Part shown: in pieces, positions 1 to 38,889 of the stretch | How the letters are laid out: each line of letters opens with the position of its first letter | Numbering within the stretch: the stretch's first letter is position 1 | Translations under genes and position numbers: made by a program | The notes under the pieces: model-generated | Database searches by the model: none | What the model was told of the DNA's origin: nothing | Seen by the model: the letters and a program-made list of their open reading frames with translations, nothing else | Virus record (IMG/VR): IMGVR_UViG_3300044643_002438 | Location: 1-38,889 of that record | Direction: 5' to 3' (one strand) | DNA: 38,889 nt | Source of the DNA: a virus

Positions 1-140
1 CATGTTCGGGCCGCACCCGCACCAGCGGCACCAGGTGGGGCGCGGCGGCATGGGCGACCACCCAGGGCCAGCCCCAGGCCAGCGCATCCTCCGGCGCCGG
101 CAGCCGGATGCCATAGGCCATCGCATCCGCCGGATCGTCG
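1..140. repeat. Terminal overlap, left copy
   Basis: These 140 bases recur at 38750-38889. Aligned base by base, the only difference is C at 14 against G at 38763. The copies fall inside one coding frame that continues across the join, so this is best read as the overlap of a circular or concatemeric assembly. The unique genome would be about 38,749 bases. Confidence 0.93.
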
Positions 141-460
141 GACACGAAGCCCAGCAGCCGCCCCAGCCCGATCTCCGCCACGACGCGCGGCAGCATCGGC
201 CGCGCATGTTCCCCGATGAAGTCGGAGCAATAGCCCCACACCGGATAGGCGGCCCAGACGCGATACATCCAGCGATCAAGCTCGGCCCGCTGGGGCGGCT
301 CGGCAGGCAGCAGCGCGCCGGGGCGCGGCAGCCGCTGCTCCCGCGCGACCCGGGCGAACAGGCCTTCATCCGGGGCATCGGGGAACCGTTCCAGCTTCCC
401 CTCGCGCCACAGATCGCGGAAGCCGCGCGCGGGCGCCGATTGTTCGCCCGCCGCAACCAT
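1..460 (-). CDS. Unknown early protein, 5' part (continues at window end)
   Basis: The ATG at 460 overlaps the stop of the gene before it by one base (TGATG). The frame stays open to position 1 and continues, through the circular join, at 38749 down to a TGA at 38541. Joined length is 669 nt, or 222 residues. I do not recognise the family. The protein is rich in Trp, Arg and Pro, with a WMYRVWAAYPVWGY stretch early and a WAWRWD-like, basic C-terminus (residues KAARRLARLL near the end). There is no obvious membrane segment. It sits directly upstream of the replication ATPase and its stop overlaps that gene's GTG start, so a replication role such as primase or loader partner is a reasonable guess from position only. 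Confidence 0.85.
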   Translation of the reverse strand, partial: MVAAGEQSAPARGFRDLWREGKLERFPDAPDEGLFARVAREQRLPRPGALLPAEPPQRAELDRWMYRVWAAYPVWGYCSDFIGEHARPMLPRVVAEIGLGRLLGFVSDDPADAMAYGIRLPAPEDALAWGWPWVVAHAAAPHLVPLVRVRPEH

Positions 461-726
461 CAGGCCTGCCCCGCCGGCACCGCGCCGCGCAGCGCGGCGG
501 TGGTCGCGATCACCCGCGCCACGCCGGCCAGCACCACCACCCGCGCCTGGGGCGACACGCGCTCCGCCGCCACGGTGCCGACAGCGGTGGCCAGCACCGA
601 CAGGGTCACCGCCAGGTCGCCGCCGCACAGCGCCAGCACGTCGCGCACCAGGCGCGGATCGGCGGGCGGCAGCGCGGCCGCGATGCCTTCGGGCGTCGCC
701 GGCGCGATGATCGGACCGTTTTTCAT
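460..726 (-). CDS. Hypothetical early protein (88 aa)
   Basis: The ATG at 726 overlaps the stop of the GcrA-like gene (ATGA), and its own stop overlaps the next ATG (TGATG), so it is translationally coupled on both sides. The N-terminus reads MKNGPIIAPATPEGIAAALP. The rest is Ala/Val-rich and predicted helical, with no motif I can name. A longer open frame extends upstream to 1131, but that part overlaps the well-supported GcrA-like gene and is its shadow. Function unknown; from context an early lytic accessory protein. Confidence 0.72.
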   Translation of the reverse strand: MKNGPIIAPATPEGIAAALPPADPRLVRDVLALCGGDLAVTLSVLATAVGTVAAERVSPQARVVVLAGVARVIATTAALRGAVPAGQA

Positions 727-1190
727 GCCGCCACCCGCGGGCTGACCCAGCAGATCGCATGGTGGTGTGGGCAATAGGACGACCCGCGCTGCGTCGGCGC
801 GTCGCAATACACGGTGGCCAGCCCGGCCGGCTGCCCGGCGATGTAGCGGCAGGCGCGGCCCGGCCTGGAGCCCGCCAGCCGCGCGGGCAGCGCAGGCGGC
901 GCGGGCACAACCGGCGCGACCGCCGCCGGGGCAGGCCGCAGCGTGACCGCGCGCCGCGCATCGAGCCGGCGCGGCTTCGGATCCGCATCCGGCTTCGCCA
1001 CCGGCTGCAGGATGGGCGAAGGCCGCCCCGGCAGGCCCAGGCGCTGCGCGCGGCCCACGATGGCGTTCTTCGTCAGCCCCATCGCCAGCCCGATCTCCCG
1101 CGTCGAAAGCCGCGGGTCTTCCTGCATCCACAGCGCGCGCAGCTGCGCGTCCCGTTCCCCCGTCCAGCAGCCGCGCCCGATCGAATGCAT
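723..1190 (-). CDS. GcrA-like sigma-70 cofactor
   Basis: The 155-residue protein has the layout of GcrA cell-cycle regulators. Residues 9-55 form the Myb/SANT-like DNA-binding helix-turn-helix (CWTGERDAQLRALW, then NAIVGRAQRLGLPGR). A Pro/Ala linker follows. Residues about 111-147 form a C-terminal module with Cys114, Cys129 and Cys140 and a PHHH cluster, like the GcrA region that contacts sigma-70 domain 2. Host GcrA acts with RNA polymerase holoenzyme at promoters carrying CcrM-methylated GANTC sites. A phage copy could redirect host transcription or time phage genes to the cell cycle (inference). It follows a terminator-like hairpin about 20 nt upstream and is coupled to the 88-residue gene downstream. 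No methyltransferase is encoded here, so any methylation dependence would rely on the host. Confidence 0.85.
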   Translation of the reverse strand: MHSIGRGCWTGERDAQLRALWMQEDPRLSTREIGLAMGLTKNAIVGRAQRLGLPGRPSPILQPVAKPDADPKPRRLDARRAVTLRPAPAAVAPVVPAPPALPARLAGSRPGRACRYIAGQPAGLATVYCDAPTQRGSSYCPHHHAICWVSPRVAA

Positions 1191-1204
1191 GCGTCAGCCC
1201 GCCG

Positions 1205-1241
1205 AAAAGACGGCCCGGGGCGCGTCACCACGCCCCGGGCC
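1205..1241 (-). terminator. Intrinsic terminator-like hairpin before gcrA-like gene
   Basis: Bases 1212-1222 and 1231-1241 are perfect 11-bp complements (GGCCCGGGGCG against CGCCCCGGGCC) around an 8-nt loop. On the minus strand the stem is followed by GTCTTTTC. It lies between the CII-like gene and the GcrA-like gene, only about 20 nt before the latter's ATG. It should therefore attenuate leftward transcription unless read through, like a delayed-early terminator. Confidence 0.7.
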
Positions 1242-1429
1242 AAGGTGAGGGAGGAAACGTCCAGGATGCCGGCGCGCCGAAAGCCCCTCGCCGGCCAGGG
1301 GATGAAAGCGGAGGGTCGGCTTTCGGGAGCCAATCGCCGACAGAAAGCCGGTGGATTGACAGCCGCCCTCCGCAGACCCCCGCTGGGCTGGCCATGCGGC
1401 CGGGGTCATCTGGTGAAACATCGGCCGCG
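1242..1429. other. Untranslated leader between CII-like and GcrA-like genes
   Basis: I find no convincing gene here. Visible structure includes the complementary octamers CGGCTTTC (1317-1324) and GAAAGCCG (1343-1350), and a CCCCT...AGGGG hairpin near 1284-1301. It could be a structured 5' leader or hold a promoter for the GcrA-like gene. I could not identify clear -35/-10 elements. Confidence 0.4.
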
Positions 1430-1891
1430 TCACGCCGCCGGCCCGGCCAGCATGGCGCGGGCATGGGCCACGGCGCGATCCAGCGCGGCCAGCTGGCGGC
1501 CGATCTCGGCCCGTTCGGCGGCGCAGATCCGGCCATCGGACATCGCAGTGGCGGCGCCGGACACCACATCGCCGCAATGCTGCACCACGCCGACCAGCGC
1601 CGCGCCCAGGCTGCCCGGCTGGCGCGGCGCGGCCTCGACCGTGCAGCCCGCCAGCTGCGCCAGCATCGCCGTCACCAGCGGACGGCCCGCCACCGCTTCC
1701 AGCTCCGCCACATGATCCAGCCGAGGCCAGCGATCCGCATGATGCGGGCTGGCGGCTTCGGACAGGCGGGACACCGGGTAGCCCGTCACCGCATGCGCCG
1801 CTTCCATCCCGCCGACAGCGTCGATCAGCAGGCGGAAGGCGGTCTTCAGCGCAACCAGGTCGCGCGGATGATGCTGGGGGATGCGGGTCAT
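1430..1891 (-). CDS. Phage CII-like regulatory protein
   Basis: This 153-residue protein resembles the CII/CP76-type regulators common in alphaproteobacterial prophages. An N-terminal helical DNA-binding region (about residues 10-75: LKTAFRLLIDAVGG, then VSRLSEAASP and WPRLDHVAELEA) is followed by a helical C-terminus ending in a DGRICAAERAEIGRQLAALD motif typical of that group. The expected role is transcriptional control of the lysis/lysogeny choice. It is on the leftward early strand, after the Cro-like pair and before the terminator at 1205-1241, which is a CII-like position. Family assignment is from pattern recognition only. Confidence 0.72.
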   Translation of the reverse strand: MTRIPQHHPRDLVALKTAFRLLIDAVGGMEAAHAVTGYPVSRLSEAASPHHADRWPRLDHVAELEAVAGRPLVTAMLAQLAGCTVEAAPRQPGSLGAALVGVVQHCGDVVSGAATAMSDGRICAAERAEIGRQLAALDRAVAHARAMLAGPAA

Positions 1892-1990
1892 CGTTCGGTC
1901 CGGGGAAGGGTTTCCCGCGACAGCGGCGCGATGGGCGCGGCAGGCTGCGCGGCATGGACAGGATCACAGGCGGCGCGGGCGGATGCGGCG

Positions 1991-2022
1991 GGCGAAGGGA
2001 ATCGTTGCGATTCCGCTTCGCC
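1991..2022. repeat. Hairpin/palindrome with two GANTC sites
   Basis: GGCGAAG-GGAATCG-TTG-CGATTCC-GC-TTCGCC forms a near-perfect stem with one bulged base and a TTG loop. Its inner arms hold GAATC (1999-2003) and GATTC (2009-2013), both matching the GANTC target of CcrM. It lies about 100 bp upstream of the CII-like gene (minus) and about 45 bp upstream of the plus gene at 2066. It lacks a T-tract, so it is more likely a binding site or processing signal than a terminator. Confidence 0.5.
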
Positions 2023-2065
2023 CGCCTCCACCATGGGAACCGCCACAGACCCCATGGAGGATTGG

Positions 2066-2287
2066 ATGTCGGACTGGACGCGGCCAGAGCCCTTTCGGGA
2101 CCCGTACGGCGACGCAATGCGCAAACAGCAAGATCGGATGGAGGAAGCGCGACGCGCCGTGCTGCGCTGCGCAGACGCCCTGTCCGCGCTGCCCGCGCTG
2201 GCCGAGGCCATGCTGGCGGAGCAGCGCATCACGAACGACCTTCTTCGGAAGGCGCTGGACCGCCTTCCGCCAGCAGCCGAGCCCTGA
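2066..2287 (+). CDS. Small hypothetical helical protein (73 aa)
   Basis: I chose the ATG at 2066 because GGAGG (2056-2060) lies 5 nt before it; an in-frame ATG at 2033 has no such site. The product is charged and helical (QQDRMEEARRAVLRCADALS, then ITNDLLRKALDRL), consistent with a short coiled coil. It points rightward inside an otherwise leftward cluster, and its last 59 bases overlap the 3' end of the gene at 2229-2432 on the other strand. Function unknown. Codon-level plausibility and the ribosome site support it, but one of the two overlapping genes could be spurious. Confidence 0.5.
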   Translation: MSDWTRPEPFRDPYGDAMRKQQDRMEEARRAVLRCADALSALPALAEAMLAEQRITNDLLRKALDRLPPAAEP

Positions 2288-2432
2288 AATGGGCCGCGGC
2301 GTCTGCGGCCTCGTCCACGCTGAGGCCGCAGCGCACCGCGATCAGCTTGTACAGCCCGGCGGCGGCGCTGGCGAACAGCGCGCGGTCACGCTCCGACAGA
2401 TGGACGGTCGGGGTCGCCGTGGGATTGCTCAT
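2229..2432 (-). CDS. Hypothetical early protein (67 aa)
   Basis: This is the second gene of the leftward early transcript, starting 3 nt after the stop of the Cro-like gene, with GGAGG about 11 nt before the ATG. The sequence (LSERDRALFASAAAGLYKLI, then GLSVDEAADAAAHFRARLL) looks like a compact two-helix protein. No family recognised. The 3' end overlaps the convergent plus-strand gene at 2066-2287 by 59 nt. Confidence 0.6.
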   Translation of the reverse strand: MSNPTATPTVHLSERDRALFASAAAGLYKLIAVRCGLSVDEAADAAAHFRARLLAEGGPAPSEEGRS

Positions 2433-2435
2433 GGC

Positions 2436-2654
2436 TCACGCTGCCTCCGTGGTGGCGGCCGGCGCGTCGAACAGGTCGGGGCGCAGCTCATGCGGCGGGA
2501 TGCCGGTGGCGGCGCTGACGGCGCGCACCCGCTCGGCGGGGACGCGGCCAGCTCGCCGCCAGCCGATGATGGTCGAATGATCCAGGCCCAGGGCTTTCGC
2601 CAACTTGGTCGGGCCGCCGGCCGCCTTGATTGCATCGTCGATCATGGCGGGCAT
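2436..2654 (-). CDS. YdaS/Cro-like DNA-binding protein
   Basis: A 72-residue single-domain helix-turn-helix protein: MIDDAIKAAGGPTKLAKALG, then STIIGWRRAGRVPAERVRAV and IPPHELRPDLFD. The GRVPAER and HELRPDLF signatures are typical of the YdaS antitoxin/Cro superfamily. It would be the Cro-type repressor opposing the CI-like protein and start the leftward early transcript. The start is ambiguous: ATG at 2654 (used) abuts operator O1, and ATG at 2645 is also in frame. Neither has a Shine-Dalgarno sequence, so the mRNA may be leaderless. A longer frame begins at a GTG inside O1 and is less likely. Confidence 0.82.
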   Translation of the reverse strand: MPAMIDDAIKAAGGPTKLAKALGLDHSTIIGWRRAGRVPAERVRAVSAATGIPPHELRPDLFDAPAATTEAA

Positions 2655-2705
2655 TGTTGGCATGTCCAACACATTGCCGTCAAGCGCGATGTTGGGAAGA
2701 CCAAC
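2655..2705. promoter_or_regulatory. Left operator pair O1/O2
   Basis: Two palindromes, O1 at 2656-2670 (GTTGG-CATGT-CCAAC) and O2 at 2691-2705 (GTTGG-GAAGA-CCAAC), start exactly 35 bp apart in the divergent gap between the Cro-like gene (minus) and CI-like gene (plus). Read on the minus strand the block matches 3092-3146 in the opposite orientation, including a shared 20-mer over O1. A TTGACG hexamer (minus strand) lies between the two sites and may be the -35 of the leftward promoter. Confidence 0.8.
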
Positions 2706-2738
2706 CCGGCGGCCGGACAGGCATGCTCAGATACTGAA

Positions 2739-3062
2739 ATGAGCACCGGAAACATAATTCGAACGTTGCGTAAAGAACGCGGCCTGTCGCAAAGTGCGCT
2801 GGCGGCGGAGATCGGCTGGGAACGGGGCACGATCGCCGCCGTCGAAGGCGGTCACGACCGGCCGGGGGCAGAGCTTGTGCAGGCGCTTGCGACGTTCTTT
2901 CAGACCACAACTGACCACATCCTTGGGCGCGACGGGGTGAAGCAGCCTGCGGCCGTCCAGACCGAGGAAGAGGCCGAGATGCTGGCGCGGTTCCGTGACG
3001 CGACGCCCGAGGCGCGGGCCGCGATGCTGATGACCCTACGGGCGATGACGCGCGGCAATTAG
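2739..3062 (+). CDS. CI-like phage repressor (HTH_XRE)
   Basis: A 107-residue protein with an N-terminal XRE helix-turn-helix (residues about 5-60: IIRTLRKERGLSQSALAAEI, IAAVEGGHDRP, LVQALATFFQTT). A short acidic/helical tail follows (EEEAEMLARFRDATPEARAA) that probably dimerises. It lacks the S24 peptidase domain of lambda CI, so induction by RecA-driven self-cleavage is not expected. The ATG at 2739 has no Shine-Dalgarno. A GATACT hexamer (2730-2735) ends just before it, so the message could be leaderless like lambda cI from PRM (inference). Flanking operators O1-O4 are its likely targets. Confidence 0.87.
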   Translation: MSTGNIIRTLRKERGLSQSALAAEIGWERGTIAAVEGGHDRPGAELVQALATFFQTTTDHILGRDGVKQPAAVQTEEEAEMLARFRDATPEARAAMLMTLRAMTRGN

Positions 3063-3091
3063 GGCGCCGCTCTCAGCTTTGTAATTTTGAC

Positions 3092-3141
3092 GTTGGGCTT
3101 CCCAACATTTCGGCTTGCGGTCAGGCGTTGGACATGCCAAC
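3092..3141. promoter_or_regulatory. Right operator pair O3/O4
   Basis: O3 at 3092-3106 (GTTGG-GCTTC-CCAAC) and O4 at 3127-3141 (GTTGG-ACATG-CCAAC) again start 35 bp apart. They lie between the CI-like gene and the 17-gene rightward operon. The block is an inverted duplicate of the left block. It probably controls the rightward operon promoter. Nearby TTGACG (3086-3091) and TTGCGG are -35 candidates, but no good -10 hexamer is apparent. Confidence 0.8.
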
Positions 3142-3171
3142 AATGCGGCGTCCCACAGGGAGATGCCGCAG

Positions 3172-3438
3172 ATGTCCGACACCGCCACCACCACCACTCA
3201 GGCCGCCGCACCGCCCGCGCCGACGCTGTTCACCTACACCTACCGCCGCCCCGGCGCGGTGCATGATGTGACGCTCGACTGCTTCCGTCAGGACGGCGAT
3301 GCGGCGGCCGCTCTGCGCTCCGCCCGCCGCTGGATCGCGCGGGAACAGCGCGCACTCCGGCGGGCCGGCAGCGCCGCGAAACTGCGCACACCCCAGCTGC
3401 ATCATATGCGCCCCACCGCGCTGGCAGGAGCGGCCTGA
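3172..3438 (+). CDS. Hypothetical protein, first gene of rightward operon (88 aa)
   Basis: I chose the ATG at 3172 because AGGGAG ends 9 nt upstream; an in-frame ATG at 3163 is an alternative. The protein has a Thr/Ala/Pro-rich start, then a beta-like LFTYTYRRPGAVHDVTLDCF and a basic helix (ARRWIAREQRALRRA). No family recognised. It is the first gene after operators O3/O4, so probably the earliest and most tightly regulated of this operon. The stop overlaps the next ATG. Confidence 0.68.
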   Translation: MSDTATTTTQAAAPPAPTLFTYTYRRPGAVHDVTLDCFRQDGDAAAALRSARRWIAREQRALRRAGSAAKLRTPQLHHMRPTALAGAA

Positions 3439-3665
3439 TGCAGGCCCTGACCTCGCCCACCCCGCCCCGCGCGGCGCCCTCGCCTGACCTGGTCGCGGAC
3501 CAGCTCCACAGCCTGCATGGCCTGATCGTCGCGCTGCACGGCTCCGCCCAGGCCGCCGGCCTGCCCCATTCCGTGATCATGGGCCTGCATTGGCTGGCCG
3601 AGGACGCCACCGGCGTCCTGGCCGACGCCCGCCAATATCTCGGCCAGCCGCGGGTGCCCGCCTGA
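3438..3665 (+). CDS. Hypothetical protein (75 aa)
   Basis: Coupled to the preceding gene by TGATG and to the next one the same way. The sequence is helical with a central LVADQLHSLHGLIVALHGSA and HWLAEDATGVLADARQYL. No family or function recognised. Confidence 0.68.
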   Translation: MQALTSPTPPRAAPSPDLVADQLHSLHGLIVALHGSAQAAGLPHSVIMGLHWLAEDATGVLADARQYLGQPRVPA

Positions 3666-3946
3666 TGCAGGCCCCCGCCACCCTCGCGCGCATCCGCACG
3701 GAACTGCGCGCCCTGCCCGCCCAGAACCCCGGCTGGCCATCCGACGCCATCCTGCTGCTGCGGGACGCGCTGCGCGAAGCCGCGATCTACGCCGACACCG
3801 CCGGCCATCGCGGCGTGGCGCAGGCGCTGCAGGACATCGCGGACGATGCCCAGGCCCTGGCGCCGATCTTCGCCCCCGCCCTCGACACCCGCGCGGCGCA
3901 GCTCGCCGACACCGAAGCCGCCTTGCGGCTGGAAGGCTCCGCATGA
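3665..3946 (+). CDS. Hypothetical all-helical protein (93 aa)
   Basis: Starts at the TGATG junction (ATG 3665) and ends overlapping the next gene by ATGA. It is largely amphipathic helix (LARIRTELRAL, DAILLLRDALREAAIYADT, VAQALQDIADDAQAL). No recognised family. A longer frame from 3590 includes upstream shadow sequence and is not used. Confidence 0.68.
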   Translation: MQAPATLARIRTELRALPAQNPGWPSDAILLLRDALREAAIYADTAGHRGVAQALQDIADDAQALAPIFAPALDTRAAQLADTEAALRLEGSA

Positions 3947-4245
3947 CCAGCATCGTCACCGGCCCGGACGGCCGCGCCTATTTGTTCACGCGCGTCGCGG
4001 ACCGGCCGGTCTTCGTGGCCGACATGCCCCGGATGGGCAGCGCCTGCGGCCAGCCGCACACCGGGCACGCCACGTTGCTGGCGCAGCTGGACCCGGTGCA
4101 GCCGGGCAGCGACCCGCTGGCCAAGGTCCGGCTGCCGACCGGCCGGCTGATCGATGTCCTGGCCTGCTACATCCACGAACCCGGCGCGCTCGCCGCCCGC
4201 CGCATCCTGCCCCGCGCCGAGGCCGGGCGGAGGGCGCTGGCATGA
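3943..4245 (+). CDS. Hypothetical protein (100 aa)
   Basis: The ATGA overlap at both ends places it firmly in the operon. It starts with a beta-rich stretch (TSIVTGPDGRAYLFTRVADR) and contains two Cys (in SACGQPHTGH and VLACYIHEPG). It ends in a basic region (AARRILPRAEAGRRALA). No family recognised. Confidence 0.68.
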   Translation: MTSIVTGPDGRAYLFTRVADRPVFVADMPRMGSACGQPHTGHATLLAQLDPVQPGSDPLAKVRLPTGRLIDVLACYIHEPGALAARRILPRAEAGRRALA

Positions 4246-4379
4246 CGACCCGACATCGCCGCACCGCCACCTGGCGCACCTTGGCCACCTACGCTGTCGG
4301 CGCGCTCGGCGCCGTCGCGATGGGCGCGGGTCTCGCCGTAGGCGCCATCCTCGCGATCCTGGAGCACGCCGCGCCATGA
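4242..4379 (+). CDS. Small membrane protein (45 aa)
   Basis: A basic N-terminus (MTTRHRRTATWRTL) is followed by one Gly/Ala-rich transmembrane helix (AVGALGAVAMGAGLAVGAIL) and a short tail. It therefore probably sits in the inner membrane with the N-terminus inside. ATGA overlaps on both sides. Function unknown; superinfection exclusion or membrane-associated roles are possible but not shown. Confidence 0.65.
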   Translation: MTTRHRRTATWRTLATYAVGALGAVAMGAGLAVGAILAILEHAAP

Positions 4380-5320
4380 CCCTGATCGACCGCATGCTGC
4401 TGCGGAAAGCCGAATGCGCCGCGATCATCGATGCGCTGCGCGGCGATGGCCGCGTCGAAAGCGCCCGCGTGGTGGAAGCCCGGATGCAAGCCTGGGCGGA
4501 TGCTCTGGTCGAAGCGCGGGACGCGGGCGCGGGCGCGCCGCTGCTGCGCGACGCCATCGACCCGCGCGAGCTGCACCGCGCCCTTCATCCTGTTTCGGCG
4601 CCGGGGGCCACTTCCTCCCCGGTCGAGCGTGTGGCCCCGAGCGCGACGGCGCCGGATTCGGGGCACCCTTCCCTGCCGCCGCTGCTGCGGCCTTTCGACA
4701 CGCCAGCCGACGCGGCCGATGCGCCGCTGGCGAAGGTGTGGACGGATGATCGGCTGGCGCTACTGCGGACGCTCTACGCGCAAGCGGATCTGACGCTGGA
4801 CGACATCGCGGCGCGCATCAACGCCCTGCCCGGCGTGCCGGTGAACAGCCCCGGCGCCGTGAAGGCAAAGGCCTGGAAGCTCGGCCTGCCGCGCCCGTCC
4901 CTGCCCAAAGCGCCACAGCCCGCCAGCGCGCCGGCGGCAGCGCCCGCGCCGACGATCTGGACGCCGGAACGGGTGGATCTTCTGCGGACGCTGTATGCGG
5001 AAGGGCTGCATCGCACGGCGATCTTGCCGCGCATCAACGCCCTGCCGGGCCCGCCTTGCGCCTCGGTCGAGGCGATGGGGATGAAGGCCACCAAGCTCGG
5101 CCTGACACGCGACAGGCCCTTGGCGGCGCCGGGCTCCGCTGCCCCGTCGGCGCTGGCCTCGAAACCCGCCGAGGACATCGACGAAGCCCGGCAGATGATG
5201 CGCGCCGGCAACATCGGCGCGAAGGCGCTGTCCGAATACTTCGGCTGGCCGCTGCCCGAGGCCCAGGCCATCGCCGCGGAGATCCGCGCCGAGGCCGCCG
5301 CGCAAGGCCAGGCCGCATGA
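4376..5320 (+). CDS. Tandem GcrA-type DNA-binding-domain protein
   Basis: A 314-residue protein with two copies of a GcrA/SANT-like helix-turn-helix: residues 121-174 (VWTDDRLALLRTLYA, AVKAKAWKLGLPRP) and 194-246 (IWTPERVDLLRTLYAEG, GMKATKLGLTRDRP). A Pro/Ala linker separates them. The N-terminal 70 residues are helical, and the C-terminus (about 266-310) carries another helical segment. It lacks the Cys-rich sigma-binding end of true GcrA. The doubled domain suggests recognition of two adjacent half-sites. It is the largest gene of the operon apart from the integrase. Regulatory function is inferred. Confidence 0.75.
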   Translation: MTLIDRMLLRKAECAAIIDALRGDGRVESARVVEARMQAWADALVEARDAGAGAPLLRDAIDPRELHRALHPVSAPGATSSPVERVAPSATAPDSGHPSLPPLLRPFDTPADAADAPLAKVWTDDRLALLRTLYAQADLTLDDIAARINALPGVPVNSPGAVKAKAWKLGLPRPSLPKAPQPASAPAAAPAPTIWTPERVDLLRTLYAEGLHRTAILPRINALPGPPCASVEAMGMKATKLGLTRDRPLAAPGSAAPSALASKPAEDIDEARQMMRAGNIGAKALSEYFGWPLPEAQAIAAEIRAEAAAQGQAA

Positions 5321-5565
5321 CCGCGCTGGCCCACCCGCCCCGCGCGACCATGGCCGCGCAGGCGACCTATGCCGATCCGCCGGCCGCCCTGGTCGCGCAG
5401 CACCAGGCGCGCGTCCTCGCCGCCCTGCCACGCCAGATCGCGACCCCGCACATCACCCTGCGCTGGATCCCCGGCGCCGCGACGGCCGAAGAACGCCTGT
5501 CCGTCGCCGCCCTGCTGTTGGCCGGCACGGGCTTCGCCATCACGCCGGGCGGCGCCGATGTCTGA
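5317..5565 (+). CDS. Hypothetical protein (82 aa)
   Basis: ATG 5317 overlaps the preceding stop (ATGA); the 3' end overlaps the next gene by 8 nt. Contains a mixed alpha/beta stretch (QHQARVLAALPRQI, HITLRWIPGAATAEERLSVA) and ends LLLAGTGFAITPGGADV. No family recognised. Confidence 0.66.
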   Translation: MTALAHPPRATMAAQATYADPPAALVAQHQARVLAALPRQIATPHITLRWIPGAATAEERLSVAALLLAGTGFAITPGGADV

Positions 5566-5944
5566 CGACCTGGCCGCGCTGTCGGACGATGAACTGGAAA
5601 TCGCCGCCGCGCCGCTGCGCGATGCCGTGCGGGTCATCCAGCAGCAGCTCGCGGACCAGGAAACGGGCGTCTACCCGCGCCGCCCCGGCTGGCGGGCGCG
5701 TGCGCTGTGGAGCGTGCGTCGCCTGCGCGACGATTTGCGCCCGATCAATGCCGAGATCCAGCGCCGCCGCGAAGCCGCCGACGCCGCGCGCCGCGAAGCC
5801 CGCCGCGCCACCGCCGCGATCGAAGCCGCGCGCAGCGCCGACAAGACACGCCGCCTGGACGCCGTGCGCTTCCAGGCCGCCGCCCAGCGCCTTCTGCCGC
5901 CGGACACCTATGCCGCGATCCTCGCCGACATGGAGCCTGCCTGA
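5558..5944 (+). CDS. Hypothetical coiled-coil protein (128 aa)
   Basis: An acidic start (MSDDLAALSDDELEIA) precedes a long, very Arg/Ala-rich helical region (about residues 60-110, such as INAEIQRRREAADAARREAR) predicted to form a coiled coil. No enzyme motif. The stop overlaps the next ATG by one base. Function unknown. Confidence 0.7.
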   Translation: MSDDLAALSDDELEIAAAPLRDAVRVIQQQLADQETGVYPRRPGWRARALWSVRRLRDDLRPINAEIQRRREAADAARREARRATAAIEAARSADKTRRLDAVRFQAAAQRLLPPDTYAAILADMEPA

Positions 5945-6147
5945 TGTGGGCCTTGCTGATCATCCTGGCCGGCGCGCCGATGCCGCACCCGATCACCTGG
6001 CACACGACGCAGGACCGCTGCGAAGCGCAGGCGGGCGCCGAGCTGCTGCACGCCGCGACGAACCGGCGCCAGGTGCTGCACGTCGAATGCCGCAGCTACG
6101 TCGTGCCGCCGACGCGCCCGCTGCGGCGGGCGGAGGTGCTGCGGTGA
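5944..6147 (+). CDS. Small probably exported protein (67 aa)
   Basis: It begins with a short hydrophobic stretch (MWALLIILAGAPMP) that could be a signal or anchor. A soluble part with two cysteines follows (DRCEAQAGAELL and HVECRSYVVP), suitable for a periplasmic disulfide. Similar tiny exported proteins are common in phage accessory operons. Translationally coupled on both sides. Confidence 0.6.
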   Translation: MWALLIILAGAPMPHPITWHTTQDRCEAQAGAELLHAATNRRQVLHVECRSYVVPPTRPLRRAEVLR

Positions 6148-6605
6148 CCGGCGGCATGGGCGACACATCGACCTGGATCGAGCCGCTGGACCTGTTCGGC
6201 CTGGGCCGCATGTGGTTCCGCGACCAGCCCGGCCGCGAATGCCTGCAGGACCAGGCGCGCTTCGACGCATACGACCGCAGCCAGGTGGTGATCGAGATCG
6301 GCGCCCCCGGCACCAAGGGAAGCCGCCTGGTGATCGAGGCCGCGCCGGACGCCGCCGGCCGCTGGTGGGCCGGCTACATGTGGCGGTGCTGGGAGATGCC
6401 GGACGGCACCGCCAGCGGCACCTCCACGCCGATCGACGCGCACCGCGGCGAGACCCGGGACGCCGCGATCCGCGCCGCCGCAACGGCCCTGCTGCAGCGC
6501 CTGCCGGATGTCGCCCCCACCAGCAAGGCCGCCCGCATCGTCGCCCATTGGCGCCGCGAGCTACCCCGCCTCGCCGGCCTGCCAGACGGAAGCGCCGCGA
6601 CATGA
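6144..6605 (+). CDS. Hypothetical protein (153 aa)
   Basis: The GTG at 6144 overlaps the previous stop (GTGA) and is used as start; ATG at 6156 is the alternative. The sequence is Trp-rich and folded-looking (STWIEPLDLFGLGRMWF, SQVVIEIGAPGTKGSRLVIE, GRWWAGYMWRCWEMPDG). It has alternating beta segments, then a C-terminal helix (IVAHWRRELPRLAGLP). No recognised family. Confidence 0.7.
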   Translation: MTGGMGDTSTWIEPLDLFGLGRMWFRDQPGRECLQDQARFDAYDRSQVVIEIGAPGTKGSRLVIEAAPDAAGRWWAGYMWRCWEMPDGTASGTSTPIDAHRGETRDAAIRAAATALLQRLPDVAPTSKAARIVAHWRRELPRLAGLPDGSAAT

Positions 6606-6691
6606 GCGCCGAAGGCATCGGCAATGCCCTGCTGTGGCTGTCCTGGGTCGGGATCGCTGCGTGTGTGTGGATTGCATGGAGGCACGGATGA
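6602..6691 (+). CDS. Tiny membrane protein (29 aa)
   Basis: It is almost entirely one transmembrane helix (NALLWLSWVGIAACVWIAW) ending RHG. ATGA overlaps with both neighbours, in a chain where every junction is of that kind, support it despite its size. Function unknown. Confidence 0.5.
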   Translation: MSAEGIGNALLWLSWVGIAACVWIAWRHG

Positions 6692-6870
6692 CCGACACAG
6701 ACACCAGCGCCGAAGTCACCGCCCTGGTTGAGGCGGCGCGGCGGGAGGAGCGGGAGGCGGCGGCGCAATGGCACGACACGAAGGCTGATGAGTTCGGCAA
6801 AGGCGCGCCTGCTATCGCGGCTTGGCACCTGCAATGTGCAGCAGCAATCCGCGCGCGAGGTGACGCATGA
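6688..6870 (+). CDS. Hypothetical protein (60 aa)
   Basis: Charged helical protein (EVTALVEAARREEREAAAQW) followed by a GAPAIAAWHLQCAAAIRA segment. Overlaps the next gene by ATGA. No family assigned. Confidence 0.62.
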   Translation: MTDTDTSAEVTALVEAARREEREAAAQWHDTKADEFGKGAPAIAAWHLQCAAAIRARGDA

Positions 6871-7109
6871 GCGCGCGGGAGGTGATCGCGCGGGCGCTAT
6901 CGTGGGGCAGGGCGTGCGACGCTGACGCCATCCTCGCCGCGCTCGACGCGGCCGGGCTGGCGGTGGTGCCGGTGGAGCCGACCGAGGCGGTGAAAGAAGC
7001 GGGCGTCAACGCAATGGCCTCGCTGGAATACATCGCGGCGAATGAGCACGAAGCGCAACACATCTACCGCGCCATGCTCGCCGCCGCAGCGAAGGAGGGC
7101 GAGCGATGA
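6867..7109 (+). CDS. Hypothetical protein (80 aa)
   Basis: A helical protein containing DADAILAALDAAGLAVVPVE followed by PTEAVKEAGVNA. This is a phrase found in many small phage proteins of high-GC alphaproteobacteria (from general recall). It ends with MLAAAAKEGER, resembling the AAVEAAAKEAGDG end of the next protein. The two may be distant paralogues. Function unknown. Confidence 0.65.
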   Translation: MSAREVIARALSWGRACDADAILAALDAAGLAVVPVEPTEAVKEAGVNAMASLEYIAANEHEAQHIYRAMLAAAAKEGER

Positions 7110-7381
7110 GCGACACGATCCGCGCCGCGCTGGATGCGGCAGAGTGGCGGGACACAGACCACCTGACGTGTCGCGACCCAGACCTCGACTTGGACGCGCT
7201 AGAGCGCGCACACGCCCGCGTGCTCACGATGTATCGAGCGTGCCTCGCGGGAGGGGCGGCATCGGTGGCGGATGAATGGCAAGCCCTGCTGGTGGCTAGC
7301 GGCTACGGATGGCCGAGCCGGCCAAAAGCGATCCTCGCCGCCGCCGTCGAGGCCGCAGCGAAGGAGGCGGGGGATGGTTGA
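7106..7381 (+). CDS. Hypothetical protein (91 aa)
   Basis: Starts by ATGA overlap. Contains an acidic centre (RDPDLDLDALERAHARVL) and a C-terminal AILAAAVEAAAKEAGDG like its upstream neighbour. Overlaps the next gene by 8 nt. No recognised family. Confidence 0.65.
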   Translation: MSDTIRAALDAAEWRDTDHLTCRDPDLDLDALERAHARVLTMYRACLAGGAASVADEWQALLVASGYGWPSRPKAILAAAVEAAAKEAGDG

Positions 7382-7598
7382 AACGGTCGAATACACGCTG
7401 CGGCCCAACACTTTCTTCGGCGGCTGGGCGCACACGCCGTTCCAAGAATGGTGGGACGACGGCAAGCGGGGGGCCGACTGGCTCGGCTACTACCGCGACC
7501 GCTTGCACGAATTCGCCGCCGCGCATCCCGCCGCCGCCAGCATCACGCTGCGCTATCACGACGGGACCGCGTTCATGGGGTTTGTCAGACATGCCTGA
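7374..7598 (+). CDS. Hypothetical protein (74 aa)
   Basis: ATG 7374 follows GGAGG in the end of the previous gene. The sequence is aromatic-rich and compact (YTLRPNTFFGGWAHTPFQEW, WLGYYRDRLHEF, ITLRYHDGTAFMGFVRH), suggesting a small alpha/beta fold. Overlaps the excisionase-like gene by 8 nt. Function unknown. Confidence 0.66.
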   Translation: MVETVEYTLRPNTFFGGWAHTPFQEWWDDGKRGADWLGYYRDRLHEFAAAHPAAASITLRYHDGTAFMGFVRHA

Positions 7599-7908
7599 CG
7601 GCGCCGGGCCGCGCTACGCCTTCGCGCCGGCCGTCCTGTCGATTGGCGCGGCCTGCCACTACCTCGGCCAGATGTCCCCGACGACGTTCCGGGCCGAGGT
7701 CGCCATCCAGATTGCCCCCGTGCGGCTATCGCGCGGGCGGATTGGCTGGCTGCGCGAGGATCTAGACCGATGGCTGGACAGCCGCCGCGCACCCATGGAC
7801 AATATTGCGGCCCCGGAGCCAGCACATGCCGCCCGAGACCCCTTCGCCGCCGCCCTCGCTGCCCTCCCGCCCGCAAGGCGTTCGCGCCGTCAAGCACCGC
7901 CGGCCTGA
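7591..7908 (+). CDS. xis: Putative excisionase (MerR/AlpA-type HTH)
   Basis: A 105-residue protein with a winged helix-turn-helix of the AlpA/excisionase kind: LSIGAACHYLGQMSPTTFRA, then RLSRGRIGWLREDLDRWLDS. The final residues of that block are the usual 'insert into the groove, then wing' signature. It lies directly upstream of, and overlaps by 83 nt, the integrase gene, as expected for a directionality factor that bends attachment-site DNA. The Pro/Ala/Arg-rich tail may be disordered. Confidence 0.72.
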   Translation: MPDGAGPRYAFAPAVLSIGAACHYLGQMSPTTFRAEVAIQIAPVRLSRGRIGWLREDLDRWLDSRRAPMDNIAAPEPAHAARDPFAAALAALPPARRSRRQAPPA

Positions 7909-8947
7909 CGGCTCGACGGTCACATATTGGTATTGCCGCCTCACCGGCGCGCGACTGCCAGACCCAGCCGACCCGGCCTTTTCGGGCGCCATAGCCGCAG
8001 CCCGCAAACAGCCGGCGGCCCGCTATGCGCCGGGATCGCTGGGCGAGCTGCTGGCGGATTGGCGCGCGTCGCCGGAATATCGGGCTACCAGCGCCACCAC
8101 CCAGCGGAACCGGGAACGCTATGTCGCGGCGCTCGACGCCGCCGAATGGTCCTGCCGATCGGTGGTCGGGCATAACCTCGAGGATTTGCGGCAACTTCGC
8201 GCCGACCTGTTGAAGCTGCGCGACTTGATCGCCACCCATCGCGGCGCGGGCGCGGCCAGCGTGTTCGGCCAGACGGTCGCGACGCTGTTTTCCTGGGCGG
8301 TCGGGCGCGGCCGTATGGCGCTGTCGCCGCTGGCCCGGCTGCCAGCCATGCGGCTTGGCCACATCCCGACCTATACTGAGGCGCAGGCGCAGCACGCCAT
8401 GACGGCATGGCCCGAGCCTGAGAGGCGCGCCGCCGTCCTCGCATACTGGATCGGCCAGCGGCGCGGCGACCTGGCGGCGCTGCGGTGGGATCAGTACGAC
8501 ATCCGCGCCGGGGTCATCCGGCTACAGCCGCAGAAAACCCGGCGCCGCCGGGAAGCTAAGGGGCTTGGCCCGCTGGTCATCCCGGTGCCGCCTGTCCTGC
8601 GCTTGGAAATGGCGCGCTGGCGGCGCGAGGCGCCCGATGCGACGCACATCCTCACCAGCAGCACCGGCCGCCCGTGGTCGCAGGGCGGGCTGATCGGGAC
8701 GATCCACCGCCGGCTGCGGGCCGAGGGCTGGGACACCAAGGCGGGGTTGCACGGCCTGCGGAAACGGTCGGCGGAGGTGCTGGCCGAGCATGGCGCCAGC
8801 GCGTCGGAGATCGCAGCGGCGCGGGGCTGGGACACGCTCGGGATGGTCGAGCTTTACACGCGCGGCGCGGACCAGGAAAAGATGGCCCGAGCCGCCGTAA
8901 AGCGGCTGTCAAAACCGCTGTCAAAAGTTGGCAAAAGGGGCGCTTAA
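7826..8947 (+). CDS. int: Tyrosine-family phage integrase
   Basis: I chose ATG 7826 because GGAG (7815-7818) precedes it by 7 nt; an in-frame TTG at 7805 is weaker. The 373-residue protein has an N-terminal arm-type domain (VKHRRPDGSTVTYWYCRLTG), a SAM-like core-binding domain, then the catalytic domain. Visible catalytic residues are the Arg of GQRRGDLAALRW, the Lys of the PQKTRRR region, the HGLR of GLHGLRKRSAEVL, a Trp in the second His/Trp position (ARGWDTLGM) and the Tyr of VELYTRG. It would catalyse site-specific integration and, with the excisionase, excision. It is the last gene of the operon; the AT-rich region after it is the candidate attP. Confidence 0.93.
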   Translation: MPPETPSPPPSLPSRPQGVRAVKHRRPDGSTVTYWYCRLTGARLPDPADPAFSGAIAAARKQPAARYAPGSLGELLADWRASPEYRATSATTQRNRERYVAALDAAEWSCRSVVGHNLEDLRQLRADLLKLRDLIATHRGAGAASVFGQTVATLFSWAVGRGRMALSPLARLPAMRLGHIPTYTEAQAQHAMTAWPEPERRAAVLAYWIGQRRGDLAALRWDQYDIRAGVIRLQPQKTRRRREAKGLGPLVIPVPPVLRLEMARWRREAPDATHILTSSTGRPWSQGGLIGTIHRRLRAEGWDTKAGLHGLRKRSAEVLAEHGASASEIAAARGWDTLGMVELYTRGADQEKMARAAVKRLSKPLSKVGKRGA

Positions 8948-9100
8948 GTTATTGGAATTACAAGGCTAGATGGTTCCAAGCTTAAACGGTGAAGTGCCTG
9001 TTTTCGCTTGGAAATTTTGTCAAATTCGGGCGACTTCTGTCTATGCCGTTCGCGGATTTGACAGGCCAAGTTGCCCGAGTGTTCACGGCACGCCAGACAC
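8948..9100. other. AT-rich candidate attP region
   Basis: This non-coding stretch after int is clearly richer in A+T than the rest of the genome. It holds several short inverted repeats: TTCCAAGC (8974-8981) with GCTTGGAA (9006-9013), and TGTCAAAT (9018-9025) with ATTTGACA (9056-9063). They could be integrase or excisionase arm sites. The crossover core cannot be named without the host junction, and no tRNA fragment is evident. Confidence 0.55.
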
Positions 9101-9131
9101 AAAAAAACCCCGCCGGATCGCTCCGACGGGG
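9101..9131 (-). terminator. Rho-independent terminator of the late operon
   Basis: The 10-bp arms 9108-9117 and 9122-9131 (one G-T pair) enclose a 4-nt loop. On the minus strand the stem is followed by seven T's (A's at 9101-9107). It lies 28 nt after the lysozyme stop, where leftward late transcription should end. It is not a terminator in the plus direction. Confidence 0.9.
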
Positions 9132-9158
9132 CCGCAACTATCACGCGGGGTTGAAGGT

Positions 9159-9719
9159 TCAGGCGCCGCTGCGGAACAGCTTGGCCTCGGCCGCGCGGCG
9201 CCGCGCGAGGCCGGGCAGCACCTGGCCGCCTGCCTTCACCCAGCGTGTGAACTCCGAGGCGGCGCTGTCCATGCGGCCCGCGTTGATGTGCACGAGCATC
9301 GTGGACCGCGCGAAGGCGCCGCGCCCGACATTGTAGATGAAGCTGATCAGGGCCGCGCGCTGGCCTTCCGTCAACGGAACCATGACCAGCGCATCCAGCG
9401 CGCGCGCGGCGGCCTCCAGGTCCTGCCGCAACAGGCGGCGCGCGGCATCCTCGGTGATCGGGCCATCGCCCTTCACCACCGGCTGGCCATTGCCCCAGCG
9501 CGTCGCCCCGTAGCCGATGGTCCACACCTTGGCCGGGCAGAGATAGGCGTCCGTTCGGAAGCCCTCGAATTCGGCCACAATATCCACGGCCGCAGGCGGC
9601 ACGGCGGGGGGCGGTGAAGCCCCCTCGCCTACCACAACCTGCGGCGCCTGCGTCGCGGCCGGCGCTGGCGGCGCCTCAGACCGGCCGAGGCCCAGCCGGG
9701 CCAAGATGCGCGCCAGCAT
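9159..9719 (-). CDS. Endolysin, GH24 phage lysozyme
   Basis: A 186-residue T4-type lysozyme (glycoside hydrolase 24) that would cleave the peptidoglycan glycan chain. The catalytic E-x8-(D/C)-x5-T arrangement is visible as Glu52, Cys61 and Thr67 (FEGFRTDAYLCPAKVWTIGYG region). It is followed by the family motifs ITEDAARRLLRQDL and LISFIYNVGRGAF. Residues 1-45 are Ala/Pro-rich without a convincing signal or SAR helix, so release should depend on a holin. It is the last gene before the terminator and follows the holin-like gene. Confidence 0.9.
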   Translation of the reverse strand: MLARILARLGLGRSEAPPAPAATQAPQVVVGEGASPPPAVPPAAVDIVAEFEGFRTDAYLCPAKVWTIGYGATRWGNGQPVVKGDGPITEDAARRLLRQDLEAAARALDALVMVPLTEGQRAALISFIYNVGRGAFARSTMLVHINAGRMDSAASEFTRWVKAGGQVLPGLARRRAAEAKLFRSGA

Positions 9720-9721
9720 GG

Positions 9722-9883
9722 TCAGCGGCGCCGGCTGTACAGATACCAGCCAGCGGTGGCGCTGGAAGTGGCGGCGCCCGCCACCAGATCCCAGCCGGTC
9801 GGGTCGACCACACCGCGCGCGATCAGCACGCCGCCCGCCAGCTGCAGGACATGGCGAAGCAGGCCGAAAAGGAGTTCGGACAT
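9722..9883 (-). CDS. Holin-like small membrane protein
   Basis: I chose ATG 9883 because AGGAG lies 8 nt before it; a longer frame to 10006 is basic, low-complexity shadow. The 53-residue product (ELLFGLLRHVLQLAGGVLIA, then a second hydrophobic stretch AGAATSSATAGWYLYSRRR) has two short membrane segments and a basic end. This resembles the small holins of the Pam3-gp28 kind. It stands immediately upstream of the lysozyme. The 182 bases upstream (9884-10065) hold no gene I can support, only a CCCCGCGCGGGG palindrome at 9913-9924. Confidence 0.75.
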   Translation of the reverse strand: MSELLFGLLRHVLQLAGGVLIARGVVDPTGWDLVAGAATSSATAGWYLYSRRR

Positions 9884-10065
9884 GGTGTTGCTCCTGTGGG
9901 ATGCGCGGTTGCCCCCGCGCGGGGATTTCGTTACGGTGGTGGCGCTTGCGACACGGCTACGGTTGGGGGCTCCCGGCCGTCGCGATGCCGGTGCGCGCGT
10001 CCCCAAGCCGTGAGGGGCTGCCCTACATCGGCAGCGGCTCCACCGGCGGCGGGTATGGGCCGCGA

Positions 10066-10299
10066 TCAGTCGGCGACGGGCGGCGGGTCGAAGTCGAAAG
10101 CCTGCATCCGCACCAGGCCCTGCGCCAGCGCGACAGATCCGGGGATGGCGACGAAATCGCGCTCAGCCGGGGTTTCGTACAGGATGCAGATCGCCAGCGC
10201 GCCGTCCGCCAGCGCCTTTTCCAGCGCGGCGCGGGCGGCTTCGGCGAAGCCCTGTTCGGGCTGGCCTTCAGCGGGGCTGGCAACGCGAAGCCGGGCCAT
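10066..10299 (-). CDS. Hypothetical protein (77 aa)
   Basis: ATG 10299 shares its A with the stop of the metallophosphoesterase gene (TGATG). The sequence shows a helical AEAARAALEKALADGALAI and a beta segment (CILYETPAERDFVAIPGSV), ending FDFDPPPVAD. No family recognised. Located between the metallophosphoesterase and the lysis genes. Confidence 0.68.
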   Translation of the reverse strand: MARLRVASPAEGQPEQGFAEAARAALEKALADGALAICILYETPAERDFVAIPGSVALAQGLVRMQAFDFDPPPVAD

Positions 10300-11636
10300 C
10301 ACGCCACCTCCCGCACGAAGGCGATGGGCTCGCGCGCCGTGCGTTCTTCCAGCCGGATGTCGAAGGGCAGATTCGGCCCGAACCGCGGATGGCTGAACCA
10401 CAGCCATTGCGTCGGCGGGCTGTAGGCGAAGCGGCATTTCCGGGCGTACTCGTCGTACCCCTTCAGCGTGCCGTTCACGATGATGCCGGAGGCGGGCAGC
10501 CACAGCTGCTGATGGAAGTGGTGCAGCACCACCACATCGAAGTCCCGGCCGATGCTGCGTTCCGCCCGCTGGGTCTTGATGGTGCCGCGCATGATCGGGC
10601 CCAGCGCGCCGATGATGCCATCGCCACCCTTCACCCCCAGCTCGTGCCCGTGCATCACTAGGTAGCGCGTAACCGCCACCTGGACGATGCAGTCGCCGGC
10701 GACCGGGATCGAAAACCGCACCTTGGCGTCGCCATCGAAGCGATCGGCCAGGGCTTCGTAGATGCCGTGATCGAAGCACGCGATGGCGGACCCCTTGGCC
10801 ATCGGCTTCTGGGTCAGGCGGCCGTGATTGCCGGGGACGGCCACCACCCACACCTGGCCGAAGGCATCGCGCAGCCGCTGCAGGATCCGGTGCAGGCGGC
10901 TGACACACCAATTCGCGGCCTGGGTCGGGGCGCACCAATCGGTCCGGAACAGTTCCTGATGCAGCCAGCCGGAGACGAAATCGCCGCCGAGGATGACCAC
11001 GATGCCCGGGTAGCGCGGGGCCTTCACATGGTGGAAGCACAGATGCAGCACGCGATCCAGCAGCCGGCGGACGCGCGCTTCGGCGATGTCGGCATCGAAG
11101 GCGTTGGCGCCGTGCAGTTCCGCCGCGCTGACGGTCTCCCCAATATGCCAGTCGGACAGATCCAGCATCGGCACGCCGGGGCTATCGTCGCCGGCCGGCA
11201 TCTTGATGGCCCAGTCGGGGGGCGGCAGGCCCTTGTCGTGCAGCTCCCGCGACAGGGCCCGGAACCGATCCGATTCGACGCGCGCCTGGTCGGCATCGCG
11301 CAGCGCGGCGTTCAACTGCGCCACCTGGCCGCGCAGCTGCAGGATCTCCCGCCGCTCCTCGGCCGAAGGCGGCTGCGGCGCGGCGGGCAAGGGCGGTGGC
11401 GCGGGCAGATTCGCATCGTCACCGGCGTCGCGCCGGCGCGCATGCACCATCTTCACGGCCATCGGATCCCGACGGACATCTTCGACGCCCAGATCCGCCA
11501 GGGCGCGCTGATAGCGGTGCTGCAGGGTGGTGGAGGCCACGCCCAGGGCACGCGCCGCCGCGTGGACGGACCCGTGCTTCTTCACCGCGGCCACGGCGCG
11601 CCGCATGTCGGCGCGGGTCATGGGCTTCTGGGTCAT
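10299..11636 (-). CDS. HTH-metallophosphoesterase fusion protein
   Basis: This 445-residue protein has three parts. Residues about 8-45 are a helix-turn-helix (DMRRAVAAVKKHGSVHAAAR, LGVASTTLQHRYQRAL). Residues about 92-130 look like a coiled coil. From about 155 there is a calcineurin-like metallophosphoesterase core. The metal-ligand series is complete: D162-W-H164, G218-D219, G269-N270-H271-x-R, H329-G-H331 and H372-H-F-H375. Such enzymes hydrolyse phosphodiesters or phosphomonoesters; the substrate is unknown, and DNA is suggested by the HTH. It is coupled to the membrane gene upstream by ATGA, in the tail/lysis part of the late operon. A nuclease role in packaging or DNA ejection is speculation. 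Confidence 0.85.
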   Translation of the reverse strand: MTQKPMTRADMRRAVAAVKKHGSVHAAARALGVASTTLQHRYQRALADLGVEDVRRDPMAVKMVHARRRDAGDDANLPAPPPLPAAPQPPSAEERREILQLRGQVAQLNAALRDADQARVESDRFRALSRELHDKGLPPPDWAIKMPAGDDSPGVPMLDLSDWHIGETVSAAELHGANAFDADIAEARVRRLLDRVLHLCFHHVKAPRYPGIVVILGGDFVSGWLHQELFRTDWCAPTQAANWCVSRLHRILQRLRDAFGQVWVVAVPGNHGRLTQKPMAKGSAIACFDHGIYEALADRFDGDAKVRFSIPVAGDCIVQVAVTRYLVMHGHELGVKGGDGIIGALGPIMRGTIKTQRAERSIGRDFDVVVLHHFHQQLWLPASGIIVNGTLKGYDEYARKCRFAYSPPTQWLWFSHPRFGPNLPFDIRLEERTAREPIAFVREVA

Positions 11637-11920
11637 CCGACGCGCCCCTTGGTGCGGCGCTCGATCTCGCCGATCGCGAGGTCGATGACGCGCGGTCCCA
11701 CATAGGCGATGGAGATCGTGACGGCGTATTCGGGGAAGCCGTCGAGCCCGGCGTAATCCGCCAGGCCCTTCCCGACGATCCCCATGCCGATCGCCACCGG
11801 CAGTTCCCACAGCAGGGACCAGCCCAGCGGCCGGCGATCAGCGCGCGCCAGGTGCAAGGCACGCCCCAGCAAGCCAAGCGCGCCGGCGCCGGCCGCGGAT
11901 GCAGCATCGAAGTCGCTCAT
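11633..11920 (-). CDS. Putative holin-like membrane protein (95 aa)
   Basis: I used ATG 11920 as start; the frame further upstream is shadow of the neighbouring gene. The protein has an Ala/Gly-rich N-terminus and two hydrophobic segments (LLWELPVAIGMGIVGKGLAD, and EYAVTISIAYVGPRVIDLAI). It ends in a charged tail (EIERRTKGRVG). The WELPVAIGMGIVGKGLA phrase is like lambda-class holin proteins of alphaproteobacterial phages (from recall). It may be a holin or antiholin next to the other membrane proteins of this cluster. Confidence 0.68.
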   Translation of the reverse strand: MSDFDAASAAGAGALGLLGRALHLARADRRPLGWSLLWELPVAIGMGIVGKGLADYAGLDGFPEYAVTISIAYVGPRVIDLAIGEIERRTKGRVG

Positions 11921-11985
11921 GTCGGCCTGCTCGGCGGGCTGCTGTGCCCCATCTAGCGGCGCCCGCGCGACCGCTGGGGCGGTGC

Positions 11986-12378
11986 TTACGCCAGCGCGCG
12001 GGCCGCGCGCTGATAAGTGCCGATGGCAAGCCCGGCGCCGATGGCCGCCAGCGCGACCCAGAACAGGGGCGATCCGGTGGCGAGCGTCGCCGCGAGGCCC
12101 GCGCCACCGCTGACGAACAGCGCATCCCGCAGGCAGTCGCGCGCGGCGCGCCAGCCGGGCGCGACGGCATAGTCCGGCAATTCCTTCGCCACCGCATAGA
12201 CCAGCCCTACGACGATCCACGCCGCCAGCGCATTGCCGCCGGCCTGCACCCACGCGCCGGCCAGCGCGACGCCCAGCAGCGCGTGCCCGGCCTGGACCGT
12301 CAGCCAGCCATACCAGTCGCGGCCCTGGTCGTCCGGGCGCGCGAGTTCGGCCAGGATCGCGCGGATGACGCGGGTCAT
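11986..12378 (-). CDS. Multi-pass membrane protein (130 aa)
   Basis: Starts by ATGA overlap with the preceding gene. The sequence has about three hydrophobic stretches (HALLGVALAGAWVQAGGNAL, AAWIVVGLVYAVAKELPDY, FWVALAAIGAGLAIGTY) and a polar N-terminus (EDQGRDWYGW-like region). Probably an inner-membrane protein in the lysis module, a third potential holin/pinholin component. No enzyme motif. Confidence 0.7.
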   Translation of the reverse strand: MTRVIRAILAELARPDDQGRDWYGWLTVQAGHALLGVALAGAWVQAGGNALAAWIVVGLVYAVAKELPDYAVAPGWRAARDCLRDALFVSGGAGLAATLATGSPLFWVALAAIGAGLAIGTYQRAARALA

Positions 12379-12758
12379 GGGATCGACGCGCCGAGCGCGA
12401 ACAGCGCGTCCACCTGTTCCGCCGTCGCGACACCGGCCGCGACCATCGCCGCGATCAGCGGGTGATCGCGCGGCACGTCGCGCATCGTCGCCCAGGTCAG
12501 GCGCGCGAGGAACGCATCCTGCGCCGGCAGCGTGGCGAAGACGGCTTCCACCGCCGCAGGCACTTCGCCCGTGCGACCAGCGGCCAGCGCCTCGGCCTGC
12601 GTGATCATGCCGGTGAGCGCGAGGGCGGCGAATAGCTGGCGGCTGGTGAGGACGATGGGCGCGGGCGGCGGCGTTGCCTGATCCGCCTCGCGCGCTGCGA
12701 TTTCTTCATCCGTCAGGGGCACCAGCGTGCCGTCGATTGCAGATCGCATCGGTCGCAT
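12375..12758 (-). CDS. Tail-fibre-associated hypothetical protein (127 aa)
   Basis: ATG 12758 overlaps the tail-fibre stop (TGATG). The first 40 residues are polar (LTDEEIAAREADQATPPP). The rest is a helical domain (VLTSRQLFAALALTGMITQA, RDHPLIAAMVAAGVATAEQV, DALFALGASI) like the small proteins that follow fibre genes in many siphophages, where they may act in fibre assembly. Function is inferred from position. Confidence 0.68.
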   Translation of the reverse strand: MRPMRSAIDGTLVPLTDEEIAAREADQATPPPAPIVLTSRQLFAALALTGMITQAEALAAGRTGEVPAAVEAVFATLPAQDAFLARLTWATMRDVPRDHPLIAAMVAAGVATAEQVDALFALGASIP

Positions 12759-13864
12759 CAGCGCAGGCCCTCCAGGACGAACGTTGCCGACAGCGTGCCG
12801 CTGCCCACGAATAGGCGGATGGCGTTCATGCGGGCGTTGGTGCCTTCCCAGACGCCGTTGTAAGTGCCAGTCACGAAAACTGGCGTGTCAGTTGCGCCGG
12901 TGGACAGCCCGCGCACCCGTGCGCGGATCGTCGCACTTCCCGGCGTGATGATGTATTCGGCCTGGAGCGCGTTCGCCGCGTTGTTGTGCAGCCCGCCGCC
13001 CAAAGAAATCCGCGAAAGCGCGCCGGTATCAAACGGATAATTCACTCCTCCATATGTCTCGTTGCCGAATACGCGATAGTTGCTGCTGGACAGGAACGTC
13101 GCGCCGCCGTCGCTCGAAAACCGCAGCAACAGCCGCTCCGCATTCACGCTCGGCACCGCATCCAGCACCTGCAACCGATACGCGCGAAATGCCGTGGGCA
13201 GCGCGAAGTCTAGCTGCGCCACCGAAGTGACGACGCGCGGCACCTCGCACAACTGCCAGCCATACCCGCCGGCCGGCTGGAAATAGGTGACGATCCAGTT
13301 GCCGCCGCCGAGGCTCACCGCCTCTGCCGTGTCGCCCGCCGCCGTGACGATGCTCGCGCCGCCCGGCAGGATCAGGCTGCTCGCGTTGTGCGTCAGCGTG
13401 AGGCTGGCCGCGAACCGCAGCTTGCGCGTCACGCCGCTCGGCGCCGTGCCCAGCGCCGTGATCGTCGTCGTGCCGGTAATCCGCACCGCCTGCCCGGCCG
13501 CCGCGCCGATATCGGTGGTGCCGGCGCTGGCGACATCCACCCAGGGCGGCTCGACGCCGACAGCGATCACCCGATCCGCCGGCAGATAATTGAAGACGCG
13601 GGTCAGGCCGGTGAAATTCAGCCGGGCCGTGGTGCCCAGGCTATTCCGCAGCACCGTGGTCCTGGTCAGCGTGTTCGGCGTGCCGGAGGCGACGGTGCCG
13701 ACGCCGGTCTCCCATTGCGTCCCGTCTTCCAGCGTGTAGTAGACGGTGGCGCCGCTGCCAAACGCGGCGACGAAGCCCTGGCGGCCCGTCACCGGGCCGA
13801 TCAGGTTGATCGTCGCGGACGATCCCGGGTTGTTCGCGGTTTCGCGGACAAAGTCGCGCAGCAT
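12758..13864 (-). CDS. Tail fibre / receptor-binding protein candidate
   Basis: The 368-residue product starts at ATG 13864 by TGATG coupling. It opens with a conserved-looking adhesin-type N-terminus (MLRDFVRETANNPGSSATI, GTQWETGVGTVASGTPNTL with a TRTTVLRNS phrase). Long Ser/Thr/Gly/Asn-rich beta sequence follows, with Trp- and Tyr-containing repeats towards the C-terminus. That pattern fits a trimeric fibre tip or distal tail adhesin. Base composition is less G+C-rich than the flanking genes, as often seen for exchanged host-range modules. The target receptor cannot be told from sequence. Confidence 0.75.
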   Translation of the reverse strand: MLRDFVRETANNPGSSATINLIGPVTGRQGFVAAFGSGATVYYTLEDGTQWETGVGTVASGTPNTLTRTTVLRNSLGTTARLNFTGLTRVFNYLPADRVIAVGVEPPWVDVASAGTTDIGAAAGQAVRITGTTTITALGTAPSGVTRKLRFAASLTLTHNASSLILPGGASIVTAAGDTAEAVSLGGGNWIVTYFQPAGGYGWQLCEVPRVVTSVAQLDFALPTAFRAYRLQVLDAVPSVNAERLLLRFSSDGGATFLSSSNYRVFGNETYGGVNYPFDTGALSRISLGGGLHNNAANALQAEYIITPGSATIRARVRGLSTGATDTPVFVTGTYNGVWEGTNARMNAIRLFVGSGTLSATFVLEGLR

Positions 13865-14658
13865 CACAGCCTCTCCTCGATGGTGGCCGACCAGGCGCGC
13901 AGCCGCGGCGTCGGCGACGGGAACGTCACGGGGGCCGCATCGCGCAGCGGGCCGAACACGGCGTCGCGCGCCACATCGGCGCCCGCCGGAAATGGCAGGA
14001 ACAGCAGGTTGCCGCCGGCTTCCGTCGCGCGCTGGATCTCCATCACCAGCGGCCAGACCTCCGCCGCCGCCAGCGACGGCAGGCTGATGGCCCAGGCGCG
14101 GCGCGCATGCCGCAGGTCGAAGAAGCTCTGCCCGCCGCGCGTCCGCACTTCGCCGCGTTCTGCGGCGCGCTGCACGCGGCTGTCATAGCCCAGGTTGCGC
14201 GCCGGCCGGCGCAGCGTGCCGGCGAACAGCTGCGCGGCGCGCAGGCAGGATTCGGGGTTGCCGGGGTCCGCGATGTCCACCCGCACATATCGTGCGGTGA
14301 CGGTCGATCCGGGCAGGTGGATTGCCTGCCGGTAGCCGGGCGCCACCAGGCCGGCCACCACGCCACTATCCGCGATGGCCGTGCCGAAGGCCGGGTCGCC
14401 GGAAAAGCGCACACGCACCGTCGCGGCCGGCGTCAGGTTGGCGTTGAACAGCCCGACCGCATCCCACGCGACCGCCGCGCCCGCGTCCAGCTGCGCCCAG
14501 CCAGCGGTGGTGCCGACAGGCGTTTGCCAGGACCGGCTGGTGGCCCCCTGGTCATTGGCCAGCTGGCTGACATCCAGCGGCTGGATCTGCGCGGATGCAC
14601 TCAGCGTGCCGGTCAGCGCGCGGTTGTCGGTGGGCAGCCCGAAGGCACAATTGCTCAT
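13864..14658 (-). CDS. Distal tail protein (264 aa)
   Basis: Beta-rich protein with a discoidin/jelly-roll-like middle region (WAQLDAGAAVAWDAVGLFNA, STVTARYVRVDIADPGNPES). The C-terminal half has FFDLRHARRAWAISLPSL and EIQRATEAGGNLLFLPFP, resembling tail-tip adaptor proteins found between baseplate and fibre. It overlaps both neighbours by ATGA or TGATG. Role as adaptor or distal tail component is inferred from order. Confidence 0.7.
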   Translation of the reverse strand: MSNCAFGLPTDNRALTGTLSASAQIQPLDVSQLANDQGATSRSWQTPVGTTAGWAQLDAGAAVAWDAVGLFNANLTPAATVRVRFSGDPAFGTAIADSGVVAGLVAPGYRQAIHLPGSTVTARYVRVDIADPGNPESCLRAAQLFAGTLRRPARNLGYDSRVQRAAERGEVRTRGGQSFFDLRHARRAWAISLPSLAAAEVWPLVMEIQRATEAGGNLLFLPFPAGADVARDAVFGPLRDAAPVTFPSPTPRLRAWSATIEERL

Positions 14659-16403
14659 ACCAGCACCTGCAGGATCGCGAGGTTGTCGGCCGTCCGCAGC
14701 TGTTCACCCACGATGCGGCCCAGCGCGGGCACCGGCAGCGTGCCGGGCCAGGTGATCGTCACCGGTTCCCCGATGTCGTGGCGCAGCGCATAGGCCAGCG
14801 GCAGCGTCACGTCGTACAGCCGGCGGCCCACCGCGACGCACCACAGGTCGCGCAGCGTGTCGGACAGGGATTGCGCGGCGGCGGCGCTGGTCAGCGCGGT
14901 TTCCACGACCGACGGTTCGGACGGCCGGCGCCAGGCAACCAACACATCGGCCGAGGCGGCGGTCGTCACGCGCCACGCCTCCGCCAGGTCCTGCCGCCGC
15001 GCGCCACTTAGCGTCGGCGCCAGGTCCGAGGTCTGGGTGGTGTGGAACCGGCTGTGGCCCACGCGGATGCGCGCGGGCGGCGGGCTCAGCGGCAGGCCCA
15101 AATCCAGCGGCACGCAATTCACGATCTGATCCGGCGAATACGCCGCGACAGGCAGCGCGCCGCCACCGAAGGCCCGCAGCCCGATGGCAGCCAGCCGGCC
15201 GTTGCGGCGGGGCACCAGCCGCGCGGCGGCGCTGCGCAGCAACAGCCCGACCAGGTCCAGCGCGTCCGGCGCCTCATCCCCCACCCAGACGCCAGCGGGC
15301 CATGCGGCGGCGCCGGCCAGGCCGAGGAACGACCCCGCGTCCAGATACTCGGCCGGCACGGCGAAGTCCTGGCGCAGCAGTTCCAGCGCCACTTCCGCGG
15401 CGGAGGACGGCGCGGCGCCGCTGGCGAAGCCGCCCCAGGCATCCACCGTGATCTGCCCAGCCGGCGGGAAGGTGCCCAGGCGAATGAACAGGCCCCGGGC
15501 GGAGCTTTCGACATTGTAGGTCGCGGCCGGCGGGGCGGCGGCGGTGATGTCCGCGACCACGGCATTCAGCGTGATGCCGCCCGCCAGGCCGCGTTCGTAC
15601 AGCGCGACGATGCCGCCGGCCGCGTCGCTGACCTGGTAGATGCCCGCCACGGGGTCGACCAGCAGCGGCGCGATCTCTCGCACCGGATGGGCGGCGCTGC
15701 CGCCGCGCAGGCGCGGCTTGCGCTTGCCGGCCAGCGCCGCGCCGCCTTCCAGCCCGCCGGTGCCGGCATAGCTCGCGCCATCGGCGGGGCGTTCCAGCCA
15801 CCAGGACGGGTCGCGCAGGGCCAGGACCAGGTCCTGCCCATCCAGCCGCCAGCCCGCGCCGAGGCCGGAGATCAGTTCCGCCGTCTCGGCCCAGGCGGGG
15901 TCGCGCCACACGCCATGCGGCAGCAGCTGCTTGCGGCCCATCCGCACCCGCACCGGCCGGCCATCCGCATTGCGCGTGCCGGCCAGCGATGCCAGCGCCC
16001 CGCCTTCATCCGCGAAGCGCAGCTGGCCCCAGCCCCAGGCGGCGGCGCGGCCATCGGGCGCCAGGTCCATGCGGCGGTCCAGATCGACGCCGCTGGTCAG
16101 GATGGGCGGATAGGCCTGCAGGCCGGCGGGATCGTTTTCCCGCGTCACCCAGCCGGCATCCGATGCGCGCAGGATGGTGAAATCCGCCAGCAGCGCAGGC
16201 TGTTCGGTCAGGCTGCCCCATTCCGCCTCGCCCCAGGCCAGGGCGGGATCGGTGGCGTTGACGGCGCCGGGCTGGAAGACCTCGACCTCCGCCGCCAGGA
16301 ACGCCAGGCCGGGCTCATCCACCAGCCGATAGGCGGGGGGCAGGCCTTCGGCGGGGGCGTCGATTTCGCCCCAGGCCAGCTCGCCCCATGCGGTGCCGCT
16401 CAT
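14655..16403 (-). CDS. Baseplate/tail tip protein (582 aa)
   Basis: A large structural protein after the tape measure. The N-terminus has repeated Trp-Gly-Glu units (TAWGELAWGE, LAWGEAEWGS). The central region has WAETAELISGLGAGWRLDGQ and repeated beta segments, and the C-terminus has DVTLPLAYALRHDIGEPVTI and LGRIVGEQLRTADNLAILQV, as in hub/tail proteins that bind the tail tube end. No catalytic motif identified. It follows the tape measure with ATGA overlap, as hub proteins do. Confidence 0.75.
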   Translation of the reverse strand: MSGTAWGELAWGEIDAPAEGLPPAYRLVDEPGLAFLAAEVEVFQPGAVNATDPALAWGEAEWGSLTEQPALLADFTILRASDAGWVTRENDPAGLQAYPPILTSGVDLDRRMDLAPDGRAAAWGWGQLRFADEGGALASLAGTRNADGRPVRVRMGRKQLLPHGVWRDPAWAETAELISGLGAGWRLDGQDLVLALRDPSWWLERPADGASYAGTGGLEGGAALAGKRKPRLRGGSAAHPVREIAPLLVDPVAGIYQVSDAAGGIVALYERGLAGGITLNAVVADITAAAPPAATYNVESSARGLFIRLGTFPPAGQITVDAWGGFASGAAPSSAAEVALELLRQDFAVPAEYLDAGSFLGLAGAAAWPAGVWVGDEAPDALDLVGLLLRSAAARLVPRRNGRLAAIGLRAFGGGALPVAAYSPDQIVNCVPLDLGLPLSPPPARIRVGHSRFHTTQTSDLAPTLSGARRQDLAEAWRVTTAASADVLVAWRRPSEPSVVETALTSAAAAQSLSDTLRDLWCVAVGRRLYDVTLPLAYALRHDIGEPVTITWPGTLPVPALGRIVGEQLRTADNLAILQVLV

Positions 16404-19204
16404 GCCAGCCTCAGGGCCGGATTGGCATTGGCCTGCCGGACATCGGCGCGCAGGCGCCCGACCTCCTCCTGCAGGCGCGCCAGGGCGGCGACCAGCGTGT
16501 CGGTCTGTTCGCGCTGCGTCGCCTGCAGGACGCTGGCGGTCAGCGCATCGGCGCCGACCGACCCGATCTGCTCGAGCGTCGCGATGATGCGATCTTCGGC
16601 CGAGGCAAAGCCCTGGCCGGTGCCGAAGACCTGGCGCGACAGGCCGCGGAACTGTTCCGCCGCCGCCTGCACCCGGCCTATCGCCGCCGCGTCGCCGCCG
16701 CGCGCCGCGGCGCTGATGCGTTCGAATTCCGCTTCCGCCGCCGCAAGGCGGGACAGCGGGTTGCCGGTGTTGTCGTTGGCGGTCCGGAGCGACCGGGCGT
16801 AATCCGCCAGCCCGTCCAGGCCGCCGGCCACGGGCGCGACCAGCCGCGCGGTGGCTTCGCGGATCGCGCGGTCTTGCGCGGCCTGCACTTCATCCAGGCC
16901 GAAGCCCAGCCGCTGCGCGGAATCGCGCACGCCGTCGAACTGCCGGCGCACCGCGCCCAGCGGGTCCGCGGCGTCGCGCGCGGCCTGGGCGAAGGCTTCC
17001 AGCTGCTTCGCCAGCGCATCCGCCGATTGCGCCGCACCCAGTTGCCCGCCGAAGGTGTCGCCGCCGGTGCGATCGATGGCGCCCTGGATCCGCGCATCCG
17101 CCGCCGTCAGGCGCAGCTGGGTCGTGACATCGTTCAGGCTGCCGATCTGGGTATGGCCCCGGACATTGGCCCCGAGGTCCACCCGGCCCGAGGCCCGCAA
17201 GCCCAGCGCGGCCATCTGCTGGTTGATCGCCGCCATCTGCTGCGCGGTCTGCTGCTGCAGCGCCGTGAGCTGTTCGCCCGCGCGCTTCTGGCCGGCATTG
17301 CCGGCCGCCAGCATCCCATCGGCGCCGGCTTCGACGGTCAGGTTGTAGAAGCCGGGCCGAGAGCGCGGGCCGAACAGGCCGCCGATGGCCCCGCCGGCCG
17401 CGCCGCCGATTAGCGCGCCCACCGGGCCGCCGACCATGAAGCCCGCCGCCGCACCCAGCCCGCCGCCGATGGCGCCGCCGGTGCTGTTGCCGCCCGTCGC
17501 ACTGGCGATCAAGCCGCCGCCCATCGCGCCCAGCGCAGCCGGCCCTAGGACGGAGCCCAGGGTGACGAACCCGCCCGACGTCGCCGCCGCGCCGCCAGCC
17601 GCTTCCAGCGCCGCCAGACCGCCCGCGCCGGATAGCCCGCCCGCAGACAGGCCCGCGCTTCCCGCCATCAGCGGCGTGGCCAGCAACCCCGACACGCCGC
17701 CCCCGCCGAACAGGCTGCTCAGGCCGGACAGGCCGCCGCCCAGCGACAGCAGCCCGCCAAGCCCGCCACCATCGCCCCCCAGCGCCGCCGCCGCGCCGCC
17801 CAGCGTGGGGCGCGACAGGCCGAACAGGCCGTTGGTCAGCGGGTTCACCACCGCCAACCGCAGCAGGTCCGTGGCGGCGGATGCAATGACGCCCCGCATG
17901 ATGTTGCCGAAGTTCAGCGCGGCCTGTTCGCCGCGCACGAAGGCATCCACCAGGCTGCCGCCGATGCGGTCCAGGGCGTTTTCGCCGATGCGGGCGAAGG
18001 ATTCCAGGGACTGCCGTTCGAACCGGCGCTGCGCTTCCTCGCGCCGGCGTTCGTCCTGTTCTTCCTGCTGCTCGATGCGCTGCTGCGCGGCCTGGAACGC
18101 GCGCACATGGGCGTCCGCGTCCTGGGCGCGCGGGGCAGCGGGCGCGCGAGGCCCAGCGGTTGGACGGCCCGCCGCGGGCGGTTCCGGGCCAATCGGGCGG
18201 GCATAGATGACGGATCCCTGGTCGGACCCCAGCGCGGCCAGCCGCCGCTGGATCTCGGCCCGTTCCGCCGCCAGGGCCGCCGTGCGTTCCTGCACCAGCC
18301 GCACCTGTTCGTTCAGGAAGCGCAGGGTGTTTTCGCGTTCCGCCGCCGGCACGCCAGGGAAGCCCAGCGCGGCATAAGCGCCGGCATCCTCGCTGGCCGC
18401 CGCGATGCTGCCCGGCAGGTTGTTGGCGCGGGTGGCCAGCCGCGCAGCTTCCAGTTCCTGTTCCGCCGCCGTCGCTTCCAGCGTCGCGCGCTGTTCGGCG
18501 CGCCGTGCATTGGCCAGGCGGATGCTGCGGTCTTCGGCGGTCTCGACCAGGTCGTTCGTGGCTTCGATCGCGCGGCGGTACAGCTCCTGCGATTCGGCGG
18601 AGCCTTCCAGGATCCTATTCAGCCGCTCCTGTTCCGTGCCGTAGCTGGCGGCCTGGGACTTGATCAGCTCATAGGCGGCATAAAGCCCGCCGGCCGCCGC
18701 CGCGACGGCACCCAGCACGGGCACGACCATGCCCAGCGACGTCGCGCCGCTGCGCGCGGCCAGCGATGCGGTGCTGAAGGCGTCGGCGACATTGCCGATC
18801 TGCGATGCGACAGGCCCCAGCGCCTGGGACACGCCGCCCGCCCCCAGCAGCTCCATCGCCCCGCGCAGATCGGACACCCCGCGCCGGGCGGCGTTGGTGC
18901 GGCTTTCCATCGCGTCCAGGCTGGCGGAGGCGCGCTGCATCTGGCCGGGCAGCGTCGCCGCCGCCTGCGCCGCGCGGCCCTGCGCGTCCTGCAGATCCCG
19001 CGTGCGATCGGCCGCGCGCTTGGTCGCCTCCTCCGCCCGCACCATCGACGATGCCAGCTCGGGGCTGGCCTGGATCAGCTTGCTGAAGGCCGCATGCACG
19101 CCATCGGTCGTGCCGCTCAGCCGCCCCATCTCGGCCGAGAATTCGCGCAGGCCTTCGGCGCTGATCCGGAACGAATAGCCCTTGCCGCCCGTGCTGCCGC
19201 TCAT
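16400..19204 (-). CDS. Tape measure protein
   Basis: At 934 residues this is the longest gene. Residues about 1-430 are mostly coiled-coil helices (AEEATKRAADRTRDLQDAQG; RRREEAQRRFERQSLESFAR). About 440-640 are Gly/Ala/Leu-rich and membrane-active in character (AALGAMGGGLIASATGGNST, PVGALIGGAAGGAIGGLFGP). The C-terminal third is helical again. This layout, its size and its place after the tail assembly chaperone identify the protein that sets tail length and is ejected with DNA. The ATG at 19204 lies 1 nt after the preceding stop. Confidence 0.92.
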   Translation of the reverse strand: MSGSTGGKGYSFRISAEGLREFSAEMGRLSGTTDGVHAAFSKLIQASPELASSMVRAEEATKRAADRTRDLQDAQGRAAQAAATLPGQMQRASASLDAMESRTNAARRGVSDLRGAMELLGAGGVSQALGPVASQIGNVADAFSTASLAARSGATSLGMVVPVLGAVAAAAGGLYAAYELIKSQAASYGTEQERLNRILEGSAESQELYRRAIEATNDLVETAEDRSIRLANARRAEQRATLEATAAEQELEAARLATRANNLPGSIAAASEDAGAYAALGFPGVPAAERENTLRFLNEQVRLVQERTAALAAERAEIQRRLAALGSDQGSVIYARPIGPEPPAAGRPTAGPRAPAAPRAQDADAHVRAFQAAQQRIEQQEEQDERRREEAQRRFERQSLESFARIGENALDRIGGSLVDAFVRGEQAALNFGNIMRGVIASAATDLLRLAVVNPLTNGLFGLSRPTLGGAAAALGGDGGGLGGLLSLGGGLSGLSSLFGGGGVSGLLATPLMAGSAGLSAGGLSGAGGLAALEAAGGAAATSGGFVTLGSVLGPAALGAMGGGLIASATGGNSTGGAIGGGLGAAAGFMVGGPVGALIGGAAGGAIGGLFGPRSRPGFYNLTVEAGADGMLAAGNAGQKRAGEQLTALQQQTAQQMAAINQQMAALGLRASGRVDLGANVRGHTQIGSLNDVTTQLRLTAADARIQGAIDRTGGDTFGGQLGAAQSADALAKQLEAFAQAARDAADPLGAVRRQFDGVRDSAQRLGFGLDEVQAAQDRAIREATARLVAPVAGGLDGLADYARSLRTANDNTGNPLSRLAAAEAEFERISAAARGGDAAAIGRVQAAAEQFRGLSRQVFGTGQGFASAEDRIIATLEQIGSVGADALTASVLQATQREQTDTLVAALARLQEEVGRLRADVRQANANPALRLA

Positions 19205-19205
19205 G

Positions 19206-19883
19206 TCACCCCACCCCCAGGCGGCGCGCCGCCTGTTCGATCTGGCGCGGGGCCAGGTCTGCCCATTTCCGCACCGTCTCCTCCGGCCGCAGGCGCTGCG
19301 GCAGGGTGACGGCGGGGACCAGCACGAACATCACGATGGGCTTTGCCACGCGGCCCTGCCGGGCGCGGCCTTCGGTGGCGCGGCGCACGCGGCCGGACCG
19401 GCCGATGGTCTGGCGGCGCAGCACCAGGAAGCCCCAGGCCTTGCCGCCCGATTTGTTCGGCATCACGTCCAGCCTCTCGCCGAAATGCTTGGACACCTCA
19501 TCCGGCGTCATCCGCCGGCCGCCGCGCGCGGCGCGCGGCACATGCTTGGTCGGGATGGCCAGCGCGGTGCCGGCCTGGGTCGGGACCACATCCGTCCCGC
19601 GATGCGCGCCCAGGATGGCGCCGGCATTGCTGCCCTTGCGCGGATGCACCCACACCACGGGCGGGCGGCCATCTTCCCGCGCCGGATACAGCGTCGCGGT
19701 GACGGTGGTGGGCATGCGGCGGCTGCCGGGGAAGGCGCGCATGATGTCCTGGCGCAGATCCGTCAGCAGGCCTTCGCGCACGCCAGCCAGCCCGGCTTCC
19801 ACCGCCTGCACCGCGCGGGCCTGGAAGTCGCGGATCTGCTGCGTCGGGGGCGTGCCGGACAGCGCGGCGCGAATCGCCACCAT
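19206..19883 (-). CDS. DUF6441-like tail protein
   Basis: The 225-residue product starts at ATG 19883, sharing bases with the stop of the frameshift extension (TGATG). It matches my recollection of the DUF6441 tail family: a helical N-terminus (IRDFQARAVQAVEAGLAGVR), then ALAIPTKHVPRAARGGRRMT and RQGRVAKPIVMFVLVPAVTL, with the phrase LPQRLRPEETVRKWADLAP near the end. The family is found upstream of tape measure genes in alphaproteobacterial siphophages; a minor tail or neck role is likely. Confidence 0.78.
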   Translation of the reverse strand: MVAIRAALSGTPPTQQIRDFQARAVQAVEAGLAGVREGLLTDLRQDIMRAFPGSRRMPTTVTATLYPAREDGRPPVVWVHPRKGSNAGAILGAHRGTDVVPTQAGTALAIPTKHVPRAARGGRRMTPDEVSKHFGERLDVMPNKSGGKAWGFLVLRRQTIGRSGRVRRATEGRARQGRVAKPIVMFVLVPAVTLPQRLRPEETVRKWADLAPRQIEQAARRLGVG

Positions 19884-20197
19884 CAGCCGCGATTCCTTCG
19901 GGCGTCGTCCATGCGGTGTTCCTCCGCCGCCAGGACGCCGAAGGCATCCAGCAGCCATGCGGGCTGGTCGTTGATGCCGCCGGCCTGGGGCAGCCAGCCG
20001 CGCGCCATGCCGCCCTGGGATTGCCGCCACAGCGCGACCACGCGCAGCCAGGCGGCGGGCAGCAGGTGGCGGGGGTTGCGCCACCACAGCACGTCCTGGC
20101 CGCGCCATTGCCCCACGCGGATCCAGCCGCCCTCCACCGGCCGCAGGCCGAAGGCAAAGGCCTTCGGCGCGCGCGACAGGTGCAGGGCGGCGATCAG
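19883..20197 (-). CDS. Tail assembly chaperone, -1 frameshift extension
   Basis: The open frame from 20197 to 19885 has no usable start. It begins exactly where the chaperone gene ends, in the -1 frame, right at a slippery A-AAA-AAC. It encodes about 104 residues (LIAALHLSRAPKAFAFGLRP, WRGQDVLWWRNPRHLLPAAW). It should be translated as the C-terminal part of a longer fusion (about 304 residues), the equivalent of lambda gpGT. The domain is Trp-rich, as such T-like extensions often are. Its stop overlaps the DUF6441 start. Its expression by frameshift is inferred. Confidence 0.82.
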   Translation of the reverse strand: MIAALHLSRAPKAFAFGLRPVEGGWIRVGQWRGQDVLWWRNPRHLLPAAWLRVVALWRQSQGGMARGWLPQAGGINDQPAWLLDAFGVLAAEEHRMDDARRNRG

Positions 20198-20796
20198 TTT
20201 TTTGCCGCGTCCGCGCTGGGGGACAGCAGCGCGCCGATGGCATCCGCCAGGGCGGGCACATGCGGGCTGGGCAGGTCGCCCGCCGTGGCGTGATTGAGCC
20301 GCGCGGGGCGGCCATCGATCTCGATCAGCCCGGCCATGATCAGGTCCAGCGCGGCGGCGCGCATGGCGGCGGCGGTGCCGTCCCGCAGCTTCTTCAGCGG
20401 GGCGGCATCCCCGAACATCTCCAGCGCCAGGCGCCGCTTGCGGCCGGTGCGGAGCAGATCGGCCTGCAGCCGGGCATGGTCCGCCTGGTTGAGCCCCAGC
20501 CACATCGCGCGGCCTTCCTCATCCAGCGCCGGGGGCGCGGCGGCGTAGAAGGCGGACAGCGCGTCTTCCGCTTCCTCATGCGCCGTCACGGCTTCGGCCA
20601 GGTCCGCCCGGCCGGCGGCTTCGGCGGCCTGGCGCAGGGCTTCGTTGATCATCTCGAGGCTCGCGACACGCTGTTCGGCGCGGGCCAGCTGCAGGCCGGA
20701 ATGTTCGGCATAGGTCAGGGCGCGGACGGTATAGGCCACGCCGTCGAGCTGCAGCGTGCGTCGCTGGCCGGCGGCCAGGACGGGGATATCGGTCAT
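20194..20796 (-). CDS. Tail assembly chaperone (gpG-like)
   Basis: The 200-residue helical, acidic protein lies between the major tail protein and tape measure, the usual place of the tail assembly chaperone. Phrases such as AYTVRALTYAEHSGLQLARA, LNQADHARLQADLLRTGRKR and LDLIMAGLIEIDGRPARLNH fit chaperones that bind the tape measure until tail tube protein polymerises. The ATG at 20796 has AAGGA 9 nt before it. The last codons GCA-AAA-AAC-TGA contain the frameshift site that yields the longer form. Confidence 0.85.
   Translation of the reverse strand: MTDIPVLAAGQRRTLQLDGVAYTVRALTYAEHSGLQLARAEQRVASLEMINEALRQAAEAAGRADLAEAVTAHEEAEDALSAFYAAAPPALDEEGRAMWLGLNQADHARLQADLLRTGRKRRLALEMFGDAAPLKKLRDGTAAAMRAAALDLIMAGLIEIDGRPARLNHATAGDLPSPHVPALADAIGALLSPSADAAKN
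20197..20203 (-). promoter_or_regulatory. -1 ribosomal frameshift slippery heptamer A-AAA-AAC
   Basis: On the minus strand the zero-frame codons GCA, AAA, AAC and stop TGA create A-AAA-AAC, an X-XXY-YYZ slippery heptamer. A slip of one base back moves reading onto CTG-ATC-GCC, the start of the 104-residue extension frame. I did not identify a definite stimulatory pseudoknot. Confidence 0.82.
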
Positions 20797-20825
20797 GGGG
20801 GGGGGTGTCCTTGTGTCGGCAAGGT

Positions 20826-20853
20826 GGCGGGCGGGACCGACATCCCGCCCGCC
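20826..20853 (-). repeat. Strong GC hairpin between major tail protein and chaperone
   Basis: Perfect 11-bp arms GGCGGGCGGGA (20826-20836) and TCCCGCCCGCC (20843-20853) with a 6-nt loop. No T-tract follows on either strand. It resembles the hairpin after the major capsid gene (25308-25331). It may stabilise the upstream tail-tube message or dampen expression of the chaperone. Confidence 0.6.
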
Positions 20854-20959
20854 TTCGCGTGCACGCTAGTCGTCCCGGTGTCGGCCGGGATCGTTGCGGG
20901 ACTGGCGCAAAGGGGGCGCCAGCCCCATATTCCGGGGTCGGAACGGGAAGGAGGCCGCG

Positions 20960-21283
20960 ATGGGCCGCGTGATCTTGGTATCTGGCTTGGCCATCGCCGC
21001 GGCGCTGGGCGTGCTGCAGCTGACGGTGCTGAACAACGCCCCGCCACCGGACCCGGCCGCCATCGTCAACAGCCCGCGGGACCAGGCCAGCCAGCGCGCC
21101 TATGCCGAGGCGATCCGGCTGACCGATCGCCCCTGGACCAACACGACGCCAGCCGAGGACGCGGCCAGGGACTGCGAAGCCCGCGCCCGGATGGCGGCGG
21201 CGGTGCACCGGGCAGACCCCGCGCAGGTGCGGGAAGCCTGCCTGTTCACTTGGCGCAGCACGGGCGCGCTGCCGCGCCCGTGA
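20960..21283 (+). CDS. Plus-strand accessory (moron-like) membrane-anchored protein
   Basis: ATG 20960 has a strong AAGGAGG (20948-20954) 5 nt upstream. The 107-residue product begins with a signal-anchor (VILVSGLAIAAALGVLQLTV). A soluble part follows with a Cys pair (AARDCEARARMAAAVHRA and REACLFTWRS) that suggests a periplasmic fold. It is the only rightward gene in the late region, sitting alone between two minus-strand tail genes, which is how phage 'morons' are arranged. A GC dyad (20902-20922) precedes it; no clean promoter found. Its transcript would run toward, and be antisense to, the major tail protein gene. Function unknown. Confidence 0.72.
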   Translation: MGRVILVSGLAIAAALGVLQLTVLNNAPPPDPAAIVNSPRDQASQRAYAEAIRLTDRPWTNTTPAEDAARDCEARARMAAAVHRADPAQVREACLFTWRSTGALPRP

Positions 21284-21290
21284 CGCGCGG

Positions 21291-22469
21291 CTAGAAGGCG
21301 CTGATCATCAGGCTGCCGCCGGCCAGCGCGGGTTCCATGCGGTAGGTCTCGACATCCGCGCCTTCGCGTTCGCCGGACTGGATGTTCGTGATCCGGCCGG
21401 GGCTGAACAGCAGGCCGATGCGGTTGCCGGCCACGGTGCCGAGGATCGCGCTGAACACGGTATCCGCGCCGTTCCGCATCGCCGTTTCCCGCGTCGGGGA
21501 TGCGGTGCTGTTGGCGTAGCAGGTCACTTCGGCTTGCGGGTTGCGGACCATCAGTTCCGCCACATCGAAGCCGTTGGCGGCTTCCGGGTTCGGCGGCAGG
21601 ATGCCGCCCGCGCCCAGGCCGAACACGGCGTCCGCGCCACGCACCAGCGCGCGGCCCAGCTGGCATTCGCCGTCCCGCCAGGTCGGCGGCGTGGGGCGCA
21701 CGACGGAAGATGCGCCGGCCGGCAGCGCGGTTTCCGCCGCCACACCCGCCAGCACGCCCATCAGGTCGAATTCCACCATACCCATGCCGGCGGCCGACAG
21801 GCGGATGCGCGGGTTCACCGCGATGCAGCCCAGGCCGATGAACAGCCGCCCGGCTTCATACGCATAGACCGTCAGGCGGGCGAAATTCGCCTCATCATCC
21901 GTCAGGCGCAGCAGGTTGTTGATGGGGATGACCGCGAGGGTGGAGGTGTTGAGCACCGGGGAAAAGGTGCGCGCGAAGGTCGCGACGCGGCCCACGGTGT
22001 AGTCCGTGATCAGCGTGGTGCGCGCCACGGTCGGGTTGCCCGACAGCGTGATGGGCATGCCGCGATAGAGATCGGCCGTCGCGGCGAAGGGCGCGGCAAG
22101 CGTCGCCGTGGTGGCGGCGCCGGCGGTGGCGGCGGTGGGCGCGCCGACAGCGGCGGCGGTGTTCGTCACCGCCATCCCCGCGCTGCGGAGCACGCGGAAC
22201 CACTCCGGCTCCGTGCCCGCGGTGCCGGACCCGCGCAGCGGCACGCGCACGCCGCTGATCATGAAGCGCCCGCCACCCACCACGCCGGGCCGGGGATCCA
22301 GGCTGCCGGTGAAGGACGGGTCGGGCGTGACGACGTAGTCGGGCGAGATGTCGAACTGGGCATCCACCCAATCGCCAGCGGCCGGGACGCCCGCGATGGC
22401 ATCGGTGCCGGCCGTGGTTTCAACCTTGATGGCCAGCGCACGAAAGCGGGCCCGCTCGAGCTGCGACAT
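21291..22469 (-). CDS. Major tail tube protein
   Basis: The 392-residue protein starts near a SQLERARFRALAIKVETTAG segment typical of tail tube proteins. It contains GDWVDAQFDISPDYVVTPDP, RFMISGVRVPLRGSGTAGTE, then Thr/Ala-rich beta sequence (ADLYRGMPITLSGNPTVART). It directly precedes the chaperone and tape measure. About 7 nt separate its stop from the convergent plus-strand gene. Expected to be among the most abundant virion proteins. Confidence 0.83.
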   Translation of the reverse strand: MSQLERARFRALAIKVETTAGTDAIAGVPAAGDWVDAQFDISPDYVVTPDPSFTGSLDPRPGVVGGGRFMISGVRVPLRGSGTAGTEPEWFRVLRSAGMAVTNTAAAVGAPTAATAGAATTATLAAPFAATADLYRGMPITLSGNPTVARTTLITDYTVGRVATFARTFSPVLNTSTLAVIPINNLLRLTDDEANFARLTVYAYEAGRLFIGLGCIAVNPRIRLSAAGMGMVEFDLMGVLAGVAAETALPAGASSVVRPTPPTWRDGECQLGRALVRGADAVFGLGAGGILPPNPEAANGFDVAELMVRNPQAEVTCYANSTASPTRETAMRNGADTVFSAILGTVAGNRIGLLFSPGRITNIQSGEREGADVETYRMEPALAGGSLMISAF

Positions 22470-22487
22470 GCGCTCTACTCCTCAGGA

Positions 22488-22979
22488 TCAGGGGGTGGTG
22501 ATGAAGGGGTTGCCCCAGGGGGCGTGGACAATCAGCCGCAATTCCAGGGTGCAGGCGGCCAGGGGCGCTTCGGATTGCACGACGGTGGCGGCTTCGGTGG
22601 CGAAGGGGCCTTCTTCCACGCGCAGCGCGGTCAGGCCGTCGCTTAGCAGGATGTCCGACACCTGGGCGGCGCCGCCCGGGCGCATGACGGCGCGCACGAC
22701 CCGCGCGTGCCATTCATTCACCCGGGCGGCCAGCTGCGCGTCGTCCTCGCCGTCCAGGTAGCCGGCCAGGATGGCGCGAATCACATAGCGGGCTTCGAGG
22801 GTGGAGCCGCCTTCCGCATCCTGGTCGCCATCCATCAGCACCAGCAGCGGGCGGGCGGCGTCATCCACATCCGCCGCGCGGTTGCGTTCCACGGTCATGG
22901 CTTGCCCGTCGATCGACAGGCCGGTCAGCGCGGCGGCGAGCGCGGCATAGGCCGCTTCGCGGATCGGGATCTCGGGCAT
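22488..22979 (-). CDS. Tail terminator / tail completion protein candidate
   Basis: The 163-residue protein (EAAYAALAAALTGLSIDGQA, RPLLVLMDGDQDAEGGSTLE, YVIRAILAGYLDGEDDAQLA, LELRLIVHAPWGNPFITTP) has the alpha/beta look of tail terminator proteins. It occupies their usual slot just before the major tail protein. The start overlaps the preceding stop by one base. Function from order and general resemblance. Confidence 0.68.
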   Translation of the reverse strand: MPEIPIREAAYAALAAALTGLSIDGQAMTVERNRAADVDDAARPLLVLMDGDQDAEGGSTLEARYVIRAILAGYLDGEDDAQLAARVNEWHARVVRAVMRPGGAAQVSDILLSDGLTALRVEEGPFATEAATVVQSEAPLAACTLELRLIVHAPWGNPFITTP

Positions 22980-23314
22980 CAGGGGCTCGGCGGCGGGGGT
23001 GGGGCGCGGCGCAGGTGCAGCGTGTAGGACGCGGCGATTTCGTCCTGCATGACCTCCGCCACCAGATACGCGGTGGCGTTGAAGGTGACTGCATCGCCGC
23101 GCGCGGGCGGGGCGGGCAGCGCGCCGGCCGCGACCATGATGGCGGCGGCGATGGCCAGGGACCGCGGGCCATCCAGCCCGCCGATCGGGTCTTCGGGCCG
23201 GGACGGCACCACGCGGATCTGCACCGGCTGGCCGGCGGCGGGCGTGTAGGTGGCGGCGACGCCCAGATGGGGATCGGCGGCCAGGATGGCGGCGGCGGCG
23301 GCGAAGATGGACAT
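22979..23314 (-). CDS. Head-tail connector candidate (111 aa)
   Basis: Starts at ATG 23314 (TGATG coupling). N-terminal MSIFAAAAAILAADPHLGVA and central VQIRVVPSRPEDPIGGLDGP, followed by DAVTFNATAYLVAEVMQDEI, resemble small head-tail joining proteins with an oligomeric beta core. The C-terminal tail is Pro-rich. Role inferred from position between head and tail genes. Confidence 0.65.
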   Translation of the reverse strand: MSIFAAAAAILAADPHLGVAATYTPAAGQPVQIRVVPSRPEDPIGGLDGPRSLAIAAAIMVAAGALPAPPARGDAVTFNATAYLVAEVMQDEIAASYTLHLRRAPPPPPSP

Positions 23315-23586
23315 CAGGCCTCCACCCGATCGGCCATCGCCGGATCGATATCGTCCTGGTCCAGGCCCGGCGGCGTCGGCACCGGGGCGCCGCGGCGGGT
23401 CATGACGGCGAACATGCCGATGGCGCCGCCTGCCCCCATGGGCTGCGGCGCGGGCGGCGCGTCGCCCTGCGGCATCGGGATGCGCGCACCGACGCGCGGA
23501 TCCGCAAAGACGGCAGCAATGGCCGCCTGCGCGGCCGGCATCGGGCCATGGAAGCGTTGCCACACCCAGGCCTGCGGGTCGTGCAT
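23314..23586 (-). CDS. Small head-tail region protein (90 aa)
   Basis: I chose ATG 23586 because GGAGG lies 5 nt upstream; ATG 23598, coupled by TGATG to the preceding stop, is an alternative adding four residues. The protein reads MHDPQAWVWQRFHGPMPAAQ, then APPAPQPMGAGGAIGMFAVM and ends DDIDPAMADRVEA. No family recognised. It probably belongs to the connector module. Confidence 0.62.
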   Translation of the reverse strand: MHDPQAWVWQRFHGPMPAAQAAIAAVFADPRVGARIPMPQGDAPPAPQPMGAGGAIGMFAVMTRRGAPVPTPPGLDQDDIDPAMADRVEA

Positions 23587-23597
23587 CGTCGCCTCCA

Positions 23598-24911
23598 TCA
23601 CAGCGCCGCCACCAGGGCTTGCAGGTCCGCGTCGGACCTTGGCGGCATGACGGTCAGGGTGTGCGTCTCGCCCCACAGTTCGCGGCTGTTGCCCACCGAT
23701 GTGCCATGCCGGAACGTGCTTAGGCCGACGGTTGCCGTGCCGACCACGGCCGCCACAGCGCCGCCATTGTATCCTGCGACAACCCCGGCCAGCCGCCCCG
23801 CGCCGTCGAGCGTAAAGCCCGCGCGCATCGTTGCGCCGGGCGTTGGCGGCGCGCCGCCAAAATTAGTCTGCGCTACGACACCGGCCGTCACGCGGATCAC
23901 TTCCGGGATGCCTGTGGAGGTCAGGCGGATCTCGCACCGGTTTGCCGTCGTGCCGTCATGAATCGCCGCAATGGTCTGGCTGTTACCAATATTCGTCGCG
24001 CTGAACGCTCCCCGCCACAACACCGTGCACGCGCCGGAATCCGCGATGTAGAGGCTGCTCAGCGGCGCGGTCAGGCTCTCCGTGCCGCGCGTGCTGGCCC
24101 CTGGGGAGCCGGTCGGAGGCAGGATGGGCGTGGAGGCGAAGGAGCCGAGTTCAAGCTGGGGCCACGCCAGCGTGAGCGTGCGGCCCGTGCCAAGAAACGA
24201 CGGCCCGCGACCATTCGATCCGCTCGTGCCCATCATAATGGCAACCGGTGACGTTGTGGTGGTGGCGGTGGCGGGCGCCGTAATCTGGCACCGATACCAA
24301 TTGCCGATCTTCTCGACGGATGCCGCCGTAACAGCCGGGCCGCTTGTACCGACCGAGCCGTTGCCGGTCAGCACAAAGTTTGCCCAGGCGTCGTTGCCGA
24401 ACCCGCCAACCCGAAACAGCAATTGCACGTTTTCGCAGGTGCCGGGCAGCAGCAGCGCGGATAGCGTGTAAGCCAGCCCTGAGGTCAGGGAGACACTACC
24501 GGTAACGGTCTCATGTGTGGATGTCGCTGTGTTCTCCGTCATCAGCGTGGCGGCGTCGCTGACACCGTTCGGCCCGACTGCGCCGACGGCGCTGTCTATG
24601 CCGGTGTTAATCCAGCCTGTGCGGCCCACCGTCCGCGTATCCGCAAGCAGGTTCGTCCGCTGCCCGCCGATCAGCAGCCGGGCTTCCGCGCCGACCCAGC
24701 GCGGGATATCGGCGCCGTAGCTGCGCCAGGTCACGCTGTCGAAGCCCGTCGCCTCCACCCCCGCCGCCTGGGCGCGGCTGAAGGTCAGGGGCGCGCGGAC
24801 CTCTCCGCCGCGGTCCACCAGCACCAGCGCGCCGCCCCGGCGCGCGAGCGCGGCCCGGCCGAGCAGGTAGCCCGGCGCGATGCGCGCGCCGCGCGCCAGG
24901 ATCGGCGCCAT
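23598..24911 (-). CDS. Head spike/fibre-like structural protein (437 aa)
   Basis: The N-terminal part (about 1-90) includes AQAAGVEATGFDSVTWRSYG, RLLIGGQRTNLLADTRTVGR. The middle shows a carbohydrate-binding-like jelly roll (SVSLTSGLAYTLSALLLPGT, VEKIGNWYRCQITAPATATT) as in phage head spike fibre domains. The C-terminal half (ACTVLWRGAFSATNIGNSQT; AGRLAGVVAGYNGGAVAAVV) looks like a concanavalin-A-like lectin fold. Base composition drops here (about 57% G+C in the 60 bases at 24481-24540). It may decorate the capsid or bind surface glycans. Located next to the capsid and DUF2190 genes. Confidence 0.7.
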   Translation of the reverse strand: MAPILARGARIAPGYLLGRAALARRGGALVLVDRGGEVRAPLTFSRAQAAGVEATGFDSVTWRSYGADIPRWVGAEARLLIGGQRTNLLADTRTVGRTGWINTGIDSAVGAVGPNGVSDAATLMTENTATSTHETVTGSVSLTSGLAYTLSALLLPGTCENVQLLFRVGGFGNDAWANFVLTGNGSVGTSGPAVTAASVEKIGNWYRCQITAPATATTTTSPVAIMMGTSGSNGRGPSFLGTGRTLTLAWPQLELGSFASTPILPPTGSPGASTRGTESLTAPLSSLYIADSGACTVLWRGAFSATNIGNSQTIAAIHDGTTANRCEIRLTSTGIPEVIRVTAGVVAQTNFGGAPPTPGATMRAGFTLDGAGRLAGVVAGYNGGAVAAVVGTATVGLSTFRHGTSVGNSRELWGETHTLTVMPPRSDADLQALVAAL

Positions 24912-24915
24912 GGCG

Positions 24916-25269
24916 TCAGGCCGCCGCGGCCGTGTGCGGCGTGACCAGCACGCGCACCGTGGTCTCGGTCGCGCCGGACGCGGCCACCGCGATGGCCACG
25001 GCCATGTTGCCGGTGTTGGTCGCGGTCAGGCGGCGGTTGGTGTTGTCCCACCACAGCCGCGCACCGGCGGCCACCACCAGGGACGGTTCCTTGGCCAGGT
25101 CGTAGATGCCGTGGAAGCGCGTGGCCACCAGCTGGTTCTGCGCGGCATTGGCCATCGCCACGCCGAACAGACGCGCGCCGACCAGCATGCCCTGACCGCT
25201 GGTGACGCCGGACGCATAGGGGCAGGGCAGGTCGAAGACCTCGCCGTCGCCGAACATATTCGAGGCCAT
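24916..25269 (-). CDS. DUF2190-family capsid-associated protein
   Basis: A 117-residue beta-rich protein matching the DUF2190 pattern: FDLPCPYASGVTSGQGMLVG, RLFGVAMANAAQ, then FHGIYDLAKEPSLVVAAGAR and LWWDNTNRRLTA, ending TTVRVLVTPHTAAAA. Members are found next to major capsid genes and are thought to be decoration or head-completion proteins. It follows the capsid fusion gene after a 69-nt gap containing a strong hairpin. Confidence 0.85.
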   Translation of the reverse strand: MASNMFGDGEVFDLPCPYASGVTSGQGMLVGARLFGVAMANAAQNQLVATRFHGIYDLAKEPSLVVAAGARLWWDNTNRRLTATNTGNMAVAIAVAASGATETTVRVLVTPHTAAAA

Positions 25270-25307
25270 GTCTGGCTCCTGTGTCTGAAGGTGGATCGAA
25301 GGGGAAA

Positions 25308-25331
25308 GGCGGGCGGCCCGTGCCGCCCGCC
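25308..25331 (-). terminator. Hairpin after the major capsid gene
   Basis: Perfect 10-bp stem GGCGGGCGGC (25308-25317) with GCCGCCCGCC (25322-25331) and a 4-nt loop. On the minus strand it is followed by TTTCCCCTT. It lies 8 nt after the capsid stop. A partial terminator or a 3' stabiliser of the abundant capsid message seems likely, since late genes continue downstream. Confidence 0.6.
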
Positions 25332-25338
25332 GTCAGGG

Positions 25339-27390
25339 TCAGGCGCCGAGGTTGCCGGCGATGGTGCGCGGCGTGACGGACTTCGCGCCGAAGTCGAACA
25401 GGCAGCGGAAGGTGATGCCCGTGTAGTCGATCCGTTCCGCATCCGTGACTTCCGGCGTGCGGCGCCCGCGCAAGAAGGCGATTTCCACCGCCCGCATGCC
25501 GGCTTCCGTGCGCGCCATGTAGAAGGGCGCGTTGCCCGTCTGCAGGAAGGGTTCCGTCACCACCTCGATCGACTGGCGGAAGGTCTGCGGCAGGGCGTTG
25601 CCGACCACGTTCGGCACGATCAGCGGGCTGGTGAGTTCCTGCGCCGTGATTTCCCGCGTCGGGGGGACCAGCAGCACGGTGTTCTGCACCGGCGGCATGG
25701 ACGGCACCGGGCGGCCGGCGCGGGCCGGGCCGGTCATGTTCTGCAGCGTGGCGCGCAGCGTCCGCAGCGCGGCGACATCCAGCGCGGACGCCGCCATCAG
25801 GTTGCCATAGCCACGCACGCCCGCGCCGGCCGCCAGCACCAGGAAGGCCACGCCATCGGCCATGTTCGCGTTGGTCGTCAGCACGCCGAACACGGTGCGC
25901 CGCAGGCCGGTATAGGCCCCCAGCGACAGCGCCTGCGCCGCCCGCGTCAGCGCCCGCGTGTCGTCATTCACCAGCGCCTGGCGGCCGACCGGCAGGATCA
26001 CCCCGCGTTCGGAGACGGAGTAGGTCTCCGCCGGGTCTTCCGCGATGGTGCCGTAGATCACCTGGCCGCCATCCTGCACCGGCTGCACTTCCGACACCTG
26101 GCCGATGCTGGCCGCGGTGATGGTCTTGAAGTCGTCCACTTCGACCTGGTCCGTCCAGGACGACCAGGTGTCCGGGTACGCGCCGTACAGCTCCCGCACC
26201 GTCTTGTTGAAGGTGTTCGCCAGCACGCCCGCGAAGTCGCTGGCGGTGTGGCTGCCATAGGCCAGCACCAGCGGCACCAGGTCGGCGTTGGACAGGCGAT
26301 GCACGCCGCGTTCGCCGCGCTGCGCCATCAACTCGCGCGCCATGCCGAGCATGGAGATGCCGGCGAATTCCCGTTCCTCCGCGCTGTAGCTGGCCACGCG
26401 GCCCTGGGCGGCGGCCAGCAGGCCGGCCGCGAAGGCGCCGCCGATGCGGGCGCGGGCGGTGTCGAACCCGTCGCGCGTGACGCGCAGGCCCGGGGTTGCG
26501 GCCGGGCGCGGGCCGGCGGCGGCGACGGCATCCAGCGCCGCTTCCAGCGCCTGTTCGCGGGTGGCGGCGCGGTCCAGCTGGGCGCGCACGAAATCGAGCC
26601 CGAGGCCGTTGCGTTCGGCGATCGCGACCACGTCGCTGGCCAGCACGGGGGCCGGCACGGGGGCCGGATGGTGGGGCATCGGGGTGGAAGCCTGGGGTGC
26701 GGGCAGCCCGCCCGCCGGGGTGATATCGTCGGGCATGCTGCCCATCTCCTTGTCAGGTGCCGGCGGGCTTGCCGGCGGGGTGGAAGCGGTGGTGACGAGC
26801 GCGGCCAGCGGCGCGGGCACGCGGGTGAAGCGGGCCAGGGGCAGCGCAGCGAAGGCCTGCACCGCCGCGGGTTCCGCGGCCTCCGTCGCGAAGCCTTTGG
26901 CGACGGCGGTTTCTGCATCCAGCCAGGTTTCGGCCGCCATCATCGCGGCGACTTCCTGTTCCTCGAGCCCCGTGCGGGCGGCATAGGTGCGGCGATAGGC
27001 GCCGGAGATCTGTTCCAGCACCTCCGCTTGGCCGCGCATGGTGTCGGCATCGCCCATCGCCGCGCCCCAGGCCTCATGAATCATCAGGAAGGCGTTGGCG
27101 GGCATGACGATGCGTTCGCCGGCCATCGCGATCAGCGATGCGGCGGATGCGGCGATGCCTTCGACGATCATCGTCGGCTTGCGCTTGCGGCGGGCCAGCA
27201 TGTTGTGGATGGCGATGCCGGCCAGGGCGTCGCCGCCGTAGCTGTTCAGGCTGACGGTCAGCGGCGCGTCATCGGCCAGCCCCTTCAGGGCGGTGGCGAC
27301 GCCGGATGCGGTGATGTCGAAGCCGACATCCCCCATCAGCGTGAGCGTGGCGGGCGCATCGCCCGCGGCGGCGCGCATCTGCACGGACAT
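25339..27390 (-). CDS. Prohead protease-major capsid fusion protein
   Basis: The 683-residue protein starts at ATG 27390 (AGGAG just upstream). Residues about 1-200 are a ClpP-like serine protease: LTVSLNSYGGDALAGIAIHN, VEGIAASAASLIAMAG with candidate catalytic Ser82, and LMIHEAWG with His105. A Pro/Ala-rich linker (about 210-270) and a helical segment, possibly a scaffold, follow. From about 330 comes a Mu-gpT/HK97-type capsid domain (NTFNKTVRELYGAYPDTWSS; AERIDYTGITFRCLFDFGAK). The protease is expected to cut itself free during prohead maturation. Protease, scaffold and capsid are separate genes in many phages. Confidence 0.88.
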   Translation of the reverse strand: MSVQMRAAAGDAPATLTLMGDVGFDITASGVATALKGLADDAPLTVSLNSYGGDALAGIAIHNMLARRKRKPTMIVEGIAASAASLIAMAGERIVMPANAFLMIHEAWGAAMGDADTMRGQAEVLEQISGAYRRTYAARTGLEEQEVAAMMAAETWLDAETAVAKGFATEAAEPAAVQAFAALPLARFTRVPAPLAALVTTASTPPASPPAPDKEMGSMPDDITPAGGLPAPQASTPMPHHPAPVPAPVLASDVVAIAERNGLGLDFVRAQLDRAATREQALEAALDAVAAAGPRPAATPGLRVTRDGFDTARARIGGAFAAGLLAAAQGRVASYSAEEREFAGISMLGMARELMAQRGERGVHRLSNADLVPLVLAYGSHTASDFAGVLANTFNKTVRELYGAYPDTWSSWTDQVEVDDFKTITAASIGQVSEVQPVQDGGQVIYGTIAEDPAETYSVSERGVILPVGRQALVNDDTRALTRAAQALSLGAYTGLRRTVFGVLTTNANMADGVAFLVLAAGAGVRGYGNLMAASALDVAALRTLRATLQNMTGPARAGRPVPSMPPVQNTVLLVPPTREITAQELTSPLIVPNVVGNALPQTFRQSIEVVTEPFLQTGNAPFYMARTEAGMRAVEIAFLRGRRTPEVTDAERIDYTGITFRCLFDFGAKSVTPRTIAGNLGA

Positions 27391-27407
27391 GCGGTGTCTC
27401 CTGGGTC

Positions 27408-28004
27408 TCAGGCCGCCAGCAGCAGGGCGGCGATGGCGTCTTCTTCGTCGGCCAGCGCGGCCAGGCGGGCCTGTTCGGCCGCGAGCGCGGCCGGGGATGG
27501 GCGGGTGGTCAGGCGCGGCGTGCCGCAATCCGGCAGCCCCGCATCGATCCCGATGGCGCGCAGCGCGTGGATGCGCGGCACGAATTGCACATACCCGCCG
27601 CCATCATCCTGCTGCGCCGGCGGATCCAGCTGCGGCGTGCCGAGCTGCGGCGCGCCGGCCGCGATCCCGACCGCGACCAGCGCGTGACGCTGGCCCAGCG
27701 CCGGACTGCCGAGGGTCGGGGCGCCGGTGGTGACACCAATCGCCGCCATGCCGGGCGCGCTGGTCAGCGCGGGCGAACCCAGCACCGGGGCACCGGTAAC
27801 GATCCCCACCGCCGCGAGGGCATGCACCTGGCCCAGCGCGGGGGCGCCCGTGGTGGGCGCGGCGGTCGCGACGCTCGTGGCCGTCAGCGCATGCACCTGG
27901 CCCAGCGCGGGCGCATCCAGCACCGGGGCGCCGGCGGCGATGCCGGTGGCGGTGAGGGCGACGCTACCGGCCGCCCCCTGCGGCGCAAGAAGCGTCAGCA
28001 GCAT
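27408..28004 (-). CDS. Six-fold 23-residue repeat protein (198 aa)
   Basis: Residues 17-170 consist of six tandem units near 23 residues: L17-A39, L40-A62, L63-G85, M86-A108, L109-A146 and L147-S170. The consensus resembles LTAVGIATGAPVLGSPALGQ-HA. The fifth unit carries an acidic/Gly insertion (PPAQQDDGGGYVQFVPRI). A charged helix ends the protein (ALAAEQARLAALADEEDAIA). Short identical DNA words recur at 69-nt spacing, showing duplication at DNA level. The regular Gly/Pro/Ala pattern suggests a beta-solenoid-like or extended virion protein. No known function; it sits just before the capsid fusion gene. Confidence 0.75.
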   Translation of the reverse strand: MLLTLLAPQGAAGSVALTATGIAAGAPVLDAPALGQVHALTATSVATAAPTTGAPALGQVHALAAVGIVTGAPVLGSPALTSAPGMAAIGVTTGAPTLGSPALGQRHALVAVGIAAGAPQLGTPQLDPPAQQDDGGGYVQFVPRIHALRAIGIDAGLPDCGTPRLTTRPSPAALAAEQARLAALADEEDAIAALLLAA

Positions 28005-28008
28005 GGCG

Positions 28009-28176
28009 TTATTCCGTCAGGCTGCGAAGCCGTGCCAGCGTCGCCTCGGTCTCGGCAATCTGCGGATCGAGGACCAGCAACAGCGCCACATCGCCCACGC
28101 TGGCAGCTTCGCCGCGCTGCATATTCAGCCTGGCCAAGCGGGAGGTGGCGAGCGCGATGAGTTCTGCGATCTTCAT
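28009..28176 (-). CDS. Small hypothetical protein (55 aa)
   Basis: ATG 28176 to TAA 28009-28011. The product (MKIAELIALATSRLARLNMQ, GEAASVGDVALLLVLDPQIA, ETEATLARLRSLTE) is helical with a leucine-rich pattern. It fills the gap between the 535-residue structural gene and the repeat protein, and its stop lies just before the next ATG. No recognised family. Confidence 0.6.
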   Translation of the reverse strand: MKIAELIALATSRLARLNMQRGEAASVGDVALLLVLDPQIAETEATLARLRSLTE

Positions 28177-28186
28177 GGCGGCGCCC

Positions 28187-29794
28187 TCAGACCAGCGGGA
28201 TCAGTTCTTGGCACACAGTCGATGTGTGCGCCTGGAGCAGCACCACATCGTAGGTGTCGGTTTCGTCGATGGCCGCATAGGCCGCCATGCGACAGCCTAG
28301 GAGCGCGCTGCCCGTCTGGATGAAATCGGTCGGCGTGTAGGGCGTCAGCACGCGGGTTTCGGAGTCAAAGCGGAATATCTGGTTGATGGCGCCCGTCGTG
28401 TAAACGTTGATATAAGTGTAGCGCCCCTCCTGTCCGAATGGGCTGTAGCAACCCGTCGTGCCCGCGCCGAAAGCGTTGTTGCTGCCATCGTAGGTGATGG
28501 CGCCGGTCCATGTGCCCGTGATCGCGCCCGCGATATCCAGCACGTCGAGCGTGGTGGAGGCGCCGCCACGGAAGAAATAGTTGAACGAGTGCCGCGCGTA
28601 GCGCGCCGGGTCCGGCTGGATGCCCCAGGACGGCGCCCACAGGCACCCCGCCCCGTTGGCAGCGGGCGCCGCGCCGAAATAGGTGGTGGACCACGCATCG
28701 GCCGCGATGGAGTTGGTGCCGTTGTTCACGGCCGCGTCGCCGTAATTGTAGGTGTAGGTCGTCGTGTTTGCCGACGTCCGCAGCACCAGCAAATTTGGCT
28801 GCTCAATCACGAAGCGCGCCGCGCTGCTTGGCGTCGTGGTCCATGCCGCGCCGAGCGTATAAACCGCGCTCGGCCCGGCGGTGTGCGAAGCGATGATCCG
28901 GCGTTGCCCGACGGATGCAGGCGTCGTCGGGTCCGCGACGATCCGGATCTGGAAGTTGCGATATTCGTTCGCCAGCACCACCGCGTCGCCGCCGCTCGCC
29001 TGCCCGGTGATCGTCGTAGATGCAGAGGCCGTCGCCAGCAGCGCAACACGGTCGGTGTCGTAGGTGGTCGCGCCCTTCACCATGCCCTCGCCGGGCTCGT
29101 GGTTGAAAGGCACATAGAGTTCGTCCATCACCAGCATGGCGCTGTCGGTGCCGATCGTCGGCAGGTTGGTCGTGCCACGGTTGGCGAGCGTGTTCGACGC
29201 GGGCTCGAATGTGCGGAAGATGCCCGCAGCTACTGTGCTCGCGCCCAACATAAACAGCCGACCGCAGAGCAGTTCGTAACGCGCGCCCGTGGCGGGCGTG
29301 AAGGTGAGCGCCACGTCCAGCGTGATGGTCGGCGTCGTGCCAACGGTGTTGCCGACGATCCAGCGTTCCTCGGTCTTGCCCGCCACCGTGTCGATGATGC
29401 GGATTTTGAAACCGAAATCGCCCGAGCCGCCGCGATTGGCCAGCATGTTGAGGCCGACCGCAGTTGGAAGCGCGGTCGAAAGCGTCACGCTGGTCGTGGT
29501 CGCGCCCGCCGCAATGGTGCCGACCGCGCCGAAGGAAGGGACGAAAGCGCTGGTGGAGCCCGCGCCGAAGGTGCCCGCCGTCAGCGGCGTCCCGGAGATG
29601 TTCTGCCAAGCCTTCGTCACGATGTTGAAGCGCGCGAACAGCGAGTTGGAAGACAGATGATAGACGAACGGATTGCGGCTTCTGTCGTTGCGGAGGTCGC
29701 TTGCGAGGGACCGCGCAGCAGCGTGAGCATCGATCGACGGCGCGACCTGCGCCCACACCTGCCGGTCGATGACCTTCTTGAAGGTGTTCGCCAT
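28187..29794 (-). CDS. Structural protein of head module (535 aa)
   Basis: The protein begins MANTFKKVIDRQVWAQVAPS, with HAAARSLASDLRNDRSRNPF. It continues as a beta-rich sequence with many Asn, Thr, Gly and aromatic residues (PAANGAGCLWAPSWGIQPDP; SFNYFFRGGASTTLDVLDIA; EGRYTYINVYTTGAINQIFR). It resembles a beta-propeller- or fibre-like virion protein rather than an enzyme. G+C is clearly lower than in the flanking genes (32 of 60 bases at 28741-28800). This is unusual cargo between portal and capsid. Family uncertain. Confidence 0.72.
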   Translation of the reverse strand: MANTFKKVIDRQVWAQVAPSIDAHAAARSLASDLRNDRSRNPFVYHLSSNSLFARFNIVTKAWQNISGTPLTAGTFGAGSTSAFVPSFGAVGTIAAGATTTSVTLSTALPTAVGLNMLANRGGSGDFGFKIRIIDTVAGKTEERWIVGNTVGTTPTITLDVALTFTPATGARYELLCGRLFMLGASTVAAGIFRTFEPASNTLANRGTTNLPTIGTDSAMLVMDELYVPFNHEPGEGMVKGATTYDTDRVALLATASASTTITGQASGGDAVVLANEYRNFQIRIVADPTTPASVGQRRIIASHTAGPSAVYTLGAAWTTTPSSAARFVIEQPNLLVLRTSANTTTYTYNYGDAAVNNGTNSIAADAWSTTYFGAAPAANGAGCLWAPSWGIQPDPARYARHSFNYFFRGGASTTLDVLDIAGAITGTWTGAITYDGSNNAFGAGTTGCYSPFGQEGRYTYINVYTTGAINQIFRFDSETRVLTPYTPTDFIQTGSALLGCRMAAYAAIDETDTYDVVLLQAHTSTVCQELIPLV

Positions 29795-29795
29795 G

Positions 29796-30197
29796 TCAGG
29801 TGATCCTCGCGCGCACGCAATCGGCCCAAGCCGAGAGGTTGGTCTGGTTGATCAGCATTAGAGCAGGGCGGCTGCCGATGTTGGTCTGATCAGAAAGGGT
29901 CGTGACGGTGGAAACGGTTGAGACGGTGGTGACCGTGCCGCTCTCCAACACCGCCGTCACGCGCTGGCGGCGCAGGGCGCTATCGTAGGTCGGCGGGCTG
30001 ATCGTTGCCTGCACCAACCGCCCCAGCAACTGCTCCGTGCGGTAGGAGATGACGGGCAGCGGGTTGGCCTCGGACGCATCCACAGCCGCGCCGTCTGCGC
30101 CGAACGTGACCTTGACGCGCTGGTGAAGGGCGCCGCCCACATTGTCGGCGGCGATGGTCGCGCCAGAACCGGGGGTGTAGCCGATGTTGTCGGACAT
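29796..30197 (-). CDS. Putative structural protein (133 aa)
   Basis: Short beta-rich protein: YTPGSGATIAADNVGGALHQ with RVKVTFGADGAAVDASEANP, then Thr/Val-rich VTTVSTVSTVTTLSDQTNIG. It resembles virion or fibre accessory proteins that accompany the 535-residue protein. No exact family. The ATG at 30197 lies 3 nt after the stop of the gene before it. Confidence 0.65.
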   Translation of the reverse strand: MSDNIGYTPGSGATIAADNVGGALHQRVKVTFGADGAAVDASEANPLPVISYRTEQLLGRLVQATISPPTYDSALRRQRVTAVLESGTVTTVSTVSTVTTLSDQTNIGSRPALMLINQTNLSAWADCVRARIT

Positions 30198-30200
30198 GGC

Positions 30201-30572
30201 TTAGGCCGCGCCCGGAATGCCGATGTCGAAGGCGCCGAGGCTGAACACGTTGCCGTTCGTCACCGCCTGCGAAGATGCGAGGTTCCCCGTCGCCAGCAGC
30301 CGGCTGTTCACCGTGTCCACGATGGCCCAATGGGTCGCCGTGCCGGTCGCCGTGACGTTGCCATCGCTGAACGCCGCCACCGTCACGCGGCGGCCCGAAG
30401 GCGTGCGCGTGGCCGGTGCGCCGATGCTCAAGGACGTCTTGTTGCCGAGCGACGCCGCGCCCGTCGCGGCGGCATAGGTCGTGGGTTCGCTGGAACAGAT
30501 GTCCAGCCGGTTCGCCTCCGTATCGAGCACATTCAGCCCGAGATCGAGGACGCGGTCAGCAATGAAAGGCAT
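30201..30572 (-). CDS. Putative structural protein (123 aa)
   Basis: The start MPFIADRVLDLGLNVLDTEA is followed by NRLDICSSEPTTYAAATG and by beta segments ending GNVFSLGAFDIGIPGAA. It resembles small proteins encoded next to fibre or decoration genes in several phages (from general recall). Its ATG overlaps the portal stop. Function unknown. Confidence 0.65.
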   Translation of the reverse strand: MPFIADRVLDLGLNVLDTEANRLDICSSEPTTYAAATGAASLGNKTSLSIGAPATRTPSGRRVTVAAFSDGNVTATGTATHWAIVDTVNSRLLATGNLASSQAVTNGNVFSLGAFDIGIPGAA

Positions 30573-32461
30573 CAGCGATACTCCACACCCGTCACGCGGT
30601 TCTGCGCGTCGCGCACCAGCACGCCCGTGCGGGGCTGCGCGGCGCGTTCCGCGGCGGCGGCCACGGACGCCGCAGCGGCTGCGATCTGTTCGGCGCTGCC
30701 GGCCAGCGCGGCGCGGCTGTCGCCCATGGCCAGGGCCACGCCATCCGCCGTCGCGCGCAGATCGCGCAGCGCCTCGGCATTCTCCGCCGTCGCGGCGCGG
30801 GCGGCCTCGGCCGCGGCTTCGGCGCTGGCCATGGCCGGGGCCAGTTCCGCGCGCAGGGCGGCGCCCATCTCATCCGACAGCACCACCTGGACCATGGCGG
30901 CGGCGGGATCGCGCGGCACGGCGGCGCCGGTGGCCGCGTCTGCGTCGAGCGGTGGGTCGCTGTCCGGAATACTGGCGCCTGCGGCTCGCGCCTGCGTCAG
31001 GCCAGCGTTGCTGACCTTGCGTGCATCGAAATCGAACACGCTGTTCGTTTCGTCGAAACGCTTATTCCATTTCACGATTTCCGCCAGTTGCTTTTCTGGA
31101 TCCAACCCCTGCGCCGCGACGGCATCGCCCCAGGTGCGGAGACCCATGCGAAGCATGGCCTTCTCGGCCAGCGCATCCTTCAGCGGGTCCACCATTTCGA
31201 AAGCCGGCGGGCCCCATTCGACCGGGTAGCCGCCTTCGCGCGGCGCCAGCACGCCCGCGCGCAGCGCGGCGGCAATCCAGGCGTCCCAGACCGGCTGGCA
31301 CCAGCGCGGGATCAGCAGCAGCCATTGGATCTGTTCCAGCCGCCGCTTGAAGGCCAGCCGCCCGGCGCGCAGGCTGCTGTAATTCGCCTGGGTCAGGTCG
31401 CCGGTCAGCAGGTCATAGGTGATGCCCCAGGCCGCCGCGATCGCGTGCAGCTGGTGCCGCGCCAGGTCCGAAAAGCCGCCGACGCCGGACGGCATGGCGA
31501 ATTTCACATCCTCGCCGGGCAGCAAGCGTTCCACCATGCCGGGGCTGAAGCTGCGGACGGGCTCGTTGCCGCCATCCGGCACGGCTTCCAGCGGGCCGCG
31601 CCCGGCGGGCTGGCCGGAGGTGACGAAGGCCGCGAGGCAGGCCTGGACCTTGGCCTGGTGCAAGGCCGCATCTTCCAGCTCGTCCAGGTCGCGCAGGCGC
31701 ATCAGGAAGGGCGCGAGGTCCGGCACGCCGCGCAGCTGGCCGGGGCGGTCCTGGCGGAACAGGTGCAGCACGGCATCGGCCGCATAGACGCGCACGCGGC
31801 CACGACGGCCGCCGAATTCCTCGCCCGGGTGTTCTTCCAGCAGGTGATAGGCCAGCGGCGCGCCGCCGGCCGACAGCTCGATCCCCTGGCGGATCCGGGT
31901 GCCGGATGCGGTGCCGCCTTCCAGGTCTTCTTCCAGCAGGTCGGCTTCGACGTTCTGCAGCAGCAGCGGCACGCGGATGTTGCGCCGGCGCATATCGGCC
32001 GGGCTGGCGGGCAGCTTCAGCGTCAGGGCTTCGCCATCCTGCGCCCGGGCGCGGGCCACCTGCGCCATCAGCCCGGCGAAATCCAGCCGGCCGCCGATGT
32101 CGCAGCCCTTGGCCCAGGCTTCGAATTCCGCATTCACCTGGCGGTCCAGATCCGCATCGCCGGTGCGGCTGCGCGGGGTGATGCCGTAGCCCACCTGGTA
32201 GGCCACGCTGAGATCCAGCCCCGCCGCCGCCCAGGCGTTGTTCCGCACCAGGTCCCGCGCGCGGTTCCGCAGTTCCACCAGCGCGCCTTCCACCTCGGCC
32301 TGCGGCCCGGTGCCATCCGCGCGCCAGCCCTGGGTGCGGCGGCTGCGCCGCGCGCCTTCGTAGCGCGCCTGCACTTCGAACAGCGCGGCGCGCTGCTGCG
32401 CCCGGCGCAAGGCCCAGCGCGGCGACAGCGTCGCGATCAGGGTGTCGAGCACGGCCATCAT
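30572..32461 (-). CDS. Phage portal protein, lambda family
   Basis: The 629-residue protein has the lambda gpB portal features: basic N-terminus (RRAQQRAALFEVQARYEGAR), ARDLVRNNAWAAAGLDLSVA, RTGDADLDRQVNAEFEAWAK, ARARAQDGEALTLKLPASPA, and the C-terminal helical barrel region. The portal forms the dodecameric DNA entry ring of the procapsid. It stands after the GpW-like gene, in the lambda order terminase-W-B. The start is either ATG 32461 (ATGA overlap, used) or the next ATG at 32458. It is somewhat longer than lambda gpB (533 residues), with an Ala-rich tail. Confidence 0.92.
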   Translation of the reverse strand: MMAVLDTLIATLSPRWALRRAQQRAALFEVQARYEGARRSRRTQGWRADGTGPQAEVEGALVELRNRARDLVRNNAWAAAGLDLSVAYQVGYGITPRSRTGDADLDRQVNAEFEAWAKGCDIGGRLDFAGLMAQVARARAQDGEALTLKLPASPADMRRRNIRVPLLLQNVEADLLEEDLEGGTASGTRIRQGIELSAGGAPLAYHLLEEHPGEEFGGRRGRVRVYAADAVLHLFRQDRPGQLRGVPDLAPFLMRLRDLDELEDAALHQAKVQACLAAFVTSGQPAGRGPLEAVPDGGNEPVRSFSPGMVERLLPGEDVKFAMPSGVGGFSDLARHQLHAIAAAWGITYDLLTGDLTQANYSSLRAGRLAFKRRLEQIQWLLLIPRWCQPVWDAWIAAALRAGVLAPREGGYPVEWGPPAFEMVDPLKDALAEKAMLRMGLRTWGDAVAAQGLDPEKQLAEIVKWNKRFDETNSVFDFDARKVSNAGLTQARAAGASIPDSDPPLDADAATGAAVPRDPAAAMVQVVLSDEMGAALRAELAPAMASAEAAAEAARAATAENAEALRDLRATADGVALAMGDSRAALAGSAEQIAAAAASVAAAAERAAQPRTGVLVRDAQNRVTGVEYR

Positions 32462-32652
32462 CCGCGCGCGAAGCTGGTGAAGGTGGTGCGCTGGAACGTC
32501 GCAGCCTGGACGCGGCCTTCCAGTTCGGCGGCGGCCTTCAGCAGCTGTTCGGGCGTCGCGTATTTCACCGTGCGGCCGTCCGCGAAGCGCACTTCCACGA
32601 CACCGCGGGCAGCGGAATCGCGCATCGCGTCGATGTCTGCCTGGGTGGGCAT
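32458..32652 (-). CDS. GpW-like head-tail joining protein
   Basis: The 64-residue product (MPTQADIDAMRDSAARGVVE, VRFADGRTVKYATPEQLLKA, AAELEGRVQAATFQRTTFTS) fits the lambda gpW family. It has a helix, a VRFADGRTVKYAT beta hairpin, a second helix and a basic tail. GpW seals DNA in the filled head and prepares for tail attachment. It lies immediately before the portal gene, as in lambda. Confidence 0.83.
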   Translation of the reverse strand: MPTQADIDAMRDSAARGVVEVRFADGRTVKYATPEQLLKAAAELEGRVQAATFQRTTFTSFARG

Positions 32653-32663
32653 GGGGATCTCCT

Positions 32664-33038
32664 TTAGGCCGCCACGGCAGCGGCCGGGACGCGCACGCGG
32701 AATCGATCGGCGGCAGCCATCGCGTTGAATTGCGTCATGGCGGCCTGGGCGTCGTCGAAGCTGACGAACCAGGCATCCTCACCGGAGACGGGCCGGTAAT
32801 TGGCCGCGTAGGTCACGGGGTGCGGCATGTTTTCCATGAGCGCCCACCCGCCGACCATGCCGACAACCGAATGACCGGATTCGGCCAGCCACGGAAAGAA
32901 CATCAGGCCCAGGCGGTGCCGCAGCGACGCGGGCCGAATGGCCCTTTCGCGCCCTGCCACCACCAACACCACGGCGAGGTTCCGTTGCAGCACCTGCGCG
33001 CCCGGCAGGTGGAGCTGGATGCGACCGCAATCGCTCAT
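32664..33038 (-). CDS. Hypothetical protein between terminase and GpW (124 aa)
   Basis: I used ATG 33038, 6 nt after GAGGAG; an in-frame ATG at 33044 is possible. The protein (CGRIQLHLPGAQVLQRNLAV, VLVVAGRERAIRPASLRHRL, LMFFPWLAESGHSVVGMVGG) is mixed alpha/beta, with a FVSFDDAQAAMTQFNAMAAA helix near the end. No recognised family; it interrupts the lambda-type order between terminase and GpW. Confidence 0.65.
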   Translation of the reverse strand: MSDCGRIQLHLPGAQVLQRNLAVVLVVAGRERAIRPASLRHRLGLMFFPWLAESGHSVVGMVGGWALMENMPHPVTYAANYRPVSGEDAWFVSFDDAQAAMTQFNAMAAADRFRVRVPAAAVAA

Positions 33039-33048
33039 CGGCATCTCC

Positions 33049-35088
33049 TCAGAACCAGTCGCGGCGGCGGTCGAACCAGCCGGCCTGGCCACCGCGCGCG
33101 GCGGCGGCCTGCGCCACGGCGGCGCGGTTGGCGGCTTCTGCCGCTTCCTCCGCCTTGCGGCGGGCGGCGGCTTCGGCTTCCGCCTTCAGGTCGGGGCCCA
33201 GCACCGCCAGCAGGTCGCCCTGCGCGGCTTCGGGCGGGGTCAGTCGTTCGGCGGCCAGGGCGGCCCAATCGGCGTCCGTCAGGCGATCGGCGTCGAAGCG
33301 GGCCAGGCCGCGGGCATAGACGGCCAGGTCGAATTGCTCGTTCGGGCCCAGCTTCTTCCAGACCGGCCGCTGCGTGCCGCCACGGATCTCCGTGACACAG
33401 GCCTCGGCGGTCAGGGACGCGAAGAAGGCGATATCCAGGCCGCGCGGGAAGCGCATGGCGCCGCGCGGCCAGGTGCCGCTGTTGGTGTCCGGGCCCTGCA
33501 CCGTCAGCGCCAGGGCGGTGGCCAGTTCGGACTTCAGGTCCCAGGTGCCGACAGGCCACAGCAGGACCTCGCCGATCTTCCGGCCGCCGGCGTCCACATC
33601 CTGCACCGTCGCGCTGCCCAGCGGCGGCAGGCCCCATTTCGGGCGGCCGTCGAGGGCCATGACCTGCGGGCGGCGCAGCGCGGCGTGGCGGCGGACGTAG
33701 CGATAGACCGCCTGGGTGCGGAAGCCGCTATCCACGCCCCAGCGTTCGGGCCGCCACTCGCGCCCCCAGGCATCGGGCCAGGACCGGGCCAGGATGGCGT
33801 CGTGGTCGTCCCACACCTGCGGCAGGTTGGTGTCGCCGATGATGATGCCGCCATCGATGTAGTACTGCGACATCTGCCGGTCGAAGCCGTAGACGGCCCA
33901 TTCCAGGCGTTCGCCCTGCACGTCCGTCGCGCCTTCCAGCCACAGCACGCCGGGCGGGATGCGGCCCAACGGGCGGTCTTCCGTGCGCTCTCTCAGGACC
34001 TCCGGTTTCGGCACATCCAGCGCGGGCTTGTAGGCCCGGCCCAGCCATTGCTGGCTGAAGGACTTGGCCTTGCCGGGATCCGCGCTGCTTTCCTCCGCCA
34101 GGCGCGCGACATGCGACCAGTCGGCGAAGGGGGAATAGAGGCCGTTCAGGCGGAAGCTCGGCTTGAAGCTGACCAGCTCGGGGCGTTCATGGTCCCAGGC
34201 GCCGTCGGCCAGCATGCGGCGCTTCGCGGCGTGGGGGATCAGCACGCCGCAGGCTTCGCAGGCGTAGGTGGCGGAGCCTGGATCGTTTGCCGTCCAGCGC
34301 AGCTGTTCGAATTGCAGTTCCTGGCGGTGGCCGCAGTCCGGGCACGGCACTAGGTAGCGGCCGCGGCTCCCGTCTTCCCACATCTGGGTGATGCGGCATC
34401 GGCCGCCGGGGCCGGGATCCCCGGCCTCGAGGCCGGGGGTGGAGACGGCGATGATCTTCTCTCGCCCCGTCCAGGCGATGGTGCGGGCTTCGGCCTGCGC
34501 GACGGGGTCGCCTCGGCCGCCGGCATCGGCGGGGAATTCCGCGACTTCGTCCATGACGATCACGCGGCGGGTGCGGGATTGCAGGCCCTTGGAGGAATTC
34601 GCGCCGGTCAGTTCCAGCACGCCGCCCGGGAACTTCTTCCGCATGATGGTGGAGCCGGTTTCGTCCCGCGACACCAGTTCGGACACGCGGGCCTTCACCG
34701 CGGGCGTGTTGGAGATCAGCGGGTCGAGCTTGTCCCGGTTGAAGTTCTTGGCTTCGTCGATGGTCGGCATCACCCACAGGATCGTGGCGGGTGTCTCGGC
34801 CATCATCTGGCCGACGGCGTTCAGCTCGGCTTGCGTCTTGCCACACTGCGCCCCGGCCAGCAGCACGACGCGGCGGGACGGGTGGTGCAGCGACATGCAC
34901 GCCATCGGGTCGCGCAGATACGGCGTGCGGTTCGTGTCCCAGCGGCCGGGGTTCGGGCCTTCTTCCTCGCCCAGAATGCGCTGGGCGTCGGCCCATTGGT
35001 CCACGGTGCGGCGGGGCGGGGGCTCCGTGCCGCGCGCCCAGGCGGCCTGGACGGCCGCCCTCGCGTCAGGCAGGCCCTCGAAGGGCAT
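33049..35088 (-). CDS. terL: Terminase large subunit (GpA family)
   Basis: The 679-residue protein carries the GpA-type ATPase: Walker A near residues 78-85 (LLAGAQCGKTQAE), Walker B near 175-182 (RRVIVMDEVAEF) and a zinc-ribbon-like Cys quartet (CPDC at 249-252 and CEAC at 277-280). A C-terminal endonuclease region ends in a long Ala/Glu-rich helix. It cuts concatemeric DNA at cos and pumps it into the head. It overlaps the small subunit gene by 23 nt. The GpA type suggests cohesive-end (cos) packaging. Confidence 0.95.
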   Translation of the reverse strand: MPFEGLPDARAAVQAAWARGTEPPPRRTVDQWADAQRILGEEEGPNPGRWDTNRTPYLRDPMACMSLHHPSRRVVLLAGAQCGKTQAELNAVGQMMAETPATILWVMPTIDEAKNFNRDKLDPLISNTPAVKARVSELVSRDETGSTIMRKKFPGGVLELTGANSSKGLQSRTRRVIVMDEVAEFPADAGGRGDPVAQAEARTIAWTGREKIIAVSTPGLEAGDPGPGGRCRITQMWEDGSRGRYLVPCPDCGHRQELQFEQLRWTANDPGSATYACEACGVLIPHAAKRRMLADGAWDHERPELVSFKPSFRLNGLYSPFADWSHVARLAEESSADPGKAKSFSQQWLGRAYKPALDVPKPEVLRERTEDRPLGRIPPGVLWLEGATDVQGERLEWAVYGFDRQMSQYYIDGGIIIGDTNLPQVWDDHDAILARSWPDAWGREWRPERWGVDSGFRTQAVYRYVRRHAALRRPQVMALDGRPKWGLPPLGSATVQDVDAGGRKIGEVLLWPVGTWDLKSELATALALTVQGPDTNSGTWPRGAMRFPRGLDIAFFASLTAEACVTEIRGGTQRPVWKKLGPNEQFDLAVYARGLARFDADRLTDADWAALAAERLTPPEAAQGDLLAVLGPDLKAEAEAAARRKAEEAAEAANRAAVAQAAAARGGQAGWFDRRRDWF

Positions 35089-35560
35089 TGTGCATCTCCG
35101 TCAGGGCGCGTTCCAGCGCCAGCACCAGGTGGCCGCGGATGGCGGCTTCGTCGGGCAGCAAGGCCAGCTCATGCGCGACCTGGTCGGGGACCATCAGGAT
35201 ACGGGCGCGCAGGTTACGGGCCAGGTCTTCCTGGGCGCGCTGGACATCCTCGCGGTCCAGCACCTCGCCGCGCTGTTTGGCCAGGGCAAGCTCGGCCAGC
35301 TGGGCGTCGGCGGCCATCTTGCGCGCCCGCTCGGCGGCCAGGACAGGGGCGTCGGGGTCGAAGGCGGCGGGGGCAGCGCGGGGCGCGGCCTTGCCGGTGG
35401 TTTGCAGCGCGGGATCCAGGCCGCCACGCAGGGCGCGGTAGTCGTCCAGCTCGACCAGCCCATCGGCGCCGACCAGCCCGGCGGCGCGCACCTGGCGCGA
35501 TACGGTGGACTTGTGGACGCCGCAGGCCGTGGCGATGGCCGTCACATTCATGCGGGGCAT
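35066..35560 (-). CDS. terS: Terminase small subunit (Nu1-like)
   Basis: The 164-residue product starts with a winged helix-turn-helix (MPRMNVTAIATACGVHKSTV, SRQVRAAGLVGADGLVELDD) like lambda Nu1. A helical region follows (AAERARKMAADAQLAELALA, REDVQRAQEDLARNLRARIL). It recognises the packaging site and recruits the large subunit. The start may be ATG 35560 or 35551. It opens the late operon; the non-coding region upstream is the likely cos. Confidence 0.88.
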   Translation of the reverse strand: MPRMNVTAIATACGVHKSTVSRQVRAAGLVGADGLVELDDYRALRGGLDPALQTTGKAAPRAAPAAFDPDAPVLAAERARKMAADAQLAELALAKQRGEVLDREDVQRAQEDLARNLRARILMVPDQVAHELALLPDEAAIRGHLVLALERALTEMHNALRGPA

Positions 35561-35753
35561 CTACGCAGCCCCGTTGCACGTTGCCGCAACAGTCGTTGCG
35601 ACGTTGCACCCTCTAGACCCCCCCTCACTACCTTTGTCCCGCAATGCTTCTCACCGTAATGGGCGAAGAGCAGGGGGGACCCGCGAGGGCGGAGGACTCG
35701 GCAAGCGATGTGCCAACTGGCCGGTGTCAAGGCCGAAATCGACATCCCCGCGC
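35561..35753. promoter_or_regulatory. Candidate cos / terminase-binding region with GTTGC cluster
   Basis: The gap upstream of terS holds five GTTGC/GCAAC pentamers within 35 bp: at 35573, 35580, 35586 (inverted), 35595 and 35603. A single TTTGTCCCGC (35633-35642) resembles the outer units of the array at 36414-36625. This is where lambda-like phages carry cos and Nu1-binding R sites. A late promoter may also lie here. No gene seen. Confidence 0.5.
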
Positions 35754-36389
35754 TCATACCGGCCCGAGCAGCGGCTGCAGCCGAGACGCCGGCACCCACA
35801 GCGGCAGCACGCATCCGTCGATCTCGACCCGCGCCTGCACCGCGCCATGCCGCCGCCGCACGTCCGAGACCGCGCCGACCTTGCCCGCCGCAGGCCCACC
35901 GACCAGCCGCACTTCCGCGCCGATGGCGACCAGCTCCGCGACAGGATCATGCACCGCCTGGATCTCCGCGCCGCGCCGCGCGATCGCGACGCGCAGCGCA
36001 TCGAGCATCCGTTCCGGCACCGGCGTCGGCCGCAGAGGGTCCGACAAGTACAGCACGCCGCGATCCCGCACCGGATGCAGGCGATTGATCGCCCCCCAGC
36101 CATCAGCGACCACATCAAATGCGGCGAACAGGTAGGGCGCGCAAAGCGGCCGGAGTTCAAGGCCACCCGTCGGCAGCAGCACCGGCACCATCGGCAGGAA
36201 GGTCGCGAAGCCCAGCGCCTGGATGGCCAGCGCGGCGACCTGTTCCTGACGGTTCTTGGCAGCCACCGCATACCAGCGCCGGCCGCCCATGCTCCCGCAG
36301 TCCGCAGGGTTGAGCCCTTGGACCGCTGGTGCAACGGATGCCCGATTCGGAACCGTTTCGTCAAGCGCCATGTTCATGCCCCCGCGCAT
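35754..36389 (-). CDS. NusG-like transcription antitermination factor
   Basis: The 211-residue protein has a NusG N-terminal (NGN) domain at about 38-115: RRWYAVAAKNRQEQVAALAI, QALGFATFLPMVPVLL, RPLCAPYLFAAFDVV, and NRLHPVRDRGVLYLS. A C-terminal KOW-like stretch at about 158-192 reads AEVRLVGGPAAGKVGAVSDV. NusG paralogues such as RfaH bind RNA polymerase and suppress pausing and termination. Located between the replication ATPase and terminase, it is a good candidate activator of the long late operon. The start is uncertain: ATG 36389 (used), 36377 and 36371 are all in frame, each with a weak ribosome site. Confidence 0.83.
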   Translation of the reverse strand: MRGGMNMALDETVPNRASVAPAVQGLNPADCGSMGGRRWYAVAAKNRQEQVAALAIQALGFATFLPMVPVLLPTGGLELRPLCAPYLFAAFDVVADGWGAINRLHPVRDRGVLYLSDPLRPTPVPERMLDALRVAIARRGAEIQAVHDPVAELVAIGAEVRLVGGPAAGKVGAVSDVRRRHGAVQARVEIDGCVLPLWVPASRLQPLLGPV

Positions 36390-36413
36390 CGCCTTGAACC
36401 TCGCCGAACCGCC

Positions 36414-36625
36414 TGTCCCGCCAATGTCCCGTCTTTGTCCCGCCCTAACCCTATGAATTCATTCAGTTGGGACAAATGGGACAAATGGGACACAACAAAG
36501 GCCCGACATGCACGCGCCTGCGCGCACATATGGGCCCCTTTTCGCCTGTCCCATTTGTCCCATTTGTCCCAACGCAATCGGATCAATGACTTACGGCGGG
36601 ACAATCGCGGGACAATCGCGGGACA
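36414..36625. repeat. Dyad-symmetric array of twelve GGGACA hexamers (origin candidate)
   Basis: Four groups of three hexamers. TGTCCC at 36414, 36425 and 36436 (11-nt period). GGGACA at 36469, 36478 and 36487 (9-nt period). TGTCCC at 36547, 36556 and 36565 (9-nt period). GGGACA at 36598, 36609 and 36620 (11-nt period). All twelve are placed symmetrically about 36519.5. The inner groups form a 27-bp perfect inverted repeat (36466-36492 with 36547-36573). The centre is a GC-rich imperfect palindrome flanked by GGCCC and GGGCC. It lies in the non-coding gap just after the replication ATPase gene, as expected of an iteron origin. Confidence 0.85.
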
Positions 36626-36630
36626 AACCC

Positions 36631-38544
36631 TCATCCGTGGGGGCGCGGGGCGCGCGCGGCCTCCGCCTCCCGCGCCGCGACACGCGCATTCACAGGCGAC
36701 CATCGCGCCTTCAGCGCCAGGACGATCCACTCCGCCCCCAGCCGATGCACCGCCGCCAGCTCCTCGAGCAGCTGCACCGAGGCCGGCGAGCCCTGGTCAC
36801 GCTCGGGCAGCACGCCCGGCGGCAGCACCGTCACGCGCGGCTTGGTATCCCCCACCCATTGCGGATGCTCAGGCACCACCGCCCCAGGCAGGCGCCGCAG
36901 ATCTTCCTTCCATCGTCGCCCGGCCCATTGCGTGCCCTCGAACATCCGCTCGAGCCTCGGGTGCTTATCCGCCACCAGCAGCCACGCATCGCCCCCGCTC
37001 TTGCGCGGCCACGGCGCCAGCAGCAGCCCATGCTCCACCAGGGCGCGGGAGGCTGCGCTGTCCGGGTCCTGCATCGCCAGCCGCACAGCCTTGCCGACCG
37101 TCGGCCGCTCCCCGTTCCACTGCACCTCAAGCGAGCTTTGCATGAGATGCGTCAGGCACGAGGCCGGTCCTGCATCGGGCGCCTGATCGGCTTCGCTCGG
37201 CGTCAGCCATGCGAAGGCCGAGACCTCCTCATCCGCCGCCACGGCATCCAGCACATCGTCGCGCAGCATCATCGCCCGCGCGGCCAGGATCGTGCCCACC
37301 TGGTCCGCCAGGCGCGGCGCACAGCCGCGCGCCAGCATCGCCTTCCGCAGCACCGCCAGATTCGCTTCCAACCGCGGCAGCCCCGCCAGCGCCCGGCCCC
37401 ACAGGGCAGGCGCGCGCTTCCGCATCTCGGCGATCTCGCCCGTCGTGGGCAGCGCCGCCCCACCTTCCGCCCGAGCATGCAGATCCAGCCGGGTGATGCG
37501 CGACGCATCCTGCGGCAGCAGCGACGGCGGCAGCACCGCGCCCAGAAGCGCGGGCGAGAACACCTCGAACCGCTGCGAAGCGCCCCCGGCCGATCCGCGC
37601 ACCGATTGCGCGCCATCCCCGCCCGAAGCCTTCCGCAGCAGCTCCACCACCCGCTGCAGCCGCGCCACGCCGTCCGCATCGCCCTCGGCTTCATCCAGCA
37701 GCAGGGGCAGCGCGCGGCCCGTCAGCATCTGCCGCAGGCCAGCCTCGGTGAAGTCGTTCAGCATCACCGCCAGCGGCGACAGCGCGGCATAGGCCGACAT
37801 CAGCGTCGTCTTGCCGCTGCCCGGCGGCCCCACCACGATGCCATGCGGGCGCCAGCGCACCGCCGCGCCGCACAGATGGGCGGCCCATAGCCCGAAGAAC
37901 ACGCCGGCCTGCGGCTGCCCTCCCCAATTCCAGCGCGCGAACACATCCTCCACCCAGGCGGCATCGGCCGCGCTGGCGGGGGCCTTGGGCCGGCGATCGA
38001 CGGTCACGGCCGGATGCGCGGGCCACAGCGCGCCCCAGTCGCGGAAGCCCGCCCGGCGCCGCTCCCGCTCCGCCCCGCCGCCGACCATCACCAGGTCGCC
38101 CAGATGCAGCGCCAGCGCATCGCCCGCCACGCGCCACACACCAGGGCCCCGGCGCGGCATCGCGGTGTCGAACAGCCCGATCTCGCTGTTCATGCGGATC
38201 AGCTCGCGCGACAATTCCTTGGCCGAGTAATCGCCGGTCGGGTTGCCGTCCTTGTCGTGGGCCGGCGCGATGCCCACCGCCCAGGCCATCTCGCCGCACA
38301 GCAGCACATCCAGATGCCCGCGATTGGCGATCTGCGTCGGGTTTAGCGCGCGTTCCTGCCCGCGCGGATCGAAAAAGTAATGCACCCCGTCCCGATGGCC
38401 GATCGGCGTGACCGGCGGCGGCCGTTCCGTGCGCGCCGGCGCTTCCCCACCTTCGCCCGCGCCGCCGCCATGGCGCAACGTCGTGACATTCGCGGACAGC
38501 GCGGCATTGAAGGCGCCGACATCGTCATCCATCGCGTGGCTCAC
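36631..38544 (-). CDS. Phage replication ATPase/helicase-like protein
   Basis: Taking the GTG at 38544 (GTGA overlap with the previous gene; ATG 38532 is the alternative), the product is 637 residues. Walker A is GPPGSGKT (about 239-246, HGIVVGPPGSGKTTLMSAYA) and the likely Walker B is LPLLLDEAEGD (about 279-289). Further conserved-looking blocks are QRVVELLRKASGGDG and ALLGAVLPPSLLPQDASRIT. The layout resembles the ATPase part of primase-helicase replication proteins found in prophages and plasmids (DUF927/D5-like), with a separate N-terminal region. It should drive phage DNA replication, probably at the adjacent repeat array. Assignment to a specific helicase superfamily is uncertain. Confidence 0.8.
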   Translation of the reverse strand: MSHAMDDDVGAFNAALSANVTTLRHGGGAGEGGEAPARTERPPPVTPIGHRDGVHYFFDPRGQERALNPTQIANRGHLDVLLCGEMAWAVGIAPAHDKDGNPTGDYSAKELSRELIRMNSEIGLFDTAMPRRGPGVWRVAGDALALHLGDLVMVGGGAERERRRAGFRDWGALWPAHPAVTVDRRPKAPASAADAAWVEDVFARWNWGGQPQAGVFFGLWAAHLCGAAVRWRPHGIVVGPPGSGKTTLMSAYAALSPLAVMLNDFTEAGLRQMLTGRALPLLLDEAEGDADGVARLQRVVELLRKASGGDGAQSVRGSAGGASQRFEVFSPALLGAVLPPSLLPQDASRITRLDLHARAEGGAALPTTGEIAEMRKRAPALWGRALAGLPRLEANLAVLRKAMLARGCAPRLADQVGTILAARAMMLRDDVLDAVAADEEVSAFAWLTPSEADQAPDAGPASCLTHLMQSSLEVQWNGERPTVGKAVRLAMQDPDSAASRALVEHGLLLAPWPRKSGGDAWLLVADKHPRLERMFEGTQWAGRRWKEDLRRLPGAVVPEHPQWVGDTKPRVTVLPPGVLPERDQGSPASVQLLEELAAVHRLGAEWIVLALKARWSPVNARVAAREAEAARAPRPHG

Positions 38545-38889
38545 GGCACCGCCCTCCCCAGGCCGAGCAGCCGGGCCAGCCGGCGCGCCGCCTTGGCGGG
38601 CGTCACGTCCCAGCGCCAGGCGGCGAGATCGACCAGGCACGCGCCCTTGCGCGCCAGCGCGGGGCACCACCAGCGATGCGAGGATTCGCACAGGAACAGC
38701 AGCGGCGCGCCGGGCTCCGGCGTCAGGCGGAAGCACAGCCCGGGCGCGCCATGTTCGGGCCGGACCCGCACCAGCGGCACCAGGTGGGGCGCGGCGGCAT
38801 GGGCGACCACCCAGGGCCAGCCCCAGGCCAGCGCATCCTCCGGCGCCGGCAGCCGGATGCCATAGGCCATCGCATCCGCCGGATCGTCG
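38541..38889 (-). CDS. Unknown early protein, 3' part (continues from window start)
   Basis: This is the continuation of the gene starting at 460; the frame is open to the window edge, and the stop TGA is at 38541-38543. Bases 38750-38889 duplicate 1-140. Read alone, an internal ATG at 38870 would give a 109-residue protein, but the joined frame gives 222 residues. The C-terminus contains ESSHRWWCPALARKGACLVD and a basic KAARRLARLLGLG end. Its stop overlaps the GTG of the replication ATPase. Family unknown. Confidence 0.83.
   Translation of the reverse strand, partial: DDPADAMAYGIRLPAPEDALAWGWPWVVAHAAAPHLVPLVRVRPEHGAPGLCFRLTPEPGAPLLFLCESSHRWWCPALARKGACLVDLAAWRWDVTPAKAARRLARLLGLGRAVP
38750..38889. 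repeat. Terminal overlap, right copy
   Basis: Second copy of bases 1-140, with G instead of C at the base matching position 14. On the minus strand this changes a valine codon between GTG and GTC, a silent difference. That fits population variation or a sequencing error at the assembly join. Confidence 0.93.

Follow-up and report, generated by a model that had tools for sequence, protein, structure and literature searches.

The helicases of SaPI, PICI and SCC elements bind, through a C-terminal domain, iterons located directly downstream of their own gene (PMC7581432, PMC6092414), and in SaPI Rep it is apparently a pair of hexamers that recognises them (PMC7581432). In every PICI origin, according to one report, an AT-rich region lies between two sets of iterons (PMC6092414). 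The SCCmec helicase Cch2 is self-loading and uses its C-terminal domain to bind short repeats downstream of its gene, at a putative origin (PMC7581432). In P4, a C-terminal winged-helix domain of the alpha protein, a primase-helicase, binds the origin repeats at ori and crr, and in pRN1 the origin lies 3' of the gene encoding the primase-helicase orf904 (PMC4234260). An iteron origin placed behind a self-loading helicase is a kind already known from satellites and SCC elements.

Here we report a mirrored array of twelve hexamers in the window, by which we mean the entire IMG/VR virus record IMGVR_UViG_3300044643_002438 of 38,889 nucleotides, and we propose that it is a candidate phage replication origin situated directly behind its initiator-helicase gene in a SaPI/PICI-like layout, and bound by the helicase itself. 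We regard this reading as likely. As far as the literature shows, four points would be new: complete phages carry such an origin, its 2 x (3+3) mirror is exact and has IHF-like spacers, the layout outlasts changes of the hexamer, and GGGACA turns up again next to helicases that are not related. Most phage replication origins are unmapped, and a rule readable from sequence, namely mirrored iterons right after the stop codon of a primase-helicase gene, would permit origin prediction for a large number of uncultured phages. With its 2 x 6 symmetry, and with a hexamer that changes along with the helicase, the array makes opposed-ring assembly by self-loading helicases testable. An origin plan that has been called peculiar to satellites would here be present in complete phages, which bears on the exchange of, or competition for, replication modules between the two.

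The record carries a direct repeat of 140 bp with one mismatch at its ends (1-140 and 38750-38889), so the genome is probably complete and circularly permuted with a length of 38,749 bp, though the record is classed as linear. The gene order on the minus strand is helicase, array, NusG-like protein, terminase small subunit, gpA-type terminase large subunit and portal. Judged by its own large terminase and portal genes, the carrier is a full phage, unlike PICI, which are helper-dependent satellites.

The twelve GGGACA hexamers occupy positions 36414-36625 in a 3-3-3-3 arrangement, with starts on the minus strand at 36414, 36425, 36436 (outer), 36547, 36556 and 36565 (inner) and on the plus strand at 36469, 36478, 36487 (inner), 36598, 36609 and 36620 (outer); the successive spacings are 11, 11, 33, 9, 9, 60, 9, 9, 33, 11 and 11 (Table 1). 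All 12 sites pair about a centre at 36519.5 with zero tolerance, while 400 random placements of 12 sites gave at most 6 paired sites (mean 3.7). The two inner arms are reverse complements of each other and form a perfect 27-bp inverted repeat; this repeat, the hexamer positions and the mirror pairing all reproduce what a preliminary description of the locus had claimed. Across 200 shuffles of the window, a 212-bp segment never contained more than 4 hexamers. Over the whole window, the enrichment of GGGACA is not significant (24 copies against 17.6 expected, a number reached in 11 of 100 shuffles), and what is extraordinary about this hexamer in the window is its clustering and symmetry only. 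By GC content the array falls in the lowest 0.5% of all 212-mers of the record, which has 71.6% GC overall; the AT-rich parts of the array are the two spacers, and the GC content of its centre is unremarkable for this genome.

Table 1. Coordinates of the array, its parts and the flanking genes in the window.
Feature	Position	Strand	Remarks
Outer triplet TGTCCC (GGGACA on minus)	36414..36441	-	period 11
27-bp spacer between outer and inner triplets, 41% GC	36442..36468		weaker IHF-like match ATTCATAGGGTTA, read on minus, 2 of 9 mismatches
Inner triplet GGGACA	36469..36492	+	period 9; within inverted-repeat arm 36466-36492
Mirror centre, 65% GC (64.8%)	36493..36546		14-nt alternating purine-pyrimidine run
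Inner triplet TGTCCC	36547..36570	-	period 9; within inverted-repeat arm 36547-36573
27-bp spacer, 48% GC	36571..36597		IHF-like site GATCAATGACTTA, 1 of 9 mismatches
Outer triplet GGGACA	36598..36625	+	period 11; helicase stop codon 5 bp beyond
Helicase, primase/helicase-like AAA+ protein	36631..38532	-	633 aa from ATG at 38532; presumed initiator
Helicase C-terminal part, residues 470-633	36634..37125	-	proposed hexamer-binding domain
NusG-like gene	35754..36389	-	flanks the array opposite the helicase; presumably outside the mechanism

The array lies outside the helicase gene, at its 3' side. This is the position of the origin relative to the initiator helicase gene in SaPIbov1 (Rep) and in the pri-rep-ori of EcCICFT073, and it differs from origins of the lambda O type, in which the iterons lie within the initiator gene. 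The helicase matches two PHROG families, one of DNA primases and one of unknown function (phrog_21086 and phrog_35358, DNA primase), and Pfam recognises its P-loop region only. In its predicted structure (pLDDT 69 overall, 82 for the C-terminal part), the weak but consistent fold matches are to hexameric replicative helicases, namely pox D5/E5, NrS-1, SaPI PriRep1 and MCM; stronger matches are to predicted phage proteins, several of them named helicase, primase or DUF927. The initiators of SaPI and PICI are hexameric AAA+/SF3-like proteins, a class to which the helicase of the window may belong, to judge by these weak fold matches and the P-loop region. A fold search with the C-terminal domain gave no significant match, the hits being a few winged-helix DNA-binding domains (HSF1/2, vIRF-1) with a probability of about 0.1. 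In this respect the window differs from P4 alpha, with which no homology is shown and whose repeats are different. The preliminary description had assigned the array as an origin bound either by the adjacent ATPase or by the protein spanning the record junction. Of this proposal, the iteron-type origin is supported by the present comparisons, and the adjacent ATPase is the most likely ligand, given its helicase-like predicted fold and the nearness of its stop codon; the junction-spanning protein (222 aa, encoded before the helicase) has no PHROG match and belongs to no recognisable family, and its binding of the array is unsupported.

Relatives of the helicase were collected by a protein search blind to the array, near-identical copies being left out, and the six retained (L301-L306) are 35-54% identical to it; the contigs of L301, L302, L303 and L306 were also met through the hexamer, and those of L304 and L305 through the protein alone. 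A 3-3-3-3 mirror array directly follows the helicase stop codon in all six, and the layout is retained where the hexamer is altered, to GGGACG in L304 and to AAGACA in L305. Relatives that kept the ATPase while losing or scrambling the array had been named beforehand as evidence against an origin; none of the six protein-found relatives is of this type. The loop and the outer parts of the array differ among relatives. In the window family the distance between outer and inner triplets is constant at 32-33 bp while the outer period drifts from 9 to 12, and for this reason two binding modes or handcuffing control, which the preliminary description had read from the 9- and 11-bp periods, are unsupported.

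More distant helicases were examined in eight named phages, of which two have clear mirror arrays. Synechococcus phage MinM1 (helicase 31.7% identical) has 11 CTCACA sites within a gap of 235 bp that follows the helicase; its genes, with one for a NusG-like protein among them, are ordered as in the window. In Bdellovibrio phage phi1422 (NC_019525.1), 12 GGTAAC sites follow the DNA primase gp23, and 12 of 12 are exactly mirrored. S-H1 has a partial array, KLER1-1 has unmirrored repeats, and no such array follows the helicase gene in PY223, PBb002, Mwe-JY13 and Dolphis; with four of the eight lacking it, the layout is not universal. The phi1422 array, at about 14006-14311, is unannotated, shows the order 3-1-2 / 2-1-3 and has an AT-rich centre. 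A protein search for helicase relatives in the genome collection found none, a nucleotide search of the array among named phages and plasmids found nothing meaningful, and a DUF927-type scan of viral sequences returned one fragment only.

Within the window family, each spacer between outer and inner triplets contains a 13-bp IHF-like site, WATCARNNNNTTR, located 10 nt from the inner triplet in 14 of 14 half-spacers from 7 family members, with 0-2 mismatches at 9 defined positions. The mismatch sum at this offset is 14; shuffles averaged 69 and never fell below 58. This significance is overstated because the spacer sequences are related. The offset was counted from the inner triplet; counting from the outer end (sum 32) falls out of register in the 26-bp spacers. 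IHF-like spacers were considered as a general trait of GGGACA arrays and rejected, having been found in the window family and not in other arrays. IHF is not known from cyanobacteria, and the recorded host of MinM1 is a cyanobacterium, which counts against the origin reading as proposed here. The centre of the array contains an alternating purine-pyrimidine run of 10-23 nt across the family.

The placement of the array so close to the end of the helicase gene, its retention behind homologues, the change of hexamer under a constant geometry and the fixed IHF-like motif argue for an origin. So do the separate arrays of MinM1 and phi1422, the primase-helicases beside 67 of 112 GGGACA arrays, the helicase-like predicted fold and the published SaPI, PICI and SCC cases. 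In the mechanism that we propose, the C-terminal domain of the helicase would bind the hexamers, and IHF or a similar protein would bend the 33-bp spacer of about three turns, such that outer and inner triplets meet. Each half, comprising outer triplet, bend and inner triplet, would then assemble one hexameric helicase ring, as is suggested by the count of six sites on each side in the window, L304, L306 and phi1422. The two halves could load two opposed helicases; melting of the central segment or of the AT-rich spacers by these would start two forks. Like the SaPI and PICI origins, the array has two iteron sets around a central segment; it differs from them in its exact mirror, in a centre that is not AT-rich, in having each set divided by an IHF-like site into an outer and an inner triplet, and in the iteron itself. 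SCCmec has only three AAGTG direct repeats and no mirror array, and the pRN1 origin is a stem-loop without iterons. As to the contact with DNA, Arg547, in the predicted helix before the wing, is present in GG-type relatives and absent in L305 (AAGACA) and MinM1 (CTCACA), which is suggestive only of a contact with the GG of the hexamer in these sequences; as a general GG contact it was rejected, since it is kept in KLER1-1, where the commonest repeat is CTTACA without GG. A C-terminal domain common to all helicase classes was also sought, and profile comparison detected none.

Several observations count against an origin: the sign of the GC skew, the GC content of the centre, the four distant relatives without an array, and a C-terminal domain with neither a significant fold match nor a profile match between helicase classes. 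The skew breaks sharply at the array in the window (about 35.5-36.5 kb), in phi1422 and in MinM1; its sign is opposite to that of a simple bidirectional origin, with a cumulative maximum instead of a minimum in the window and MinM1. The skew, which had been put forward as a check, gives no help to the origin reading and did not confirm it.

To look beyond the family, we scanned IMG/VR for part of the geometry (TGTCCC N26-28 GGGACA N2-4 GGGACA) and obtained 106 stretches, as compared to 16 with a scrambled hexamer of equal composition. Of 100 GGGACA loci that were counted, about 60 have clusters of 7-26 copies, and control loci never have more than 6. A similarity group of primase-helicases flanks the array in 67 of 112 GGGACA loci at a median distance of 13 bp, its 3' end nearly always towards the array; the next gene family is HNH endonuclease (18/112), and terminase is found at 11 loci with a median distance of 1.4 kb.

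These distances bear on the strongest rival of the origin reading, a packaging site (cos or pac) at which the terminase small subunit would bind the hexamers with IHF bending the DNA between them. In lambda cosB, terminase sites are combined with an IHF site, and the likeness extends to repeated sites with an IHF-like site between them near terminase genes; packaging is the strongest rival because the terminase genes lie about 1 kb past the array in the window family, and other arrays also have terminase genes nearby. The family closest to the array across loci is nevertheless the helicase and not the terminase, arrays of this type in distant relatives follow the helicase, the phi1422 array follows the primase with terS 7.1 kb away, and a one-way process would need no exact two-fold mirror. 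We consider this explanation unlikely.

Control of transcription between early and late genes, by a DNA operator or by an RNA hairpin acting with the NusG-like antiterminator, is less probable still. The array adjoins the NusG-like gene, where replication genes give way to packaging genes, its arms could pair as RNA, and in Halomonas loci an array is located at the 5' end of the helicase gene too. The NusG-like gene, however, was not detected in L301-L303, where the array is kept, and the RNA hairpin serving this gene, suggested in the preliminary description, is unsupported for that reason. Four strand-alternating groups at fixed helical distances suit DNA binding, the loop and outer parts vary among relatives, and an Rfam search with the array gave no match. 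Least probable, by a narrow step, is a partition, incompatibility or copy-control site for a separate phage or host protein, which would fit GGGACA beside unrelated helicases as a shared accessory binder and the ParB-like genes of some array-bearing phages, but no second protein family reaches a comparable number of loci, and the hexamer varies from phage to phage in the window family, as expected of a phage-encoded partner.

Returning to the origin reading, the primase-helicases flanking GGGACA arrays have unrelated architectures (VapE, PrimPol with AAA_25, Toprim with AAA_25, and D5_N/DUF5906), and the pattern-found Halomonas loci have phrog_1139-type primases. A stricter pattern retrieved contigs named Halomonas, Actinomadura, Duncaniella, Planctomycetaceae and Rhodovibrio. 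Loci chosen by their helicase group into 31 lineages at 60% identity. In 22 of these a hexamer of some kind occurs at least five times after the stop codon; the commonest is GGGACA, in 7 lineages, a preference to which some bias attaches, as helicases taken from array loci were used to gather the sample. Among the listed titles and abstracts of a literature search for the hexamer at an origin, none was relevant. We tentatively suggest, as a possibility we hold to be rather doubtful, a phage origin design in wide use: helicases of several unrelated classes, in hosts of several phyla, would share a single hexamer (GGGACA, core GGACA), the six sites of each half would load one helicase hexamer, and the mirror would give two forks, in which case the origin code would be more conserved than the initiator.

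Other arrangements of the hexamer were also observed. Four Halomonas-group genomes (L123, L126, L130 and L138) have GGGACA arrays at both ends of the primase-helicase gene, about 1.9 kb apart. Three loci (L048, L059 and L114) contain 19-26 very dense copies each without the 3-3-3-3 order. In L122, L127, L135 and L136, which come from one Bacteroidota bin (Duncaniella sp. MAG), several arrays are distributed over several contigs, some of them kilobases apart on one contig.
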